DNA from: Spiroplasma ixodetis
GTDB lineage: Bacteria; Bacillota_I; Bacilli_A; Mycoplasmatales; VBWQ01
Direction: 5' to 3'
Length of the DNA stretch: 64,000 bases
Assembly: GCF_027923845.1 (NCBI RefSeq)
Contig: NZ_AP026933.1
Coordinates: 372,001-436,000 of the forward strand
The position numbers and the translations under genes are program-made. Of this stretch, positions 1 through 64,000 are shown piece after piece (within the stretch, counting starts at the first letter, position 1; the number at the start of each line of letters is the position of its first letter). Under the pieces are notes generated by a model. That model saw only the letters and a program-made list of their open reading frames with translations. It had not been told where the DNA came from and did no database searches.

Positions 1-260
1 AAAAGGAAAAAGAATTATTGATTACATTAGATGAATATATAATTATTTTGCAAAAAATTGAAAAACAGCATCAACCGCATTTACTTACAAATTATATTCA
101 GAAATTAGCTAAGTTATTTCATTCTTATTATAATAAACATAAAGTTATTAGTGAAGATCAACAATTAACAATTCAACGATTAACATTAGTTTTAGCAATA
201 AAACAAATAATGGCCAATGCTTTAAATTTAATTGGTGTGGATGCGCCTAAAAAGATGTAA
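1..260 (+). CDS. argS: Arginyl-tRNA synthetase, C-terminal end (partial)
   Basis: The reading frame enters from the left edge and ends at TAA, giving the last ~85 residues of a class Ia aminoacyl-tRNA synthetase that charges tRNA-Arg. It shows the helical DALR anticodon-binding domain: HLLTNYIQKLAKLFHSYYN, followed by the terminal ANALNLIGVDAPKKM, which matches the usual ArgS ending (A..LxLLGVxAPExM). Everything upstream, including the catalytic HIGH region, lies outside the window. It is followed 50 bases later by rpoE on the same strand. Assignment rests on recalled family motifs. Confidence 0.85.
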   Translation, partial: KEKELLITLDEYIIILQKIEKQHQPHLLTNYIQKLAKLFHSYYNKHKVISEDQQLTIQRLTLVLAIKQIMANALNLIGVDAPKKM

Positions 261-312
261 AAAAATATATTTTTTATTATTTATAATATACAATTTAGAA
301 GGTGATTAAGAA

Positions 313-721
313 ATGCAAAACAAACAAACATTAGTAGAAGTAGCATATAGTTTTTTATGCAAAAAGAAAAAAAAGCAGTTTTAATGAAATTTGAACACAT
401 GTTAAAAAACAATGTAATATTTCTAAAGAAGATGAAGAAAAAATTGCTGGTGAACTTTATACTGGAATTATTTTAAATACCAATTTTTTCTTAAAAAATG
501 ATAAACTTTGATATCCACGTAATGAAGTCTCATTAGAGGAAATTAAAGAACATATGACAAGAGTAGAAATTCCAAGTAATACAAAAGACGAAATTGATAG
601 TACTGAAACAGTTACAGATAATGATGAAACTATAGATTTAAGTGAAGACGTAGAAGATGAAGATGATGATTTAGATACCATTAGTATTAAACCATTAGAA
701 GATAGTTATGATGATGAATAA
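313..721 (+). pseudogene. rpoE: RNA polymerase delta subunit, frameshifted
   Basis: RpoE is the Firmicutes/Mollicutes RNA polymerase delta subunit, an N-terminal HARE-HTH domain with a very acidic C-terminal tail. Both parts are visible: helix-forming N-terminus, then TNFFLKNDKLWYPRNEVS (TGA as Trp) and a tail rich in Asp/Glu ending DDE. AAGGTGAT lies just upstream of the ATG at 313. The frame breaks twice: near 357 in a T run (SF to MQKEKKAVLMKFEHML) and near 403-412 in an A run (to CNISKEDEEKIAGELY), so no intact protein can be read. Both breaks are one-base events in homopolymers. Position directly upstream of pyrG matches Bacillus-type gene order. It is either a decayed gene or carries sequencing errors. 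Confidence 0.8.
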
Positions 722-757
722 TAATGATATTATTAATTAATATTTAGGAGAAAACTA

Positions 758-2362
758 ATGAATTCAAAGTATATATTTATTACTGGTGGTGTTGTATCAT
801 CTTTAGGTAAAGGAATTACAGCAGCATCGCTTGGGCGTATATTAAAGCAAAAAAATATTAAGATTTTTATGCAAAAATTTGACCCTTATATTAATGTTGA
901 CCCAGGTACTATGAGTCCTTATCAACACGGTGAAGTATATGTAACTAGTGATGGTGCTGAAACTGATTTAGATTTAGGTCATTATGAACGTTTTATTGAT
1001 GAAAATCTGACTAGAGATTCCAATATTACTGCCGGAAAAGTATACCAAACTGTTTTAAAAAAGGAACGTGATGGTTTTTATGAAGGGAAAACTGTACAAG
1101 TTGTACCTCATGTTACTGATGAAATTAAAAAACATATTTTTAATTCCGCAATTAATAGTAAGGCTGATGTTATTATTACCGAAATTGGTGGAACAGTTGG
1201 TGATATTGAATCATTAGCTTTTATTGAAGCCATTAGACAAGTTAAAAACGAAAAAGGTCATGAAAATGTTATTGTTATTCACACTACATTAATTCCTTAT
1301 TTACATTCGGTTGGTGAATTTAAAACGAAACCCAGTCAACATTCAGTAAAAGAAATATTATCATTAGGTATTCAACCTGATATTTTGGTTTGTCGTAGTG
1401 AAACTATGCCACCTGATCATATTTTTGATAAATTATCTTTATTTTGTAATATTAAACGCAGTCATGTTTTAGCAATTCCTGATTGTGATAATATTTATAA
1501 AGTGCCATTATCTTTAGAACAACAAAAAATTGATGAAGTAGTTTCAGAATTATTAAAGTTAAATAAAACTAAACCAGATATGTCAGAATGACATGCAATT
1601 GTTAAAAAGTTAGATAATATTAATCAAGAAGTTACTGTTGGTATTGTGGCAAAGTATTCGAATTTAAGTGATGCTTACTTATCAGTAATTGAATCATTGA
1701 AAATTGCAGGTTATAGTCTTAATACTAAAGTTAATTATAAAATTATTAACGCCGAAAGTTTAGATAGTAAAAACATTAATTCTATGCTTTCCCCTTTCCA
1801 AGCAATAATTGTTCCTGGTGGCTTTGGTAATCGTGGTGTTGAAGGCAAAATCAATGCAATTAATTATACTCGAATTAATAAAGTTCCTTTCTTGGGATTA
1901 TGTTTAGGTATGCAGTTAGCTTGTATTGAATATGCTCGTAATGTATGTAATTTACAAGATGCTAATTCTACTGAATTTAATGAAAAAACTAAAAATCCTA
2001 TTTTTGATTTATTACGTGGTAAAAATAAAAATGATCAAATTGGGGGAACTTTAAGATTGGGTAATTATCCAACCACTTTAATTAATGATTCATTAGCAAA
2101 ATCTCTTTATAAACAAACTATTATTATTGAACGTCATCGTCATCGTTATGAATTTAATAATAGTTATAAAACATTACTTGCAAAAAATGGATTAATTTTT
2201 AGTGGTATATATAATAAAGAAGATTTGGTAGAAGTGATTGAGTTGCCAAAAGAAGTACATCCATTCTTTATTGCAAGTCAGTTTCATCCTGAATTCACAT
2301 CAAGAATTAATAAACCAAATCCTTTATTTTTAGGATTAATTAAAAGTATTATTAAAAAATAA
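758..2362 (+). CDS. pyrG: CTP synthase
   Basis: Makes CTP from UTP, ATP and glutamine in the cytosol. The 534-residue length fits the family (~535-550). The N-terminal synthetase domain begins [17 protein letters not shown], with the classic P-loop-like [10 protein letters not shown]. The C-terminal class I glutamine amidotransferase domain (from residue ~290) has [11 protein letters not shown], the nucleophile Cys in GLCLGMQLA and the His-Glu pair in SQFHPEF. A TGA at 1589-1591 between the two domains is read as Trp; under the standard code the gene would look split. RBS TTAGGAG lies upstream. It follows rpoE, as in Bacillus subtilis. Confidence 0.97.
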
Positions 2363-2511
2363 TGATTAAGTAAGAAAATTTAATTTTAAAATTGTTATAA
2401 TTTTTATGAATTGTATATTCTCAAAATATATATTCAACTAGATATGCAACTAGATTTTTTATGAAAATATATAATATAAGGTTATAATATTTTAAGAAAG
2501 AAGGAAAAGAA

Positions 2512-3381
2512 ATGAATAAATTTGTTAGTGCAAAAAATATGATTGATAAAGCAAAAGCAGGTAAATATGCCGTTGCTCACTTTAATATTAATAATTTAGA
2601 ATGAACAAGATCTATTCTTGAAGTTGCACAAGAAACTAAATCATCTGTTATTTTAGGTGTTTCAGAAGGTGCTATTAAATATATGGGTGGATTTAACACA
2701 GTTGTTAGTATGACTTTAGCGTTATTGAATGATTTAAATATTACTATTCCAGTGGCATTACATTTAGATCATGGTCAATCAATAGATTCTTGTAAGAAAG
2801 CATTAGATGCTGGTTTTAGTTCAGTTATGTTTGATGGTTCTCATTTAGATTTTAATGAAAATATAAAAGGTACCAAAGAAGTAGTTACTTATGCTAAGAA
2901 AAAAAATGCATCTGTTGAAGCAGAAGCAGGTACTATTGGTGGTGAAGAAGATGGAGTTATTGGTAGTGGTGAGATTGCTAGTGAGGAAGATTGTAAATCA
3001 TTAGCAGCTTTAGGAATTGACTTTTTAGCAGCCGGAATAAATAATATTCATGGAAAGTATCCTAAAAATTGAGATGGTTTAAATTTTGATGTGTTAAAAA
3101 ATTTATCAGTAGCTTCAAATAAGCCAATGGTATTACATGGTGGTTCTGGAATTCCAAAAGATCAGGTTAAAAAAGCTATTAATTTAGGAATTAGTAAAAT
3201 TAATGTTAATACTGAATTACAAGAAGTATTCGCCGCAGCTATTGAAAAATATGTTACGGAAGGAAAACTTAATGAAGATAAAGGGTTTGATCCTAGAAAA
3301 ATTTTTAAGCCAGGAATGGAAGCAATTAAACTTAAAGCTAAAGAATTATTAACAGAATTTGGTTCATTAGGAAAATCTTAA
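2512..3381 (+). CDS. fba: Class II fructose-1,6-bisphosphate aldolase
   Basis: Zn-dependent glycolytic aldolase cleaving fructose 1,6-bisphosphate to DHAP and glyceraldehyde 3-phosphate. The protein has 289 residues, the normal size. Metal and substrate motifs are clear: AHFNINN near the N-terminus, ALHLDHG with metal-ligand His, DGSHLDF, EAEAGTIGGEEDG, and VLHGGSGIP followed by KINVNTELQ. TGA encodes two Trp residues. The ATG is preceded by GAAGGAAAAG. A rho-independent terminator follows directly, so the gene probably forms its own transcript or ends the pyrG unit. Confidence 0.97.
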
Positions 3382-3418
3382 AAAAATGGTCATATTATTA
3401 CTAATATGACCATTTTTA
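3382..3418 (+). terminator. Terminator after fba
   Basis: The stem AATGGTCATATTA pairs with TAATATGACCATT around a TTAC loop and is followed by a short T run. A-rich sequence on the other side lets it work in both directions, for fba and for the convergent PPC gene. Confidence 0.85.
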
Positions 3419-3434
3419 AATAATTTTCCTTAAA

Positions 3435-3872
3435 TTAAGATAAATTTCAAATATGAAAATTACTTTTATTATCAATAACTTGTGATATTTTTTCATTACT
3501 TAAAATATCAATTATTACTTCGGCCTTAATAGCAACTTTCGCGTCTAACATATGACCACCAATTACGTTAAAATTATCATCACCAAAAGTAGTATGACAA
3601 TGAATAATTGGTTTATTTCTATCTTTTTCATCTCAAATGATTGTTCCAATTGTTGATAACAATTCATATTGTTCAAGAAAAGTTTTTTTTATATAATCAG
3701 TACTTTTTTTAGGAATGTAGCCTAAAGTGACATTAGTAATAGCACCAATCATTTGGAATTGTGCCATTCCTATGTTTTCTTTAATAGCAAATTGCTCTAA
3801 AGTTTTAATAATCATTTCATCTTTTTCAATAATTAATGCATACTTATTTCCGATCATTTTTTTAATTTTCAT
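3435..3872 (-). CDS. PPC/DUF296-domain protein (DNA-binding-like)
   Basis: A 145-residue single-domain protein of the PPC (plant and prokaryote conserved, DUF296) family. The family fold is seen: N-terminal YALIIEKDEMIIKTLEQFA, the core IGMAQFQMIGAITNVTLGY, then IIHCHTTFGDDNFNVIGGH followed by ML, with the characteristic His residues and GGH motif. Family members form trimers and related domains in AT-hook proteins bind AT-rich DNA; the bacterial stand-alone role is poorly known, so no function is inferred. Two TGA codons are read as Trp (near 3633 and 3447). The RBS AAAGGTGAG lies before ATG. It converges with fba. Confidence 0.82.
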
Positions 3873-4062
3873 AATAAGAATCTCACCTTTCTTTTAGCAG
3901 TATTTTAACATATTTATTAATAGCAATAATGATTAAAATTGATTATTATAGGAAAAAAATATTTTTCTTTTTGTAATAAAAATTATTTTAAAAAGAAAAT
4001 ATATTAATTTTAAAATTAATAGGTATAATAAAACTAATATTTAAACTAAGGAAGTGATAAAG

Positions 4063-4506
4063 TTGAAAACTAATGGTTTAGTAATTGCTATTGGTAATGA
4101 TCATACCGCTTATGAATTTAAACAACCAATTATTAAATTTTTACATACAGAAGGCTATCAAATTTTAGATTTAGGAACAAATAGCAGTGAACCTGTTGAT
4201 TATCCTAATTTTGGTTTTAATGTTGCAAATGCTATTGTTAGTAAAAAAGCAGATTTTGGTATTGTAATTTGTGGTACTGGTATTGGTATTAGCATTGCTA
4301 CCAATCGTATTAATGGTGTTCGTTGTGCTCTTTGCTATGAGGAAGAAACAGTAAGATTGGCAAGACTTCATAATGACGCTAATGTTTTAGCACTAGGTGC
4401 TAGAATTATTTCTGATTATAAAGCAGTAGAACTTGTGAAATTATTTTTAAATACTAAAACAAGTGATGAAAAAAGACATCAATTAAGAGTTGCAAAACTA
4501 AAATAA
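4063..4506 (+). CDS. rpiB: Ribose-5-phosphate isomerase B
   Basis: Interconverts ribose 5-phosphate and ribulose 5-phosphate (RpiB/LacAB sugar-phosphate isomerase family). About 147 residues, the family size. Motifs: IAIGNDHTAYEFK at the N-terminus, DLGTNSSEPVDYP, then IVICGTGIGISIATN with the active-site Cys, and LHNDANVLALGAR. I chose the TTG at 4063 because AAGGAAG (4048-4054) then sits 8 bases upstream; the in-frame GTG at 4054 overlaps that RBS. A LacA/LacB-type isomerase is the alternative, but the single gene next to glyA favours RpiB. It runs 37 bases ahead of glyA and is probably cotranscribed. Confidence 0.9.
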   Translation: MKTNGLVIAIGNDHTAYEFKQPIIKFLHTEGYQILDLGTNSSEPVDYPNFGFNVANAIVSKKADFGIVICGTGIGISIATNRINGVRCALCYEEETVRLARLHNDANVLALGARIISDYKAVELVKLFLNTKTSDEKRHQLRVAKLK

Positions 4507-4543
4507 TTTTACTATTAAATTATTAAAGAGAGGATGTTTAAAA

Positions 4544-5845
4544 ATGGATAAATCTTTTAATAAAGGTCTTGACCCAGAATTAAAAAAAATTGTGAAAGAT
4601 GAATGACAACGTCAACAAAATCATATTGAATTAATAGCTTCAGAAAACTATGTGTCACCAGCTGTACTTACACTCGCTGGAACAATATTAACTAATAAGT
4701 ATGCAGAAGGTTATCCGGGCAGAAGATATTATAATGGTTGCGAAAATGTTGATAAAATTGAAAATTTGGCAATAGAGCGTTTTAAACAATTATTTAATTG
4801 TAGTCATAAACCAGGTCAATGTAAAAAAGGTAATTTTCATGCTAATGTACAACCTCATTCTGGTAGTCAAGCTAATGCTGAAGCATATGCTGCTATATTA
4901 CGTCCAGGTGATACTATTCTTGGTATGCAACTTGATGCCGGTGGTCATTTAACTCATGGTTATAAAATTAATTTTTCTGGTAAAATTTATCACGGTGTTA
5001 ATTATGGTGTAAGTAAAAAGGATGAATATTTAGATTATGATGAAATTTTAAAAATTGCTAAAGAATGTAAACCAAAAATTATTGTAGCAGGAGCTAGTGC
5101 TTATTCAAGACTTATTGATTGATCAAAGTTTCGTAAAATTGTTGATACTGTTGGAGCATATTTAATGGTTGATATGGCGCATATTGCTGGATTAATTGCT
5201 GCTGGATTACATCAAAATCCTATTTGTTATGCTGATATTACAACAACAACAACTCATAAAACATTAAGAGGACCACGTGGTGGTGCTATTCTTTGCACTG
5301 AAGAATTAAAAAAGAAAATTGATAGTGCGGTATTTCCTGGTAATCAAGGTGGACCATTGGAACATATTATTGCAGCAAAAGCACAAGCTTTTTATGAAGC
5401 ATTAACACCAGAATTTAAAACTTATCAAATGCAAGTAATTAAGAATGCGCAAGCATTAGCAAAAACTTTTCTTGATGCAAAATTTCATGTAGTGGCGGGT
5501 GGAACTGATAATCATTTATTAACTGTTAATGTTACTAACATTAACGGTTTAAATGGTAAAGAAGCTGTTGATATTTTAGAAAAGATTAATATTGTTGCTA
5601 ATAAGAATGGCGTTCCCTTTGATCCTTTACCAGCTGTTATTACTAGTGGTGTTCGTTTTGGTAGTCCAGCAATGACAACGAGAGGTTTTAAAGAAGAACA
5701 GTTTATTGAATTAGGAAAGATTATTATTAGTGCTTGAAAATTACCTAAGGGTATTAATGATGATGGTTTACATGAATTAAGAAAAAAAGTTGATATACTT
5801 TTAAATAAATTTCCCATTTATGAAGATATAAAATTACCTCAATAA
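4544..5845 (+). CDS. glyA: Serine hydroxymethyltransferase
   Basis: PLP enzyme converting serine and tetrahydrofolate to glycine and 5,10-methylene-THF, feeding one-carbon metabolism. The 433-residue length is slightly longer than usual (~415-420). Motifs: [38 protein letters not shown], and the PLP-lysine signature [15 protein letters not shown]. Downstream come [15 protein letters not shown] and [14 protein letters not shown] small extension ([12 protein letters not shown]) sits between the substrate-binding YYNGC segment and QPHSG. Several TGA codons encode Trp. ATG at 4544 has GAGAGGAT upstream. A strong terminator follows. Confidence 0.96.
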
Positions 5846-5874
5846 TAAAATAATTATTTTACATTTGGAATATG

Positions 5875-5912
5875 AAAATAAGTTTTCTGTTAATTAACAG
5901 AAAACTTATTTT
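5875..5912. terminator. Bidirectional terminator between glyA and ftsK
   Basis: AAAATAAGTTTTCTGTT and its complement form a near-perfect 17-bp stem followed by TTATTTTTTT. The gene on the other strand (ftsK) stops inside the stem base, so one hairpin probably ends both convergent units. Confidence 0.85.
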
Positions 5913-7221
5913 ATTTTTTTGAATCTTTAATTTCTTTTATTTTTTCAATAAAATTATTATCATGTTTAACCGAAGATTGTTCTTTAATAAACTTTATTAA
6001 TTCCGAAACATCTTCATTACTAATTCATGGTGCTTGTAAGCGATTGATATTATTTTGTCCTGGAGCTAAAAATAACATATCGCCTTTACCTAATAATTTT
6101 TCTGCTCCAGCAGTATCAAGGATTGTTTTTGAATCAATTCAAGATGCAACTTTAAAAGCAATTCTTGCTGGAATATTATTTGGCTTTTCTCCCTTTATGT
6201 ACTATTTTAATTTTATCACATAAATGCTGAGAAAAGCCTATCTACGGACTTCTCCCCACATTTTTAAATCAAACATAGAATTACAGTTTCAAAACTAGGT
6301 ATCTTGTTGAATTTATATGCAGCTTCTTTAGCATATAAATGAACATGATGTTTTAGAAATGTTTAGTAATCTGTGTAACTTACAAAAATAACTATGTTTA
6401 ATTAATTCTAGTAAATATAATTAAATGACTAGAAAGAGTGAGTTACAGATGGCTAAAAAAGATAACTTTAATAATAATGATCCAATATCAAAAGCAGTAG
6501 ATTTATTACTAGAAAATACTGAAGATTTAACAACAGTTTTTAAACCTGGCGGTTTATATAAAGAATTAACAAAAAGATTAGTTGAAAAAATGTTGAATTC
6601 TGAAATGCAAAATTATTTAGGATATGAAAAAAATCAACATAGTACTACTGAAAATGCTCGTAATGGTACAAGTTCAAAAAAATTAATAACTCAACAAGGT
6701 AAAATTGAAATTGATGTACCAAGAGATCGCAATAGTAATTTTACTCCTGTAATAGTTCCTAAAAGGCAAAGAAGATTTGATGGTTTTGATCAACAAGTTC
6801 TTTCCTTGTATGCAAAAGGAATGACATTATCTGACATTAGAATGCAGTTGCAAGAGTTATATCATGGTGCTGATATTAGTGAAAGTGTTATTAGTCAAAT
6901 TACTGATGATGTTATTGATGATGTTAAAGCATGACAAAATCGACCATTAGAAAGTATTTATCCTATTGTTTATTTTGATTGTATAGTAGTTAAAGTACGA
7001 CAAGATAAACGGATTATTAACAAATCAGTTTATATAGCATTAGGAGTTGATTTAGAAGGCAAAAAAGATGTTTTAGGATTATGAATTAGTGAAAATGAAG
7101 GTTCTAAGTTTTGATTATCTAATTTCACAGAAATGAAAAATCGTGGCTTAAATGATATTCTTATTGCTTGTAGTGATAATTTAACAGGCATGTCAGAAGC
7201 AATACAATCAGTTTATCCTAA

Positions 7222-8084
7222 GAACCTGTTTAGAATCTTTTTAATAAAATTGAAATAAAGGACAGAACAACCATTTGTAAACTAGTATTTAGTTTTCTTT
7301 CACAATTTTTTCATAATCTTCTGCATTTTTCTAATCATGCAAAGCTTCGTTCTACAACTCATCTTTTTGGTAGTACTACAAAAGAATGTAATTCATTACG
7401 TTTTACAACTTCAACATTTGCATTTATGATTGTTTTGATTGCAGAAGCAAATTTTTCACCAGTATAGCCAGCATCTACTATTATTTTTTGAACTGTAGAA
7501 AGATTTTCTTTTTCACTTTTAATCATTATGATAGCACTATTACGATCTGTTTTTTCTGCTGTAGTTATGTAAATTGCATGTGGTAAACCTTGCGTATCAA
7601 CTGCAATATGACGTTTTATTCCTGAAATCTTTTTACCAGCATCATAACCTTTATTTTCAGTAGTATCTGTATTTTTAACACTTTGCAAATCAATTATACA
7701 AAAACTAGTTTTTTCTTTTCGATGATTCTTAATACGAATCTTTTTAACTAATTTTTTTAAAATTAATTGCAATACACTAGGTTCTTTATCATTGTTTTTA
7801 CTTCAAATTTGGAAATAATAATATACAGTTTGTCATTTTGGAAAATTTTTTGGTAACATTCTTCATTGACAACCACTTTTTAATACATATAAAACTGCAC
7901 AAAACACTTCATATAAATCTAAATTTCTTGGTTTTGTTTTCTTTTTGCTGTTTTCTAAAGTTGATTTTATGTTCTCAAATTGTTCTTTAGTAACATGACT
8001 TGGATAATTTTTATGCATATATACCTCTTATTTTAAAATATATAGTAATTTTACCTTATTTTCTAAAAGATTCTAAACAGGTTC
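7222..8084 (-). mobile_element. IS5-family element, 863 bp, copy 1
   Basis: Bounded by perfect inverted repeats GAACCTGTTTAGAATCTTTT and a TAA duplication. It is the innermost layer of the ftsK stack. It carries one transposase gene spanning nearly the whole element. Confidence 0.94.
7230..8018 (-). CDS. IS5-family transposase (copy 1)
   Basis: A 262-residue DDE transposase of the IS5 family (IS427-like, TNA-type target). N-terminal DUF4096-like region has LKSGCQWRMLPKNFPKWQTVYYYF; catalytic residues lie in CIIDxQSVK (D), IIVDAGYTGE (D) and VVERSFAWLEKCRR (E). This copy has Leu where the other intact copies have Ser directly after the first catalytic Asp (IIDLQS instead of IIDSQS). The stop codon overlaps the right inverted repeat. 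Five TGA codons are Trp. Confidence 0.9.
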
Positions 8085-10086
8085 TAAAACAGAACATCAA
8101 TTATGCATTGTTCATCAAATTAGAAATAGTTTAAAATATGTTTCATACAAACATCGAAAAGGTCTAGTTGCAGATTTAAAACCAATTTATAGTGCATGTA
8201 GTGAAGAACAAGCAATGCAAGCTTTAGAATCGTTTGAAAGTAAATGAAATAAACAATATCCTCAAATTACTAAATCTTGATATAAAAATTGAGATAATTT
8301 AATGGTTTTTATTAGTTATCCAGTAGAAATCAAAAGAGTGATTTATACTACAAATGCTATTGAATCTGTTAATAGTCAATTACGAAAAATCATCAGAAAT
8401 AAAAAAGTTTTTCCTAATGATATGGCAGTTTTCAAAATATTTTACTTGGCAATTGAAAATATAACAAAAAAATGAACATTGCCTATTCAAAATTGAAATA
8501 CAGCAATTGCTCATTTTATGATAAAATTTGAAGACAGAATTAATCTAAATTAGTAACTTTGTAAAACAAAGATACACAGATTATTAAAAAGCCTCGATGT
8601 TTTGCAACTTTGATATGTGTTTTAAATGTTCTTCTTATATGTTTTCAAACTGATTCAATTTGGTTGGTATTTACACCAATTTTTGAAACATAGCCATCTT
8701 GATGGTTAACTGTTTCATGCTTAGTGAAAACTGATTTAAAATCGCAATATCCTTTTCAAGAATCAGTATATACAAGACATTTTGAAGAAATGTGGTTTTT
8801 TGCAAACTGCAAAAGATTTTTACTCTTTGCGTTTTTCAATACTTTCACAATTAAATTATTGGTTGTTTTTTGATAAATGCCAACAATCAAGGTTTTATTC
8901 ACCAAGGATCTTCCTTGTTTTTTAAAACCCATATGTGAAAGATACATTTCATCAATTTGCACTGTACCTTCAACAATAAATTGAGGTTTTTGTTTTGCAA
9001 TACGTGTTCTGATTTTATGAGTCATTCTTCAAGCAGTTTTCAAAGTCACTCCCAATTCTTTTGCAATATCTGTTGATGGAATTCCATGTTTGGTGTTTAT
9101 TCATCTAAAGATAAGATAAAACCAAGATGTTAAAGATGTTTGTGACCTTGAAAATATGGTGCCTGTGAGAATGCTAAATGTTTGATTACATTTTAAACAT
9201 CTCATTCTTTTTAAATCAGAAGTATTCAAATTAAAATTAAAACACCTAATACATTTGTTTTCTTTCAAATTTGCTATATATGCAAGACATTGCTGTTCAG
9301 TTTGAAAAGCATTGTTGAATTCATTCAGTTTCATTATTCCCTCCACAAGTACATGTGGGGAGAAGTCCGTATTATTTTTAATTACGCCAGTAATTACATC
9401 TACTGATGGTCTTTGTGTTGCTATTACTAAATGAATTCCTGCCGCTCGACCCATTTGTGTAATTCGCATGATTCCTTCTTCAACTTGCTTGCTTGCTTGT
9501 ACCATTAAATCTGCTAATTCATCAATAACAATAATATAATAAGGTAATTTATCAATTTCTTGACTTATTTTTTTATTATAACTTTCAATATCACGATTTC
9601 CATTTTTTGCAAATAGTTGGTATCGACGCATCATTTCTAAAATTACTACTTGTAATGCTGCTGGTGTTTTGTTTGCTTCATTAATTACTGGAATAATTAA
9701 ATGTGGGATATCATTATAAATTGCTAATTCTACTCATTTAGGATCGATTAATATTAGTTTTATTTCATGAGGTTTGTATTGTAAGAGCAAAGAAATTAGT
9801 AAATCATTAATAAAAACGGATTTTCCTGAACCAGTATTACCAGCAATTAATAAGTGGGGCATTTCTTTAATGGATGCAACATGTAATCACCAGTAGTATT
9901 TCTACCAATACTAATTAATAATTTTTTATTTTTATATTTTTCGCTTATATTTTCAAATTGTTCTTGCATATTAATTGGAACAATATTTTTATTACTAACT
10001 TCAATTCCAATCATTGATTTACCAGCTATTGGTGCTTCGATTCTAATATTATTATTTGCTAAAACTAGTTTTAGTTCTTCTTCTAA

Positions 10087-10970
10087 GAACCTGTTTAGAA
10101 TCTTTTTAATAAAATTGAAATAAAGGACAGAACAACCATTTGTAAACTAGTATTTAGTTTTCTTTCACAATTTTTTCATAATCTTCTGCATTTTTCTAAT
10201 CATGCAAAGCTTCGTTCTACAACTCATCTTTTTGGTAGTACTACAAAAGAATGTAATTCATTACGTTTTACAACTTCAACATTTGCATTTATGATTGTTT
10301 TGATTGCAGAAGCAAATTTTTCACCAGTATAGCCAGCATCTACTATTATTTTTTGAACTGTAGAAAGATTTTCTTTTTCACTTTTAATCATTATGATAGC
10401 ACTATTACGATCTGTTTTTTCTGCTGTAGTTATGTAAATTGCATGTGGTAAACCTTGCGTATCAACTGCAATATGACGTTTTATTCCTGAAATCTTTTTA
10501 CCAGCATCATAACCTTTATTTTCAGTAGTATCTGTATTTTTAACACTTTGCGAATCAATTATACAAAAACTAGTTTTTTCTTTTCGATGATTCTTAATAC
10601 GAATCTTTTTAACTAATTTTTTTAAAATTAATTGCAATACACTAGGTTCTTTATCATTGTTTTTACTTCAAATTTGGAAATAATAATATACAGTTTGTCA
10701 TTTTGGAAAATTTTTTGGTAACATTCTTCATTGACAACCACTTTTTAATACATATAAAACTGCACAAAACACTTCATATAAATCTAAATTTCTTGGTTTT
10801 GTTTTCTTTTTGCTGTTTTCTAAAGTTGATTTTATGTTCTCAAATTGTTCTTTAGTAACATGACTTGGATAATTTTTATGCATATATACCTCTTATTTTA
10901 AAATATATAGTAATTTTACCTTATTTTCTAAAAGATTCTAAACAGGTTCTAAAAGATTCTAAACAGGTTC
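10087..10970 (-). mobile_element. IS5-family element, copy 2, with duplicated tip
   Basis: An 863-bp copy (10087-10949) inserted in ftsK with flanking TAA. A further 21 bases (10950-10970) repeat the terminal TAAAAGATTCTAAACAGGTTC, so this end has two tandem tips. The flanking TAA lies outside the second tip, so the extra tip is within the duplicated target. Confidence 0.9.
10095..10883 (-). CDS. IS5-family transposase (copy 2)
   Basis: Intact 262-residue IS5 transposase with the D, D and E motifs IIDSQS, VDAGYTGE and VVERSFAWLE. It is nearly identical to the copies at 47 kb, 53 kb and 55 kb. Confidence 0.9.
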
Positions 10971-11460
10971 TAAGTTAGTAATTTTGTTAATTTTCATTCC
11001 TGAAGTGATTGAAACCTCGTATTTTGTTACTGTTGTACCAATAGTAAAATCATTTACTTTTCCTTGAACAGAAAATTCTTTAAATAACTGATTAATTTTT
11101 TCTTTATTTTCTAAAGCATATTTTTCATTTTCTTCTTGCTTTTTTATTAGATTATCTGATTTTTTAGTTAATTTTAATGTTGGTAAAATATATTTTTGAT
11201 TAATTATAGTTTGTTCAGGAAGAAAAAATTTTGTTTTTTCTTGATTGTTATTTTGTTTTTCATTTTGATTAATAATTTTGTTTTGCTCTTTAATTTTTGT
11301 TTCATTATTTTCTAATTTTTGATTATTAATTTTGTTATTTTCTTGTAATAATTCCTTATTGGTTTCTATATCAAAGTTTATTTTTTCGTTTTTTACTTTA
11401 TTGTTTGCTAAATTTTCTTTTGTAAATTGTTTAGTTTCTAATTTAGATTACTTATTATTG

Positions 11461-11542
11461 GCTGAATTATACTTGTAAGTGCAAGTAAATAAAATTGCAA
11501 AAAATTCTCATATAAAAATTTCATAATGCTAAATTTAGTTTA
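11461..11542 (+). mobile_element. IS30 left-end fragment
   Basis: These 82 bases match the first 82 bases of the complete IS30 copy at 21951, including the inverted repeat starting GCTGAATTATAC. The rest of the element is absent, because an IS5 copy follows directly and beyond it lies IS1595 sequence. It marks a rearrangement breakpoint at the cut N-terminal side of ftsK. Confidence 0.85.
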
Positions 11543-12406
11543 GAACCTGTTTAGAATCTTTTTAATAAAATTGAAATAAAGGACAGAACAACCATTTGTA
11601 AACTAGTATTTAGTTTTCTTTCACAATTTTTTCATAATCTTCTGCATTTTTCTAATCATGCAAAGCTTCGTTCTACAACTCATCTTTTTGGTAGTACTAC
11701 AAAAGAATGTAATTCATTACGTTTTACAACTTCAACATTTGCATTTATGATTGTTTTGATTGCAGAAGCAAATTTTTCACCAGTATAGCCAGCATCTACT
11801 ATTATTTTTTGAACTGTAGAAAGATTTTCTTTTTCACTTTTAATCATTATGATAGCACTATTACGATCTGTTTTTTCTGCTGTAGTTATGTAAATTGCAT
11901 GTGGTAAACCTTGCGTATCAACTGCAATATGACGTTTTATTCCTGAAATCTTTTTACCAGCATCATAACCTTTATTTTCAGTAGTATCTGTATTTTTAAC
12001 ACTTTGCGAATCAATTATACAAAAACTAGTTTTTTCTTTTCGATGATTCTTAATACGAATCTTTTTAACTAATTTTTTTTAAAATTAATTGCAATACACT
12101 AGGTTCTTTATCATTGTTTTTACTTCAAATTTGGAAATAATAATATACAGTTTGTCATTTTGGAAAATTTTTTGGTAACATTCTTCATTGACAACCACTT
12201 TTTAATACATATAAAACTGCACAAAACACTTCATATAAATCTAAATTTCTTGGTTTTGTTTTCTTTTTGCTGTTTTCTAAAGTTGATTTTATGTTCTCAA
12301 ATTGTTCTTTAGTAACATGACTTGGATAATTTTTATGCATATATACCTCTTATTTTAAAATATATAGTAATTTTACCTTATTTTCTAAAAGATTCTAAAC
12401 AGGTTC
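11543..12406 (-). mobile_element. IS5-family element, copy 3 (8-T variant, frameshifted)
   Basis: An 864-bp copy with one extra T in the run at 12072-12079 (eight instead of seven), which shifts the transposase frame after LQLILK. Flanks are TTA on both sides, but the left flank is IS30 sequence and the right flank is internal IS1595 sequence, so the two sides do not come from one insertion target. Confidence 0.88.
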
Positions 12407-13090
12407 TTATCTTTAGATGAATAAACACCAAACATGGAATTCCATCAACAGATATTGCAAAAGAATTGGGAGTGACTTTGAAAACTGCTTGAAGAATGAA
12501 TCATAAAATCAGAACACGTATTGCAAAACAAAAACCTCAATTTATTGTTGAAGGTACAGTGCAAATTGATGAAATGTATCTTTCACATATGGGTTTTAAA
12601 AAACAAGGAAGATCCTTGGTGAATAAAACCTTGATTGTTGGCATTTATCAAAAAACAACCAATAATTTAATTGTGAAAGTATTGAAAAACGCAAAGAGTA
12701 AAAATCTTTTGCAGTTTGCAAAAAACCAAATTTCTTCAAAATGTCTTGTATATACTGATTCTTGAAAAGGATATTGCGATTTTAAATCAGTTTTCACTAA
12801 GCATGAAACAATTAACCATCAAGATGGCTATGTTTCAAAAATTGGTGTAAATACCAACCAAATTGAATCAGTTTGAAAACATATAAGAAGAACATTTAAA
12901 ACACATATCAAAGTTGCAAAACATCATGTTCATTTATATGCTAAAGAAGCTGCATATAAATTCAACAAGATACCTAGTTTTGAAACTGTAATTCTATGTT
13001 TGATTTAAAAATGTGGGGAGAAGTCCGTAGATAGGCTTTTCTCAGCATTTATGTGATAAAATTAAAATAGTACATAAAGGGAGAAAAGCC
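12407..13090 (+). mobile_element. IS1595 3' fragment
   Basis: The right-hand ~684 bases of a subtype-1 IS1595 element, in plus orientation. They encode transposase from INTKHGIPSTDIAKELG to the stop at 13006-13008 and end in the hairpin tip ...GGGAGAAAAGCC. The N-terminal zinc ribbon and the left tip are missing. Residue differences (MNHK for MTHK, KNQIS for KNHIS) show it is not the newest copy. Confidence 0.88.
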
Positions 13091-13158
13091 TTTAAAAATA
13101 TCAATGTATAATATTCTTAGTTATGTATATTTGATTTTGTTTATTAGGAGGAAAATAG

Positions 13159-13476
13159 ATGATAAAGATATTACTTACGTGTTCAGCTGGTATGAGCACT
13201 TTAAGACTAGAAGCAAATATGAAAGAGTATATTAAAGAGTTAAATTTAGATTATGAAGTGAAAGCATTAGGTGCTACTGAAGCAAAATCATCTTTTGCTA
13301 AAGGTGAAAAATGGGATGTTGTTTTATTAGGACCACAAGTAAGTTATATGAAAAATGATTTTACTAATATTATTGGAAATGCTGCTCTTAATGTTATTCC
13401 AGCAGCAGTTTATGCGATGGTTCAAGGTAAAGAAACGTTAGAATTAGCAATGAGTTTATTAGAAATTAAAAAATAA
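13159..13476 (+). CDS. PTS sugar transporter subunit IIB (lactose/cellobiose type)
   Basis: Cytosolic phosphotransfer subunit that takes phosphate from IIA and passes it to the sugar bound by IIC. It has 105 residues, family size. The active Cys lies in the N-terminal loop ILLTCSAGMST, typical of lactose/cellobiose/chitobiose IIB. VVLLGPQVSYM is the second conserved stretch. A strong RBS TTAGGAGG precedes the ATG. No IIC gene is present in the window, so the sugar is unknown. A TATAAT at 13107-13112 just right of the IS1595 end may be its -10 box. Confidence 0.92.
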   Translation: MIKILLTCSAGMSTLRLEANMKEYIKELNLDYEVKALGATEAKSSFAKGEKWDVVLLGPQVSYMKNDFTNIIGNAALNVIPAAVYAMVQGKETLELAMSLLEIKK

Positions 13477-13480
13477 TACT

Positions 13481-13828
13481 ATGAGCATTAAAGAAAAAGA
13501 GAAAAGTAGTAATATTGATTTTGAAAAAATTTCACTTGAAATAATTTCTTCTGCTGGAAAAGCAAAATCTTTAGCAATAGAAGCAATTACTCTCGCTAAG
13601 GAAGCACAATTTGAAACAGCATTAAAAATGATTGATGAAGCAAATGATAATATTACTAAAGCTTTGCAATCACATATGAGCGTCATTGTTGAAGAAGGTA
13701 AAGGTTATCAATTACCTTTTTCAGTATTGTTTATGCATTCTGAAGATCATTTGTTAACAACACAAATGATGATTGAAATTAGTAAAGAATTTATTAATTT
13801 ATATCAATTTATAAACAGAAAAAAATAA
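13481..13828 (+). CDS. PTS sugar transporter subunit IIA (lactose/cellobiose type)
   Basis: The 115-residue all-helical IIA subunit that is phosphorylated by HPr and passes phosphate to IIB. Family features: EIISSAGKAKSLAIEAI, the helix AKEAQFETALKMIDEAN, and SVLFMHSEDHLLT with conserved His/Asp (the phosphorylated His of the family lies in the HAQDHLM-like motif). It starts 4 bases after the IIB stop, so translation is probably coupled. A terminator follows at once, closing the two-gene unit. Confidence 0.92.
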   Translation: MSIKEKEKSSNIDFEKISLEIISSAGKAKSLAIEAITLAKEAQFETALKMIDEANDNITKALQSHMSVIVEEGKGYQLPFSVLFMHSEDHLLTTQMMIEISKEFINLYQFINRKK

Positions 13829-13853
13829 AAATAGGCATTTGCCTATTTTTATT
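13828..13853 (+). terminator. Terminator after PTS IIA
   Basis: AAAAATAGGCA/TGCCTATTTTT forms a compact hairpin with a T tail; symmetric enough to serve the convergent micro-gene as well. Confidence 0.85.
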
Positions 13854-13865
13854 TAAAGTATAAAA

Positions 13866-14003
13866 TTAATCTTTTGGTTTTTTTTCAAAATCTTCTCCAT
13901 CTTTTTCTAATCCTTTGATTGGACAAAGTAGAGGATAATTTTCTTTACAATAATCACAATGTCATTTTTTCTTTTTGAAAATTTCTTTAAATTTTTTAAA
14001 CAT
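13866..14003 (-). CDS. Small Cys-rich protein, 45 residues
   Basis: Too short for most gene finders. The frame reads MFKKFKEIFKKKKWHCDYC, then ENYPLLCPIKGLEKDGED to the end. A very basic N-terminus is followed by HCDYC and a later C, a possible small zinc-binding knuckle, then an acidic tail. AAAGAGAG lies upstream of the ATG. The TGA in KKWHC is read as Trp. No family is recognised. It lies between two convergent or codirectional units and shares the PTS terminator. Confidence 0.6.
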
Positions 14004-14049
14004 TATATTTTTTCTCTCTTTCTTTTCATTATTTTTTTGTAAGTATATT

Positions 14050-14828
14050 TTATTCTTGTTCAAGTTCTGTTCATGAGCCAGTAGTGTTAGTGACTACTTT
14101 TCATCCTGTATTACTATTTTCGAATTTAGTTTTTAATTGATTAAAATTCTCAATAATTTTTTCAGATAAAGTATATAAATCTTCGTTTGAAATATAACCT
14201 TTTCAACCACTTGCATCTCATTCGGGAAATCTAGAAATAATATTAAAAATTTCAGTTTTATTTTTATTAGTATTTAAAATTTTTTGTCATTCATATCGAC
14301 TTATTGCAATTTTTAAAGTATCATGTCATAAAAATTTATAATATTTTTCTATTATATTTTTATCGTGAGTATTTGGTGAAAATTGTGGTGCTAAAAAAAT
14401 AATTCCTTAGGTGCTTCATGATAAGTTACTATAATTCCATACGTATTATATCCACGTATATTAATTAAAGACGAAAAATTATTTATTAACTTTTCAGTTA
14501 ATTCATATATGCTAATCTTTTCTCATCCATTACCTTGATAAGGAAAAGATGAAGTATCATAGTATATTTTTTCTCTTAATTTTTCAAGGTCATTTAAAGA
14601 AAAAAGTTTAAATCAACTATCTAAAGTACTACTATTAATGTATATATACGATATAGCAAGTTCATATTGAAATTCATAGTTAGTAATAATTTTATCTTCA
14701 CCATCATATTTTATTGGTTCATTATTTAAAATATTTGTAGTTTTAATTTCGGTGCTTAAAATAGAATTTAAGTTTCCTGTGGTTGTTGCAAATGTTAAAA
14801 GACTTACTGTTGTTAATAGTTTTTTCAT
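14050..14828 (-). pseudogene. Secreted protein of unknown function, frameshifted
   Basis: Starts MKKLLTTVSLLTFATTTGNL, a typical Sec signal peptide without a lipobox Cys, so probably a secreted or signal-anchored surface protein. The ATG at 14828 is chosen over 14834 because the GGGGGG RBS lies 6 bases before it. The extracytoplasmic part is rich in Asn, Tyr and Trp (all TGA). The frame breaks near 14393 in an A/T run (ELFF to LAPQFSPNT); restoring one T gives a ~258-residue protein ending TELEQE. I do not recognise a domain. Confidence 0.65.
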
Positions 14829-15139
14829 AATCATCCCCCCTTATTTAGTTTCTTTACTTTATATAAAAATTATTTTAATTATCTGTCTAAAATTTTACTA
14901 TATTTTAAGTAAAATAAAATATAAAAGATAATAACTCAATTTTAAACATTGGATTTATTTGATACTAAACTTTAAATTTTTTAAGAAATTTATTATAATT
15001 TTTTATACTTATAAAAATCAAAAAATAAGTATAGTATTTATATTGTTTTATAATAATTTTAATTATATAAAAGTTTTATTATTATTTTATTTAAAATAAT
15101 ATGGTATTGTATATAGAAGTTTTAAAGGAATATAAAGTT
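14829..15139. other. AT-rich intergenic region upstream of uvrB
   Basis: Divergent spacer holding the start regions of the secreted protein (minus) and uvrB (plus). It is almost entirely A/T with several TATAAT-like strings, so no promoter can be singled out. No gene, repeat or stable hairpin is seen. Confidence 0.5.
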
Positions 15140-17125
15140 ATGTTTAAATTAAAAGCACCTTATAAACCAACAGGTGATCAACCCGAAGCAATTAGTAAAT
15201 TAGTAGTAGCTATTAAAAATAATATTAAATACCAAGTATTATTGGGAGCCACTGGCACGGGTAAAACTTTTACAATGGCCAATGTTATTGCGCAAGTGCA
15301 AAAACCAACTTTAATTTTAGTACATAATAAAACATTAGCTATGCAATTATATGGAGAATTGAAAACTTTTTTTCCTGAAAATCGCGTTGAATATTTTGTC
15401 TCATATTTTGATTTTTATCAACCTGAGGCATATTTACCAAAAACCGATACTTATATTGATAAAAATTCTAAACAAAATCAAGAAATTGAAATGTTAAGAT
15501 TAAGTGCTTTAAATGGTTTATCTATTAGTAAAGATGTTATTGTTGTGGCATCGGTAGCAGCAATTTATGGTGAACAAGAACCAACAGCATATAAAGATAA
15601 CTTTTTTGAATTGAGAAAAGGACAAAAAATTAATAGAAAAGATTTATTATTAAGACTAATTAAAAATGGATATGTACGTAATGATATTACATTAGAACCG
15701 GGTAGTTTTAGTGCAAAAGGTGATTTAATAAAGTTAGCTCCATCTTGAAATGATCAATTTTATTTAAGAATTAGTTTATTTGGTGATGAAATTGAAGAAA
15801 TAGCACGTATTGATACATTAGCTGCTAATGTTTTAGAGCGTTTTCCCTTTATTACAATTTTTCCTGCGCAAAATTATATTACTAGTAAAAATCGTGTTGA
15901 TCAGGCAATTATTAAAATTACTGAAGAGTTAAAAATAACATTAGCACAACTAAGAAAAAATAATATGTTAGTAGAAGCGCAAAGATTAGAACAAAGAACA
16001 GAACATGATCTAGAATCCTTAAAAGAATTTGGTATTTGTAGTGGTATTGAAAATTATTCTCGTCATTTAGAAAATAGAGAAGTGGGTTCAGCACCATATA
16101 CTTTAATTGATTTTTTTCCAGATGATTTTTTAACAATTATTGATGAATCTCATATGACATTACCGCAAATTAGAGGAATGTATAATACTGATCATAGCAG
16201 AAAAGAAACATTAGTAAAATATGGCTTTCGTTTACCTAGTGCTTTGGATAATCGTCCTTTAAATTTTAATGAATTTTCTAATAAGTTAAAGCAAGTTATT
16301 TATACTTCAGCAACTCCTGCTGATTATGAATTAGCATTAATTAAAAATGAAGTTGAGCCTTTTAATGTACCAGTTCAACAAATTATTCGTCCCACAGGTT
16401 TATTAGATCCAACAATTGAAATTAAACCAACTAAAAATCAAATGGAAGATATTATTAATCAAATAAAATTACGAACAAAAAATAATGAAAGAGTATTTAT
16501 TACTACTTTAACAATTAGAATGGCAGAAGAATTATCAAATTTTTTACAAGAACAAAAAATTAAAGTTGCTTATATTCATAATGAATTAAAAACATTAGAA
16601 CGTACTAAAGTTTTGTTAGATTTAAGAAAAGGTGTTTTTGATGTTATTGTTGGTATTAATTTATTACGTGAAGGATTAGACGTACCAGAAGTGTCATTAA
16701 TCTGTATTTTGGATGCTGATAAATCTGGTTTTTTACGTAATACTAAATCATTAATCCAAACTATTGGTCGCGCAGCACGAAATGTTAATGGTCATGTTAT
16801 ACTATATGGAGATATTAAGACAGAGGCAATGACACAAGCAATTGAAGAAACGCAAAGAAGAAGAGAAATTCAACTTGCTTATAATAAAAAACATAATATA
16901 GTACCAGTTACTGTTAAAAAACCGTTGAGTGAAATCGTAAGTACTAGAGAATTAGATGTTGATTTAAAAATTTTAAATTCAAGTAAAGGTAAAACAAAAA
17001 TAGCTGCTAAAACAAAGATAATTGCTGATTTAAGAGTTGAAATGTTACAAGCAGCTAAAGATTTAAATTTTGAAAAGGCAGCTTCACTTCGTGATTTAAT
17101 TTTGAGTATTGAAAGTGAAAAATAA
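15140..17125 (+). CDS. uvrB: Excinuclease ABC subunit B
   Basis: DNA-damage helicase-like subunit of nucleotide excision repair, loaded by UvrA and recruiting UvrC. The 661-residue length fits. Motifs: PTGDQPEAI at the start, Walker [11 protein letters not shown], the beta-hairpin region [18 protein letters not shown]-type [14 protein letters not shown], helicase motifs [19 protein letters not shown] and QTIGRAARN, and the C-terminal UVR domain [20 protein letters not shown] start at ATG 15140 (AAAGGA 16-11 bases upstream) rather than 15101. TGA at 15746 is Trp. uvrA lies 8 kb downstream beyond IS elements. Confidence 0.97.
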
Positions 17126-17139
17126 AGGAGTAAAATAAG

Positions 17140-17852
17140 TTGAGCGATAAAGCACAAAAAGGTATTTTGATAAGTCCAAATACTAAAATTAATCCTCATA
17201 TACCAATAATATTTTTAATAAAAAATTATATTACTAAACCTAAAATTTTTATTGGTGATTATACTTATTATCATGATTTTAATGGTGAGCAAGCAGCTAT
17301 TGATTTTGAAAATAAAAATATAATTTATCATTTTCCAAATATGATAAATGATGAATTAATTATTGGTAAATTTTGTTCAATTGCACAAGGTGTTTTATTT
17401 ATAATGAATGGTGGCAATCATAATTATTGTGTAGTTTCAACATTTCCTTTACCATTATTTTATAAATCATTAAATTTATCAGAAGTTACAGAAAAAGATA
17501 AATTAGATAAATTTCCGATTAAATCACTAACAGCGATAGAAAATGATGTTTGAATTGGTCATGATGTGGCAATCTTAAGAGGGCTAACTATTGGTAATGG
17601 GGCAGTAATTGCAGCTAAAAGTGTAGTTACAAAAAATGTGCCTCCTTATGCTATTGTTGGTGGTAATCCTGCTAAAATTATAAAATATCGTTTTTCTAAA
17701 AAAAAGTTCAAAAATTACAAAATATAAAGTGATGAGATTGATCTATTGAAAAGATTATTGAAAATTCAGATTTGTTAAAACAAAATTTTGATAATAAAAT
17801 ATTACAAAAACTTGTAAAAGAAAGTAATAGTTTAAATAAAATAAAGGGGTAA
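17140..17852 (+). pseudogene. Vat-like hexapeptide-repeat acetyltransferase, frameshifted near the end
   Basis: Homotrimeric left-handed beta-helix acetyltransferase of the Vat/XAT group, which acetylates streptogramin A or similar hydroxyl acceptors from acetyl-CoA. Visible: IGDYTYYHDF, LIIGKFCSIAQGVLFIMNG followed by GNHN (family catalytic His region), [20 protein letters not shown] hexapeptide repeats, and [19 protein letters not shown]. The frame as given stops at 17727, but the next frame continues with KWWDWSIEKIIENSDLL, the conserved Vat C-terminus with three TGA Trp codons. One A is missing from the run at 17698-17705. TTG start with AAAGGAG 9 bases before; 14 bases after uvrB. Substrate is unproven; many chromosomal Vat homologues are not resistance genes. 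Confidence 0.85.
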
Positions 17853-17860
17853 TAAAAAAT

Positions 17861-19266
17861 ATGAAAAAATATGGTTATTTAACTACTAAAATAGGTTTAA
17901 TTGAAATCATAGTAGTTGCAGAACAAGTAGTAAAAGTTAGTTTCGTTAATACTCGTCAAGTTGCTAAGGATAGTAGTAATATAGTGGTAGTTAATTGTTT
18001 AAAACAACTAGCAATGTATTTTGATAAAAAATTAAGTGATTTTAACTTACCAATAGCTTTAAAAGGAACTCCTTTTCAAGAATTAGTATGGAGTAAAACT
18101 TGTACTATTCAATTTGGGACAACTTTAACTTATCAAGAATTAGCGCAAAAAATAGGTTATCCAAAAGCAAGTAGGGCAGTGGGTTCGGCTTTAAGTAAAA
18201 ATCTATTAGCAATTATTGTTCCTTGTCATCGAGTTGTTAATAAAAATAAGAATATTGTTAATTATCTTTATGGTGCCCATATTAAAAATTTTTTAGGCTT
18301 TTCTCCCTTTATGTACTATTTTTAAATTTTATCACATAAATGCTGAGAAAAGCCTATCTACGGACTTCTCCCCACATTTTTAAATCAAACATAGCATTAC
18401 AGTTTCAAAACTAGGTATCTTGTTGAATTTATATGCAGCTTCTTTAGCATATAAATGAACATGATGTTTTGCAACTTTGATATGTGTTTTAAATGTTCTT
18501 CTTATATGTTTTCAAACTGATTCAATTTGGTTGGTATTTACACCAATTTTTGAAACATAGCCATCTTGATGGTTAACTGTTTCATGCTTAGTGAAAACTG
18601 ATTTAAAATCGCAATATCCTTTTCAAGAATCAGTATATACAAGACATTTTGAAGAAATGTGGTTTTTTTGCAAACTGCAAAAGATTTTTACTCTTTGCGT
18701 TTTTCAATACTTTCACAATTAAATTATTGGTTGTTTTTTGATAAATGCCAACAATCAAGGTTTTATTCACCAAGGATCTTCCTTGTTTTTTAAAACCCAT
18801 ATGTGAAAGATACATTTCATCAATTTGCACTGTACCTTCAACAATAAATTGAGGTTTTTGTTTTGCAATACGTGTTCTGATTTTATGAGTCATTCTTCAA
18901 GCAGTTTTCAAAGTCACTCCCAATTCTTTTGCAATATCTGTTGATGGAATTCCATGTTTGGTGTTTATTCATCTAAAGATAAGATAAAATCAAGATGTTA
19001 AAGATGTTTGTGACCTTGAAAATATGGTGCCTGTGAGAATGCTAAATGTTTGATTACATTTTAAACATCTCATTCTTTTTAAATCAGAAGTATTCAAATT
19101 AAAACTAAAACACCTAATACATTTGTTTTCTTTTAAATTTGCTATATATGCAAGACATTGCTGTTCAGTTTGAAAAGCATTGTTGAATTCATTCAGTTTC
19201 ATTATTCCCTCCACAAGTACATGTGGGGAGAAGTCCGATTTTTTATTAGCACAAGAAAGTAAATAA
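17861..19266 (+). pseudogene. ogt: Methylated-DNA-protein cysteine methyltransferase, cut by IS1595
   Basis: Suicide repair protein that removes alkyl groups from O6-alkylguanine. Motifs: GTPFQELVWSKTCTIQFGTT, YQELAQKIGYPKASRAVGSA, and active-site IIVPCHRVVNKN. The IS1595 element enters after IKNFL; without it and with one copy of ATTTTTTA the frame ends LAQESK and stops at 19264-19266 (151 residues). As it stands, the protein would end in IS-coded GFSPFMYYF, losing only five native residues, so activity may survive. It overlaps the vat-like stop region by operon spacing and has AAAGGGG before the ATG. Confidence 0.88.
18296..19237 (-). mobile_element. IS1595-family element in ogt (subtype 1, frameshifted)
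   Basis: 942 bp, flanked by ATTTTTTA. The transposase is shifted by an extra T in a run at 18663-18669 (QFAKKPHFF instead of QFAKNHISS), so the second catalytic Asp and everything after it is lost. The tip structure is complete. Confidence 0.92.
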
Positions 19267-19273
19267 GGTATAA

Positions 19274-21518
19274 GAACCTGTTTAGAATCTTTTTAATAAA
19301 ATTGAAATAAAGGACAGAACAACCATTTGTAAACTAGTATTTAGTTTTCTTTCACAATTTTTTCATAATCTTCTGCATTTTTCTAATCATGCAAAGCTTC
19401 GTTCTACAACTCATCTTTTTGGTAGTACTACAAAAGAATGTAATTCATTACGTTTTACAACTTCAACATTTGCATTTATGATTGTTTTGATTGCAGAAGC
19501 AAATTTTTCACCAGTATAGCCAGCATCTACTATTATTTTTTGAACTGTAGAAAGATTTTCTTTTTCACTTTTAATCATTATGATAGCACTATTACGATCT
19601 GTTTTTTCTGCTGTAGTTATGTAAATTGCATGTGGTAAACCTTGCGTATCAACTGCAATATGACGTTTTATTCCTGAAATCTTTTTACCAGCATCATAAC
19701 CTTTATTTTCAGTAGTATCTGTATTTTTAACACTTTGCGAATCAATTATACAAAAACTAGTTTTTTCTTTTCGATGATTCTTAATACGAATCTTTTTAAC
19801 TAATTTTTTTTAAAATTAATTGCAATACACTAGGTTCTTTATCATTGTTTTTACTTCAAATTTGGAAATAATAATATACAGTTTGTCATTTTGGAAGGAA
19901 ATGTTTAGTAATCTGTGTAACTTACAAAAATAACTATGTTTAATTAATTCTAGTAAATATAATTAAATGACTAGAAAGAGTGAGTTACAGATGGCTAAAA
20001 AAGATAACTTTAATAATAATGATCCAATATCAAAAGCAGTAGATTTATTACTAGAAAATACTGAAGATTTAACAACAGTTTTTAAACCTGGCGGTTTATA
20101 TAAAGAATTAACAAAAAGATTAGTTGAAAAAATGTTGAATTCTGAAATGCAAAATTATTTAGGATATGAAAAAATCAACATAGTACTACTGAAAATGCTC
20201 GTAATGGTACAAGTTCAAAAAATTAATAACTCAACAAGGTAAAATTGAAATTGATGTACCAAGAGATCGCAATAGTAATTTTACTCCTGTAATAGTTCCT
20301 AAAAGGCAAAGAAGATTTGATGGTTTTGATCAACAAGTTCTTTCCTTGTATGCAAAAGGAATGACATTATCTGACATTAGAATGCAGTTGCAAGAGTTAT
20401 ATCATGGTGCTGATATTAGTGAAAGTGTTATTAGTCAAATTACTGATGATGTTATTGATGATGTTAAAGCATGACAAAATCGACCATTAGAAAGTATTTA
20501 TCCTATTGTTTATTTTGATTGTATAGTAGTTAAAGTACGACAAGATAAACGGATTATTAACAAATCAGTTTATATAGCATTAGGAGTTGATTTAGAAGGC
20601 AAAAAAGATGTTTTAGGATTATGAATTAGTGAAAATGAAGGTTCTAAGTTTTGATTATCTAATTTCACAGAAATGAAAAATCGTGGCTTAAATGATATTC
20701 TTATTGCTTGTAGTGATAATTTAACAGGCATGTCAGAAGCAATACAATCAGTTTATCCTAAAACAGAACATCAATTATGCATTGTTCATCAAATTAGAAA
20801 TAGTTTAAAATATGTTTCATACAAACATCGAAAAGGTCTAGTTGCAGATTTAAAACCAATTTATAGTGCATGTAGTGAAGAACAAGCAATGCAAGCTTTA
20901 GAATCGTTTGAAAGTAAATGAAATAAACAATATCCTCAAATTACTAAATCTTGATATAAAAATTGAGATAATTTAATGGTTTTTATTAGTTATCCAGTAG
21001 AAATCAAAAGAGTGATTTATACTACAAATGCTATTGAATCTGTTAATAGTCAATTACGAAAAATCATCAGAAATAAAAAAGTTTTTCCTAATGATATGGC
21101 AGTTTTCAAAATATTTTACTTGGCAATTGAAAATATAACAAAAAAATGAACATTGCCTATTCAAAATTGAAATACAGCAATTGCTCATTTTATGATAAAA
21201 TTTGAAGACAGAATTAATCTAAATTAGTAACTTTGTAAAACAAAGATACACAGATTATTAAAAAGCCTCTTTTGGAAAATTTTTTGGTAACATTCTTCAT
21301 TGACAACCACTTTTTAATACATATAAAACTGCACAAAACACTTCATATAAATCTAAATTTCTTGGTTTTGTTTTCTTTTTGCTGTTTTCTAAAGTTGATT
21401 TTATGTTCTCAAATTGTTCTTTAGTAACATGACTTGGATAATTTTTATGCATATATACCTCTTATTTTAAAATATATAGTAATTTTACCTTATTTTCTAA
21501 AAGATTCTAAACAGGTTC
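19274..21518 (-). mobile_element. IS5-family element, copy 4 (8-T variant) with nested IS256
   Basis: Flanked by TAA. The 8-T frameshift matches copies 3 and 6, so this copy was inactive independently of the IS256 insertion at 19897-21269. It sits in the 3' part of a permease remnant. Confidence 0.9.
19897..21269 (+). mobile_element. IS256-family element (frameshifted transposase)
   Basis: 1373 bp, inserted in IS5 copy 4 with an 8-bp duplication TTTTGGAA. The transposase gene (19967-21227) lacks one A in each of two A runs (near 20172 and 20217), so it reads only 91 residues of the normal protein. Catalytic motifs downstream are intact at the DNA level. Confidence 0.92.
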
Positions 21519-21950
21519 TAAGATTATTTTTTTATGATTGATTATTTTTTTTTGATTTTTAAAATTGTTAACAATTTTAACTACATAATTTTTAATATAG
21601 TAAACAGGATATCCTGCTAACATAACAGCAATTAAAATTAGTGAATTTCATAATGCTCAAATATTATTATTTTGTGTACCATAATAATACATTGCTAAAA
21701 ATGATCCAACAATAGCAATTATTGCTCCTAAATAACCAATAATAATGAAAAAATAAAATCAAAAATTATTAAAAATCTTTTGATAGTCTGGATGTTTGCG
21801 CCTTAAAAAGATAATGACTGAATTAACAATTAATTTTAAAAAACTAATAGCAATAATAAAGTAATTAGTTACTTCATACAATTGATTTCATAAAATATAA
21901 ATTAAAGCAGCAAATATTAATAGTAGCATAGCAGCTCATGGCATATTAGT
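21519..21950 (-). pseudogene. Amino-acid permease (APC superfamily), C-terminal remnant
   Basis: Reads MPWAAMLLLIFAALIYILW, then LRRKHPDYQKIFNN, GYLGAIIAIVGSFLAMYYYG and AGYPVYYIKN. At least three hydrophobic helices and the basic cytosolic loop are as in the last third of APC-type transporters. The N-terminal two thirds are cut off at an IS30 end (21951), and the C-terminal tail is split by IS5 copy 4. Its original stop would lie inside the ogt 3' end on the opposite strand, so the genes probably overlapped tail to tail. Family assignment is by general resemblance. Confidence 0.6.
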
Positions 21951-23028
21951 GCTGAATTATACTTGTAAGTGCAAGTAAATAAAATTGCAAAAAATTCTCA
22001 TATAAAAATTTCATAATGCTAAATTTAGTTTAGAAAAAGTAAGGAGTTTTTATATGAGTTATAAACATATTGGGATAGATGAAAGAATTTATATTGAGAA
22101 TCAATTGAAATTTAAAGTTAAAATTAGTGAAATAGCTAAAAATCTTAATCGAAGTATTAGTACTATTATTCGAGAAGTTAATAGAAATAAAGATAATGAT
22201 CATTATTTTTCATTAATTGCACAAAATAAAGCTGTAAATAGAAAAAAATCACATATTATTTTTCATAAGTTTAAATATAAAGATTTAGTCAAATATATAC
22301 AACAAAAACTATTATTGGGCTGATCACCTGAACAAATTTATGGCAGAATTAAAAATTTTCATAAACAATGAGCTATCAGCTTTAAAACAATTTACAATTG
22401 AATTTATTCTGGATTATTTGATAAAGTTACTAGTAAAAATTTAAGAAGAAAAGGTAAAAAACGAAGATCTCAAGAAAATTGTGGTAAATTTAATGGTAAA
22501 TCAATTAAAGAACGAGATAATAATGTTAATGATCGCATAACTCTTGGTCATTGAGAAGGAGATACTATAGTATCATCAAGAGGTAAAAGTAAATCATGTT
22601 TAATAACTTTAGTTGAAAGAGTATCACGATTTACTTTAGCAATGTTAGTTAAAAACAAAACTACTAAAGTTATTAATAAAAATATCATTCATTATTTATC
22701 AATTCTTCCTAAAAATATTGTTAAAACTATTACTTTTGATCGTGGTAAAGAATTTGCAAATTGACAACAACTTGAAAAAAAGTTAGATGTGAAAATTTAT
22801 TTTGCAAATCCATATTCACCTTGACAAAGAGGTACTAATGAAAATACTAATGGTTTAATTAGAGAAAAATTTCCTAAAAAATTTATTTTTTCAAAAACTA
22901 ATAAAAATGAAGTTCATAAATTTATATTGTCTTTAAACCAAAGACCCAGAAAAATACTAAATTATCTTTCACCAATCGAATATTTGAATAGAAAAATAAT
23001 TTAGTTGCACTTACCTTTACAATTTTGC
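21951..23028 (+). mobile_element. IS30-family element, complete
   Basis: 1078 bp with 30-bp imperfect inverted repeats beginning GCTGAATTATAC (left) and GCAAAATTGTAA (right) and sharing GTAAGTGCAA. The bases on either side (AGT and AAT) do not form a duplication, so at least one flank has been exchanged by recombination. Confidence 0.88.
22054..23004 (+). CDS. IS30-family transposase
   Basis: A 316-residue DDE transposase. The N-terminal helix-turn-helix reads KISEIAKNLNRSISTIIREV (HTH_38 type). The core has GHWEGDTIV (D), ITFDRGKEFANW (D) and RGTNENTNGLIREKFPK (E), all standard for IS30. The RBS AAGGAG lies upstream of ATG. Seven or more TGA codons are Trp. The frame is intact. Confidence 0.93.
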
Positions 23029-23250
23029 AATTTTAATAATAATTTTTAATATTTAATTTTATTAATAATTGCTTTCTAGGAAAGTTTATTGTATAGTAAT
23101 TTTTTAAGTTGTAAACTTTAAGTGAGATTTATTTAAAATTATCTTTAAATAAATCTTATTTAAAATTGAAACAAAATAATATTTTCAATAATTTTCATTA
23201 TTAATAAAAATAGTATACGAGAATTTTAATAAAAAGGAGGATACTTAAAA

Positions 23251-24083
23251 ATGATAAATGAAAAAAATAAGACAGTAGAAGAAGATAGTTGAGAAAGTGT
23301 TACTACTGTTAATGTTGATGATAGCGATTGTCAAGCAAAAATGGAAAAATTAAATAAAAAATTACAAGAAACAGCTAATGAATTAGAAGAAATAAGTAGT
23401 CTTTATGCAAAATCAGTAAAAGAATCATTAGATAAATCAAAAAAAAATTAAAGAACTAGAAGATAAAATTGATGAATTAGAAGAACAATTAAAAGCATGT
23501 AGAGAAAAAAATAAAAAATTACAAGGTCTTGAAGATAAAGTTAAAAAATTAGAAGAAGATTTAAAAGAATGTAAAGAAAAAAGAGAAGAACTAGAAGCAC
23601 AGTTAAAAGAATATAAAGAAAAAAGAGAAGAACTAGAAGAACAATTAAAAGATTGTCAAGAAAAAAATAAAAAATCAGATGAAAGTAAAGGACAATGAAT
23701 TCCTGGTGAATATAAATGAATGCCTGTTGGATCAAAAATGCCAGAAGGTTGAGTAAAAGTAGATCTTTGCTAAAGGTTTAACAATAGTTCAGAGTGATAA
23801 AGAAGGACAAACATCAGGAAGTGTTGGAAAGCATAATCATACATTTTTAAATAATGGTCAGGTATGAACCACTCCTGCTTCAGCAAAACTAGCTTTTATT
23901 AATGAAAGAACTTCAGGATCATTAGGTTCTAAATATGTACCATTCTTAGGTAGTTATAATGATCTTTTGCGAACTAAAACAACTGCTGATACTGGAAAAG
24001 GCATCTCTAATACCGAGAATAATTTAGCTGCTGGAATATTTGCTGAACTTTGACAATATCAAGGAGAAAATAGTAGTAGTTAA
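23251..24083 (+). pseudogene. Coiled-coil protein with tail-fibre-like C-terminus, frameshifted
   Basis: A strong RBS AAGGAGG precedes ATG 23251. The N-terminal ~170 residues are one long charged coiled coil with a heptad-like repeat (EEQLKACREKNKKLQ, REELEEQLKDCQEKN). The C-terminal part reads WIPGEYKWMPVGSKMPEGW and GSVGKHNHTFLNNGQVW, a GxxxHxH-type glycine-rich segment like the collar or fibre ends of phage proteins. Two frame breaks: an A run at ~23440 and at ~23768 (DLC to AKG). No partner phage genes are nearby. The phage link is an inference from the C-terminal style only. Confidence 0.55.
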
Positions 24084-24177
24084 AGTTAATAAAAAAGAAA
24101 GAAAAAAATAATATAAATAAAGTTAATGAATAAATTTATATAATTTAAGTAAATAAAATTATTCCAATTATTTTTTA

Positions 24178-25118
24178 GGCTTTTCTCCCTTTATGTACTA
24201 TTTTTAAATCTTATCACATAAATGCTGAGAAAAGCCTATCTACGAACTTCTCCCCACATTTTTAAATAAAACATAGCATTACAGTTTCAAAACTAGGTAT
24301 GTTATTGAATTTATATGCAGCTTCTTTTGCATATAAATGAATATGATGTTTTGCAACTTTGATATGTGTTTTAAATGTTCTTCGTATATGTTTTCATACT
24401 GACTCAATTTGGTTGGTATTTACACCAGTTTTTGAAACATAGCCATCTTGATGGTTAACTGTTTCATGCTTAGTGAAAACCGATTTCAAATCGCGATATC
24501 CTTTTCAAAAATCAGTATGTACAACACACTTTGAAGAAATGTGGTTTATTGCAAACTGCAAAAGATTTTTACTGTTTGCGTTTTTCAATACTTTCACAAT
24601 CAGATTGTTGGTTGTTTTTTCATAAATACCAACAATCAAGGTTTTATTCAACAAGGATCTTCCTTGTTTTTTAAACCCCATATGTGAAAGATACATTTCA
24701 TCCATTTGCACTATGCCTTCAACAATGAATTGAGGTTTTTGTTTAGCAATGGCACTTCGGATTTTATGACCCATTCTTCAAGCTGTTTTCAAGGTCACTC
24801 CCAATTCTTTTGCAACATCAGTTGATGGAATTCCATGTTTGGTGTTTATTCATCTAAAAATGAGATAAAACCAAGATATTAAAGGTGTTTGTGACTTTGA
24901 AAATATAGTGCCCGTGAGAATACTGAATGTTTGATGACATTTCAAACATCTCATTCTTCTTAAATTAGAAGTATTCAAATTAAAACTAGAACACCTACTA
25001 CATTTGATTTGTTTCAAACTTGCTATATATGCAAGACATTGTTTTTCAGTTTGAAAAGTATTATTGAACTCATTCAATTTCATTGTTTCCTCCACAAGTA
25101 CATGTGGGGAGAAGTTCG
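24178..25118 (-). mobile_element. IS1595-family element, subtype 2, copy a
   Basis: 941 bp, flanked by ATTTTTTA. Subtype 2 differs from subtype 1 by many substitutions (tip GAACTTCTCC in place of GGACTTCTCC; NTFQTEKQC for NAFQTEQQC) but keeps the same tip architecture. Confidence 0.92.
24262..25083 (-). CDS. IS1595-family transposase, subtype 2
   Basis: A 273-residue protein. The N-terminal zinc ribbon has IKCSRCSSFN and RMRCLKCHQTF (two CxxC). A helix-turn-helix segment follows (GIPSTDVAKELGVTLKTAWR). The ISXO2-like core has IVQMDEMYLSHMGFKK (D), VVHTDFWKGY (D) and TNQIESVWKHIRRTFKTH (E). GGAGG lies before the ATG. The frame is intact, so this copy could be active. Confidence 0.92.
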
Positions 25119-25166
25119 ATTTTTTATTAGAAAAAATAATTGGAATATAACATTTTTTAGTAATAA

Positions 25167-25265
25167 TTAATTCTAATTTTTAAATTTTATCATAAAATGA
25201 GCAATTACTGTATTTCATTTTTGAATATATATTGTTCATTTTTTTGTAATTTAAGTTTTTATATA
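25167..25265 (-). mobile_element. Decayed IS256 remnant
   Basis: About 100 bases resemble the end of the IS256 transposase gene (TTTATCATAAAATGAGCAAT and TTGTTCATTTTTTTGTAA) with scattered substitutions and small deletions. No tip is preserved. It is the oldest-looking IS trace in the window and lies in the 309-base gap before uvrA, where nothing else is seen. Confidence 0.7.
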
Positions 25266-25427
25266 TTTTCTTTTGCAATAAATAATTTTAAAATTTTAAA
25301 TATTGATTTAGATAATATTTTAAACTAATTATAATTGATATTCTTTGCTATTAATTAGCAATAATGCTATTAAAGTTAACTATATAGTATATAATTAATT
25401 AGAAAGAGCATATAAGTGGAGGAATAA

Positions 25428-28298
25428 ATGACAGATAATCAAAAATATATCACTGTTAAAGGTGCACGTGAACATAATTTAAAAAATGTTAATATTAAAA
25501 TTCCAAAGTATAAGTTAGTAGTTATTACTGGTGTCTCAGGAAGTGGTAAATCATCATTAGCTTTTAATACAATTTATGCAGAAGGAAGACGAAGATATGT
25601 TGAATCACTTTCAGCCTATGCTCGTCAATTTTTAGGAAACAGCGAAAAACCTGATGTTGATGCTATTGATGGTTTAGCACCAGCAATTTCTATTGATCAA
25701 AAAACTACAAGTAATAATCCTCGCAGTACTGTTGGTACTGTTACTGAAATTTATGATTATTTGCGTTTACTTTATGCACGAATTGGAACTCCTTATTGTA
25801 ATAAGGGTCATGGTCCAATTAGCACGCAAACTTTAAAAGAAATGGTTAATAAAATTAAAACGTTAGAAGATAATACTAATATTGAAATTTTAGCACCAGT
25901 TATTAATGCTAAAAAAGGTAGTCATCAAGATTTATTAGCAAAATTAAAACAAGAAAATTTTTTGCGAGTTAAAATTAATAATAAAATATATAGTTTAGAT
26001 GAACCAATTGAATTGAATAAATCATTACGTCATGATATTGATATTGTTATTGATCGTATTAAATTTACCAATGATGATAATACTATTTCACGAATTCATG
26101 ATGCTTTAGAAGTTGCTTTAAATCATAGTAATGGTTTAGCAAAGGTTATTTTATCGCAAACAAATGAAACGTGATTATTTTCTCAAAAATATGCTTGTAA
26201 AATTTGTGGATTTTCAATTCCCAGTTTAGAACCGCGTTTATTTTCTTTTAATGCACCAAGTGGAGCGTGTTTTGATTGTAAAGGCTTGGGAGTAAAATTA
26301 GAAGTTGACGAAGAATTATTAATGCCAGATTTAAAACTATCAATTAATGATGGTGGCATTGAGTATTATAAAAACTTAGTTGGTACTAGTAATTTAGAAT
26401 GACAAAAATTAAAAGTTCTTTGTTATCATTATTTAATTGATTTGAATCAGCCATTAAAAAATTTAACAAAAACACAACTTAATTATATTATGCGTGGTAG
26501 TGATGAAGCCATTACTTTCAGTATTACTTCGGCAAATGGTCGTAAATATCCTAATCATGATTATATTGAAGGCATTGCCACTTTAATTGAAAGACGTTTT
26601 TTAGAAACAACTAGTGATTTTGCCCGTAATTATTATCGTAAATTTATGAGTGAACGCACTTGTTTAACTTGTCAAGGAATAAGATTAAATGAATTTGCAT
26701 TGGCAGTTAAAATTAAAGATGAAAATAATAAAGAAATGAATATTAGTCATTATACTAATTTAGACATCGAAGAAAGTTTAACATTTATGTTAAATATTAA
26801 ATTATTAGCTTATCAACAAGAAATTGCTAAATTAATATTAGTAGAAATCATTAATCGTTTAAGTTTTTTAACTAATGTTGGTTTAGGTTATTTAAACTTA
26901 TCACGAATGGCACAAACTTTATCTGGTGGTGAATCACAACGAATTCGATTAGCAACTCAAATTGGTTCACAATTAACGGGAGTATTGTATGTTCTTGATG
27001 AACCTTCAATTGGTTTACATCAACGTGATAATGTTAAGTTAATTGAAACTTTAAAACAAATGCGAGATCTTGATAATACATTATTAGTAGTAGAACACGA
27101 TGAAGATACAATGTGAGCAGCAGATTGATTAATTGATATTGGTCCAAAAGCCGGAATTTATGGTGGTGAAGTAATTGCTGAAGGTACACCACAGCAAGTT
27201 GCTAATAATCCTAATTCAATTACTGGAAAATATTTAAATGGTGAAAAATTTATTGCGTTACCTAAATCAAGAAGAAGTGGTAATGGTAAAGTTATTGAAA
27301 TTCAAGAAGCACAAGCTAATAATTTACGTAAAATAAATGTTAAATTACCTTTAGGTAAATTTATTTGTGTTACTGGTGTTTCAGGAAGTGGTAAATCAAC
27401 GCTTGTTAATGATATTTTATATACTAGTATTCAAAAGTATTTGGGTTTAAAGGGACAACGACCAGGAAAACATAAAGCAATAAAAGGGATTGAATTTATT
27501 GATAAAATTGTTGCTATTTCGCAAGAACCAATTGGCAGAACACCAAGGAGTAATCCGGCTACTTATACTTCAGTTTTTGATGATATTCGTGATTTATTTA
27601 CACAAACACCAGAAGCAAAAATTAGAGGATATGCTAAAGGTAGATTTTCATTTAATGTACCAGGAGGAAGATGTGAACGTTGTTCTGGCGATGGTGTTAT
27701 TAAAATTGCGATGCATTTTTTACCAGATGTTTATGTAACTTGCGAAATTTGTGAAGGAAAACGTTATAATAGTGAAACATTACAAGTTAAATATAAAGGT
27801 AAAAATATTTATGATGTACTAGAACTGCCTGTTGATTTAGCATTAACTTTTTTTGCTAATCATCCAAAAATCCATAAAAAATTAGCAATGATACAAGAAG
27901 TGGGATTAGGATACGTAAAATTAGGGCAACCTGCTACTGAATTATCTGGTGGTGAAGCACAAAGAGTGAAACTAGCTAAAGAATTACAAAAACGTGCTAC
28001 TGGCAAAACTATGTATATTTTAGATGAACCAACTACTGGTTTACACGTTGATGATATTAAAAGGTTAATTGAAGTTTTAAATAAAATCGTTAATCATGGT
28101 GATACTGTTGTTGTAATTGAACATAACTTAGAAGTTATTAAAGTTGCTGATTACATTATTGATCTAGGACCTGAGGGTGGTAAATTTGGTGGTGAAATCA
28201 TTGCTACAGGAACACCAGAACAAGTAATAACAAATCCTAAGTCTTATACTGGACAATATTTAAAAGCAGTTATTAATCGCGATTTGAATAGAAAATAA
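25428..28298 (+). CDS. uvrA: Excinuclease ABC subunit A
   Basis: Damage-recognition ATPase of nucleotide excision repair; a dimer that loads UvrB. The 956-residue frame has two ABC modules. N-terminal: Walker [15 protein letters not shown], UvrB-binding region, zinc site CxxC (KYACKICGF with C..C later), signature [16 protein letters not shown], Walker [14 protein letters not shown]-terminal: [15 protein letters not shown], zinc finger [11 protein letters not shown] and [32 protein letters not shown]. Four or more TGA Trp codons. RBS GGAGG is present. Intact, like uvrB. Confidence 0.97.
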
Positions 28299-28819
28299 TT
28301 AAAATATTTTCTGTAGTATTCTTGAATTTTAACAAAAGAAGTGGAGAAATAAAATGTCTTTAGAAGTAGTACCAAATTTAAAAGAAATACTTATAAATTC
28401 AACTATACAAAATGTTAAAAGTAATATAATAAAGTTAAAAGAATTTTTTAGTACTTCTTCTAATATACAATACTTAGAATATTGATTTATTTTTTTTGAA
28501 AAAGATTTTTTTAAAAAAAATTTAAAAATAATGGAAAAACAGTATCAATGAATGCAAAAATTTTTAGTGAAAGTAAAAGATGAAGTAATTAATGATGAAA
28601 GAAAAGAACTTAAATTTCTTTCTTTTAAGTTTGAAAAAGAAAATTTTTTCTCATGAGATAAAGAACTAGAGTTTGAATTACTTGAATTTACTTTAATATG
28701 AGAGGAACAAAAACAGAAGGAAAAGGATAAACTCATTGATAAAATTACAGCATTAAAAATAGAATTAAATTGTAAATTAAGTAGTAAAAAATGAGAATTG
28801 AAAGAGAAATTATATAAAA

Positions 28820-29758
28820 CGGACTTCTCCCCACATGTACTTGTGGAGGGAATAATGAAACTGAATGAATTCAACAATGCTTTTCAAACTGAACAGCAAT
28901 GTCTTGCATATATAGCAAATTTGAAAGAAAACAAATGTATTAGGTGTTTTAATTTTAATTTGAATACTTCTGATTTAAAAAGAATGAGATGTTTAAAATG
29001 TAATCAAACATTTAGCATTCTCACAGGCACCATATTTTCAAGGTCACAAACATCTTTAACATCTTGGTTTTATCTTATCTTTAGATGAATAAACACCAAA
29101 CATGGAATTCCATCAACAGATATTGCAAAAGAATTGGGAGTGACTTTGAAAACTGCTTGAAGAATGACTCATAAAATCAGAACACGTATTGCAAAACAAA
29201 AACCTCAATTTATTGTTGAAGGTACAGTGCAAATTGATGAAATGTATCTTTCACATATGGGTTTTAAAAAACAAGGAAGATCCTTGGTGAATAAAACCTT
29301 GATTGTTGGCATTTATCAAAAAACAACCAATAATTTAATTGTGAAAGTATTGAAAAACGCAAAGAGTAAAAATCTTTTGCAGTTTGCAAAAAACCACATT
29401 TCTTCAAAATGTCTTGTATATACTGATTCTTGAAAAGGATATTGCGATTTTAAATCAGTTTTCACTAAGCATGAAACAGTTAACCATCAAGATGGCTATG
29501 TTTCAAAAATTGGTGTAAATACCAACCAAATTGAATCAGTTTGAAAACATATAAGAAGAACATTTAAAACACATATCAAAGTTGCAAAACATCATGTTCA
29601 TTTATATGCTAAAGAAGCTGCATATAAATTCAACAAGATACCTAGTTTTGAAACTGTAATTCTATGTTTGATTTAAAAATGTGGGGAGAAGTCCGTAGAT
29701 AGGCTTTTCTCAGCATTTATGTGATAAAATTAAAATAGTACATAAAGGGAGAAAAGCC
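28820..29758 (+). mobile_element. IS1595-family element, subtype 1, complete
   Basis: 939 bp, flanked by ATATAAAA on both sides. It serves as the reference for element ends: left CGGACTTCTCCCCACATG, right hairpin tip ending AGAAAAGCC. Confidence 0.95.
28855..29676 (+). CDS. IS1595-family transposase, subtype 1
   Basis: A 273-residue protein. Zinc ribbon [21 protein letters not shown], then HTH, then DDE motifs VQIDEMYLSHMGF, CLVYTDSWKGYCDF and NTNQIESVWKHIRR. ATG chosen because GGAGGG lies 4 bases before it. TGA is Trp at four positions. The frame is intact. Confidence 0.93.
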
Positions 29759-30261
29759 ATATAAAATTAATAATCAACAAGAAATTATTTTAAATTTTCA
29801 TAATAATAGTCTTAAAAAATTAGAAGTTTTTCAAAAACAAAAAACAAGTAAGATTTTTAAATTTAAAAGTAAATTAGTTAAGTTTTTAACTTTTGGTTAT
29901 TATAATTTTGAAATAAGATTAGTTAATAGAATAGAATGTGAAAAAGTTGTTTTAAATAATCAAAAAGAGCAACTTTATAAAATTGGATTAAAAATTTGTA
30001 ATATCAAAAAAAGTTTGAATAAAGTTGAAATAAAAATTAGAAAAAAAGACAAAGACTTAATTTATTTAAAGAAAATATTGTCTCTCTTGTTAAGGAAATA
30101 AATTCAATTAATGTACAAAATATTGAAATTTCAACAAACAATAGATTAATAACACAATTATAGTTATTCTTTTTATTTATTTGTAATCTAAAATTGGAGA
30201 AAATATATCCATTTATATGATAAAATCTTACTTATATATAGACATGAAAGGATTTGGCACT

Positions 30262-30786
30262 TTGGAAAAAAGAGTATATTTTTTAAAATTTAATAAAAAA
30301 ATTCTTAAAATGGATTTAATAAGTTTTGGAACTGGTTTAATAAGTATTTTTTTGGGAATTCTAAGTATTTTAGCATTACAACCTTTTTGAGATAATGATA
30401 AAGCATCACTTTGAATAACTGTTGTTGCAATTTTTTTTGATATTACTAGTTTTACTTTAGCTTTTCTACCTTTTTTCTTAATGTTCCGTTTAATTAGATT
30501 AAAGAAAACTTTGATAAAACAAAATATGAAATTATATCGAAAAGATCAATTTAGTATTTCGCTTGATTTTATTAGTTTTTGTTTAGGTATTATTGGAACA
30601 AGTTGCGAAATTATTAGTGTTATTGTGCTTTTACCTCAATTTAATGATAATAAAGTTTTTTCATATCAAATTACTATTGTTGCTGTTGTTTTAAATATTA
30701 TTAGTTGTATTACTTGTTTAATGGCAACATTAATTACTATTAATATTATTAAAGATTATAAACAAAGAGGAAATTCTATTATTTAA
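30262..30786 (+). CDS. Four-helix membrane protein of unknown function
   Basis: 174 residues. Four hydrophobic stretches are clear: GTGLISIFLGILSILALQP, ITVVAIFFDITSFTLAFLPF, FISFCLGIIGTSCEIISVI and ITIVAVVLNIISCITCLMAT. A basic cytosolic loop (RLIRLKKTLIKQNMKLYRK) separates the two pairs. The TTG at 30262 has GAAAGGA 9 bases upstream; ATG 30244 in the same frame has no RBS. The two halves look like an internal duplication. No family is recognised. It lies 105 bases before the SGNH esterase. Confidence 0.7.
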
Positions 30787-30891
30787 ATATAATAATTTCC
30801 ACTTTTAGCATAATTATTTTTTGTACTATGACAAGCTAAATCAATTATGTTAAGATATTTTCAGTTTAAGTTTATGTTAGAAGGAGAAGTT

Positions 30892-31848
30892 ATGAATAAT
30901 AAAGAAAAAATTAAAGGTAACTTTTATGTTCTGGGAGATAGTTTATCAGACACAGGAGCATTAGTAAGTGGTTTTACGGCTCTTTTTAAGCATTTAAAAA
31001 TACCTAAAATAGTTAAAATGTTACCACCATTTTATAAAAATTCTTTTTCTAATGGTCCTGTGGCAGCACAAATTATTGCCGATTATTTGCATATAAATTT
31101 AACTTCTGCTTGAAGATTTGACCTTTTTTTATTTGCTGATGAGCAAATTGGTAATAATTATGCAGTTAGTGGAGCTTTAGCTAGTAGAAAAAAAGAATTA
31201 ACAGTAGAAAGTTTTGTTATTAATCATTTTGATATTACTCATCAAGTAGATGCTTTAATTACTCAGCATCATATTAATAGTAATGATATAATTTTAGTAG
31301 AGTTTGGTGGTAATGATATTTTATATGCTTTTAAACAATCGTTATTAAAGGACCAAGAAGAAATTATTAATAAAGCAGTTGAGTTAATAAAAAATGCTTT
31401 AACTAAATTGATAAATAAAGGTGCTCAACATATTTTATTATGTAATGTTCCTAATATGAGTATTATCCCTTTATTTAAAAATAAAGAAAAAGATAAGGAA
31501 CGTATTTTAAATTTAACTACTAATTTTAATAAAATGTTAGATGGTGTTATTGAAGAATTAAATAAAAATAAAAAAAATATTATTAAATATGATATGTTTG
31601 CAGCAATAACAAACGCTATTAATAAGTTTAAAAACTTGAATATTAATAACAATATTATTGATGCAGCAGTTACTACTGATTTTAGTGAGATAATTAATAA
31701 TGGTATTATTGTTCCTCATTTCAATAAAGGTGTTAATGAAGAAAATATTAATAATTATTTCTTTTTTGATAGCATTCATCCTAATAAATGAGCACATAAT
31801 ATTATCGCTCAAGAATTAATTAAATTAATAAATAATAATAAGAATTAA
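30892..31848 (+). CDS. SGNH/GDSL-family esterase or lipase
   Basis: A 318-residue hydrolase. Block I FYVLGDSLSDTGAL holds the nucleophile Ser; block III has VEFGGNDILYA (Gly and Asn oxyanion residues); block V FFFDSIHPNKWAH gives the catalytic Asp and His. This set is complete, so the enzyme should be active on an ester or acyl group, possibly a lipid. No signal peptide is seen, so it is likely cytosolic or leaves by another route. RBS AGAAGGAG is upstream of the chosen ATG; an upstream ATG at 30847 in frame lacks one. Spiroplasma and other mollicutes often use such enzymes on host lipids. Confidence 0.88.
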
Positions 31849-31901
31849 TTAGAAATATTTATTTATAAGAGTTATAATTTTATTATAAAGGAAAAAATAA
31901 A

Positions 31902-32477
31902 GGCTTTTCTCCCTTTATGTACTATTTTAATTTTATCACATAAATGCTGAGAAAAGCCTTAAATTATTGGTTGTTTTTTGATAAATGCCAACAATCAAGG
32001 TTTTATTCACCAAGGATCTTCCTTGTTTTTTAAAACGCATATGTGAAAGATACATTTCATCAATTTGCACTATGCCTTCAACAATAAATTGAGGTTTTTG
32101 TTTTGCAATACGTGTTCTGATTTTATGAGTCATTCTTCAAGCAGTTTTCAAAGTCACTCCCAATTCTTTTGCAATATCTGTTGATGGAATTCCATGTTTG
32201 GTGTTTATTCATCTAAAGATAAGATAAAACCAAGATGTTAAAGATGTTTGTGACCTTGAAAATATGGTGCCTGTGAGAATGCTAAATGTTTGATTACATT
32301 TTAAACATCTCATTCTTTTTAAATCAGAAGTATTCAAATTAAAATTAAAACACCTAATACATTTGTTTTCTTTCAAATTTGCTATATATGCAAGACATTG
32401 CTGTTCAGTTTGAAAAGCATTGTTGAATTCATTCAGTTTCATTATTCCCTCCACAAGTACATGTGGGGAGAAGTCCG
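31902..32477 (-). mobile_element. IS1595 internal-deletion derivative, 576 bp
   Basis: Flanked by AAAATAAA on both sides. Both outer tips are present, but about 364 bp are missing between the hairpin tip and the transposase middle (junction AAAAGCC/TTAAATTATT at 31959-31960), removing the C-terminal third of the transposase including two catalytic residues. It could only move with help from a full copy. It separates the RBS from the start codon of the Nudix gene. Confidence 0.92.
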
Positions 32478-32486
32478 AAAATAAAT

Positions 32487-32996
32487 ATGAAAAAAGAATG
32501 AGTTAAATTAATTAAAGTAGAGTTTATGCATGGTGTTGAAGAACCTTGATGTAATAACAAAGGTGTTGCAATATTACCATTTATAATTAAAGATGATGGT
32601 AGTCGTTATTTTATGCAAACATGTGAGAGTAATCCTTTATTTAATAAAAATAAGTTGGGTAAATATAGTTCAATTACTGGTGGAGTGGAAAATAATAATC
32701 CTTTGGAAACAGTTTATAATGAAATGTGAGAAGAAACTGGTATTTTTTTAACAAAAGATAGACCTATTTACTTTTTAGGTACTCATTATGCTTCAAAAAT
32801 AAGCACTAAAGTATGATATTATTATGCAATTGATTTAACTGCACTTAATTTGGATATTAATGATAAATATTATGGTGTTGGCGATGGAACAATAGGAGAA
32901 AATAGTTTATATAGTAAATTTATTCCTGAAACAGAATTAGGTTTTCAAACGATTCTTTTTCTCTGACAATTTATGGTAAGTTATTCAATTCTATAA
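32487..32996 (+). CDS. Nudix hydrolase domain, joined by frame break to a SLOG domain
   Basis: 169 residues in this frame. The Nudix box is GGVENNNPLETVYNEMWEET followed by GI: it keeps the EMWEETGI core (REUxEExGU with Asn for Arg) but is two residues shorter than the classical box. The upstream strand AILPFIIKDDGSRYFM fits the fold. Nudix enzymes cleave X-linked nucleoside diphosphates such as ADP-ribose, NADH or dinucleotides. The last 12 residues (LFLWQFMVSYSIL) look like a shifted tail: another frame, open from 32918, runs without a stop into the SLOG domain. The native RBS AAAGGA (31886-31891) is cut off from this ATG by the IS1595 derivative. Confidence 0.75.
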
Positions 32997-33094
32997 GTCA
33001 CAATTGTTTTAAAAACATTAATTTTAAAACATTATTATTAAACAATTATTGCGATTCAAAAGCAGAAATATTTAATTCTGAAATTAATAATAAT

Positions 33095-33661
33095 TTGAAG
33101 AGAAATATTTTTATTTCGGGTATAGCTAATAAATATGAAGAATTTGGTACTATAAAGAAAAGTAAAAAATTTGTATTTGATTTATCAAATTTTTTATGTA
33201 AAGAAAATAAGAAAATAATAAATGCATTTGGAATCGGCGTTGGTGATGAAATAGTAAGTGGTGCTGTTAAGTATGCTAAAGAAAATAGTATTGTTTTGGA
33301 TAAAATTCTTGATGTATGACCATTTCCTCAACAATTTAAAAAAAGTTGACCAGAATGTCGTAATCAGTTAATAGATAAAGCAGACATTGTACTATTTATT
33401 TTTGGTAATAAAGTGGATGAAAATAATAATATTGTTTTATCAAAAGGTGTATTAAATGAATTTGAAATTGCTAGAAATAAAAATAAAATAATAATTCCTA
33501 TAGCTTCAACTGGTTATGCTGCTAAAGAAATATTTATAAAAATAGAAAATGATATAGAAAATTTTAAATATTTAAAAGATTATTTACATGTTCTTAAGAA
33601 TGAAAAAAATGCTGCAAAGATAGTTAAAACTATTATTCAAATTTTAGATAATATTAACTAG
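33095..33661 (+). CDS. ThsA-like SLOG (STALD-type) ligand-binding domain
   Basis: The frame is open upstream to 32918, so 33095 (TTG) is only a possible start. The product matches the C-terminal half of the Thoeris effector ThsA: NFKTLLLNNY (ThsA: IKTIVLNNY), NIFISGIANKYEEFG (TVFLSGSAVEYNHW), IINAFGIGVGDEIVSGAV (IVSGFGLGVGSFVINGV), DVWPFPQQFKKSWPECR (LRPFPQ...QWDKYR), VLFIFGNKVD (SIFLYGNKID), SKGVLNEFEIA, and IPIASTGYAAKEIF (VPVGATGYIAKDLW). These segments form the pocket that in ThsA binds cyclic ADP-ribose isomers. No SIR2 domain is present; a Nudix domain precedes instead. Comparison is from memory of the ThsA sequence. Confidence 0.75.
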
Positions 33662-33671
33662 TAATATTTAT

Positions 33672-33901
33672 TTATATTTTATTTCTTGGTGGTAATTGTG
33701 GAGGCGTGCCACTTCCATTTGGACTTAGTTGTCCTAAATAATTAATAAAATGATAATCTCATTTTTCAGAAACTAAATCACCAGTATTTTTTCATTCTTA
33801 TTTTTATCAATAGTTTCATAAATATGATTTAAATTTTGATTGATAGATGATGAGATAATATTTTTTAATACTAATTGAAAAGGAATATAGTTGCTATTCA
33901 T
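33672..33901 (-). pseudogene. Small hypothetical gene remnant, frameshifted
   Basis: Reads MNSNYIPFQLVLKNIISSSI and QNLNHIYETIDKNKNEK, then after a one-base break NTGDLVSEKWDYHFINYLGQ and LSPNGSGTPPQLPPRNKI with a stop at 33672. The Pro/Gly tail and Trp (TGA) suggest it was coding. There is no convincing RBS. No family is recognised. It fills most of the 343-base gap before the next IS. Confidence 0.4.
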
Positions 33902-33983
33902 AAAAAGTTAACACTAATTTCTAATATTTTAATTTTTAACAATTTTTAAAGAATTATATCATAATAATTTTTATTTGATAATG

Positions 33984-33998
33984 AAATGTTTAGTAATT
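33984..33998. repeat. Possible IS256 tip remnant
   Basis: GAAATGTTTAGTAAT matches 15 bases of the IS256 left tip and then diverges. It may be the stub of a lost copy, but AT-rich chance matching cannot be excluded. Confidence 0.35.
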
Positions 33999-34004
33999 TT
34001 TTAT

Positions 34005-34945
34005 GGCTTTTCTCCCTTTATCTACTATTTTTAAATCTTATCACATAAATGCTGAGAAAAGCCTATCTACGAACTTCTCCCCACATTTTTAAATAAAACA
34101 TAGCATTACAGTTTCAAAACTAGGTATGTTATTGAATTTATATGCAGCTTCTTTTGCATATAAATGAATATGATGTTTTGCAACTTTGATATGTGTTTTA
34201 AATGTTCTTCGTATATGTTTTCATACTGACTCAATTTGGTTGGTATTTACACCAGTTTTTGAAACATAGCCATCTTGATGGTTAACTGTTTCATGCTTAG
34301 TGAAAACCGATTTCAAATCGCGATATCCTTTTCAAAAATCAGTATGTACAACACACTTTGAAGAAATGTGGTTTATTGCAAACTGCAAAAGATTTTTACT
34401 GTTTGCGTTTTTCAATACTTTCACAATCAGATTGTTGGTTGTTTTTTCATAAATACCAACAATCAAGGTTTTATTCAACAAGGATCTTCCTTGTTTTTTA
34501 AACCCCATATGTGAAAGATACATTTCATCCATTTGCACTATGCCTTCAACAATGAATTGAGGTTTTTGTTTAGCAATGGCACTTCGGATTTTATGACCCA
34601 TTCTTCAAGCTGTTTTCAAGGTCACTCCCAATTCTTTTGCAACATCAGTTGATGGAATTCCATGTTTGGTGTTTATTCATCTAAAAATGAGATAAAACCA
34701 AAATATTAAAGGTGTTTGTGACTTTGAAAATATAGTGCCCGTGAGAATACTGAATGTTTGATGACATTTCAAACATCTCATTCTTCTTAAATTAGAAGTA
34801 TTCAAATTAAAACTAGAACACCTACTACATTTGATTTGTTTCAAACTTGCTATATATGCAAGACATTGTTTTTCAGTTTGAAAAGTATTATTGAACTCAT
34901 TCAATTTCATTGTTTCCTCCACAAGTACATGTGGGGAGAAGTTCG
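34005..34945 (-). mobile_element. IS1595-family element, subtype 2, copy b
   Basis: 941 bp, flanked by TTTTTTAT. One tip base differs from copy a (TATCTAC for TATGTAC) as well as one residue in the transposase. Confidence 0.92.
34089..34910 (-). CDS. IS1595-family transposase, subtype 2
   Basis: Intact 273-residue transposase, same as the copy at 24262 except Phe for Ser before WFYLIFR. Zinc ribbon and D, D and E motifs are retained. Confidence 0.9.
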
Positions 34946-35098
34946 TTTTTTATTATATTATTCAATAGTTTTTTTAATGTTTTTAGAAACTTATGTATAT
35001 TTTTGTTAATAATAAACTTTCTGTTGATATATTATATATAATTATATTATGTTTAAAATTAATCAAAAATTTTAATTATAAAAGGCAGGAAATTAAGT

Positions 35099-36046
35099 AT
35101 GGAAAACCTTAGTGTTGGCGAAATAGTAACAAAATTTAATTTAACAATTTTATATATTAATCCCAAAATTCCAATTGAAAAAAGAATTATTACTAATATT
35201 GGTACTAATCGTGGTGGTTTAGAGTTAACAGGATTTAAAACTAAACAAATCTCACGTAGTCGTCGTATAATTTTATTAAGCAGTAAAGAAAGCGAATATA
35301 TTTCCTCTTTACCAAAAACAGAATTTAAGAACCATTTTAGTAATATTTTAGAAGATCATATTCCTGCTATTTTTGTAACACCTAATTTTAAATTTAAAAA
35401 AGAATTATGTGACTGTGCTAAATCAATTAATTCAACAGTTCCAATTATTGAAGTATTATTTTTTACTTCTGAATTTGCAGCAACAGTTTCTACGTATATT
35501 GTTGAAAGTTTATCTGAATCTAAACGTTTACATGGTACTTTAGTAAATATTTTTGGTTATGGTGTCCTAATTACAGGTGAAAGTGGTATTGGTAAATCAG
35601 AAACAACATTAGATTTATTACGTAATGGGCACTTATTTGTTGGTGATGATAGTATTGATATTTTAAAAGTCAATAATAAAATTGTAGGAAAAGTTAATCC
35701 GATTATTAAAAATTTAATTGAAATTAGAGGAATAGGTATCCTAGATATTACCAAAATGTATGGATATCATGTTATAATGCATGAGAGTCAAGTAAATTTA
35801 ATTATTAATTTAATTAGAATTGAAAATGATGGTTGAACTAAAGTTGATCGACTTGGTGATCATAATAACTTTGATGTTTTTTTTGAAATTAAAGTGCCTA
35901 AAATAATTATTCCTGTTAGTCCAGGAAGAAATTTAGCTGATTTAATTGAAGCAGCAGTTATTAGTTTAAAATTAAGAGATGAAGGTCAAGACGCTACTGC
36001 TAGTTTTCAAAAACAAATAATTAGAAATTTAACAAAAAAGAAATAA
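35099..36046 (+). CDS. hprK: HPr kinase/phosphorylase
   Basis: Bifunctional enzyme that phosphorylates and dephosphorylates HPr at Ser46, controlling sugar uptake through the PTS. The 315-residue length is normal. The N-terminal domain is followed by the P-loop GYGVLITGESGIGKSETTLD and the HPrK/P signature LIEIRGIGILDITKMYG. The C-terminal helix region LRDEGQDATASFQK is present. Two TGA Trp codons. RBS GGCAGGA lies before ATG. The order hprK-lgt-trxB is the typical Firmicutes arrangement. Confidence 0.96.
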
Positions 36047-36079
36047 TTTAATTATTAAATTATCAAAAAGGAAAAAAAT

Positions 36080-37282
36080 ATGATTAATGATGATGGATAC
36101 AATAGTTTAATTACCGATATTCCGGGAACGGGAATTCATATTTATTCGGTATTAATGGCAGTAGGGTTTTTAACTGCTGTCATTGCTTCATGAATAAAAT
36201 TATATCGTCGTAATATTCCAACTAAAACTTTAGAATGAGGAACATTAGTTATTGCATTAGCAGGATTAATAGGAGCAAGAGCATGATGTGTTCTTAATAA
36301 TACTAGCACAATTGAAAATGCACTTGATGTAGTTGCCGTTTGAAGAGGTGGTATGGCAATTGAAGGAGGCGTTACAGTTGGAATGATAGTAGGATTCTTT
36401 ATTTTTTATCGTACTTCAAAGCAGTTACAAATTTCAATGTGAGTTTTTATTGATTGTATTGTTCCAAATATTTTATTAGGTCAAGCAATTGGTAGATGAG
36501 GTAATTTTTTTAATCAAGAATTACTAGGAACTGATGTTGGTCATCCTTTCAGTTGATTACCAACATGAATAAATAATCATTTACATTATGGTTTTAATAG
36601 TGATAAACCAGATCCTGTTGCTGTTTATCGTCAACCTTTATTTTTATATGAGTCATTATCTTCATTATTTGGTTGATTCTTTTTAACGTTTTTTGTACCA
36701 AAAACAGGACAAATATTTAGTAAAAAACCATGAAAATTAGATTCTTCGCAATTTATTTCGCCTTTAAAGACTAATCCAATTGTTGTAAAAGATTTTTTAA
36801 AACCTTGAACAGTTATTAAAAAAATTCATGGATATCGTAAATTTAAATATGAAAGTTGAAAACAAGCATATTTTCATTTTACACCCAATAAGAATAGTGT
36901 TAAAAGTTTTGAAAAAATACCTTGAAAAGATGTTAAAAAAAATTCAAAAGTTAAATCAAAGATAAAAAAATGATATTTAAAGATTAAATATAATATGCAA
37001 CCACATTCTAAATCTTTAAATACTATGTATAATCCTAATAATTATCGAGTAACATATGCAGGAGTATCAGGTAGTTTATACTTTGTCTTTTATGGTATTA
37101 TTAGAATGATTTTAGAACCACTTCGTGATAATAGAGACATTATGAAAATAGCCAATGTTTCAACTTCAATGATAGTTTCTGGAATGTGAATTATTTTAGG
37201 TGTTATTTTAGTAATATTTGCACAAATTATTGCACCATCAAGATTTCGTAAAGGAGAATGATTATATGAAAAATCATACTAA
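36080..37282 (+). CDS. lgt: Prolipoprotein diacylglyceryl transferase with large insertion
   Basis: Membrane enzyme that attaches diacylglycerol to the lipobox Cys of prolipoproteins. 400 residues, against ~260-290 in most bacteria. Conserved: GTGIHIYSVLMAVGF at the N-terminus, GLIGARAWCVLNN, WRGGMAIEGGV (Arg in place of the common His), and the signature LGQAIGRWGNFFNQE. The last helix pair FVFYGIIRMILEPLRD closes the fold. About 110 residues between KTGQIF and NPNNYRVTYAG form a Lys/Trp-rich, very basic cytosolic loop. TGA is used for almost all Trp. The gene overlaps trxB by 17 bases. Confidence 0.94.
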
Positions 37283-38231
37283 TAAAGAAAATAAATATGA
37301 TTATGATTTAGTAGTTATTGGTGGTGGTCCAGCAGGAATGACAGCTGCTATTTATGCACAAAGAGCAAATCTTAAAACTGTGATTATTGAAAAATATATT
37401 GTTGGTGGAAAAATGATTAAAACTTCTGAAATTGAAAATTATCCAGGTTATGATTATATTTTAGGGCCTGAATTATCAGAAAAAATGCAAAAGCAAGTTG
37501 AGAAACTACAAGTTGAATTTGTTACTGATGAAGTTATTAAAATTACAGATAGTGAAAATCATAAAATTAAAACAGTCCTTTTAAGTAGTGGTGATGTTCT
37601 TATTGCTAAAGGAGTAATTATAGCTACTGGTTCATTAGAACGTAAAATTGGTGTTCCTGGTGAAGAGGAATATGCTAATCGTGGTGTTTCTTATTGTGCT
37701 GTTTGTGATGGTGCTTTATTTAAGAATAAAATTATTAGTGTAGTTGGCGGTGGTTATGCTGCTTGTGAAGAATCTTTATATTTAACAAGATTTACTAATA
37801 AAGTTAATCTTATTCATCGTCGTGATCAATTTCGTGCTGATGATAAAACCGTTAATAAAGTTAAAAATAATGAAAATATTAATTTAATAACTGATCATGT
37901 TGTATTAAAAGTATTAGGTACTGAGGATAAGAAAAAAGTAGGTAAATTAGAAATTCAAAATATTAAGACTAAGGAAATTAGTGAAATTACTACTGATGCC
38001 TTATTTCCTTATATTGGTTCTGATCCTGTTACAAAATTTGTTAAAGATTTAGATATTTGCGATAGCAATGGTTATATTATAGTTAATGATAAGTGTCAAA
38101 CTAAAATCCCGGGATTATATGCAGCTGGTGATGTAATTGCTAAAAATTTAAGACAAATAGTAACTGCTGTTAACGATGGAGCGATTGCAGCACAATATTT
38201 AATAAATTTTATTGATAATTTTAATGAATAA
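37266..38231 (+). CDS. trxB: Thioredoxin reductase
   Basis: FAD/NADPH enzyme reducing thioredoxin. 321 residues. FAD-binding GGGPAGMTAAIYAQRANL, redox-active CAVCDGALF, NADPH-binding VVGGGYAACEESLYL with HRRDQFRAD, and the C-terminal FAD site GLYAAGDVIAKNLRQIVTA. I start at ATG 37266 with AAAGGAGA 9 bases before, inside the lgt 3' end; the longer frame from 37218 is an extension without support. Confidence 0.96.
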   Translation: MKNHTNKENKYDYDLVVIGGGPAGMTAAIYAQRANLKTVIIEKYIVGGKMIKTSEIENYPGYDYILGPELSEKMQKQVEKLQVEFVTDEVIKITDSENHKIKTVLLSSGDVLIAKGVIIATGSLERKIGVPGEEEYANRGVSYCAVCDGALFKNKIISVVGGGYAACEESLYLTRFTNKVNLIHRRDQFRADDKTVNKVKNNENINLITDHVVLKVLGTEDKKKVGKLEIQNIKTKEISEITTDALFPYIGSDPVTKFVKDLDICDSNGYIIVNDKCQTKIPGLYAAGDVIAKNLRQIVTAVNDGAIAAQYLINFIDNFNE

Positions 38232-38254
38232 AGTGTACAATTGAGGTGATAGTA

Positions 38255-39202
38255 ATGATATCATTTACAACAAGTGTAAAAGATGAAATCTGTCAAAAAA
38301 GTTTTAAAAATTGTTGTCAGAAATCTTTGCTATCAGCATATTCGCTTATTAATGGTAAGATTACAAATTCAGATAAAATAAATAATGAGATTATTATTCA
38401 TAGTTTTCATAACAAAACCACTAGGTTAATATATAAATTTTTAAAAAATCAATATAAAGACGTAAAATTGATAGTTATGGTGGATGTTTTAAATAAATTT
38501 GAGCGTCCAAAGGTGTATAATATTCGTATTAATAATAAAATTGATTTTATTATTAATGATTTAATGCTTCAAGATAAATATCTTTTTATTGAGAAAGAAG
38601 CTATGCACCAGCATATAATAAAAGAGCATTGTATAAGAGCGTATATCGCAGGAATCTTCCTTGTAGTTGGCAGTATCAATTCTCCTTCAACACCTAACTA
38701 CCATTTGGAATTACAATTTCATAATGATATGTTGGCTAAAAAAATTAAAAATATTTTATTACAAACTTTTAAATTAAACTTTAAAACAATAAAACGTCGT
38801 AATAAAACGGTGCTTTATCTAAAAAAATCTAATGTAATTTCTGACTTTTTAAAAATAATTGATTGTCCACAAGCAGTTTTCGCTTTTGAAGATAAACGCA
38901 TTTCACGAGAATTATTTAATAATATTAATCGTTTTAATAATATTGATATTTCTAATCAACAAAAAATTTTAAATGCTGGAGACCAGCAAGTTATAATGAT
39001 TTCTGTTTTAAAAGATAAAAAACTTTTCAAAGCGTTGTCATTAAAAGCTCAAATTATTTCAAATTTAAGATTAAAAAATCCTGAAGCATCACTTTCAGAA
39101 TTGGGTGAACTTTACTATCAAGAAACTGGTTTTGTCATTACTAAGTCTGGGGTTAATCATTTAATTCGCGAAATTAAGAAAAAGTATCAAGAAACATTGT
39201 AA
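38255..39202 (+). CDS. whiA: WhiA family DNA-binding regulator
   Basis: 315 residues. An N-terminal LAGLIDADG-like domain (SFTTSVKDEICQK, then CIRAYIAGIFLVVGSINSPS and YHLELQF) is joined to a C-terminal helix-turn-helix (ALSLKAQIISNLRLKNPEAS, LSELGELYYQETGFVITKSG, VNHLIREIKK). WhiA acts in sporulation in actinobacteria and in cell division or chromosome segregation in Bacillus; mollicutes retain it with ill-defined targets. The ATG at 38255 has GAGGTGAT just upstream. It follows trxB by 23 bases, in the usual hprK cluster. Confidence 0.93.
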   Translation: MISFTTSVKDEICQKSFKNCCQKSLLSAYSLINGKITNSDKINNEIIIHSFHNKTTRLIYKFLKNQYKDVKLIVMVDVLNKFERPKVYNIRINNKIDFIINDLMLQDKYLFIEKEAMHQHIIKEHCIRAYIAGIFLVVGSINSPSTPNYHLELQFHNDMLAKKIKNILLQTFKLNFKTIKRRNKTVLYLKKSNVISDFLKIIDCPQAVFAFEDKRISRELFNNINRFNNIDISNQQKILNAGDQQVIMISVLKDKKLFKALSLKAQIISNLRLKNPEASLSELGELYYQETGFVITKSGVNHLIREIKKKYQETL

Positions 39203-39235
39203 GTTAATAATAAAAGTATAAGAGGAGGCCATACA

Positions 39236-39532
39236 ATGAAAAAGAAAGAAATTTTAATCAAAGGTCGTCAAGATTTATTGAATGCTTTTGGAAAACGAAT
39301 GAAAACTTTACGTAATCAAAAAGGTAGAAAATTTTCACAAGAGAAACTTGGAGAAGCAAGCGGCCTACATCGTAATTATATTTCTGATGCTGAAAGAGGA
39401 ACAAGAAACGTATCTTTAGTTGCAATCTTAAAAATAATTAATGGGTTGGATTCATCTATTAGTGAGTTTTTTGCTGTAGGGTTTGATAATATTGATACTT
39501 CAAATTTATATGACACATTTAGTGTTGAATAA
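39236..39532 (+). CDS. XRE-family helix-turn-helix regulator
   Basis: 98 residues. A single HTH_3 domain from residue ~15: FGKRMKTLRNQKGRKFSQEK, then GLHRNYISDAERGTRNVSL. The HRNYISDAERG segment is like controller (C) proteins of restriction-modification systems and similar autoregulators, but no methylase or nuclease gene is near. The RBS GAGGAGG is very strong. It follows whiA by 33 bases and has its own terminator. Confidence 0.88.
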   Translation: MKKKEILIKGRQDLLNAFGKRMKTLRNQKGRKFSQEKLGEASGLHRNYISDAERGTRNVSLVAILKIINGLDSSISEFFAVGFDNIDTSNLYDTFSVE

Positions 39533-39550
39533 AATCAATTTAATACACTT

Positions 39551-39588
39551 TTAGTAGTACTTTATAAACAAGTACTACTTTTTTATTA
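39551..39588 (+). terminator. Terminator after XRE gene
   Basis: AGTAGTACTT pairs with AAGTACTACT around a short loop, then TTTTTTA. It closes the hprK-to-XRE unit. Confidence 0.85.
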
Positions 39589-39769
39589 TTTTATTTTTTA
39601 TTAAAAATAAATTTGAGAAAAGTTATTAGTACTTTTTATAAAATTAATTGATATTCACTAGTAATTATTTTATCTTAATGAAGATTATGAAATTTATTCA
39701 CCTTATATTAGGAATAATTAATCATTAAAATGTTATAATTTAATTATTGATTATCATTAAGGAGTTATT

Positions 39770-40228
39770 ATGACAATAGAAAATACAGAAGTTGAAATTG
39801 AAAATGTTACTACTAATGTTGATAACGCTAAAAAAGAACCTTATCAATTAAGTAGTATTATTTCACCTATATTTGGTCTTAATCATCAAAAAATAACTAC
39901 GATTCCAATTAATATTAAAAAATCCGATAGGAGTTCTAGCACTATTGAGCAATATGTTGATAAAAAAACTAAAGAAAATATTTTTCGTGAAAAAGAAGTA
40001 GCGTATAATAATTCTAGTAATCTTGATAATACTAGAATTGCACAAATTAAAAAAAATAGAGAACAACAACAAATATATGATAGTTTACCATCGCGCTATC
40101 TAGAATTTCGCGATAAAATATTTAAAGAAACTACATCTATTAATTACAATAATGCAAGTAATAATAACGATACAGTTATTACAACTATTGATTTGTTAGT
40201 TGATGATATTTTAGATGAAAATAAATAG
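39770..40228 (+). CDS. Hypothetical protein, 152 residues
   Basis: Starts with AAGGAG 7 bases upstream. The product is hydrophilic, rich in Asn, Thr, Ile and Lys, with no signal peptide or membrane segment. The centre has a charged, probably helical segment (NTRIAQIKKNREQQQIYD). The ends look disordered. No family is recognised. A TATAAT at 39733-39738 may be its -10 box. It runs 8 bases ahead of tyrS and so is probably cotranscribed. Confidence 0.75.
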   Translation: MTIENTEVEIENVTTNVDNAKKEPYQLSSIISPIFGLNHQKITTIPINIKKSDRSSSTIEQYVDKKTKENIFREKEVAYNNSSNLDNTRIAQIKKNREQQQIYDSLPSRYLEFRDKIFKETTSINYNNASNNNDTVITTIDLLVDDILDENK

Positions 40229-40236
40229 GAGATGCT

Positions 40237-41853
40237 ATGAATAATATAATAAAATCCAATATTATTGACGAATTAAAATGACGTAATATCTTAAAAGATA
40301 TTAGTAGCATAGATAAAGTAATTAATGCAGGAAAATTAGGAAAAGGAATATATTGTGGTTTTGATCCAAGTAATGATTCATTACATTTAGGTAATTTACT
40401 ACAAATTATTTTATTGCATCGTTTTGCTATATTGGGTTTTCAACCAATTGCTGTTATTGGTGGTACAACGGCAATGATCGGTGATCCAAGTGGTAAAAAT
40501 AAAGAACGTAATTTATTAGATGAAAATGTGTTACAAACTAATGTTAGAAAAATAAAAGAGCAGTTAGTGACATTATTAAGTTATGAAAATATTGATAATT
40601 TAACATCATTAGAATTAATTAAAACATGTAATTTATTAAATGATAAAGAATATGAAACATTAGAAATGATTATTAAAAGTATTAATCCAAATAATCAATA
40701 TCAACAGACTTTAAGTAGTATTTTAAAAACATTGCCCTTACCTTGAGAAGAATTAGGATTATCAGCATCATTATTAAAAACTTTATATGAAATTTGTAAT
40801 TTTGATCAAAAGTGAGTTACTATGAAAAGTGATTTAAATAATCTTTCTTTTAAACAATTGTTAAATTATTGTGATAGTTATGTAGAAACTTGAATTACAT
40901 TTTTAAAATTACCATTGGGAACATTAAACAATAAAATTAAGCCAATTAAAATTATTAATAATCAAACATGATTAGGTCCACTAATAATTACAACTTTTTT
41001 GCGTGATATTGGTAAGCATTTTAATGTTAATCAAATGTTAGGCAAAGAAATGATTGCTAATCGTTTAAATTCTGGAATTTCTTATACTGAATTTTCTTAT
41101 ATGGTATTACAAGCGTATGATTTTTATCATTTATATGAAAAAGAGCAATGTTATATTCAATCTGGTGGTAGTGATCAATGAGGAAATATTACTGCCGGTT
41201 TAGATTTAATTAGAAAACAAAAAGGTGATGAACATCATGCTGCTGGTATTACTATTAATTTATTAACTAAATCTAATGGTGAAAAATTTGGTAAAAGCGA
41301 AAAAGGTGCTATATTTTTAAATAGTGAAAAAACTTCACCTTATGAGTTATATCAATTTTTATTTAATCAAGAAGATAAAGATTTGCCTACTTTTTTTAAT
41401 TCTTTAACTTTATTTAGTGAAGAACAAATAGCAAAAATTTTAGTAATTCATAATAGTGATGTTAAGCAACATTATGGACAAAAGATTTTAGCAGCTTTAT
41501 TAACAGTATTTATTCATAAATTAAATGGATATTTTAGTGCTATTAATATTACTAATGCTTTTTTCCACGATCGGATTCATCAAATGAAATCATCTGAGAT
41601 TTTACAGGTTTTAAAAGATGTAACACATTTTAATCTTAATCATAATGAACAAATAATTGATTTTTTAGTTAATAATCAAATTTGTAATTCAAAAAGAATA
41701 GCAAGAGAACTAATTATGCAAGGTTCAATTGTTGTTAATGGTGAAAGAATTACCAATATAAATTTTCTTATTAGTAAAAAAAACGCAATTAATAATCAAG
41801 TAACAGTTATAAAAAAAGGTAAGCGTCATTATTTTATAGTTGTTCATAAATAA
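40237..41853 (+). CDS. tyrS: Tyrosyl-tRNA synthetase with ~100-residue insertion
   Basis: Charges tRNA-Tyr. Rossmann signature [17 protein letters not shown] (HIGH-like), [50 protein letters not shown] (KMSKS-like) and a C-terminal S4 domain ending [12 protein letters not shown] and [11 protein letters not shown]. Length is 538 residues against ~410-420. The excess lies between IKEQLVTLL and [19 protein letters not shown], where ~35 residues are usual and ~135 are found. The insertion is helical-looking, Leu/Asn-rich, and uses TGA Trp codons. The reading frame is unbroken. Confidence 0.95.
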
Positions 41854-41869
41854 GGAAGGGTATTTAAAT

Positions 41870-42946
41870 ATGATATTTATTAATGTTTCTCCATTATTAT
41901 GGGATATTATTATTTTTGCTATTATTATTTTTGGTATTGTTACTGGTTTTTTTATTGGGGGAAGAGCATTAATATTTATTAGTGCTGGTAATTTACTTAG
42001 TATTGGTTTAATGTTGGCATTTAAACCAATGTTAATAAATTCTTTTAAAAATATGGTATCACCATGGTTTAGTGACCTTAGTGGTAGTTTTGCTTCATTT
42101 AAGAATTTATTAACTGATAATATTGGATTTTTGATATATGCTATTGTTTGAATTATTGGCATTAATATTTTATTTTGAATAATCTATATTATTTTATATT
42201 TTGTACTTTTTAATAAAAATAAAATTGAACACAAAGCAATAAATGCTACAGCTGGAATTTTAATTAATTTTATTAGAATGAGTATTTTAGGTAGTATCGT
42301 AATTATTATGATGGGTACTAGTGTTTTCGGTAATAAATCATTAAGTTATGGTGTTATTAAAAATGAAATACCGACAACTTCTGTTACTCATAAAATATTT
42401 ACTAGTATTGATAATAATCTTCCTTTTTTAAATGTTAATGTAGCAGACATTAACAATGTTATTGATTTATATCAAAATAGTGAAACGTTAAAACAAAGTA
42501 TAAATGAATTAAAAAATAATACAACTTATGAGGAATGTTACAGTACTGTTGAAAAGTTAAAAATGATAGGTATATTAAGAGTAGATGAAACTGATAAAAT
42601 TGCTAATGCTCTAAAAGAGATGGAATCAACAGGTGATATCATTGCTAATAAAAAAATAATTATAGATCTCTTGCAACAACATGGAGTTGATAATTTTTTA
42701 GATGTTAATTATATGGTATCAGTTTTTAATGCTTATGCTAATATACTTAATTTATATTCGGAAGTAGTACAAATATTCGATGATAATTTAAAAGATATGC
42801 CAATAATAGATACTACACTTCCACAAAATATGGGTCGTTATAATCTTTTAAAGCCTAAAATTTCTGCTTTTACTAATTCAATTAAAGATGTAATAGTGAG
42901 AGAACATATTATTCAAAATTTAAAAAATATTTATAATCCGTTTTAA
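41870..42946 (+). CDS. CvpA-like membrane protein
   Basis: 358 residues. The first ~150 have four hydrophobic helices (DIIIFAIIIFGIVTGFFIGG, FISAGNLLSIGLMLAF, FLIYAIVWIIGINILFWIIY, ILGSIVIIMMGT) arranged as in CvpA-type proteins. The C-terminal ~200 residues are soluble, helical and probably extracytoplasmic. The CvpA link is a resemblance in layout, not a motif match. RBS AAGGAAGG lies before ATG 41870. It follows tyrS by 16 bases. Confidence 0.6.
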
Positions 42947-43092
42947 AAAAAATTAAAAAATATTTTTTTCTATTTCAATATTTTTATAAAAAAATAGTTG
43001 AGGCATTTAATTTTATTTATAACTGGAGTAGTATTTTTTCTTTGTGTTTTAAAAAAAATGATATTATTACTTAGTAATTTAATAAATGTTCT

Positions 43093-43129
43093 TTCCTAAT
43101 ATAGATATTTTCTATATTAGGATTTTTAT
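43093..43129 (+). terminator. Terminator after CvpA-like gene
   Basis: TCCTAATATAGA pairs with TCTATATTAGGA, followed by TTTTTATT. Confidence 0.85.
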
Positions 43130-43165
43130 TAAGTTAATTTTAATAAGCAAAGGAAGATAAATAAT

Positions 43166-43678
43166 ATGTTAGATGATTTATTAAGAAAAACATTAGAAAA
43201 CACACCTAAAGAATATAAGAAAAATATGATTGATAATTTCAGAATAAATATAGGTAAATTAATTAATAATATTAATGACTATATAGAAGTTGAAGAGAAA
43301 ATTTATAATGCAGAAAAAAATGCAGGTTATATTATTGCTGGTACTCCTTTTTATATGTCGACTTATAGTGATATTACTAAGCTAATTTCTGCAGCATCAA
43401 AGGCTATTAAAGATGAAGATGAAAGTAGAAAAATTATGAAATTAAGAAATATAGAGAAAAGTATATTAGAAATAAGAAATAGAATTGAAGAAAATAATTC
43501 TGGCATTTGGAAAAACGCTAATAAATATAAAGAACCTAATAATCCTGATTTGCAAACAAGAATTAATCAAATTTTAGAAAATGGTCCAATAAGACAACAA
43601 AATTTTATCGATGCAGCAAATCAAGAACATATTCCTAATAATAGTAGTGGTTCAAATAGTTTTCTTAATGCTATATAA
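43166..43678 (+). CDS. Hypothetical helical protein, 170 residues
   Basis: ATG has AAAGGAAG upstream. Soluble, no signal peptide. Mostly charged helices; the middle SKAIKDEDESRKIMKLRNIE and KSILEIRNRIEEN looks coiled-coil. One moderately hydrophobic turn (AGYIIAGTPFYMSTYSDI) is notable. The Asn/Ser-rich tail appears disordered. It has its own terminators on both sides, hence a single-gene unit. No family is recognised. Confidence 0.7.
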   Translation: MLDDLLRKTLENTPKEYKKNMIDNFRINIGKLINNINDYIEVEEKIYNAEKNAGYIIAGTPFYMSTYSDITKLISAASKAIKDEDESRKIMKLRNIEKSILEIRNRIEENNSGIWKNANKYKEPNNPDLQTRINQILENGPIRQQNFIDAANQEHIPNNSSGSNSFLNAI

Positions 43679-43717
43679 TATGAACTTATATTAAGATCAT
43701 TATTTATAGAGAACATG

Positions 43718-43747
43718 TAAAAGTTACCCCAAAGGGTAACTTTTATA
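43718..43747. terminator. Bidirectional terminator
   Basis: AAAAGTTACCC and GGGTAACTTTT form an 11-bp stem around CAAA; A and T flanks suit both converging genes. Confidence 0.88.
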
Positions 43748-44084
43748 ATATTTTATTTTTTATTAAATCAATAGTATTTTCTACTTGTTTATTATTAATT
43801 TCTTTTTTGTCTTTTATCTTAATAAATCGATAAGTACTAACGATTAAAAAACCTATATAAATTAAATAAGATATCATTAGTACTGATATTAGTAAAATAT
43901 TGTCATAATAATTTTTAGTAAAAAATGAAAATACGCTACTAAAAATTAAAGGAATTATAGCTATTCATAAAATTAAATATTTCTTTTTATTTTTATTAAT
44001 TCCTAATCAACCAATAGCTGTTATCATAACAGCTATTACAAAAGTAATACTAACTATTTTTTCAGAAATTTCATTTTTAATCAT
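43743..44084 (-). CDS. Small membrane protein, 113 residues
   Basis: Three hydrophobic stretches: VSITFVIAVMITAIGWLGI, LILWIAIIPLIFSSVFSFF and ILLISVLMISYLIYIGFLIV. Basic residues lie between the first two (NKNKKKY) and the tail is cytosolic and charged. GAAAGGA lies upstream of the ATG. TGA Trp codons occur in GWLGI and LWIAI. No family is recognised. The stop is inside the shared terminator stem. Confidence 0.65.
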
Positions 44085-44218
44085 TTTTATTTTTCCTTTC
44101 CTCATCTCTAATTAACATTATATCATTTAATTTAATTGACATAGTAGTAGGAGAAAAATTAATTGTTAGTTTTGTTTAAGAAAATTGATTGATAGATAAT
44201 TAATTTATATTTTATTTT

Positions 44219-45157
44219 GGCTTTTCTCCCTTTATGTACTATTTTAATTTTATCACATAAATGCTGAGAAAAGCCTATCTACGGACTTCTCCCCACATTT
44301 TTAAATCAAACATAGAATTACAGTTTCAAAACTAGGTATCTTGTTGAATTTATATGCAGCTTCTTTAGCATATAAATGAACATGATGTTTTGCAACTTTG
44401 ATATGTGTTTTAAATGTTCTTCTTATATGTTTTCAAACTGATTCAATTTGGTTGGTATTTACACCAATTTTTGAAACATAGCCATCTTGATGGTTAACTG
44501 TTTCATGCTTAGTGAAAACTGATTTAAAATCGCAATATCCTTTTCAAGAATCAGTATATACAAGACATTTTGAAGAAATGTGGTTTTTTGCAAACTGCAA
44601 AAGATTTTTACTCTTTGCGTTTTTCAATACTTTCACAATTAAATTATTGGTTGTTTTTTGATAAATGCCAACAATCAAGGTTTTATTCACCAAGGATCTT
44701 CCTTGTTTTTTAAAACCCATATGTGAAAGATACATTTCATCAATTTGCACTGTACCTTCAACAATAAATTGAGGTTTTTGTTTTGCAATACGTGTTCTGA
44801 TTTTATGAGTCATTCTTCAAGCAGTTTTCAAAGTCACTCCCAATTCTTTTGCAATATCTGTTGATGGAATTCCATGTTTGGTGTTTATTCATCTAAAGAT
44901 AAGATAAAACCAAGATGTTAAAGATGTTTGTGACCTTGAAAATATGGTGCCTGTGAGAATGCTAAATGTTTGATTACATTTTAAACATCTCATTCTTTTT
45001 AAATCAGAAGTATTCAAATTAAAATTAAAACACCTAATACATTTGTTTTCTTTCAAATTTGCTATATATGCAAGACATTGCTGTTCAGTTTGAAAAGCAT
45101 TGTTGAATTCATTCAGTTTCATTATTCCCTCCACAAGTACATGTGGGGAGAAGTCCG
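44219..45157 (-). mobile_element. IS1595-family element, subtype 1, complete
   Basis: 939 bp, flanked by TTTATTTT. Intergenic between the small membrane gene and rpsD, downstream of both. Confidence 0.94.
44301..45122 (-). CDS. IS1595-family transposase, subtype 1
   Basis: Intact 273-residue copy of the protein at 28855, with complete zinc ribbon and catalytic residues. Confidence 0.92.
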
Positions 45158-45220
45158 TTTATTTTTTCAAAAACAAAAAAATGATAAATGCTTTTATTGA
45201 CATTTACCATCTAAAAAATA

Positions 45221-45249
45221 AATCTGTTATCAATTGATAACAGATTTTA
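45221..45249 (-). terminator. Terminator after rpsD
   Basis: AATCTGTTATCAATTGATAA and its mirrored arm CAGATT form a perfect palindrome; on the minus strand it is followed by TTATTTTTTA. Confidence 0.85.
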
Positions 45250-45264
45250 AATTAATTATTAATT

Positions 45265-45876
45265 TTAAGCACGTCCATATGATTCAACAACTAATGCTTC
45301 ATTAATATCAGTATTTAGTTCGTCACGTAGTGGATGACGTACATATGTACCAATAAATGTTTTTTTATTGAATTCAATAAATGGTAATGTTGAAGCATTA
45401 GCGCTTAATGCTTCAATAATTTTTGCATTTTTTTGTGCTTTTTCAGTAATAGTAATTTTATCTCCTATTTTAACACGATATGAAGGAATATTAACTTTTT
45501 TACCATTAACTAAAACATGACCATGATTTACTAATTGACGAGCACCTTTTCTTGTTAAAGATAAACCTAAACGAAAAACAATATTATCTAATCTTGATTC
45601 TAAGAATACCAACAAGTTAGTACCAGTAACACCATGAGTTTTTTTTGATTCATCAAATAAATTTTTCATTTGACGAGCATTTAAACCATAAGTGAAACGA
45701 ATTTTTTGTTTTTCTTGTAATTGTAATCCATAGTTAGAAAGTTTAATTCTTTTTTGACCGTGTTGTCCAGGAGCGAATGTTCGCTTTTTTCCTTTTGCAA
45801 ATTCTTTACCAGATTCAAGAATTGAGAAGTTTAATCTTCTTGATTTTCTAAAAACTGGACCAGTATATCTTGACAT
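45265..45876 (-). CDS. rpsD: 30S ribosomal protein S4
   Basis: Primary 16S rRNA-binding protein of the small subunit. 203 residues: MSRYTGPVFRKSRRL at the start, RTFAPGQHGQKRIKLSNYG, YGLNARQMKNLF, ESRLDNIVFRLGL, and the S4 RNA-binding domain with ARQLVNHGHVLVNGKKVNIP. The ending RDELNTDINEALVVESYGRA is typical. The RBS AAGGAGG is perfect. A 190-nt leader with base-pairing potential and a consensus promoter lie upstream, in keeping with known S4 autoregulation in Bacillus. Confidence 0.97.
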   Translation of the reverse strand: MSRYTGPVFRKSRRLNFSILESGKEFAKGKKRTFAPGQHGQKRIKLSNYGLQLQEKQKIRFTYGLNARQMKNLFDESKKTHGVTGTNLLVFLESRLDNIVFRLGLSLTRKGARQLVNHGHVLVNGKKVNIPSYRVKIGDKITITEKAQKNAKIIEALSANASTLPFIEFNKKTFIGTYVRHPLRDELNTDINEALVVESYGRA

Positions 45877-46066
45877 AATAAAAACCTCCTTGGAATGTAT
45901 ACAAACACAAAGAGACTTTAATAAGTTCTCATTAAGATAGTTTACAATTCGCCAGAACAGCACTGGTTACTATTAAGATTAATAGAAAATTCTACTAATA
46001 AAAAGAATAATCTTTGAGGGTAAACTATTTGCAACTTAATAATACTTATTTGCTGCTTTCGTGAAT
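45877..46066 (-). promoter_or_regulatory. Structured rpsD leader (candidate S4 autoregulatory element)
   Basis: The transcript upstream of rpsD is long (~190 nt) and carries no gene. ATAGTTTAC (46028-46020 on the minus strand) is exactly complementary to GTAAACTAT (45945-45937), a 9-bp long-range helix. Firmicutes rpsD leaders bind S4 through such a fold; whether this one has the same shape needs folding and alignment. Confidence 0.55.
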
Positions 46067-46074
46067 GCTTGTTA

Positions 46075-46103
46075 ATTATAGGATAAGTAATGTTATTTGT
46101 CAA
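46075..46103 (-). promoter_or_regulatory. Consensus sigma-A promoter for rpsD
   Basis: On the minus strand TTGACA, a 17-base spacer, then TATAAT. Both boxes match the housekeeping consensus at all six positions, the best promoter in the window. Confidence 0.85.
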
Positions 46104-46203
46104 ATATTATTTTTACAATTAAATATCATTAAATTTTAGTTATTATTTTTTTTAAAAAATAATTTAAATTTATATAATAAAATTTAGGATTTAACTTAAA
46201 AAG

Positions 46204-46342
46204 TTAGTTATTGAATTTTGGCATTTTTTTGATATCAGTTACTCCTGAATTCCAGAAAAAATCAATATATTCTATTACTTTTTCTACTTTTCAAACCGAA
46301 AGATCTTGATTAAATTTTTTTGCATCATAGAACATAAAATTC
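46204..46342 (-). pseudogene. DUF285 surface protein, C-terminal remnant
   Basis: Reads FMFYDAKKFNQDLSVWKVEK, then YIDFFWNSGVTDIKKMPKF and a stop at 46204-46206. F..A..FNQDLS.W.V is the DUF285 repeat (BspA-like, found in mollicute surface proteins). The rest of the gene is cut away at the IS256 tip at 46343. Confidence 0.75.
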
Positions 46343-47020
46343 GAGGCTTTTTAATAATCTGTGTATCTTTTTTTACAAAGTTACTAATTTAGATTAATTC
46401 TGTCTTCAAATTTTATCATAAAATGAGCAATTGCTGTATTTCAATTTTGAATAGGCAATGTTCATTTTTTTGTTATATTTTCAATTGCCAAGTAAAATAT
46501 TTTGAAAACTGCCATATCATTAGGAAAAACTTTTTTATTTCTGATGATTTTTCGTAATTGACTATTAACAGATTCAATAGCATTTGTAGTATAAATCACT
46601 CTTTTGATTTCTACTGGATAACTAATAAAAAACCATTAAATTATCTCAATTTTTATATCAAGATTTAGTAATTTGAGGATATTGTTTATTTCATTTACTT
46701 TCAAACGATTCTAAAGCTTGCATTGCTTGTTCTTCACTACATGCACTATAAATTGGTTTTAAATCTGCAACTAGACCTTTTCGATGTTTGTATGAAACAT
46801 ATTTTAAACTATTTCTAATTTGATGAACAATGCATAATTGATGTTCTGTTTTAGGATAAACTGATTGTATTGCTTCTGACATGCCTGTTAAATTATCACT
46901 ACAAGCAATAAGAATATCATTTAAGCCACGATTTTTCATTTCTGTGAAATTAGATAATCAAAACTTAGAACCTTCATTTTCACTAATTCATAATCCTAAA
47001 ACATCTTTTTTGCCTTCTAA
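46343..47020 (-). mobile_element. IS256 fragment (right-hand half)
   Basis: Carries the tip GAGGCTTTTTAATAATC and the C-terminal half of the transposase, ending at GKKDVLG where IS5 copy 5 begins. The other half is absent beyond the IS5. Extra bases near 46629 and in the T run near 46369 show independent decay. Confidence 0.88.
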
Positions 47021-47883
47021 GAACCTGTTTAGAATCTTTTTAATAAAATTGAAATAAAGGACAGAACAACCATTTGTAAACTAGTATTTAGTTTTCTTTC
47101 ACAATTTTTTCATAATCTTCTGCATTTTTCTAATCATGCAAAGCTTCGTTCTACAACTCATCTTTTTGGTAGTACTACAAAAGAATGTAATTCATTACGT
47201 TTTACAACTTCAACATTTGCATTTATGATTGTTTTGATTGCAGAAGCAAATTTTTCACCAGTATAGCCAGCATCTACTATTATTTTTTGAACTGTAGAAA
47301 GATTTTCTTTTTCACTTTTAATCATTATGATAGCACTATTACGATCTGTTTTTTCTGCTGTAGTTATGTAAATTGCATGTGGTAAACCTTGCGTATCAAC
47401 TGCAATATGACGTTTTATTCCTGAAATCTTTTTACCAGCATCATAACCTTTATTTTCAGTAGTATCTGTATTTTTAACACTTTGCGAATCAATTATACAA
47501 AAACTAGTTTTTTCTTTTCGATGATTCTTAATACGAATCTTTTTAACTAATTTTTTTAAAATTAATTGCAATACACTAGGTTCTTTATCATTGTTTTTAC
47601 TTCAAATTTGGAAATAATAATATACAGTTTGTCATTTTGGAAAATTTTTTGGTAACATTCTTCATTGACAACCACTTTTTAATACATATAAAACTGCACA
47701 AAACACTTCATATAAATCTAAATTTCTTGGTTTTGTTTTCTTTTTGCTGTTTTCTAAAGTTGATTTTATGTTCTCAAATTGTTCTTTAGTAACATGACTT
47801 GGATAATTTTTATGCATATATACCTCTTATTTTAAAATATATAGTAATTTTACCTTATTTTCTAAAAGATTCTAAACAGGTTC
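47021..47883 (-). mobile_element. IS5-family element, copy 5
   Basis: 863 bp. The left flank is TAA within IS256, the right flank TTA within a propeller gene. The flanks do not match, so this copy marks a recombination joint and not a simple insertion. Confidence 0.92.
47029..47817 (-). CDS. IS5-family transposase (copy 5)
   Basis: Intact 262-residue transposase with IIDSQS, VDAGYTGE and VVERSFAWLE. Confidence 0.9.
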
Positions 47884-48263
47884 TTAGAAATTTAGTAGTT
47901 GATGCCGAAGATAATGTTTATGTTGGTAGTGATAATGGTGCAGTTTATAAAAGTGATGGTATCCATAATTTTTCAAAAATTATATTATCAGAAAATTCAC
48001 CACGTTGAATTTCATGCTTAACAATTAATAAAACAACTGGTATTGTTTATGCTGGTAATGACATTGGTGTATATAGTATTGGTCAAACTGGTAATGTTAG
48101 TTTGATTTCTGGGACAAATGGAGATTATATTAGAAGTTTAGCAATTGGTCCAGATGGTTCAATTTATGCTGGTGTTAATTATGGTGGTGGATGGGTTACA
48201 CTTTATTGGACACTAATTACGTAGACAAGTGAACAAATTTGTTAAAAGAAAGGAACTATAATT

Positions 48264-48542
48264 ATGACCAATATTAACTCATATACCGACGAATTTAAAA
48301 AGCAAATAGTAGCTTTATATCAAAGTGGTAAGTCAGTGTCTTGTCTTGCTAAAGAATATAATGTTACAAGAGCAACTACTTATAAATGAATTAAACAATT
48401 TACTAATTCAGGTAGTTTTAAAATTAAAAATAATCTTTCAGATTTAGAAAAACAATTAATTCAAGCAAATAAAGAATTAAAACAGTTATGAATGGAAAAT
48501 GATATTTTAAAGCAAGCAGCACTAATAATAGGCAGAAAATAG
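48264..48542 (+). CDS. IS3-family OrfA (type E)
   Basis: 92 residues. Helix-turn-helix SVSCLAKEYNVTRATTYKWI followed by a leucine-zipper-like tail LEKQLIQANKELKQLWMEND typical of IS3 OrfA. AAAGGAA lies before ATG. It ends GRK just past an AGAAAAT string, where a -1 shift would lead straight into OrfB. Confidence 0.9.
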
Positions 48543-49423
48543 AAATTATTACTAAAAATAAAGTTAAATATAAAATTCGCACAATGTGTCGTTTTTTAAA
48601 ACTCTCTAAATCAACATATTATTTTAATTTAAAGAAAAAAGAAAAAATTCAAAATAATATTTATGATGAAGCTGTTATTAGTGCTTTTAAAGAAAATAAA
48701 GAAGTTTATGGTACTAGAAGATTAAAAGTCATACTAGCAAACCAAGAAATTTATTTATCACGCAGAAAAATTAAAAAAATTATGAATAAGCATAATTTAA
48801 TATCAAAATACACTAAATTATCATTCAAAAATCATCATAATAAAGTCAATGATAGTCAAATTACCAATCTTGTTAATAGAGACTTTAATAATAGAATTAA
48901 AAATGAAGTTATTGTCAGTGATTTAACTTATGTTCAAGTTAATGGTAAATGAAACTATATTTGCCTATTAGTAGACCTGTACAACCGCGAAATTATTGGA
49001 CATAGTGTTGGAGTTAAAAAAGATGCATCATTAGTACATCAAGCATTTATGCACTCAAATCGCTGTTTAAAAGATATTCAAATATTTCATAGCGATCGCG
49101 GTAATGAATTCAATAATAAAACTATTGATAAACTTTTATTAGCATTCAATATTACCCGTTCTTTAAGCAAAAAAGGATGTCCTTATGACAATGCTGTTGC
49201 TGAAGCAACTTTTAAAACTTTCAAAACAGAGTTTATTAATGATAAAAATTTTACATCATTAATCCAATTAAAATTAGAATTATTTGATTACATAAATTGA
49301 TATAACAACATAAGAATTCACAGCACTCTAAACTACCTAACTCCCGTTAAATATCATGAACAAATGTCTACCAAAAAATGAACTTGTCAAGAAAAGTGGA
49401 CAATAAAAGTAACCTTTTATTAA
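48539..49423 (+). CDS. IS3-family OrfB transposase (type E)
   Basis: Expressed probably as an OrfAB fusion by -1 frameshifting at 48537-48542; no good start codon or RBS precedes ATG 48584. HTH_21 region EVYGTRRLKVILANQ, integrase core with VIVSDLTYVQ (D), IFHSDRGNEFNNK (D) and DNAVAEATFKTFKTEF (E), and IRIHSTLNYLTPVKYHEQM at the end. The last residues after MSTKKWTCQ come from the inserted second IS3. Confidence 0.88.
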
Positions 49424-49621
49424 ATTTTATAAAATAGCGTTTGTAAGTGTTAAATTTATAGGTATGAAGTAATTATTTGTTGGTTTGGAATGAGCTAATC
49501 GATATTCGATTGGACTCATTCCTTTTAATTTTATTTGAGGTCGATAATTATTATAAAAGTAAATATATTTAGGTAAGTTGTCTTGTATTCATTCAATAGT
49601 TCTATTTTTTCTTGGAATTTG

Positions 49622-50996
49622 GAGGCTTTTTAATAATCTGTGTATCTTTGTTTTACAAAGTTACTAATTTAGATTAATTCTGTCTTCAAATTTTATCATA
49701 AAATGAGCAATTGCTGTATTTCAATTTTGAATAGGCAATGTTCATTTTTTTGTTATATTTTCAATTGCCAAGTAAAATATTTTGAAAACTGCCATATCAT
49801 TAGGAAAAACTTTTTTATTTCTGATGATTTTTCGTAATTGACTATTAACAGATTCAATAGCATTTGTAGTATAAATCACTCTTTTGATTTCTACTGGATA
49901 ACTAATAAAAACCATTAAATTATCTCAATTTTTATATCAAGATTTAGTAATTTGAGGATATTGTTTATTTCATTTACTTTCAAACGATTCTAAAGCTTGC
50001 ATTGCTTGTTCTTCACTACATGCACTATAAATTGGTTTTAAATCTGCAACTAGACCTTTTCGATGTTTGTATGAAACATATTTTAAACTATTTCTAATTT
50101 GATGAACAATGCATAATTGATGTTCTGTTTTAGGATAAACTGATTGTATTGCTTCTGACATGCCTGTTAAATTATCACTACAAGCAATAAGAATATCATT
50201 TAAGCCACGATTTTTCATTTCTGTGAAATTAGATAATCAAAACTTAGAACCTTCATTTTCACTAATTCATAATCCTAAAACATCTTTTTTGCCTTCTAAA
50301 TCAACTCCTAATGCTATATAAACTGATTTGTTAATAATCCGTTTATCTTGTCGTACTTTAACTACTATACAATCAAAATAAACAATAGGATAAATACTTT
50401 CTAATGGTCGATTTTGTCATGCTTTAACATCATCAATAACATCATCAGTAATTTGACTAATAACACTTTCACTAATATCAGCACCATGATATAACTCTTG
50501 CAACTGCATTCTAATGTCAGATAATGTCATTCCTTTTGCATACAAGGAAAGAACTTGTTGATCAAAACCATCAAATCTTCTTTGCCTTTTAGGAACTATT
50601 ACAGGAGTAAAATTACTATTGCGATCTCTTGGTACATCAATTTCAATTTTACCTTGTTGAGTTATTAATTTTTTTGAACTTGTACCATTACGAGCATTTT
50701 CAGTAGTACTATGTTGATTTTTTTCATATCCTAAATAATTTTGCATTTCAGAATTCAACATTTTTTCAACTAATCTTTTTGTTAATTCTTTATATAAACC
50801 GCCAGGTTTAAAAACTGTTGTTAAATCTTCAGTATTTTCTAGTAATAAATCTACTGCTTTTGATATTGGATCATTATTATTAAAGTTATCTTTTTTAGCC
50901 ATCTGTAACTCACTCTTTCTAGTCATTTAATTATATTTACTAGAATTAATTAAACATAGTTATTTTTGTAAGTTACACAGATTACTAAACATTTCC
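49622..50996 (-). mobile_element. IS256-family element, complete
   Basis: 1375 bp, flanked by GGAATTTG on both sides, inside the type F IS3 element. Used as the reference for IS256 ends. Confidence 0.94.
49664..50926 (-). CDS. IS256-family transposase, intact
   Basis: 420 residues from ATG 50926, or 412 from ATG 50902 (MAKKDNFNN), which has the better upstream purines. Catalytic D in VYFDCIVVKV, D in ACSDNLTGM and E in [10 protein letters not shown]; the conserved QLCIVHQIRNSLKYVS lies between. Only full-length IS256 transposase in the window. Confidence 0.92.
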
Positions 50997-51119
50997 GGAA
51001 TTTGATATAGAAATTCTGTTTTCATTGTTCCAAATCAAGTTTCAGTAGCACCATTATCACAGGAATTACCTCTTCTAGACATTGAAATTTTTATTTTTAA
51101 TTCATCACATAAAATTTTA

Positions 51120-52060
51120 GGCTTTTCTCCCTTTATGTACTATTTTTAAATCTTATCACATAAATGCTGAGAAAAGCCTATCTACGAACTTCTCCCCACA
51201 TTTTTAAATAAAACATAGCATTACAGTTTCAAAACTAGGTATGTTATTGAATTTATATGCAGCTTCTTTTGCATATAAATGAATATGATGTTTTGCAACT
51301 TTGATATGTGTTTTAAATGTTCTTCGTATATGTTTTCATACTGACTCAATTTGGTTGGTATTTACACCAGTTTTTGAAACATAGCCATCTTGATGGTTAA
51401 CTGTTTCATGCTTAGTGAAAACCGATTTCAAATCGCGATATCCTTTTCAAAAATCAGTATGTACAACACACTTTGAAGAAATGTGGTTTATTGCAAACTG
51501 CAAAAGATTTTTACTGTTTGCGTTTTTCAATACTTTCACAATCAGATTGTTGGTTGTTTTTTCATAAATACCAACAATCAAGGTTTTATTCAACAAGGAT
51601 CTTCCTTGTTTTTTAAACCCCATATGTGAAAGATACATTTCATCCATTTGCACTATGCCTTCAACAATGAATTGAGGTTTTTGTTTAGCAATGGCACTTC
51701 GGATTTTATGACCCATTCTTCAAGCTGTTTTCAAGGTCACTCCCAATTCTTTTGCAACATCAGTTGATGGAATTCCATGTTTGGTGTTTATTCATCTAAA
51801 AATGAGATAAAACCAAGATATTAAAGGTGTTTGTGACTTTGAAAATATAGTGCCCGTGAGAATACTGAATGTTTGATGACATTTCAAACATCTCATTCTT
51901 CTTAAATTAGAAGTATTCAAATTAAAACTAGAACACCTACTACATTTGATTTGTTTCAAACTTGCTATATATGCAAGACATTGTTTTTCAGTTTGAAAAG
52001 TATTATTGAACTCATTCAATTTCATTGTTTCCTCCACAAGTACATGTGGGGAGAAGTTCG
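51120..52060 (-). mobile_element. IS1595-family element, subtype 2, copy c
   Basis: 941 bp, flanked by AAATTTTA, inside the OrfB of the type F IS3 element. Confidence 0.93.
51204..52025 (-). CDS. IS1595-family transposase, subtype 2
   Basis: Intact 273-residue copy, identical in plan to that at 24262. Confidence 0.9.
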
Positions 52061-53295
52061 AAATTTTATAAGAAGGATTTGTATAGTGAAATCCTTGATC
52101 TGATTGTAAAATTCATGAAGTAGGTTTTTGAGCATTAACTCAAGCTTGGATAATGTTTTGGACAACAAATGTCATGTCTAAACTTGCACTTATTTTATAA
52201 TCTAATATTTCATTATTATGAAAATCTTTAACAATTGATAAATAATATGTTTTACCATTAGTTAATAAATAAGTTATATCAGTACCTAATTTTTCATTTA
52301 AATTAGTAGTTGAAAAATCACGTTTTAATAAATTATCATATCTTAAACTTCCTGATTTAGTTCTATAATCAAATTTTTTTATGCGAACCTTAGCTTTTAA
52401 ACTCATATTTTTCATATATCTATATACAATATGAAATTTTAATTTTAAATTATAAATTTTGTTAATTCATAAAGTTATCATTTTATAACCATAAATTTCT
52501 TGAAATTCATAAAAAATATTTTTAATTATATTAGCTAAAAATGTATCTCATTTATTAAATTCATTCATTCCATTCTTAATTCACTTATAATATCCTGATT
52601 TTGAAACATTTAATAATCAACATAAATAACTAATCTGATATTTTTTCTTCAATGAGAAAATCACAAAATATTTCTTCTTTTTTGTCGATTTTTCTAAATA
52701 CTTTTTATATCGTTCATTGCCTCAATATATTCAATTAATTCTTGTTTTGTCATTTCATTAAAATTTAAAGATTTGGGTCGACCTGTTCTTTTGGTTTTTT
52801 TAGCACGAATTCCATTGCCATATTCTAAACCTTTTTCACCTAATAATTTATATGCTTTAATTCATTCTTTTATTGATGATCGACCAATACCATACTCTAA
52901 TGCGGTTTTATCAATTGTTTTAATTTTACTTATTTTTATTATTTTTAACTTTTCTTCTTTTGATAGTCATTTAGCCATAAAAAAATGAACACCTTCCTTA
53001 AAGTATTTTTAACACAAAGGTTACAATTCTGTGTCTACTTTATTCTAGATGTTCAAAATAGTCCTAAAAAGGGTTGCCATTCCATGGTAAGATTTATAAA
53101 ACCGATGGAATTAGTGGTCAATTTAGTATTTTTGAGCAAAGATCAGATGCTAATCAGATAAGTAGTTTAGTAGTTGATAATGATAATATTGTTTATGCTG
53201 GTTCTTGAATTGGCAATGTATATAAAATTAAAAATAGAACGTATAATGCAATTTTAGAAACGAATCCAAATCATGAGATTAAACGTTTACTCTTA

Positions 53296-54158
53296 GAACC
53301 TGTTTAGAATCTTTTTAATAAAATTGAAATAAAGGACAGAACAACCATTTGTAAACTAGTATTTAGTTTTCTTTCACAATTTTTTCATAATCTTCTGCAT
53401 TTTTCTAATCATGCAAAGCTTCGTTCTACAACTCATCTTTTTGGTAGTACTACAAAAGAATGTAATTCATTACGTTTTACAACTTCAACATTTGCATTTA
53501 TGATTGTTTTGATTGCAGAAGCAAATTTTTCACCAGTATAGCCAGCATCTACTATTATTTTTTGAACTGTAGAAAGATTTTCTTTTTCACTTTTAATCAT
53601 TATGATAGCACTATTACGATCTGTTTTTTCTGCTGTAGTTATGTAAATTGCATGTGGTAAACCTTGCGTATCAACTGCAATATGACGTTTTATTCCTGAA
53701 ATCTTTTTACCAGCATCATAACCTTTATTTTCAGTAGTATCTGTATTTTTAACACTTTGCGAATCAATTATACAAAAACTAGTTTTTTCTTTTCGATGAT
53801 TCTTAATACGAATCTTTTTAACTAATTTTTTTAAAATTAATTGCAATACACTAGGTTCTTTATCATTGTTTTTACTTCAAATTTGGAAATAATAATATAC
53901 AGTTTGTCATTTTGGAAAATTTTTTGGTAACATTCTTCATTGACAACCACTTTTTAATACATATAAAACTGCACAAAACACTTCATATAAATCTAAATTT
54001 CTTGGTTTTGTTTTCTTTTTGCTGTTTTCTAAAGTTGATTTTATGTTCTCAAATTGTTCTTTAGTAACATGACTTGGATAATTTTTATGCATATATACCT
54101 CTTATTTTAAAATATATAGTAATTTTACCTTATTTTCTAAAAGATTCTAAACAGGTTC
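53296..54158 (-). mobile_element. IS5-family element, copy 7
   Basis: 863 bp with TTA on both sides, in the propeller gene; a simple insertion. Confidence 0.94.
53304..54092 (-). CDS. IS5-family transposase (copy 7)
   Basis: Intact 262-residue transposase, as copy 5. Confidence 0.9.
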
Positions 54159-54357
54159 TTAGATAAAAATAATGATTTATATGCTAGTATTGATTCAAAT
54201 AAAGTATATAAAAAATTAGCACAGCAAGATTCATTTTCTGAATTATCTGGAATAAAAAATACTAATGATCATATTTTTGCGTTAACTGTTGGTCCAGATG
54301 GTTCAATTTATGCTGGTGGTTCTCAAGGAATTTTATATAAAGCCTGAAATTTTAATT

Positions 54358-54650
54358 AAAATATTAATATATAAAAATATTTCTTGGTTTTATAGAAAAC
54401 TATTTATATATGATTTAATATTGAATTTATTATAATAAATAATAAAATAACCTATTTCATGATTATTTTTTAGACCATAAATAAAATGTAATTATGAAGT
54501 GGGATTTTTATTTTTTTTAATATTTTCAAAATGTTTTAACAAATCACTATTGAAATAAAATTTAAGCATATTAAATAATTTATTACATAAAATTATATAA
54601 AATATGGTCATGCCATTATAAAAAAAATAAGAATTTAAGAGAGGTTTTTT
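54358..54650. other. Intergenic region before the DUF285 gene
   Basis: AT-rich, no gene, no clear hairpin or repeat. GAGAGG just before 54651 is the RBS of the next gene. Confidence 0.5.
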
Positions 54651-55344
54651 ATGTCTGAAAAAGTAAAAAAAAGAAAATTATTACTGCCATTGTTGGTGGT
54701 ACTACTTTAGTTGGTGGAGCGACTGCTGGTATTTTGTATACTTCTGATATAGAAGCAAAAAACGAGGAAGAAAATGAAAAAGAAAAAAATAAAATCACAA
54801 TTTAATCCAAAGATTTTATTACCTAAACCACCAAATTCAAATAGACAATCAAATCGTTATAAATATACAATAGTACAACAACAAGATACAATTTACGTTG
54901 ATAGTAATGGAGAAGAGCAAACAACTAGTAAAATAGACTTATCAGATATAAAAACTACTGAAATCATTCAAATTGGATTTTATAAAAATGAGAAAGAAGA
55001 AATTCAAGTTGTCAGAATGCCAAAAACAATTCAAAAAGTACCAGATCAGTTATCATCAGAAATAACAAGTACAAAACAGATGTTTCAAAGTGCTTCATCA
55101 TTTAATCAAGATATTTCGGGTTGAGATGTTTCAAATGTAATAACTATGCATCATTCTATGTTTGCTGGTGCAATAACGTTTGATCAAAATTTATCACAAT
55201 GAAATGTTTCAAAAGTAATAATTCATGATAATTTTGCTATGGCTTTTCTCCCTTTATGTACTATTTTTAAATTTTATCACATAAATGCTGAGAAAAGCCT
55301 ATCTACGGACTTCTCCCCACATTTTTAAATCAAACATAGCATTA

Positions 55345-56207
55345 GAACCTGTTTAGAATCTTTTTAATAAAATTGAAATAAAGGACAGAACAACCATTTG
55401 TAAACTAGTATTTAGTTTTCTTTCACAATTTTTTCATAATCTTCTGCATTTTTCTAATCATGCAAAGCTTCGTTCTACAACTCATCTTTTTGGTAGTACT
55501 ACAAAAGAATGTAATTCATTACGTTTTACAACTTCAACATTTGCATTTATGATTGTTTTGATTGCAGAAGCAAATTTTTCACCAGTATAGCCAGCATCTA
55601 CTATTATTTTTTGAACTGTAGAAAGATTTTCTTTTTCACTTTTAATCATTATGATAGCACTATTACGATCTGTTTTTTCTGCTGTAGTTATGTAAATTGC
55701 ATGTGGTAAACCTTGCGTATCAACTGCAATATGACGTTTTATTCCTGAAATCTTTTTACCAGCATCATAACCTTTATTTTCAGTAGTATCTGTATTTTTA
55801 ACACTTTGCGAATCAATTATACAAAAACTAGTTTTTTCTTTTCGATGATTCTTAATACGAATCTTTTTAACTAATTTTTTTAAAATTAATTGCAATACAC
55901 TAGGTTCTTTATCATTGTTTTTACTTCAAATTTGGAAATAATAATATACAGTTTGTCATTTTGGAAAATTTTTTGGTAACATTCTTCATTGACAACCACT
56001 TTTTAATACATATAAAACTGCACAAAACACTTCATATAAATCTAAATTTCTTGGTTTTGTTTTCTTTTTGCTGTTTTCTAAAGTTGATTTTATGTTCTCA
56101 AATTGTTCTTTAGTAACATGACTTGGATAATTTTTATGCATATATACCTCTTATTTTAAAATATATAGTAATTTTACCTTATTTTCTAAAAGATTCTAAA
56201 CAGGTTC
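55345..56207 (-). mobile_element. IS5-family element, copy 8
   Basis: 863 bp with flanking TTA, inserted 100 bases inside the IS1595 tip. Confidence 0.94.
55353..56141 (-). CDS. IS5-family transposase (copy 8)
   Basis: Intact 262-residue transposase, as copy 5. Confidence 0.9.
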
Positions 56208-56912
56208 TTACAGTTTCAAAACTAGGTATCTTGTTGAATTTATATGCAGCTTCTTTAGCATATAAATGAACATGATGTTTTGCAACTTTGATATGTGTTT
56301 TAAATGTTCTTCTTATATGTTTTCAAACTGATTCAATTTGGTTGGTATTTACACCAATTTTTGAAACATAGCCATCTTGATGGTTAACTGTTTCATGCTT
56401 AGTGAAAACTGATTTAAAATCGCAATATCCTTTTCAAGAATCAGTATATACAAGACATTTTGAAGAAATGTGGTTTTTTGCAAACTGCAAAAGATTTTTA
56501 CTCTTTGCGTTTTTCAATACTTTCACAATTAAATTATTGGTTGTTTTTTGATAAATGCCAACAATCAAGGTTTTATTCACCAAGGATCTTCCTTGTTTTT
56601 TAAAACCCATATGTGAAAGATACATTTCATCAATTTGCACTGTACCTTCAACAATAAATTGAGGTTTTTGTTTTGCAATACGTGTTCTGATTTTATGAGT
56701 CATTCTTCAAGCAGTTTTCAAAGTCACTCCCAATTCTTTTGCAATATCTGTTGATGGAATTCCATGTTTGGTGTTTATTCATCTAAAGATAAGATAAAAT
56801 CAAGATGTTAAAGATGTTTGTGACCTTGAAAATATGGTGCCTGTGAGAATGCTAAATGTTTGATTACATTTTAAACATCTCATTCTTTTTAAATCAGAAG
56901 TATTCAAATTAA

Positions 56913-57853
56913 GGCTTTTCTCCCTTTATGTACTATTTTTAAATCTTATCACATAAATGCTGAGAAAAGCCTATCTACGAACTTCTCCCCACATTTTTAA
57001 ATAAAACATAGCATTACAGTTTCAAAACTAGGTATGTTATTGAATTTATATGCAGCTTCTTTTGCATATAAATGAATATAATGTTTTGCAACTTTGATAT
57101 GTGTTTTAAATGTTCTTCGTATATGTTTTCATACTGACTCAATTTGGTTGGTATTTACACCAGTTTTTGAAACATAGCCATCTTGATGGTTAACTGTTTC
57201 ATGCTTAGTGAAAACCGATTTCAAATCGCGATATCCTTTTCAAAAATCAGTATGTACAACACACTTTGAAGAAATGTGGTTTATTGCAAACTGCAAAAGA
57301 TTTTTACTGTTTGCGTTTTTCAATACTTTCACAATCAGATTGTTGGTTGTTTTTTCATAAATACCAACAATCAAGGTTTTATTCAACAAGGATCTTCCTT
57401 GTTTTTTAAACCCCATATGTGAAAGATACATTTCATCCATTTGCACTATGCCTTCAACAATGAATTGAGGTTTTTGTTTAGCAATGGCACTTCGGATTTT
57501 ATGACCCATTCTTCAAGCTGTTTTCAAGGTCACTCCCAATTCTTTTGCAACATCAGTTGATGGAATTCCATGTTTGGTGTTTATTCATCTAAAAATGAGA
57601 TAAAACCAAGATATTAAAGGTGTTTGTGACTTTGAAAATATAGTGCCCGTGAGAATACTGAATGTTTGATGACATTTCAAACATCTCATTCTTCTTAAAT
57701 TAGAAGTATTCAAATTAAAACTAGAACACCTACTACATTTGATTTGTTTCAAACTTGCTATATATGCAAGACATTGTTTTTCAGTTTGAAAAGTATTATT
57801 GAACTCATTCAATTTCATTGTTTCCTCCACAAGTACATGTGGGGAGAAGTTCG
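56913..57853 (-). mobile_element. IS1595-family element, subtype 2, copy d
   Basis: 941 bp, flanked by CAAATTAA, inserted in a subtype-1 IS1595, showing that the family does not exclude itself as a target. Confidence 0.93.
56997..57818 (-). CDS. IS1595-family transposase, subtype 2
   Basis: Intact 273-residue copy, with one DNA difference (ATAATG for ATGATG near 57079) from the others. Confidence 0.9.
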
Positions 57854-58117
57854 CAAATTAAAACTAAAACACCTAATACATTTGTTTTCTTTTAAATTTG
57901 CTATATATGCAAGACATTGCTGTTCAGTTTGAAAAGCATTGTTGAATTCATTCAGTTTCATTATTCCCTCCACAAGTACATGTGGGGAGAAGTCCGTTTG
58001 CTATTAATTCTCGAATTAGTAATAGCATTGATAAATTGCCAAATTTTAATTTTTAGATTTTATAATTTATGATGAAAATTTGAAAGAATTATTAGTAATT
58101 TTTAAGAAAACCAAAAA

Positions 58118-58146
58118 TTGCTTTATATTAGAAAGTAATGTATAAT
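58118..58146 (+). promoter_or_regulatory. Promoter of tmRNA
   Basis: TTGCTT, 17-base spacer, TATAAT, with the mature tmRNA 5' end 7 bases after the -10 box, so transcription probably starts at or next to the mature end. Confidence 0.7.
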
Positions 58147-58152
58147 ATTAAC

Positions 58153-58569
58153 GGGGATGTTCTGGTTTCGACAGGAGTGAACAACTAATTGTGGCAGTGG
58201 TTTGGTAGACCATAATACTACGAGGTTTCATAACCGGAAAACAAACTAAAACCGTAGTACCTAACTGATTCACAACAAAGTTAAACAACTTTGGATTTGG
58301 TTTAGGAAATCAAGCACTTTTACCTGCTTAATTACTTAAGAAGTAAATACTACCGTTGCTAATAGCAAGTTTATCAATATTAGTAACGTATCATAAGGAT
58401 AAACTAGAAAAAATGATGTTAATAAATTTTTTCGAATTTCCATTAACTAGCTATTCATAATTTCGTATAATTTATTATTAAATAGTGATTTTTCTAAATT
58501 ATACTAAACTGTAGATACAGTTAGTCAGTTAACTTTTGGACGCGGGTTCGATCCCCGCCATCTCCACCA
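58153..58569 (+). ncRNA. ssrA: Transfer-messenger RNA
   Basis: Rescues stalled ribosomes by adding a degradation tag. The 5' end GGGGATGTTCTGGTTTCGAC and 3' end GGTTCGATCCCCGCCATCTC with ACCA form the alanyl-tRNA-like half: GGGGATG pairs with CATCTCC (one G-U) and a T-loop GGTTCGATCCC is present. About 417 nt. The only long open frame after the first pseudoknot region reads GKQTKTVVPNW (TGA Trp), then FTTKLNNFGFGLGNQALLPA and TAA at 58329-58331, a candidate tag of ~31 residues. Confidence 0.93.
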
Positions 58570-58579
58570 TAAATTAAAT

Positions 58580-58598
58580 GCACAATTGTGCTTTTTTT
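58580..58598 (+). terminator. Terminator after tmRNA
   Basis: GCACAATTGTGC is a perfect palindrome followed by TTTTTTA. Confidence 0.8.
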
Positions 58599-58765
58599 AT
58601 TATTTAATTTAATAATTAATTATAAATAACTTTATAAGATTTTAATTAGTGAAATAAATAATAAAAAAATATTTAATATTTTATGAATAATATTGTAAAA
58701 CAAGTTGCAAATAGTAACTAGTCTTGGTAATATTGAAAAGTCTTTAAATTTTTTTAATTATATTT

Positions 58766-58841
58766 GGAGCCGTGGCCAAGTGGTTTAAGGCATAAGTCTG
58801 CAAAACTTTGATCGTCGGTTCGAATCCGATCGGCTCCTCCA
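58766..58841 (+). tRNA. tRNA-Cys (GCA)
   Basis: GGAGCCG/CGGCTCC acceptor, anticodon GCA in the loop of AGTCTGCAAAACTT, T-arm GGTTCGAATCC, encoded CCA. First gene of a nine-tRNA cluster. Confidence 0.95.
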
Positions 58842-58948
58842 AAATATTAATAATATTTGCAAATATACTTGTAAATATTACTTTTAATAAGTTATAATTT
58901 ATTAGGTTTAATGATTTAATGAGTTACTATAAATTTTAGTAATTAAAT

Positions 58949-59025
58949 GCGCCTGTAGATCAATTGGATAGATCGTTTGACTACGGATCAAAAGGTTGTG
59001 GGTTCAAGTCCTGCCAGGCGCACCA
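58949..59025 (+). tRNA. tRNA-Arg (ACG)
   Basis: Acceptor GCGCCTG/CAGGCGC, anticodon ACG in TTGACTACGGATCAA, T-arm GGTTCAAGTCC, CCA encoded. The A is normally deaminated to inosine to read CGN codons. Confidence 0.95.
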
Positions 59026-59026
59026 T

Positions 59027-59103
59027 CGGGATGTGGCTCAGCTTGGTAGAGCGCTCGGTTTGGGACCGAGAGGTCGCAGGTTCGAATCCTGTCTTCCCGA
59101 CCA
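59027..59103 (+). tRNA. tRNA-Pro (TGG)
   Basis: Acceptor CGGGATG/ CTTCCCG, anticodon TGG in CGGTTTGGGACCG, CCA encoded. One base after tRNA-Arg. Confidence 0.95.
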
Positions 59104-59116
59104 TTATTAAAAACAA

Positions 59117-59192
59117 GGGCCCTTAGCTCATTTGGTAGAGCGCCTGCCTTGCACGCAGGAGGTGGTCGGTTCGATCCCGATAGGGTCCACCA
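59117..59192 (+). tRNA. tRNA-Ala (TGC)
   Basis: Acceptor GGGCCCT/AGGGTCC with the G3-T70 pair that marks alanine tRNA, anticodon TGC in CTGCCTTGCACGCAG, CCA encoded. Confidence 0.95.
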
Positions 59193-59226
59193 TTTATATA
59201 TCGGTTTAAACATTTAAAGTAAAACT

Positions 59227-59303
59227 GGCGAGGTAGCTCAGTTGATTAGAGCGTTCGGTTCATACCCGAGAGGCCATGGGTTTGAGTCCCATCCCCGCTA
59301 CCA
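59227..59303 (+). tRNA. tRNA-Met (CAT), elongator
   Basis: Anticodon CAT in CGGTTCATACCCG. The GGCG start and paired 1-72 position separate it from the initiator at 59512; similar to the Bacillus elongator tRNA-Met. Confidence 0.88.
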
Positions 59304-59310
59304 TAGTCTA

Positions 59311-59387
59311 GGACCCTTAGCTTAGTTGGTTAAAGCTCCCGGCTCATAACCGGGCGAGCATTGGTTCGAATCCGATAGGGTCCACCA
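59311..59387 (+). tRNA. tRNA-Ile2 (CAT, lysidine-modified)
   Basis: Anticodon CAT in CCCGGCTCATAACCGGG with a GGACCCT/AGGGTCC acceptor. Its likeness to Bacillus tRNA-Ile2 suggests C34 is changed to lysidine by TilS so that it reads AUA, a very common codon here. The assignment against Met is by resemblance. Confidence 0.8.
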
Positions 59388-59400
59388 TACTTAAATACTC

Positions 59401-59490
59401 GGAGGCTTACCCAAGTCCGGTTGAAGGGAACAGTCTTGAAAACTGTCAGTGCGCAAGTGCTCGAGGGTTCGAATCCCTCAGCCTCCTCCA
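59401..59490 (+). tRNA. tRNA-Ser (TGA)
   Basis: 90 nt with a long variable arm (GTGCGCAAGTGC), anticodon TGA in CAGTCTTGAAAACTG, acceptor GGAGGCT/AGCCTCC, CCA encoded. Confidence 0.95.
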
Positions 59491-59511
59491 TTATTATTAA
59501 ATTTTATACAT

Positions 59512-59586
59512 CGCGGAGTGGGGAAGTGGTATCCCGTCGGGCTCATAATCCGAAGATCATTGGTTCAAATCCAGTCTCCGCAACCA
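59512..59586 (+). tRNA. Initiator tRNA-fMet (CAT)
   Basis: CGCGGAG/CTCCGCA leaves C1 and A72 unpaired, the hallmark of initiators; anticodon stem GTCGGGCTCATAATCCGA carries the run of G bases, with one C to T change on the other side giving a weaker third pair. CCA encoded. Confidence 0.9.
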
Positions 59587-59587
59587 C

Positions 59588-59663
59588 GGTCTTGTGGTAA
59601 AGTGGTTAATACGCCTCCCTGTCACGGAGGAGATCGCGGGTTCGATCCCCGTCAAGACCGCCA
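59588..59663 (+). tRNA. tRNA-Asp (GTC)
   Basis: Acceptor GGTCTTG/CAAGACC, anticodon GTC in CTCCCTGTCACGGAG, CCA encoded. One base after tRNA-fMet; last gene of the cluster. Confidence 0.95.
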
Positions 59664-59695
59664 TTTAGAAAATAAAACATAAGCAGTATTAATTT

Positions 59696-59728
59696 AGAGA
59701 GTAAGTAAAAGGTCTTACTCTTTTTTTA
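59696..59728 (+). terminator. Terminator of the tRNA cluster
   Basis: GAGAGTAAG pairs with CTTACTC over a short loop and is followed by TTTTTTT. Confidence 0.8.
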
Positions 59729-61623
59729 TTGTTGTAATTAATAATTATTTTAGGCTTTTCTCCCTTTATGTACTATTTTTAAATTTTATCACATAAATGC
59801 TGAGAAAAGCCTATCTACGGACTTCTCCCCACATTTTTAAATCAAACATAGCATTACAGTTTCAAAACTAGGTATCTTGTTGAATTTATATGCAGCTTCT
59901 TTAGCATATAAATGAACATGATGTTTTGCAACTTTGATATGTGTTTTAAATGTTCTTCTTATATGTTTTCAAACTGATTCAATTTGGTTGGTATTTACAC
60001 CAATTTTTGAAACATAGCCATCTTGATGGTTAACTGTTTCATGCTTAGTGAAAACTGATTTAAAATCGCAATATCCTTTTCAAGAATCAGTATATACAAG
60101 ACATTTTGAAGAAATGTGGTTTTTTGCAAACTGCAAAAGATTTTTACTCTTTGCGTTTTTCAATACTTTCACAATTAAATTATTGGTTGTTTTTTGATAA
60201 ATGCCAACAATCAAGGTTTTATTCACCAAGGATCTTCCTTGTTTTTTAAAACCCATATGTGAAAGATACATTTCATCAATTTGTACTGTACCTTCAACAA
60301 TAAATTGAGGTTTTTGTTTTGCAATACGTGTTCTGATTTTATGAGTTATTCTTCAAGCAGTTTTCAAAGTCACTCCCAATTCTTTTGCAATATCTGTTGA
60401 TGGAATTCCATGTTTGGTATTTATTCATCTAAAGATAAGATAAAATCAAGATGTTAAAGATGTTTGTGACCTTGAAAATATGGTGCCTGTGAGAATGCTA
60501 AATGTTTGATTACATTTTAAACATCTCATTCTTTTTAAATCAGAAGTATTCAAATGCAAAATTGTAAAGGTAAGTGCAACTAAATTATTTTTCTATTCAA
60601 ATATTCGATTGGTGAAAGATAATTTAGTATTTTTCTGGGTCTTTGGTTTAAAGACAATATAAATTTATGAACTTCATTTTTATTAGTTTTTGAAAAAATA
60701 AATTTTTTAGGAAATTTTTCTCTAATTAAACCATTAGTATTTTCATTAGTACCTCTTTGTCAAGGTGAATATGGATTTGCAAAATAAATTTTCACATCTA
60801 ACTTTTTTTCAAGTTGTTGTCAATTTGCAAATTCTTTACCACGATCAAAAGTAATAGTTTTAACAATATTTTTAGGAAGAATTGATAAATAATGAATGAT
60901 ATTTTTATTAATAACTTTAGTAGTTTTGTTTTTAACTAACATTGCTAAAGTAAATCGTGATACTCTTTCAACTAAAGTTATTAAACATGATTTACTTTTA
61001 CCTCTTGATGATACTATAGTATCTCCTTCTCAATGACCAAGAGTTATGCGATCATTAACATTATTATCTCGTTCTTTAATTGATTTACCATTAAATTTAC
61101 CACGATTTTCTTGAGATCTTCGTTTTTTACCTTTTCTTCTTAGAACCTGTTTAGAATCTTTTAGAAAATAAGGTAAAATTACTATATATTTTAAAATAAG
61201 AGGTATATATGCATAAAAATTATCCAAGTCATGTTACTAAAGAACAATTTGAGAACATAAAATCAGCTTTAGAAAACAGCAAAAAGAAAACAAAACCAAG
61301 AAATTTAGATTTATATGAAGTGTTTTGTGCAGTTTTATATGTATTAAAAAGTGGTTGTCAATGAAGAATGTTACCAAAAAATTTTCCAAAATGACAAACT
61401 GTATATTATTATTTCCAAATTTGAAGTAAAAACAATGATAAAGAACCTAGTGTATTGCAATTAATTTTAAAAAAAATTAGTTAAAAAGATTCGTATTAAG
61501 AATCATCGAAAAGAAAAAACTAGTTTTTGTATAATTGATTCGCAAAGTGTTAAAAATACAGATACTACTGAAAATAAAGGTTATGATGCTGGTAAAAAGA
61601 TTTCAGGAATAAAACGTCATATT

Positions 61624-62835
61624 GGAATGGCAACCCTTTTTAGGACTATTTTTTGGTAGACATTTGTTCATGATATTTAACGGGAGTTAGGTAGTTTAGA
61701 GTGCTGTGAATTCTTATGTTGTTATATCAATCTATGTAATCAAATAATTCTAATTTTAATTGGATTAATGATGTAAAATTTTTATCATTAATAAACTCTG
61801 TTTTGAAAGTTTTAAAAGTTGCTTCAGCAACAGCATTGTCATAAGGACATCCTTTTTTGCTTAAAGAACGGGTAATATTGAATGCTAATAAAAGTTTATC
61901 AATAGTTTTATTATTGAATTCATTACCGCGATCGCTATGAAATATTTGAATATCTTTTAAACAGCGATTTGAGTGCATAAATGCTTGATGTACTAATGAT
62001 GCATCTTTTTTAACTCCAACACTATGTCCAATAATTTCGCGGTTGTACAGGTCTACTAATAGGCAAATATAGTTTCATTTACCATTAACTTGAACATAAG
62101 TTAAATCACTGACAATAACTTCATTTTTAATTCTATTATTAAAGTCTCTATTAACAAGATTGGTAATTTGACTATCATTGACTTTATTATGATGATTTTT
62201 GAATGATAATTTAGTGTATTTTGATATTAAATTATGCTTATTCATAATTTTTTTAATTTTTCTGCGTGATAAATAAATTTCTTGGTTTGCTAGTATGACT
62301 TTTAATCTTCTAGTACCATAAACTTCTTTATTTTCTTTAAAAGCACTAATAACAGCTTCATCATAAATATTATTTTGAATTTTTTCTTTTTCTTTAAATT
62401 AAAATAATATGTTGATTTAGAGAGTTTTAAAAACGACACATTGTGCGAATTTTATATTTAACTTTATTTTTAGTAATAATTTCTATTTTCTGCCTATTAT
62501 TAGTGCTGCTTGCTTTAAAATATCATTTTCCATTCGTAACTGTTTTAATTCTTTATTTGCTTGAATTAATTGTTTTTCTAAATCTGAAAGATTATTTTTA
62601 ATTTTAAAACTACCTGAATTAGTAAATTGTTTAATTCATTTATAAGTAGCTGCTCTTGTAACATTATATTCTTTAGCAAGACAAGACACTGACTTACCAC
62701 TTTGATATAAAGCTACTATTTGCTTTTTAAATTCGTCGGTATATGAGTTAATATTGGTCATAATTATAGTTCCTTTCTTTTAACAAATTTGTTCACTTGT
62801 CTACGTAATTAGTGTCCAATAAAGTGTAACCCATC
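61624..62835 (-). mobile_element. IS3-family element (type E), 1212 bp, frameshifted
   Basis: Flanked by ATATT. OrfA (62761-62483) is intact. OrfB (toward 61646) has lost one T in a run near 62385, so only its C-terminal part with D and E motifs reads through. Compared with the 48 kb copy it also lacks the segment after MSTKK, probably a small deletion near the right tip. Confidence 0.9.
62483..62761 (-). CDS. IS3-family OrfA (type E)
   Basis: 92 residues, same as the copy at 48264. Confidence 0.85.
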
Positions 62836-63915
62836 CATATTGCAGTTGATACGCAAGGTTTACCACATGCAATTTACATAACTACAGCAGAAAAAACAGA
62901 TCGTAATAGTGCTATCATAATGATTAAAAGTGAAAAAGAAAATCTTTCTACAGTTCAAAAAATAATAGTAGATGCTGGCTATACTGGTGAAAAATTTGCT
63001 TCTGCAATCAAAACAATCATAAATGCAAATGTTGAATTTGTAAAACGTAATGAATTACATTCTTTTGTAGTACTACCAAAAAGATGAGTTGTAGAACGAA
63101 GCTTTGCATGATTAGAAAAATGCAGAAGATTATGAAAAAATTGTGAAAGAAAACTAAATACTAGTTTACAAATGGTTGTTCTGTCCTTTATTTCAATTTT
63201 ATTAAAAAGATTCTAAACAGGTTCTTAAATTTTTACTAGTAACTTTATCAAATAATCCAGAATAAATTCAATTGTAAATTGTTTTAAAGCTGATAGCTCA
63301 TTGTTTATGAAAATTTTTAATTCTGCCATAAATTTGTTCAGGTGATCAGCCCAATAATAGTTTTTGTTGTATATATTTGACTAAATCTTTATATTTAAAC
63401 TTATGAAAAATAATATGTGATTTTTTTCTATTTACAGCTTTATTTTGTGCAATTAATGAAAAATAATGATCATTATCTTTATTTCTATTAACTTCTCGAA
63501 TAATAGTACTAATACTTCGATTAAGATTTTTAGCTATTTCACTAATTTTAACTTTAAATTTCAATTGATTCTCAATATAAATTCTTTCATCTATCCCAAT
63601 ATGTTTATAACTCATATAAAAACTCCTTACTTTTTCTAAACTAAATTTAGCATTATGAAATTTTTATATGAGAATTTTTTGCAATTTTATTTACTTGCAC
63701 TTACAAGTATAATTCAGCATTCAGTTTCATTATTCCCTCCATAAGTACATGTGGGGAGAAGTCCGTTATTTTATTCATTATGGAAGAAAGTTTTTGATTG
63801 ATTAAGTAAATTAAAAATATTAAAATACACGTATAATTTAAATAATCAATATAATTTTATTTAAATTTAACTATTACTTTATAATAGTTTTTAATTTTTA
63901 AAAGGGAGCAAAAAT

Positions 63916-64000
63916 ATGCCAAACAATTTATTAAACTTTAATAACTCATCTTCAAGTATCATAAGTAGCAATAATGTTGAGACATTGATACCAGTGAATA
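63916..64000 (+). CDS. Start of an unidentified gene (partial)
   Basis: AAAGGGAG (63901-63908) precedes ATG. The 28 visible residues, MPNNLLNFNNSSSSIISSNN and VETLIPVN, are Asn/Ser-rich with no signal peptide. Too short to assign; the frame is open at the window edge. Confidence 0.6.
   Translation, partial: MPNNLLNFNNSSSSIISSNNVETLIPVN

Follow-up and report, generated by a model that had tools for sequence, protein, structure and literature searches.

Which of two sequences forms the right end of an insertion sequence of Spiroplasma ixodetis, and why does the element carry both? In the window, the whole 64,000-nucleotide stretch of DNA analysed here, a complete type A copy of the element occupies positions 28820–29758 (+ strand). 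It is 939 bp long and is bounded by the two copies of a target-site duplication (TSD), ATATAAAA, at 28812–28819 on the left and 29759–29766 on the right. A perfect inverted match to the left tip at 28820, CGGACTTCTCCCCACA, lies inside the right end, at 29680–29695, as the initial annotation had reported. Beyond this inner repeat lies a palindrome, predicted to form a hairpin, whose end GAGAAAAGCC directly abuts the duplication ATATAAAA.

The host genome is 2.14 Mb in size, low in G+C, and uses TGA as a tryptophan codon. Copies were counted in 1.656 Mb of it, read in stretches, and 218 of those in the sampled sequence are full-length. The transposase gene (28855–29676, + strand) encodes 273 aa under genetic code 4. 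The protein matches DDE_Tnp_IS1595 (Pfam PF12762; 2.4e-27, 96.2 bits, cut-off 27) and NCBIfam NF033547 (4.5e-43, 147.6 bits, cut-off 75); IS1595 models alone match, and the transposase is not of the IS256 type. Members of the IS1595 family have an N-terminal zinc-finger domain, which is missing in the IS1016 subgroup. CxxC pairs at residues 28/31 and 46/49 are invariant in alignment A1; no Pfam zinc-finger match was found at 1e-3. Judged by its transposase, the length of its duplication and its end repeats, the element is a member of the IS1595 family. Copy number, near-identity of copies and TSDs imply, as far as sequence can tell, recent activity at most. We tentatively describe it as an IS1595-family insertion sequence that is, or until recently was, active and whose right end is compound.

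The comparison between lineages drew on types A, B and C, the type G004-A from the genome of another Spiroplasma species (G004), and a degenerate copy, L031, from Spiroplasma sp. AdecLV25b. No relatives were found in viral contigs or phage records, plasmid records yielded only partial S. ixodetis matches at the DNA level, and an order-wide search turned up, in other mollicutes, nothing closer than distant transposases; the two of these that were inspected are not flanked by end repeats. A relative without the palindrome, representing the ancestral state, was not found among the lineages searched.

Several IS families saturate the genome. A second very abundant repeat, ACCTCTTATTTTAAAATATATAG ... 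AAAAGATTCTAAACAGGTTC, occurs far more than 100 times in the sequence sampled, including window positions 8023, 10888, 12345, 21457, 47822, 54097, 56146 and 61204; it adjoins a 262-aa ORF that resembles the transposase of another IS family. Judged by eye, the ORFs at window positions 22054–23004, 48488–49423 and 49664–50926 resemble transposases of further IS families (IS30-, IS3- and IS256-like). The IS1595 element is itself a target of recurrent insertion, at element positions 512–520 and 907–914. The first site, TAATTTAA, lies in the gene and carries IS1595 copies in three other elements; the second, AAAATTAA, forms the A/T core of the palindrome and is broken in two copies.

The TSDs show which tip is used. 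An exact 8-bp TSD lies outside the hairpin in 201 of the 218 full-length copies in the 1.656 Mb read; in none of the 218 does a TSD adjoin the inner repeat, an arrangement under which the hairpin would not be required. The remaining full copies have unmatched flanks, as expected from recombination between copies. In genome G004, the TSD lies outside the hairpin in all seven type-A-like copies and in three of the four type-C copies, and the degenerate L031 copy has it in the same place. The duplications are A/T-rich, and the insertion targets share nothing beyond being A/T-rich. The transposition that TSDs record joins the left tip to the outer tip; the hairpin belongs to the mobile unit, whose real tip it holds, as had been proposed for this locus.

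The terminal palindrome occupies 29702–29758 and measures 57 bp (59 bp in type B), shorter than the roughly 64 bp first ascribed to it; its predicted RNA fold has a z-score of −5.6 against shuffles. Arm 1 (29702–29711, + strand) carries a tip that faces inwards, and arm 2 (29737–29758, − strand), GGCTTTTCTCCCTTTATGTACT, is the right terminal repeat. The left terminal repeat (28820–28841, + strand) is bipartite, with the blocks TTCTCCC (bases 6–12) and ATGTACT (bases 16–22). When left CGGACTTCTCCCCACATGTACT and right GGCTTTTCTCCCTTTATGTACT are compared without gaps from the cut inwards, 15 of 22 bases are equal. Only an imperfect match over the outermost 12 bases had been noted before; over 22 bases the match is bipartite. 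In nearly all of eight sequences from four lineages the two ends agree at bases 2, 6–12 and 16–22, and bases 3, 4, 13, 14 and 15 are never equal; the variable bases 8 and 10 change in step at the left and outer tips. Such terminal inverted repeats stand at the tips in all lineages, and the outer tip is a genuine right terminal repeat.

The hairpin is found in lineages with protein identities of 87%, about 70% and 47%. Between types A and C, the hairpin with its adjacent spacer keeps 54 of 63 positions, the gene 598 of 780 and the inner repeat 13 of 19. Hairpin and spacer are therefore the best-conserved DNA of the element, being ancient and constrained rather than a recent gain. The idea that the element had gained a new end copying its own tip holds in so far as more than one tip-like sequence is present on the right. 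It fails where it makes the outer end a new, poor copy: the same two-block motif stands equally far from the cut as at the left end, in every lineage. At base 8 the two arms of the palindrome change together, and elsewhere they hardly vary; arm 1 has its block 2 displaced by 2 bp. In one copy (G000:C1 811867) the arms are now nearly identical, suggesting quasi-palindrome correction.

Two further roles for the hairpin were considered and rejected. An outward promoter in the loop has a 9/12 match at 29707, but six promoter-like sites were found against 7.1 expected by chance. As for the hairpin as an independent mini-transposon, solo hairpins lack a TSD, and in three of them the left flank matches that of a full copy located at a homologous or repeated site. 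That the hairpin serves mainly as a transcription terminator or shield against read-through, also suggested for this locus, is very improbable: its stem is strong (fold z −5.6) and at least some copies lie inside genes, but no T-run follows the stem on either strand, a terminator scan does not list it (the scan's loop limit of 3–8 excludes this hairpin), and the transposition tip contained in the palindrome suffices to explain its conservation.

The inner repeat (29679–29695, − strand) is a 17-bp perfect inverted copy of the left tip, with its outer edge 63 bp from the right end. Bases 1, 3, 5, 8, 10, 12 and 14 of the left tip differ between lineages, and the inner repeat matches each change: both members have changed in seven of the 17 pairs, and in no pair has just one member changed. 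As a register control, the 35-pair structure that includes the palindrome was slid, and pairing fell from 97% to 42–60%. Bases 3, 5 and 14 are not common to the working outer end, which thus does not need them. Since the left tip and inner repeat track each other, and the arms likewise, {left, inner} and {arm 1, arm 2} behave like two matched end pairs. On these comparisons the inner repeat is a second copy, specific to the left tip. In types A and B it lacks block 2 (ATGTACT); with block 2 of arm 1 shifted, neither is a complete end. A/B mosaics, in which the left and inner repeats do not match, occur among copies with TSDs (about ten in one direction and three in the opposite one). A mismatch at base 15 is common to about ten copies. 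A perfect match is therefore not strictly needed for spread, unless it is provided in trans or conversion is involved.

Three parts thus follow one another between the gene and the outer tip: the inner repeat as a second left tip, a spacer that is exactly 6 bp long, and arm 1, which faces inwards and makes the palindrome with the outer tip. The spacer, TAGATA at 29696–29701, is 6 bp long in all lineages, reading TAGATA in types A and B and in G004-A, TAGGTA in type C and TGGGTA in L031; the TAGATA layout occurs on about 310 right ends genome-wide. The distance from the inner repeat to the outer tip varies from 62 to 65 bp, with the spacer constant at 6. We infer that an inner repeat placed exactly 6 bp from the hairpin reproduces the geometry of a transposon-end junction.

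Rare REARRANGEMENTS break exactly at the junction bases. Five fragments, four of them independent, start at the first base of arm 1 (element position 883), at 403958, 873431, 938714 and 700139, the last being a duplicate of 1242311. Four of 42 right-hand fragments at one given position would have P of about 2e-7 under uniform breaks. Three of the four have on their left exactly the DNA that borders a full copy located at a homologous or repeated site, the flanks being CACCAGTTTATGAATTTTATTA, ACCTCTTATTTTAAAATA and CCAATAATTTAA followed by CGR; the fourth, 938714, differs in having 75 bp of foreign DNA joined to arm 1. As the three flanks equal those outside full copies, the cut was precise at both a left tip and the junction, and the three fragments look like precise deletions from just outside a left tip to the base 6 bp past an inner repeat. 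Exact ends at the inner tip were found at five further independent loci, none with a TSD, and such ends were therefore rejected as normal insertions. One is a near full-length copy (763124–763999); the other four are 38-bp perfect or near-perfect palindromes made of two left/inner tips (G000:C1 1177101, 1449868, 1505224 and 1321132, the second also near 1465112 and 1481597). Because the precise-break loci lack the 8-bp TSD, host recombination may be part of their origin. In two present-day head-to-tail tandems (G000:C1 759887 and 1720789) the members are separated by 6 bp that read TATCTA, which is TAGATA in reverse complement and not flanking DNA. Body inversion between the left tip and inner repeat was seen in none of the 218 full copies; three hits to the inversion pattern come from the two tandems and from the copy that ends at the inner tip, leaving no case that holds.

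The reading that we prefer, though at somewhat less than even confidence, is that the right end is a locked end–6 bp–end junction in which the inner repeat is still recognised by the transposase. One IS end would have become joined 6 bp outside another, and the arrangement would then have been locked into the element. The likeliest origin would be a head-to-tail tandem in which the second element was reduced to nothing but its ends, seen now as the palindrome and supplying the working right end; the right end is probably a fossil tandem. Continued recognition of the inner repeat by the transposase, whether as an end or as an accessory site, would make the inner repeat follow the left tip whenever the tip changes, and occasional cutting of the junction would yield the precise deletions observed. 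The TSD pattern, the two-block tips, the paired changes, the constant spacer, the exact breaks and the 6-bp tandems all support the junction reading. Against it stand the tandem spacer, TATCTA where a simple junction model would lead one to expect flanking DNA; the incompleteness as ends of both the inner repeat (in A and B) and arm 1; and the precise-break loci without TSD, for which host recombination may be a partial source. For the IS1595 family, the evidence of circle or junction chemistry is an inverse PCR of ISApl4 (PMC12561309). A 718-bp ISApl4 product was rejected as evidence for a 6-bp spacer, being a predicted amplicon size.

The inner repeat may instead have been kept for its RNA, pairing with the left-tip leader and so altering either masking of the ribosome-binding site or message stability; we regard this as unlikely, though as a real rival. 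The left tip doubles as the gene's leader, just 35 bp from the start codon, and the inner repeat begins three bases past the stop codon. In types A, B and C, the tip is predicted to pair with the ribosome-binding site GGAGG (28845–28849, + strand), in type A within a hairpin at 28825–28852 (+ strand; −12.4 kcal/mol, z −2.3) whose counterparts occur in B and C. Predicted folds of the full-length RNA pair the inner repeat with bases 1–17 (1–16 in G004-A) in each of the four types, and three of the bases with paired changes (3, 5 and 14) are not common to the outer transposition end. On the other hand, any inverted repeat of equal length folds in this way, mosaics with mismatched left and inner repeats have TSDs, and the predicted pairing probability of the ribosome-binding site is uneven (0.54 in A, 0.19 in B and 0.43 in G004-A versus 0.89 in C). 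As the effect differs by type, RNA control is a candidate rather than a demonstrated function. An RNA switch freeing the ribosome-binding site in junction transcripts was rejected: it performed well on 71-nt RNAs, less well with longer context and in a type-dependent manner. The leader has one further property. No stop codon interrupts the reading frame between the element's left edge and the gene (a ten-residue stretch followed by [G/E]-x-M, common to types A, B and C), and in-frame insertions would therefore give fusion proteins with the interrupted gene; such open frames lie at window positions 28354–29676, 51204–52664 and 8540–9862.

Alternatively, the inner repeat could be a relic end that now has no function, its identity with the left tip being maintained by gene conversion or by template switching between inverted repeats; this too seems improbable, without being far-fetched. 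Recombination and gene conversion between the 23-bp end repeats of a single IS of about 0.9 kb are documented for ISWpi1 of Wolbachia (PMC3004938), and template switching can produce matched double changes in a single event (PMC8794818). In the genome studied here, tip-to-tip recombinants are present and one copy (811867) shows homogenised arms. Yet the absence of body inversions among the 218 full copies speaks against conversion, as does a match that outlasts about 30% of protein divergence; the 6-bp spacing is kept as well, and uncoupled A/B mosaics persist uncorrected.

The element has partial counterparts elsewhere. In Sleeping Beauty (IR/DR), Tn7 and Mu, the transposase has several sites per end. 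The element resembles these systems in its asymmetric ends and in an inner site beside the cleaved outer one; unlike them, it has the second site on one end alone, as part of a proposed end–end junction. Within the IS1595 family, ISApl4 and the Persicobacter copies L151–L153 share the DDE_Tnp_IS1595 domain, the single gene, the 8-bp A/T-rich TSD and a similar length. ISApl4, however, has simple perfect 14-bp ends (PMC12561309), and the Persicobacter copies, as measured here, have a single imperfect end pair (18–19 of 24); neither shows an inner perfect repeat with a terminal palindrome. ISCth4, of the IS256 family, has bipartite ends, an 8-bp A/T-rich TSD and 6-bp end–end spacing (PMC7780238). 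Its transposase contacts bases 7–11 and 14–25 of the end, and its end–end junctions integrate best with a 6-bp A/T-rich spacer (PMC7780238); the two-block end layout of the IS1595 element is similar. ISCth4 differs in its transposase family and in that its junction is a transient circle intermediate, whereas the one proposed for the IS1595 element would be permanent. By analogy with the IS256 family, the 6-bp spacing within the element and in the tandems is consistent with copy-out/paste-in transposition. The IS1111 group also has inverted repeats away from the very tips (PMC11187229), but it uses a DEDD enzyme and RNA-guided targeting; the element described here has genuine terminal repeats and A/T-rich targets. 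No description of the compound right-end architecture was found in the papers searched.

A wider possibility, which we consider doubtful, is that an integrated IS permanently carries a reactive junction of the kind that exists in other IS just briefly, as an intermediate, with the transposase acting at two levels, insertion on the one hand and deletion or tandem formation on the other. The left and outer tips would then serve ordinary insertion, and the left or inner tip together with the junction would give precise deletions and tandems. If true, this two-level action would help to explain the hundreds of copies in the genome. To our knowledge, the transposition mechanism of the IS1595 family and of eukaryotic Merlin elements has been little studied. 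Natural variants of each sub-part of the right end are ready substrates for testing copy-out/paste-in in the IS1595 family; the same variants could show what the ends require and whether the second site controls which end is cut. The element also offers a clean case in which matched changes in inverted repeats may come from selection for pairing, from protein recognition or from gene conversion.

Follow-up and report, generated by a model that had tools for sequence, protein, structure and literature searches.

The S4 site of the E. coli alpha operon carries the Rfam name Alpha_RBS. Consensus drawings of the S4 leader were reportedly published by Deiorio-Haggar et al. (2013) and by Grundy and Henkin (1992). 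According to the available part of PMC7247131 (Eckert and Weinberg), experiments have confirmed that S4 targets the Firmicutes S4 leader; its conserved GUAA mimics rRNA, and Clostridia lack this leader. In B. subtilis, S4 represses the translation of rpsD by a mechanism whose precise nature is called unknown in the accessible text of PMC4538822. Repression by S4 in B. subtilis is also described in the accessible text of a 2024 review (PMC10931766), which states that the rpsD leader region of this organism forms no pseudoknot. The literature searched, in which subscription papers were mostly outside reach, yielded no account of rpsD leaders from Mollicutes.

In this report the rpsD leader of Spiroplasma ixodetis is compared with these systems. 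Window coordinates refer to a stretch of 64,000 nucleotides (contig NZ_AP026933.1, positions 372,001 to 436,000). The leader most likely is an S4-responsive RNA homologous to the Firmicutes S4 ribosomal leader, a reading to which we assign a probability of about 0.85.

The rpsD locus and its promoter

The gene for ribosomal protein S4 is free-standing and carries a structured element with a conserved GUAA in its 5' leader (Table 1). An earlier note on this DNA had described a perfect promoter followed by a leader of about 190 nt. The promoter is indeed present and matches the consensus in 12 of 12 letters. It is the sole perfect promoter of the window; 0.22 are expected by shuffling, and at least one was found in 21 of 100 window shuffles. 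Transcription is predicted to start near 46068, and the leader from there to 45877 measures 192 nt, in agreement with the length given before. The -10 box lies upstream of the whole element in relatives as well, which speaks against a transcription start close to the RBS, named in the earlier note as a possible refutation. Among 65 leaders of the two families compared most closely (f1 and f5, see below), an exact TATAAT is located 5-50 nt ahead of the pseudoknot strand in 54, and the remaining 11 have TACAAT or a similar box instead.

Table 1. Features of the rpsD locus and its leader, in window coordinates.
Feature	Position	Strand	Basis
rpsD (ribosomal protein S4)	45265..45876	minus	Pfam PF00163 + PF01479; TIGR01017, 245.1 bits
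Promoter TTGACA-17-TATAAT	46103-46075	minus	12/12 consensus letters
P0 5' strand CACGAA (base helix)	46058..46063	minus	comparative tests; exact pairs in Spiroplasma genome putative
PK5 AGCAGCA, partner of P3 loop UGCUGUU	46051..46057	minus	pseudoknot tests, alignment
P1a 5' strand AUAAGU	46044..46049	minus	covariation, model match
P1b 5' strand UUAUUAAG	46035..46042	minus	covariation, model match
P2 5' strand AUAGUUUAC (first arm of earlier note, ATAGTTTAC)	46020..46028	minus	covariation
Lineage-specific insert, hairpin-capable, between P2 and GUAA	45975..46014	minus	sequence comparison; pairing from fold
GUAA	45967..45970	minus	alignment of 33 leaders
P3 5' strand CCAG	45963..45966	minus	alignment
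P3 loop UGCUGUU (PK3)	45956..45962	minus	alignment, pseudoknot test
P3 3' strand CUGG, then conserved CGAA	45948..45955	minus	alignment
P2 3' strand GUAAACUAU (second arm of earlier note, GTAAACTAT)	45937..45945	minus	covariation
P1b 3' strand CUUAAUGA	45929..45936	minus	covariation, model match
P1a 3' strand ACUUAU	45921..45926	minus	covariation, model match
P0 3' strand UUUGUG	45906..45911	minus	comparative tests; exact pairs putative
Shine-Dalgarno AGGAGG	45885..45890	minus	sequence
Transposase-like frames	46384-46939, 47029-47817, 44301-45134	minus	by eye
Transposase-like frame	48264-49423	plus	by eye

The rpsD frame is open for 29 codons 5' of its ATG (45265-45963, minus strand) and reaches a GTG in the P3 hairpin, at which no Shine-Dalgarno sequence was seen. 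The same open frame of 233 amino acids is present in four further genomes of family f1. Since the frame is open upstream of the ATG, the S4 start may be placed too early by automatic annotation. Inspection by eye revealed transposase-like frames, some of them broken, on both sides of rpsD, and the upstream ones start within about 300 nt of its promoter. Elsewhere in the window, tmRNA is followed by nine tRNA genes (58153-59660, plus strand).

Conservation and covariation of the leader

Among 198 Mycoplasmatales genomes, rpsD was located in 195. Its upstream DNA was collected from loci of relatives and, in addition, from 60 other regions. Family f1 is that of the window's genome (10 loci, including the window's own) and f5 comprises 55 loci. 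By eye, the order of the elements is identical in all 65 leaders of the two families: a CAGC/CUGC strand, the two-part P1, P2, GUAA, the P3 hairpin, GAA, the 3' sides of P2 and P1, and the Shine-Dalgarno sequence. The loop of P3 contains GCUG or GCAG in these leaders. GUAA is unchanged in 33 of 33 aligned leaders, and GUAG is found in f9. When leaders of these two families are compared, the insert between P2 and GUAA was seen in f1 only.

A first alignment that included f1 misplaced P2 owing to this insert and a second one contained one-base shifts in P2. For this reason, 14 f5 leaders served to build the model. In their alignment (MAFFT, without structure), changes on both sides are present in 13 of 13 pairs of P1, with 97.3% of the cells paired. 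Pairing over the whole structure amounts to 93.1% and drops to 32-47% when the partners are slid by 1-3 columns. In the larger set of 44 leaders, all 8 pairs of P2 vary on both sides and 93.5% of its cells are paired. Two-sided changes also occur in every one of the 26 nested pairs of this set, for which the model-based alignment leans towards the structure. Cells with changes on both sides number 302, versus 91.3 after shuffling and 32-66 after sliding. Covariation, which the earlier note had proposed to look for in relatives and whose absence it had named as a refutation, is thus present in P1, P2 and all nested pairs, and at the comparative level the P1, P2, P3 fold is strongly shown.

The two arms ATAGTTTAC and GTAAACTAT had been proposed to pair over about 75 nt. 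They are complementary over 9 bp and lie 74 nt apart. Among 2000 dinucleotide-shuffled versions of the leader, 315 also contain an exact inverted repeat of at least 9 bp. Taken alone, the 9-bp helix is unremarkable and not beyond chance, and to this extent a fortuitous inverted repeat behind a good promoter would account for it. The covariation in relatives and the covariance-model searches described below contradict this explanation, the probability of which is practically negligible. Because of the comparative evidence the helix is regarded as real; it is P2, one of several helices of the element.

Folding of the single sequence, as suggested before, gave a divided result. The whole leader folds more stably than its shuffles (z -2.74), but the nested minimum-energy fold lacks the 9-bp helix and holds instead the long pairing that was later recognised as the pseudoknot. 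This alternative fold is preferred, with -43.7 kcal/mol for the free fold versus -41.0 kcal/mol with P1-P3 forced (the pseudoknot not counted).

Inspection by eye also revealed departures from the common layout. One f3 genome (L018, G019) has no recognisable element and its DNA upstream of rpsD seems to be coding; the leader seems to be lost there. The rpsD leaders of Brevibacillus and Paenibacillus (L153-L160) display another conserved layout around GCGGCUGA, about 200 nt before rpsD, and the parser found no GUAA hairpin in them. This layout is possibly another type of S4 leader.

Covariance-model searches

Two covariance models were used. R1 was trained on f5 leaders only, without f1. A search of the window up to E 10 gave a single match (46061-45919, minus strand, 25 bits, E 0.003), and in the 2.1-Mb genome the sole match at this threshold is again the rpsD leader (E 0.103). 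Outside f5 the model is weak (75 of 98 sources matched at E up to 1), and it aligns the P3 part poorly in L020 and some f1 rows. The wider model R2 comprises 44 leaders, derived from the matches of 45 sources selected out of 98. Its training set includes two f1 leaders and none from the genus of the window, whose leader it scores with 57 bits. Among the 87 other sources, 35 were found by R2 at E up to 1.

Searching 198 Mycoplasmatales genomes with R2 resulted in 79 matches in 79 genomes, one in each. All 79 are on the same strand as rpsD and 31-73 nt upstream of it; four of them were placed once rpsD had been located (34-42 nt upstream), and the other 75 lie within 31-73 nt. Counted by hand, the matches cover 9 of 9 genomes of f1, 57 of 57 of f5, 5 of 5 of f9 and 8 of 127 others. 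Many leaders of f3, f7 and f11 show the same elements according to the parser and by eye (for example GUAA-GAAU-GCUGAA-AUUC-UGAA). The small number of matches in other families thus reflects, at least in part, a limit of the model. The element was also detected by parser and R2 in class-level Bacilli loci beyond Mycoplasmatales, in a comparison made without the B. subtilis genome (best S4 identity 73%).

The earlier note had recommended a comparison with the Rfam model of the S4 leader. Rfam 15 gave no match at gathering score, either at the window leader or in 11 loci with rpsD and upstream DNA. With the threshold relaxed to E 5, hits near the leader were limited to snoRNA, FsrA, plastid and PhrS models, all at chance level and below their cut-offs. 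Covariance models now exist where no Rfam model matched.

Retention of the S4 circuit in this reduced genome had also been suggested. The RNA part of this proposal is borne out by the gene, the GUAA, the covariation and the complete coverage of f1, f5 and f9, and we infer that S4 is the ligand and repressor in this lineage. Homology to the tested B. subtilis RNA would rest on the GUAA, the gene and the lineage. An S4 feedback RNA would thereby have been kept through the genome reduction of Mollicutes, with one copy per matched genome, found only before rpsD.

Pseudoknot and base helix P0

The loop of P3 is complementary to the strand immediately 5' of P1. The pairing crosses both P1 and P2 and is therefore a pseudoknot. 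In 42 leaders, mostly one per genus label, the leaders' own strands score 14.5 and permuted ones 12.30 ± 0.34 (0 of 20000 permutations as good); with shuffled 5' regions the score is 10.59. The pairing partners vary between groups: AUCUGC/GCAGAU in f5, AGCAGC/GCUGUU in f1 and part of f5, UCAGCA/UGCUGA in f3 and Ureaplasma, AAAGCAG/CUGCUUU and GGCAG/CUGCC in other Bacilli and, by eye, GCGGUA/UACCGC in L134. In L019, L025, L034 and L104 the best complement is off the expected place.

Additionally, a base helix, P0, results from pairing between the sequence 5' of the pseudoknot strand and the segment that directly precedes the Shine-Dalgarno sequence. Its duplex energy is -8.03 kcal/mol for the leaders' own strands versus -6.39 ± 0.33 kcal/mol for permuted ones (0 of 20000). 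Both tests are based on 42 of 69 labelled leaders, with 3 f1 duplicates, 5 wrong parses and 19 unparsed leaders left out. Several of the unparsed leaders show complementary pseudoknot variants by eye.

Reduction to one leader per family (17 families, 39 of the 42 leaders) gives a median p of 0.014 for the pseudoknot, with 174 of 200 draws below 0.05 and 26 not. At this level the pseudoknot signal is moderate, good but not overwhelming. For P0, with windows set by distance alone, 200 of 200 draws are below 0.05. Pseudoknot and P0 are supported across Bacilli by these comparative tests.

We lean slightly towards the view that throughout the Bacilli-Mollicutes group the S4 leader contains a pseudoknot and is closed by a base helix ending beside the Shine-Dalgarno sequence; S4, on binding, would then clamp the mRNA's 5' end against the ribosome landing site. 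If true, this is at odds with the published denial of a pseudoknot in the Bacillus leader and provides a testable mechanism where the literature calls the precise mechanism unknown.

Proposed mechanism

Transcription would begin just ahead of the element. The RNA would then fold into three nested helices (P1, P2 and P3), arranged around an internal loop that has GUAA and CGAA on its opposite sides; the loop of P3 would pair back with the strand 5' of P1, and P0 would connect the 5' end of the leader with the segment that directly precedes the Shine-Dalgarno sequence. Surplus S4 without its 16S rRNA partner would bind the GUAA element and hold this fold, which would lower translation of its own mRNA. 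P0 presumably acts near the Shine-Dalgarno sequence: by keeping both the knot and P0 in place, S4 could block the 30S subunit or entrap it.

The only minus-strand terminator-like hairpin reported is located 3' of rpsD (45247-45220); no terminator-like site was found on this strand from the rpsD promoter to the start codon. Translational control is likelier for this reason. Two other ribosomal leaders of B. subtilis, those of L20 and L10, act by transcription attenuation according to the available part of PMC4538822, and S4 binding might likewise steer a terminator here, but given the position of the sole hairpin after rpsD this is very unlikely.

The way in which translation would be lowered is constrained by the accessibility of the Shine-Dalgarno sequence. 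In silico, its unpaired probability is 0.32-0.91 in the fold forced with P0 versus 0-0.10 in the free fold. Pairing of the 3' side of P1-P2 with the Shine-Dalgarno region was matched by 1046 of 20000 permutations; the pairing is not clearly conserved, and the idea of a conserved switch masking the Shine-Dalgarno sequence is not supported. Plain occlusion is not supported either, since the forced fold exposes the sequence and the hiding pairs are not clearly conserved. A short stretch just before the Shine-Dalgarno region pairs with it better than permuted stretches do (26 of 20000).

Since the forced fold leaves the Shine-Dalgarno sequence more open in silico, activation of translation by S4 would also agree with it. 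This reading is extremely unlikely: S4 represses in B. subtilis according to the accessible parts of PMC4538822 and PMC10931766, and the pairs that hide the sequence are not clearly conserved. A structured leader could further be conserved for reasons other than sensing S4, by setting mRNA stability or by offering a standby site to the ribosome. Such a role would fit the computed folds, in which the free form hides the Shine-Dalgarno sequence and the consensus with P0 frees it. It is nevertheless improbable, as all 79 matches are confined to rpsD and GUAA is described as a mark of S4 leaders in the available part of PMC7247131. An S4-responsive leader that lowers translation of rpsD is the preferred reading, and pseudoknot and P0 make the unsolved mechanism of S4 control in Bacillus testable by point mutations.

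Comparison with known S4 leaders

The Spiroplasma leader resembles the B. subtilis S4 leader, as characterised in the accessible parts of PMC4538822, PMC10931766 and PMC7247131, in the gene, the position, the GUAA and the separation of rpsD from the alpha operon. According to the same sources, control in B. subtilis acts on translation. Comparison here supports a base helix as well as a pseudoknot, the latter being denied for the B. subtilis region in the available text of PMC10931766. Furthermore, an additional hairpin is located between P2 and GUAA in the lineage of the window. The comparative data support a pseudoknot in Bacilli and Mollicutes that one review denies for B. subtilis, and the consensus of 2013 may already include these parts.

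The Fusobacteriales S4 leader (Eckert and Weinberg 2020) shares the GUAA in a similar local setting, whereas its secondary structure is different and it belongs to an alpha operon (PMC7247131, available part). The S4 site of the E. coli alpha operon likewise has S4 as its regulator and likewise contains a pseudoknot. In the accessible text of PMC10931766, however, the E. coli pseudoknot takes in the ribosome binding site of rpsM, whereas the pseudoknot proposed here lies upstream of that of rpsD.
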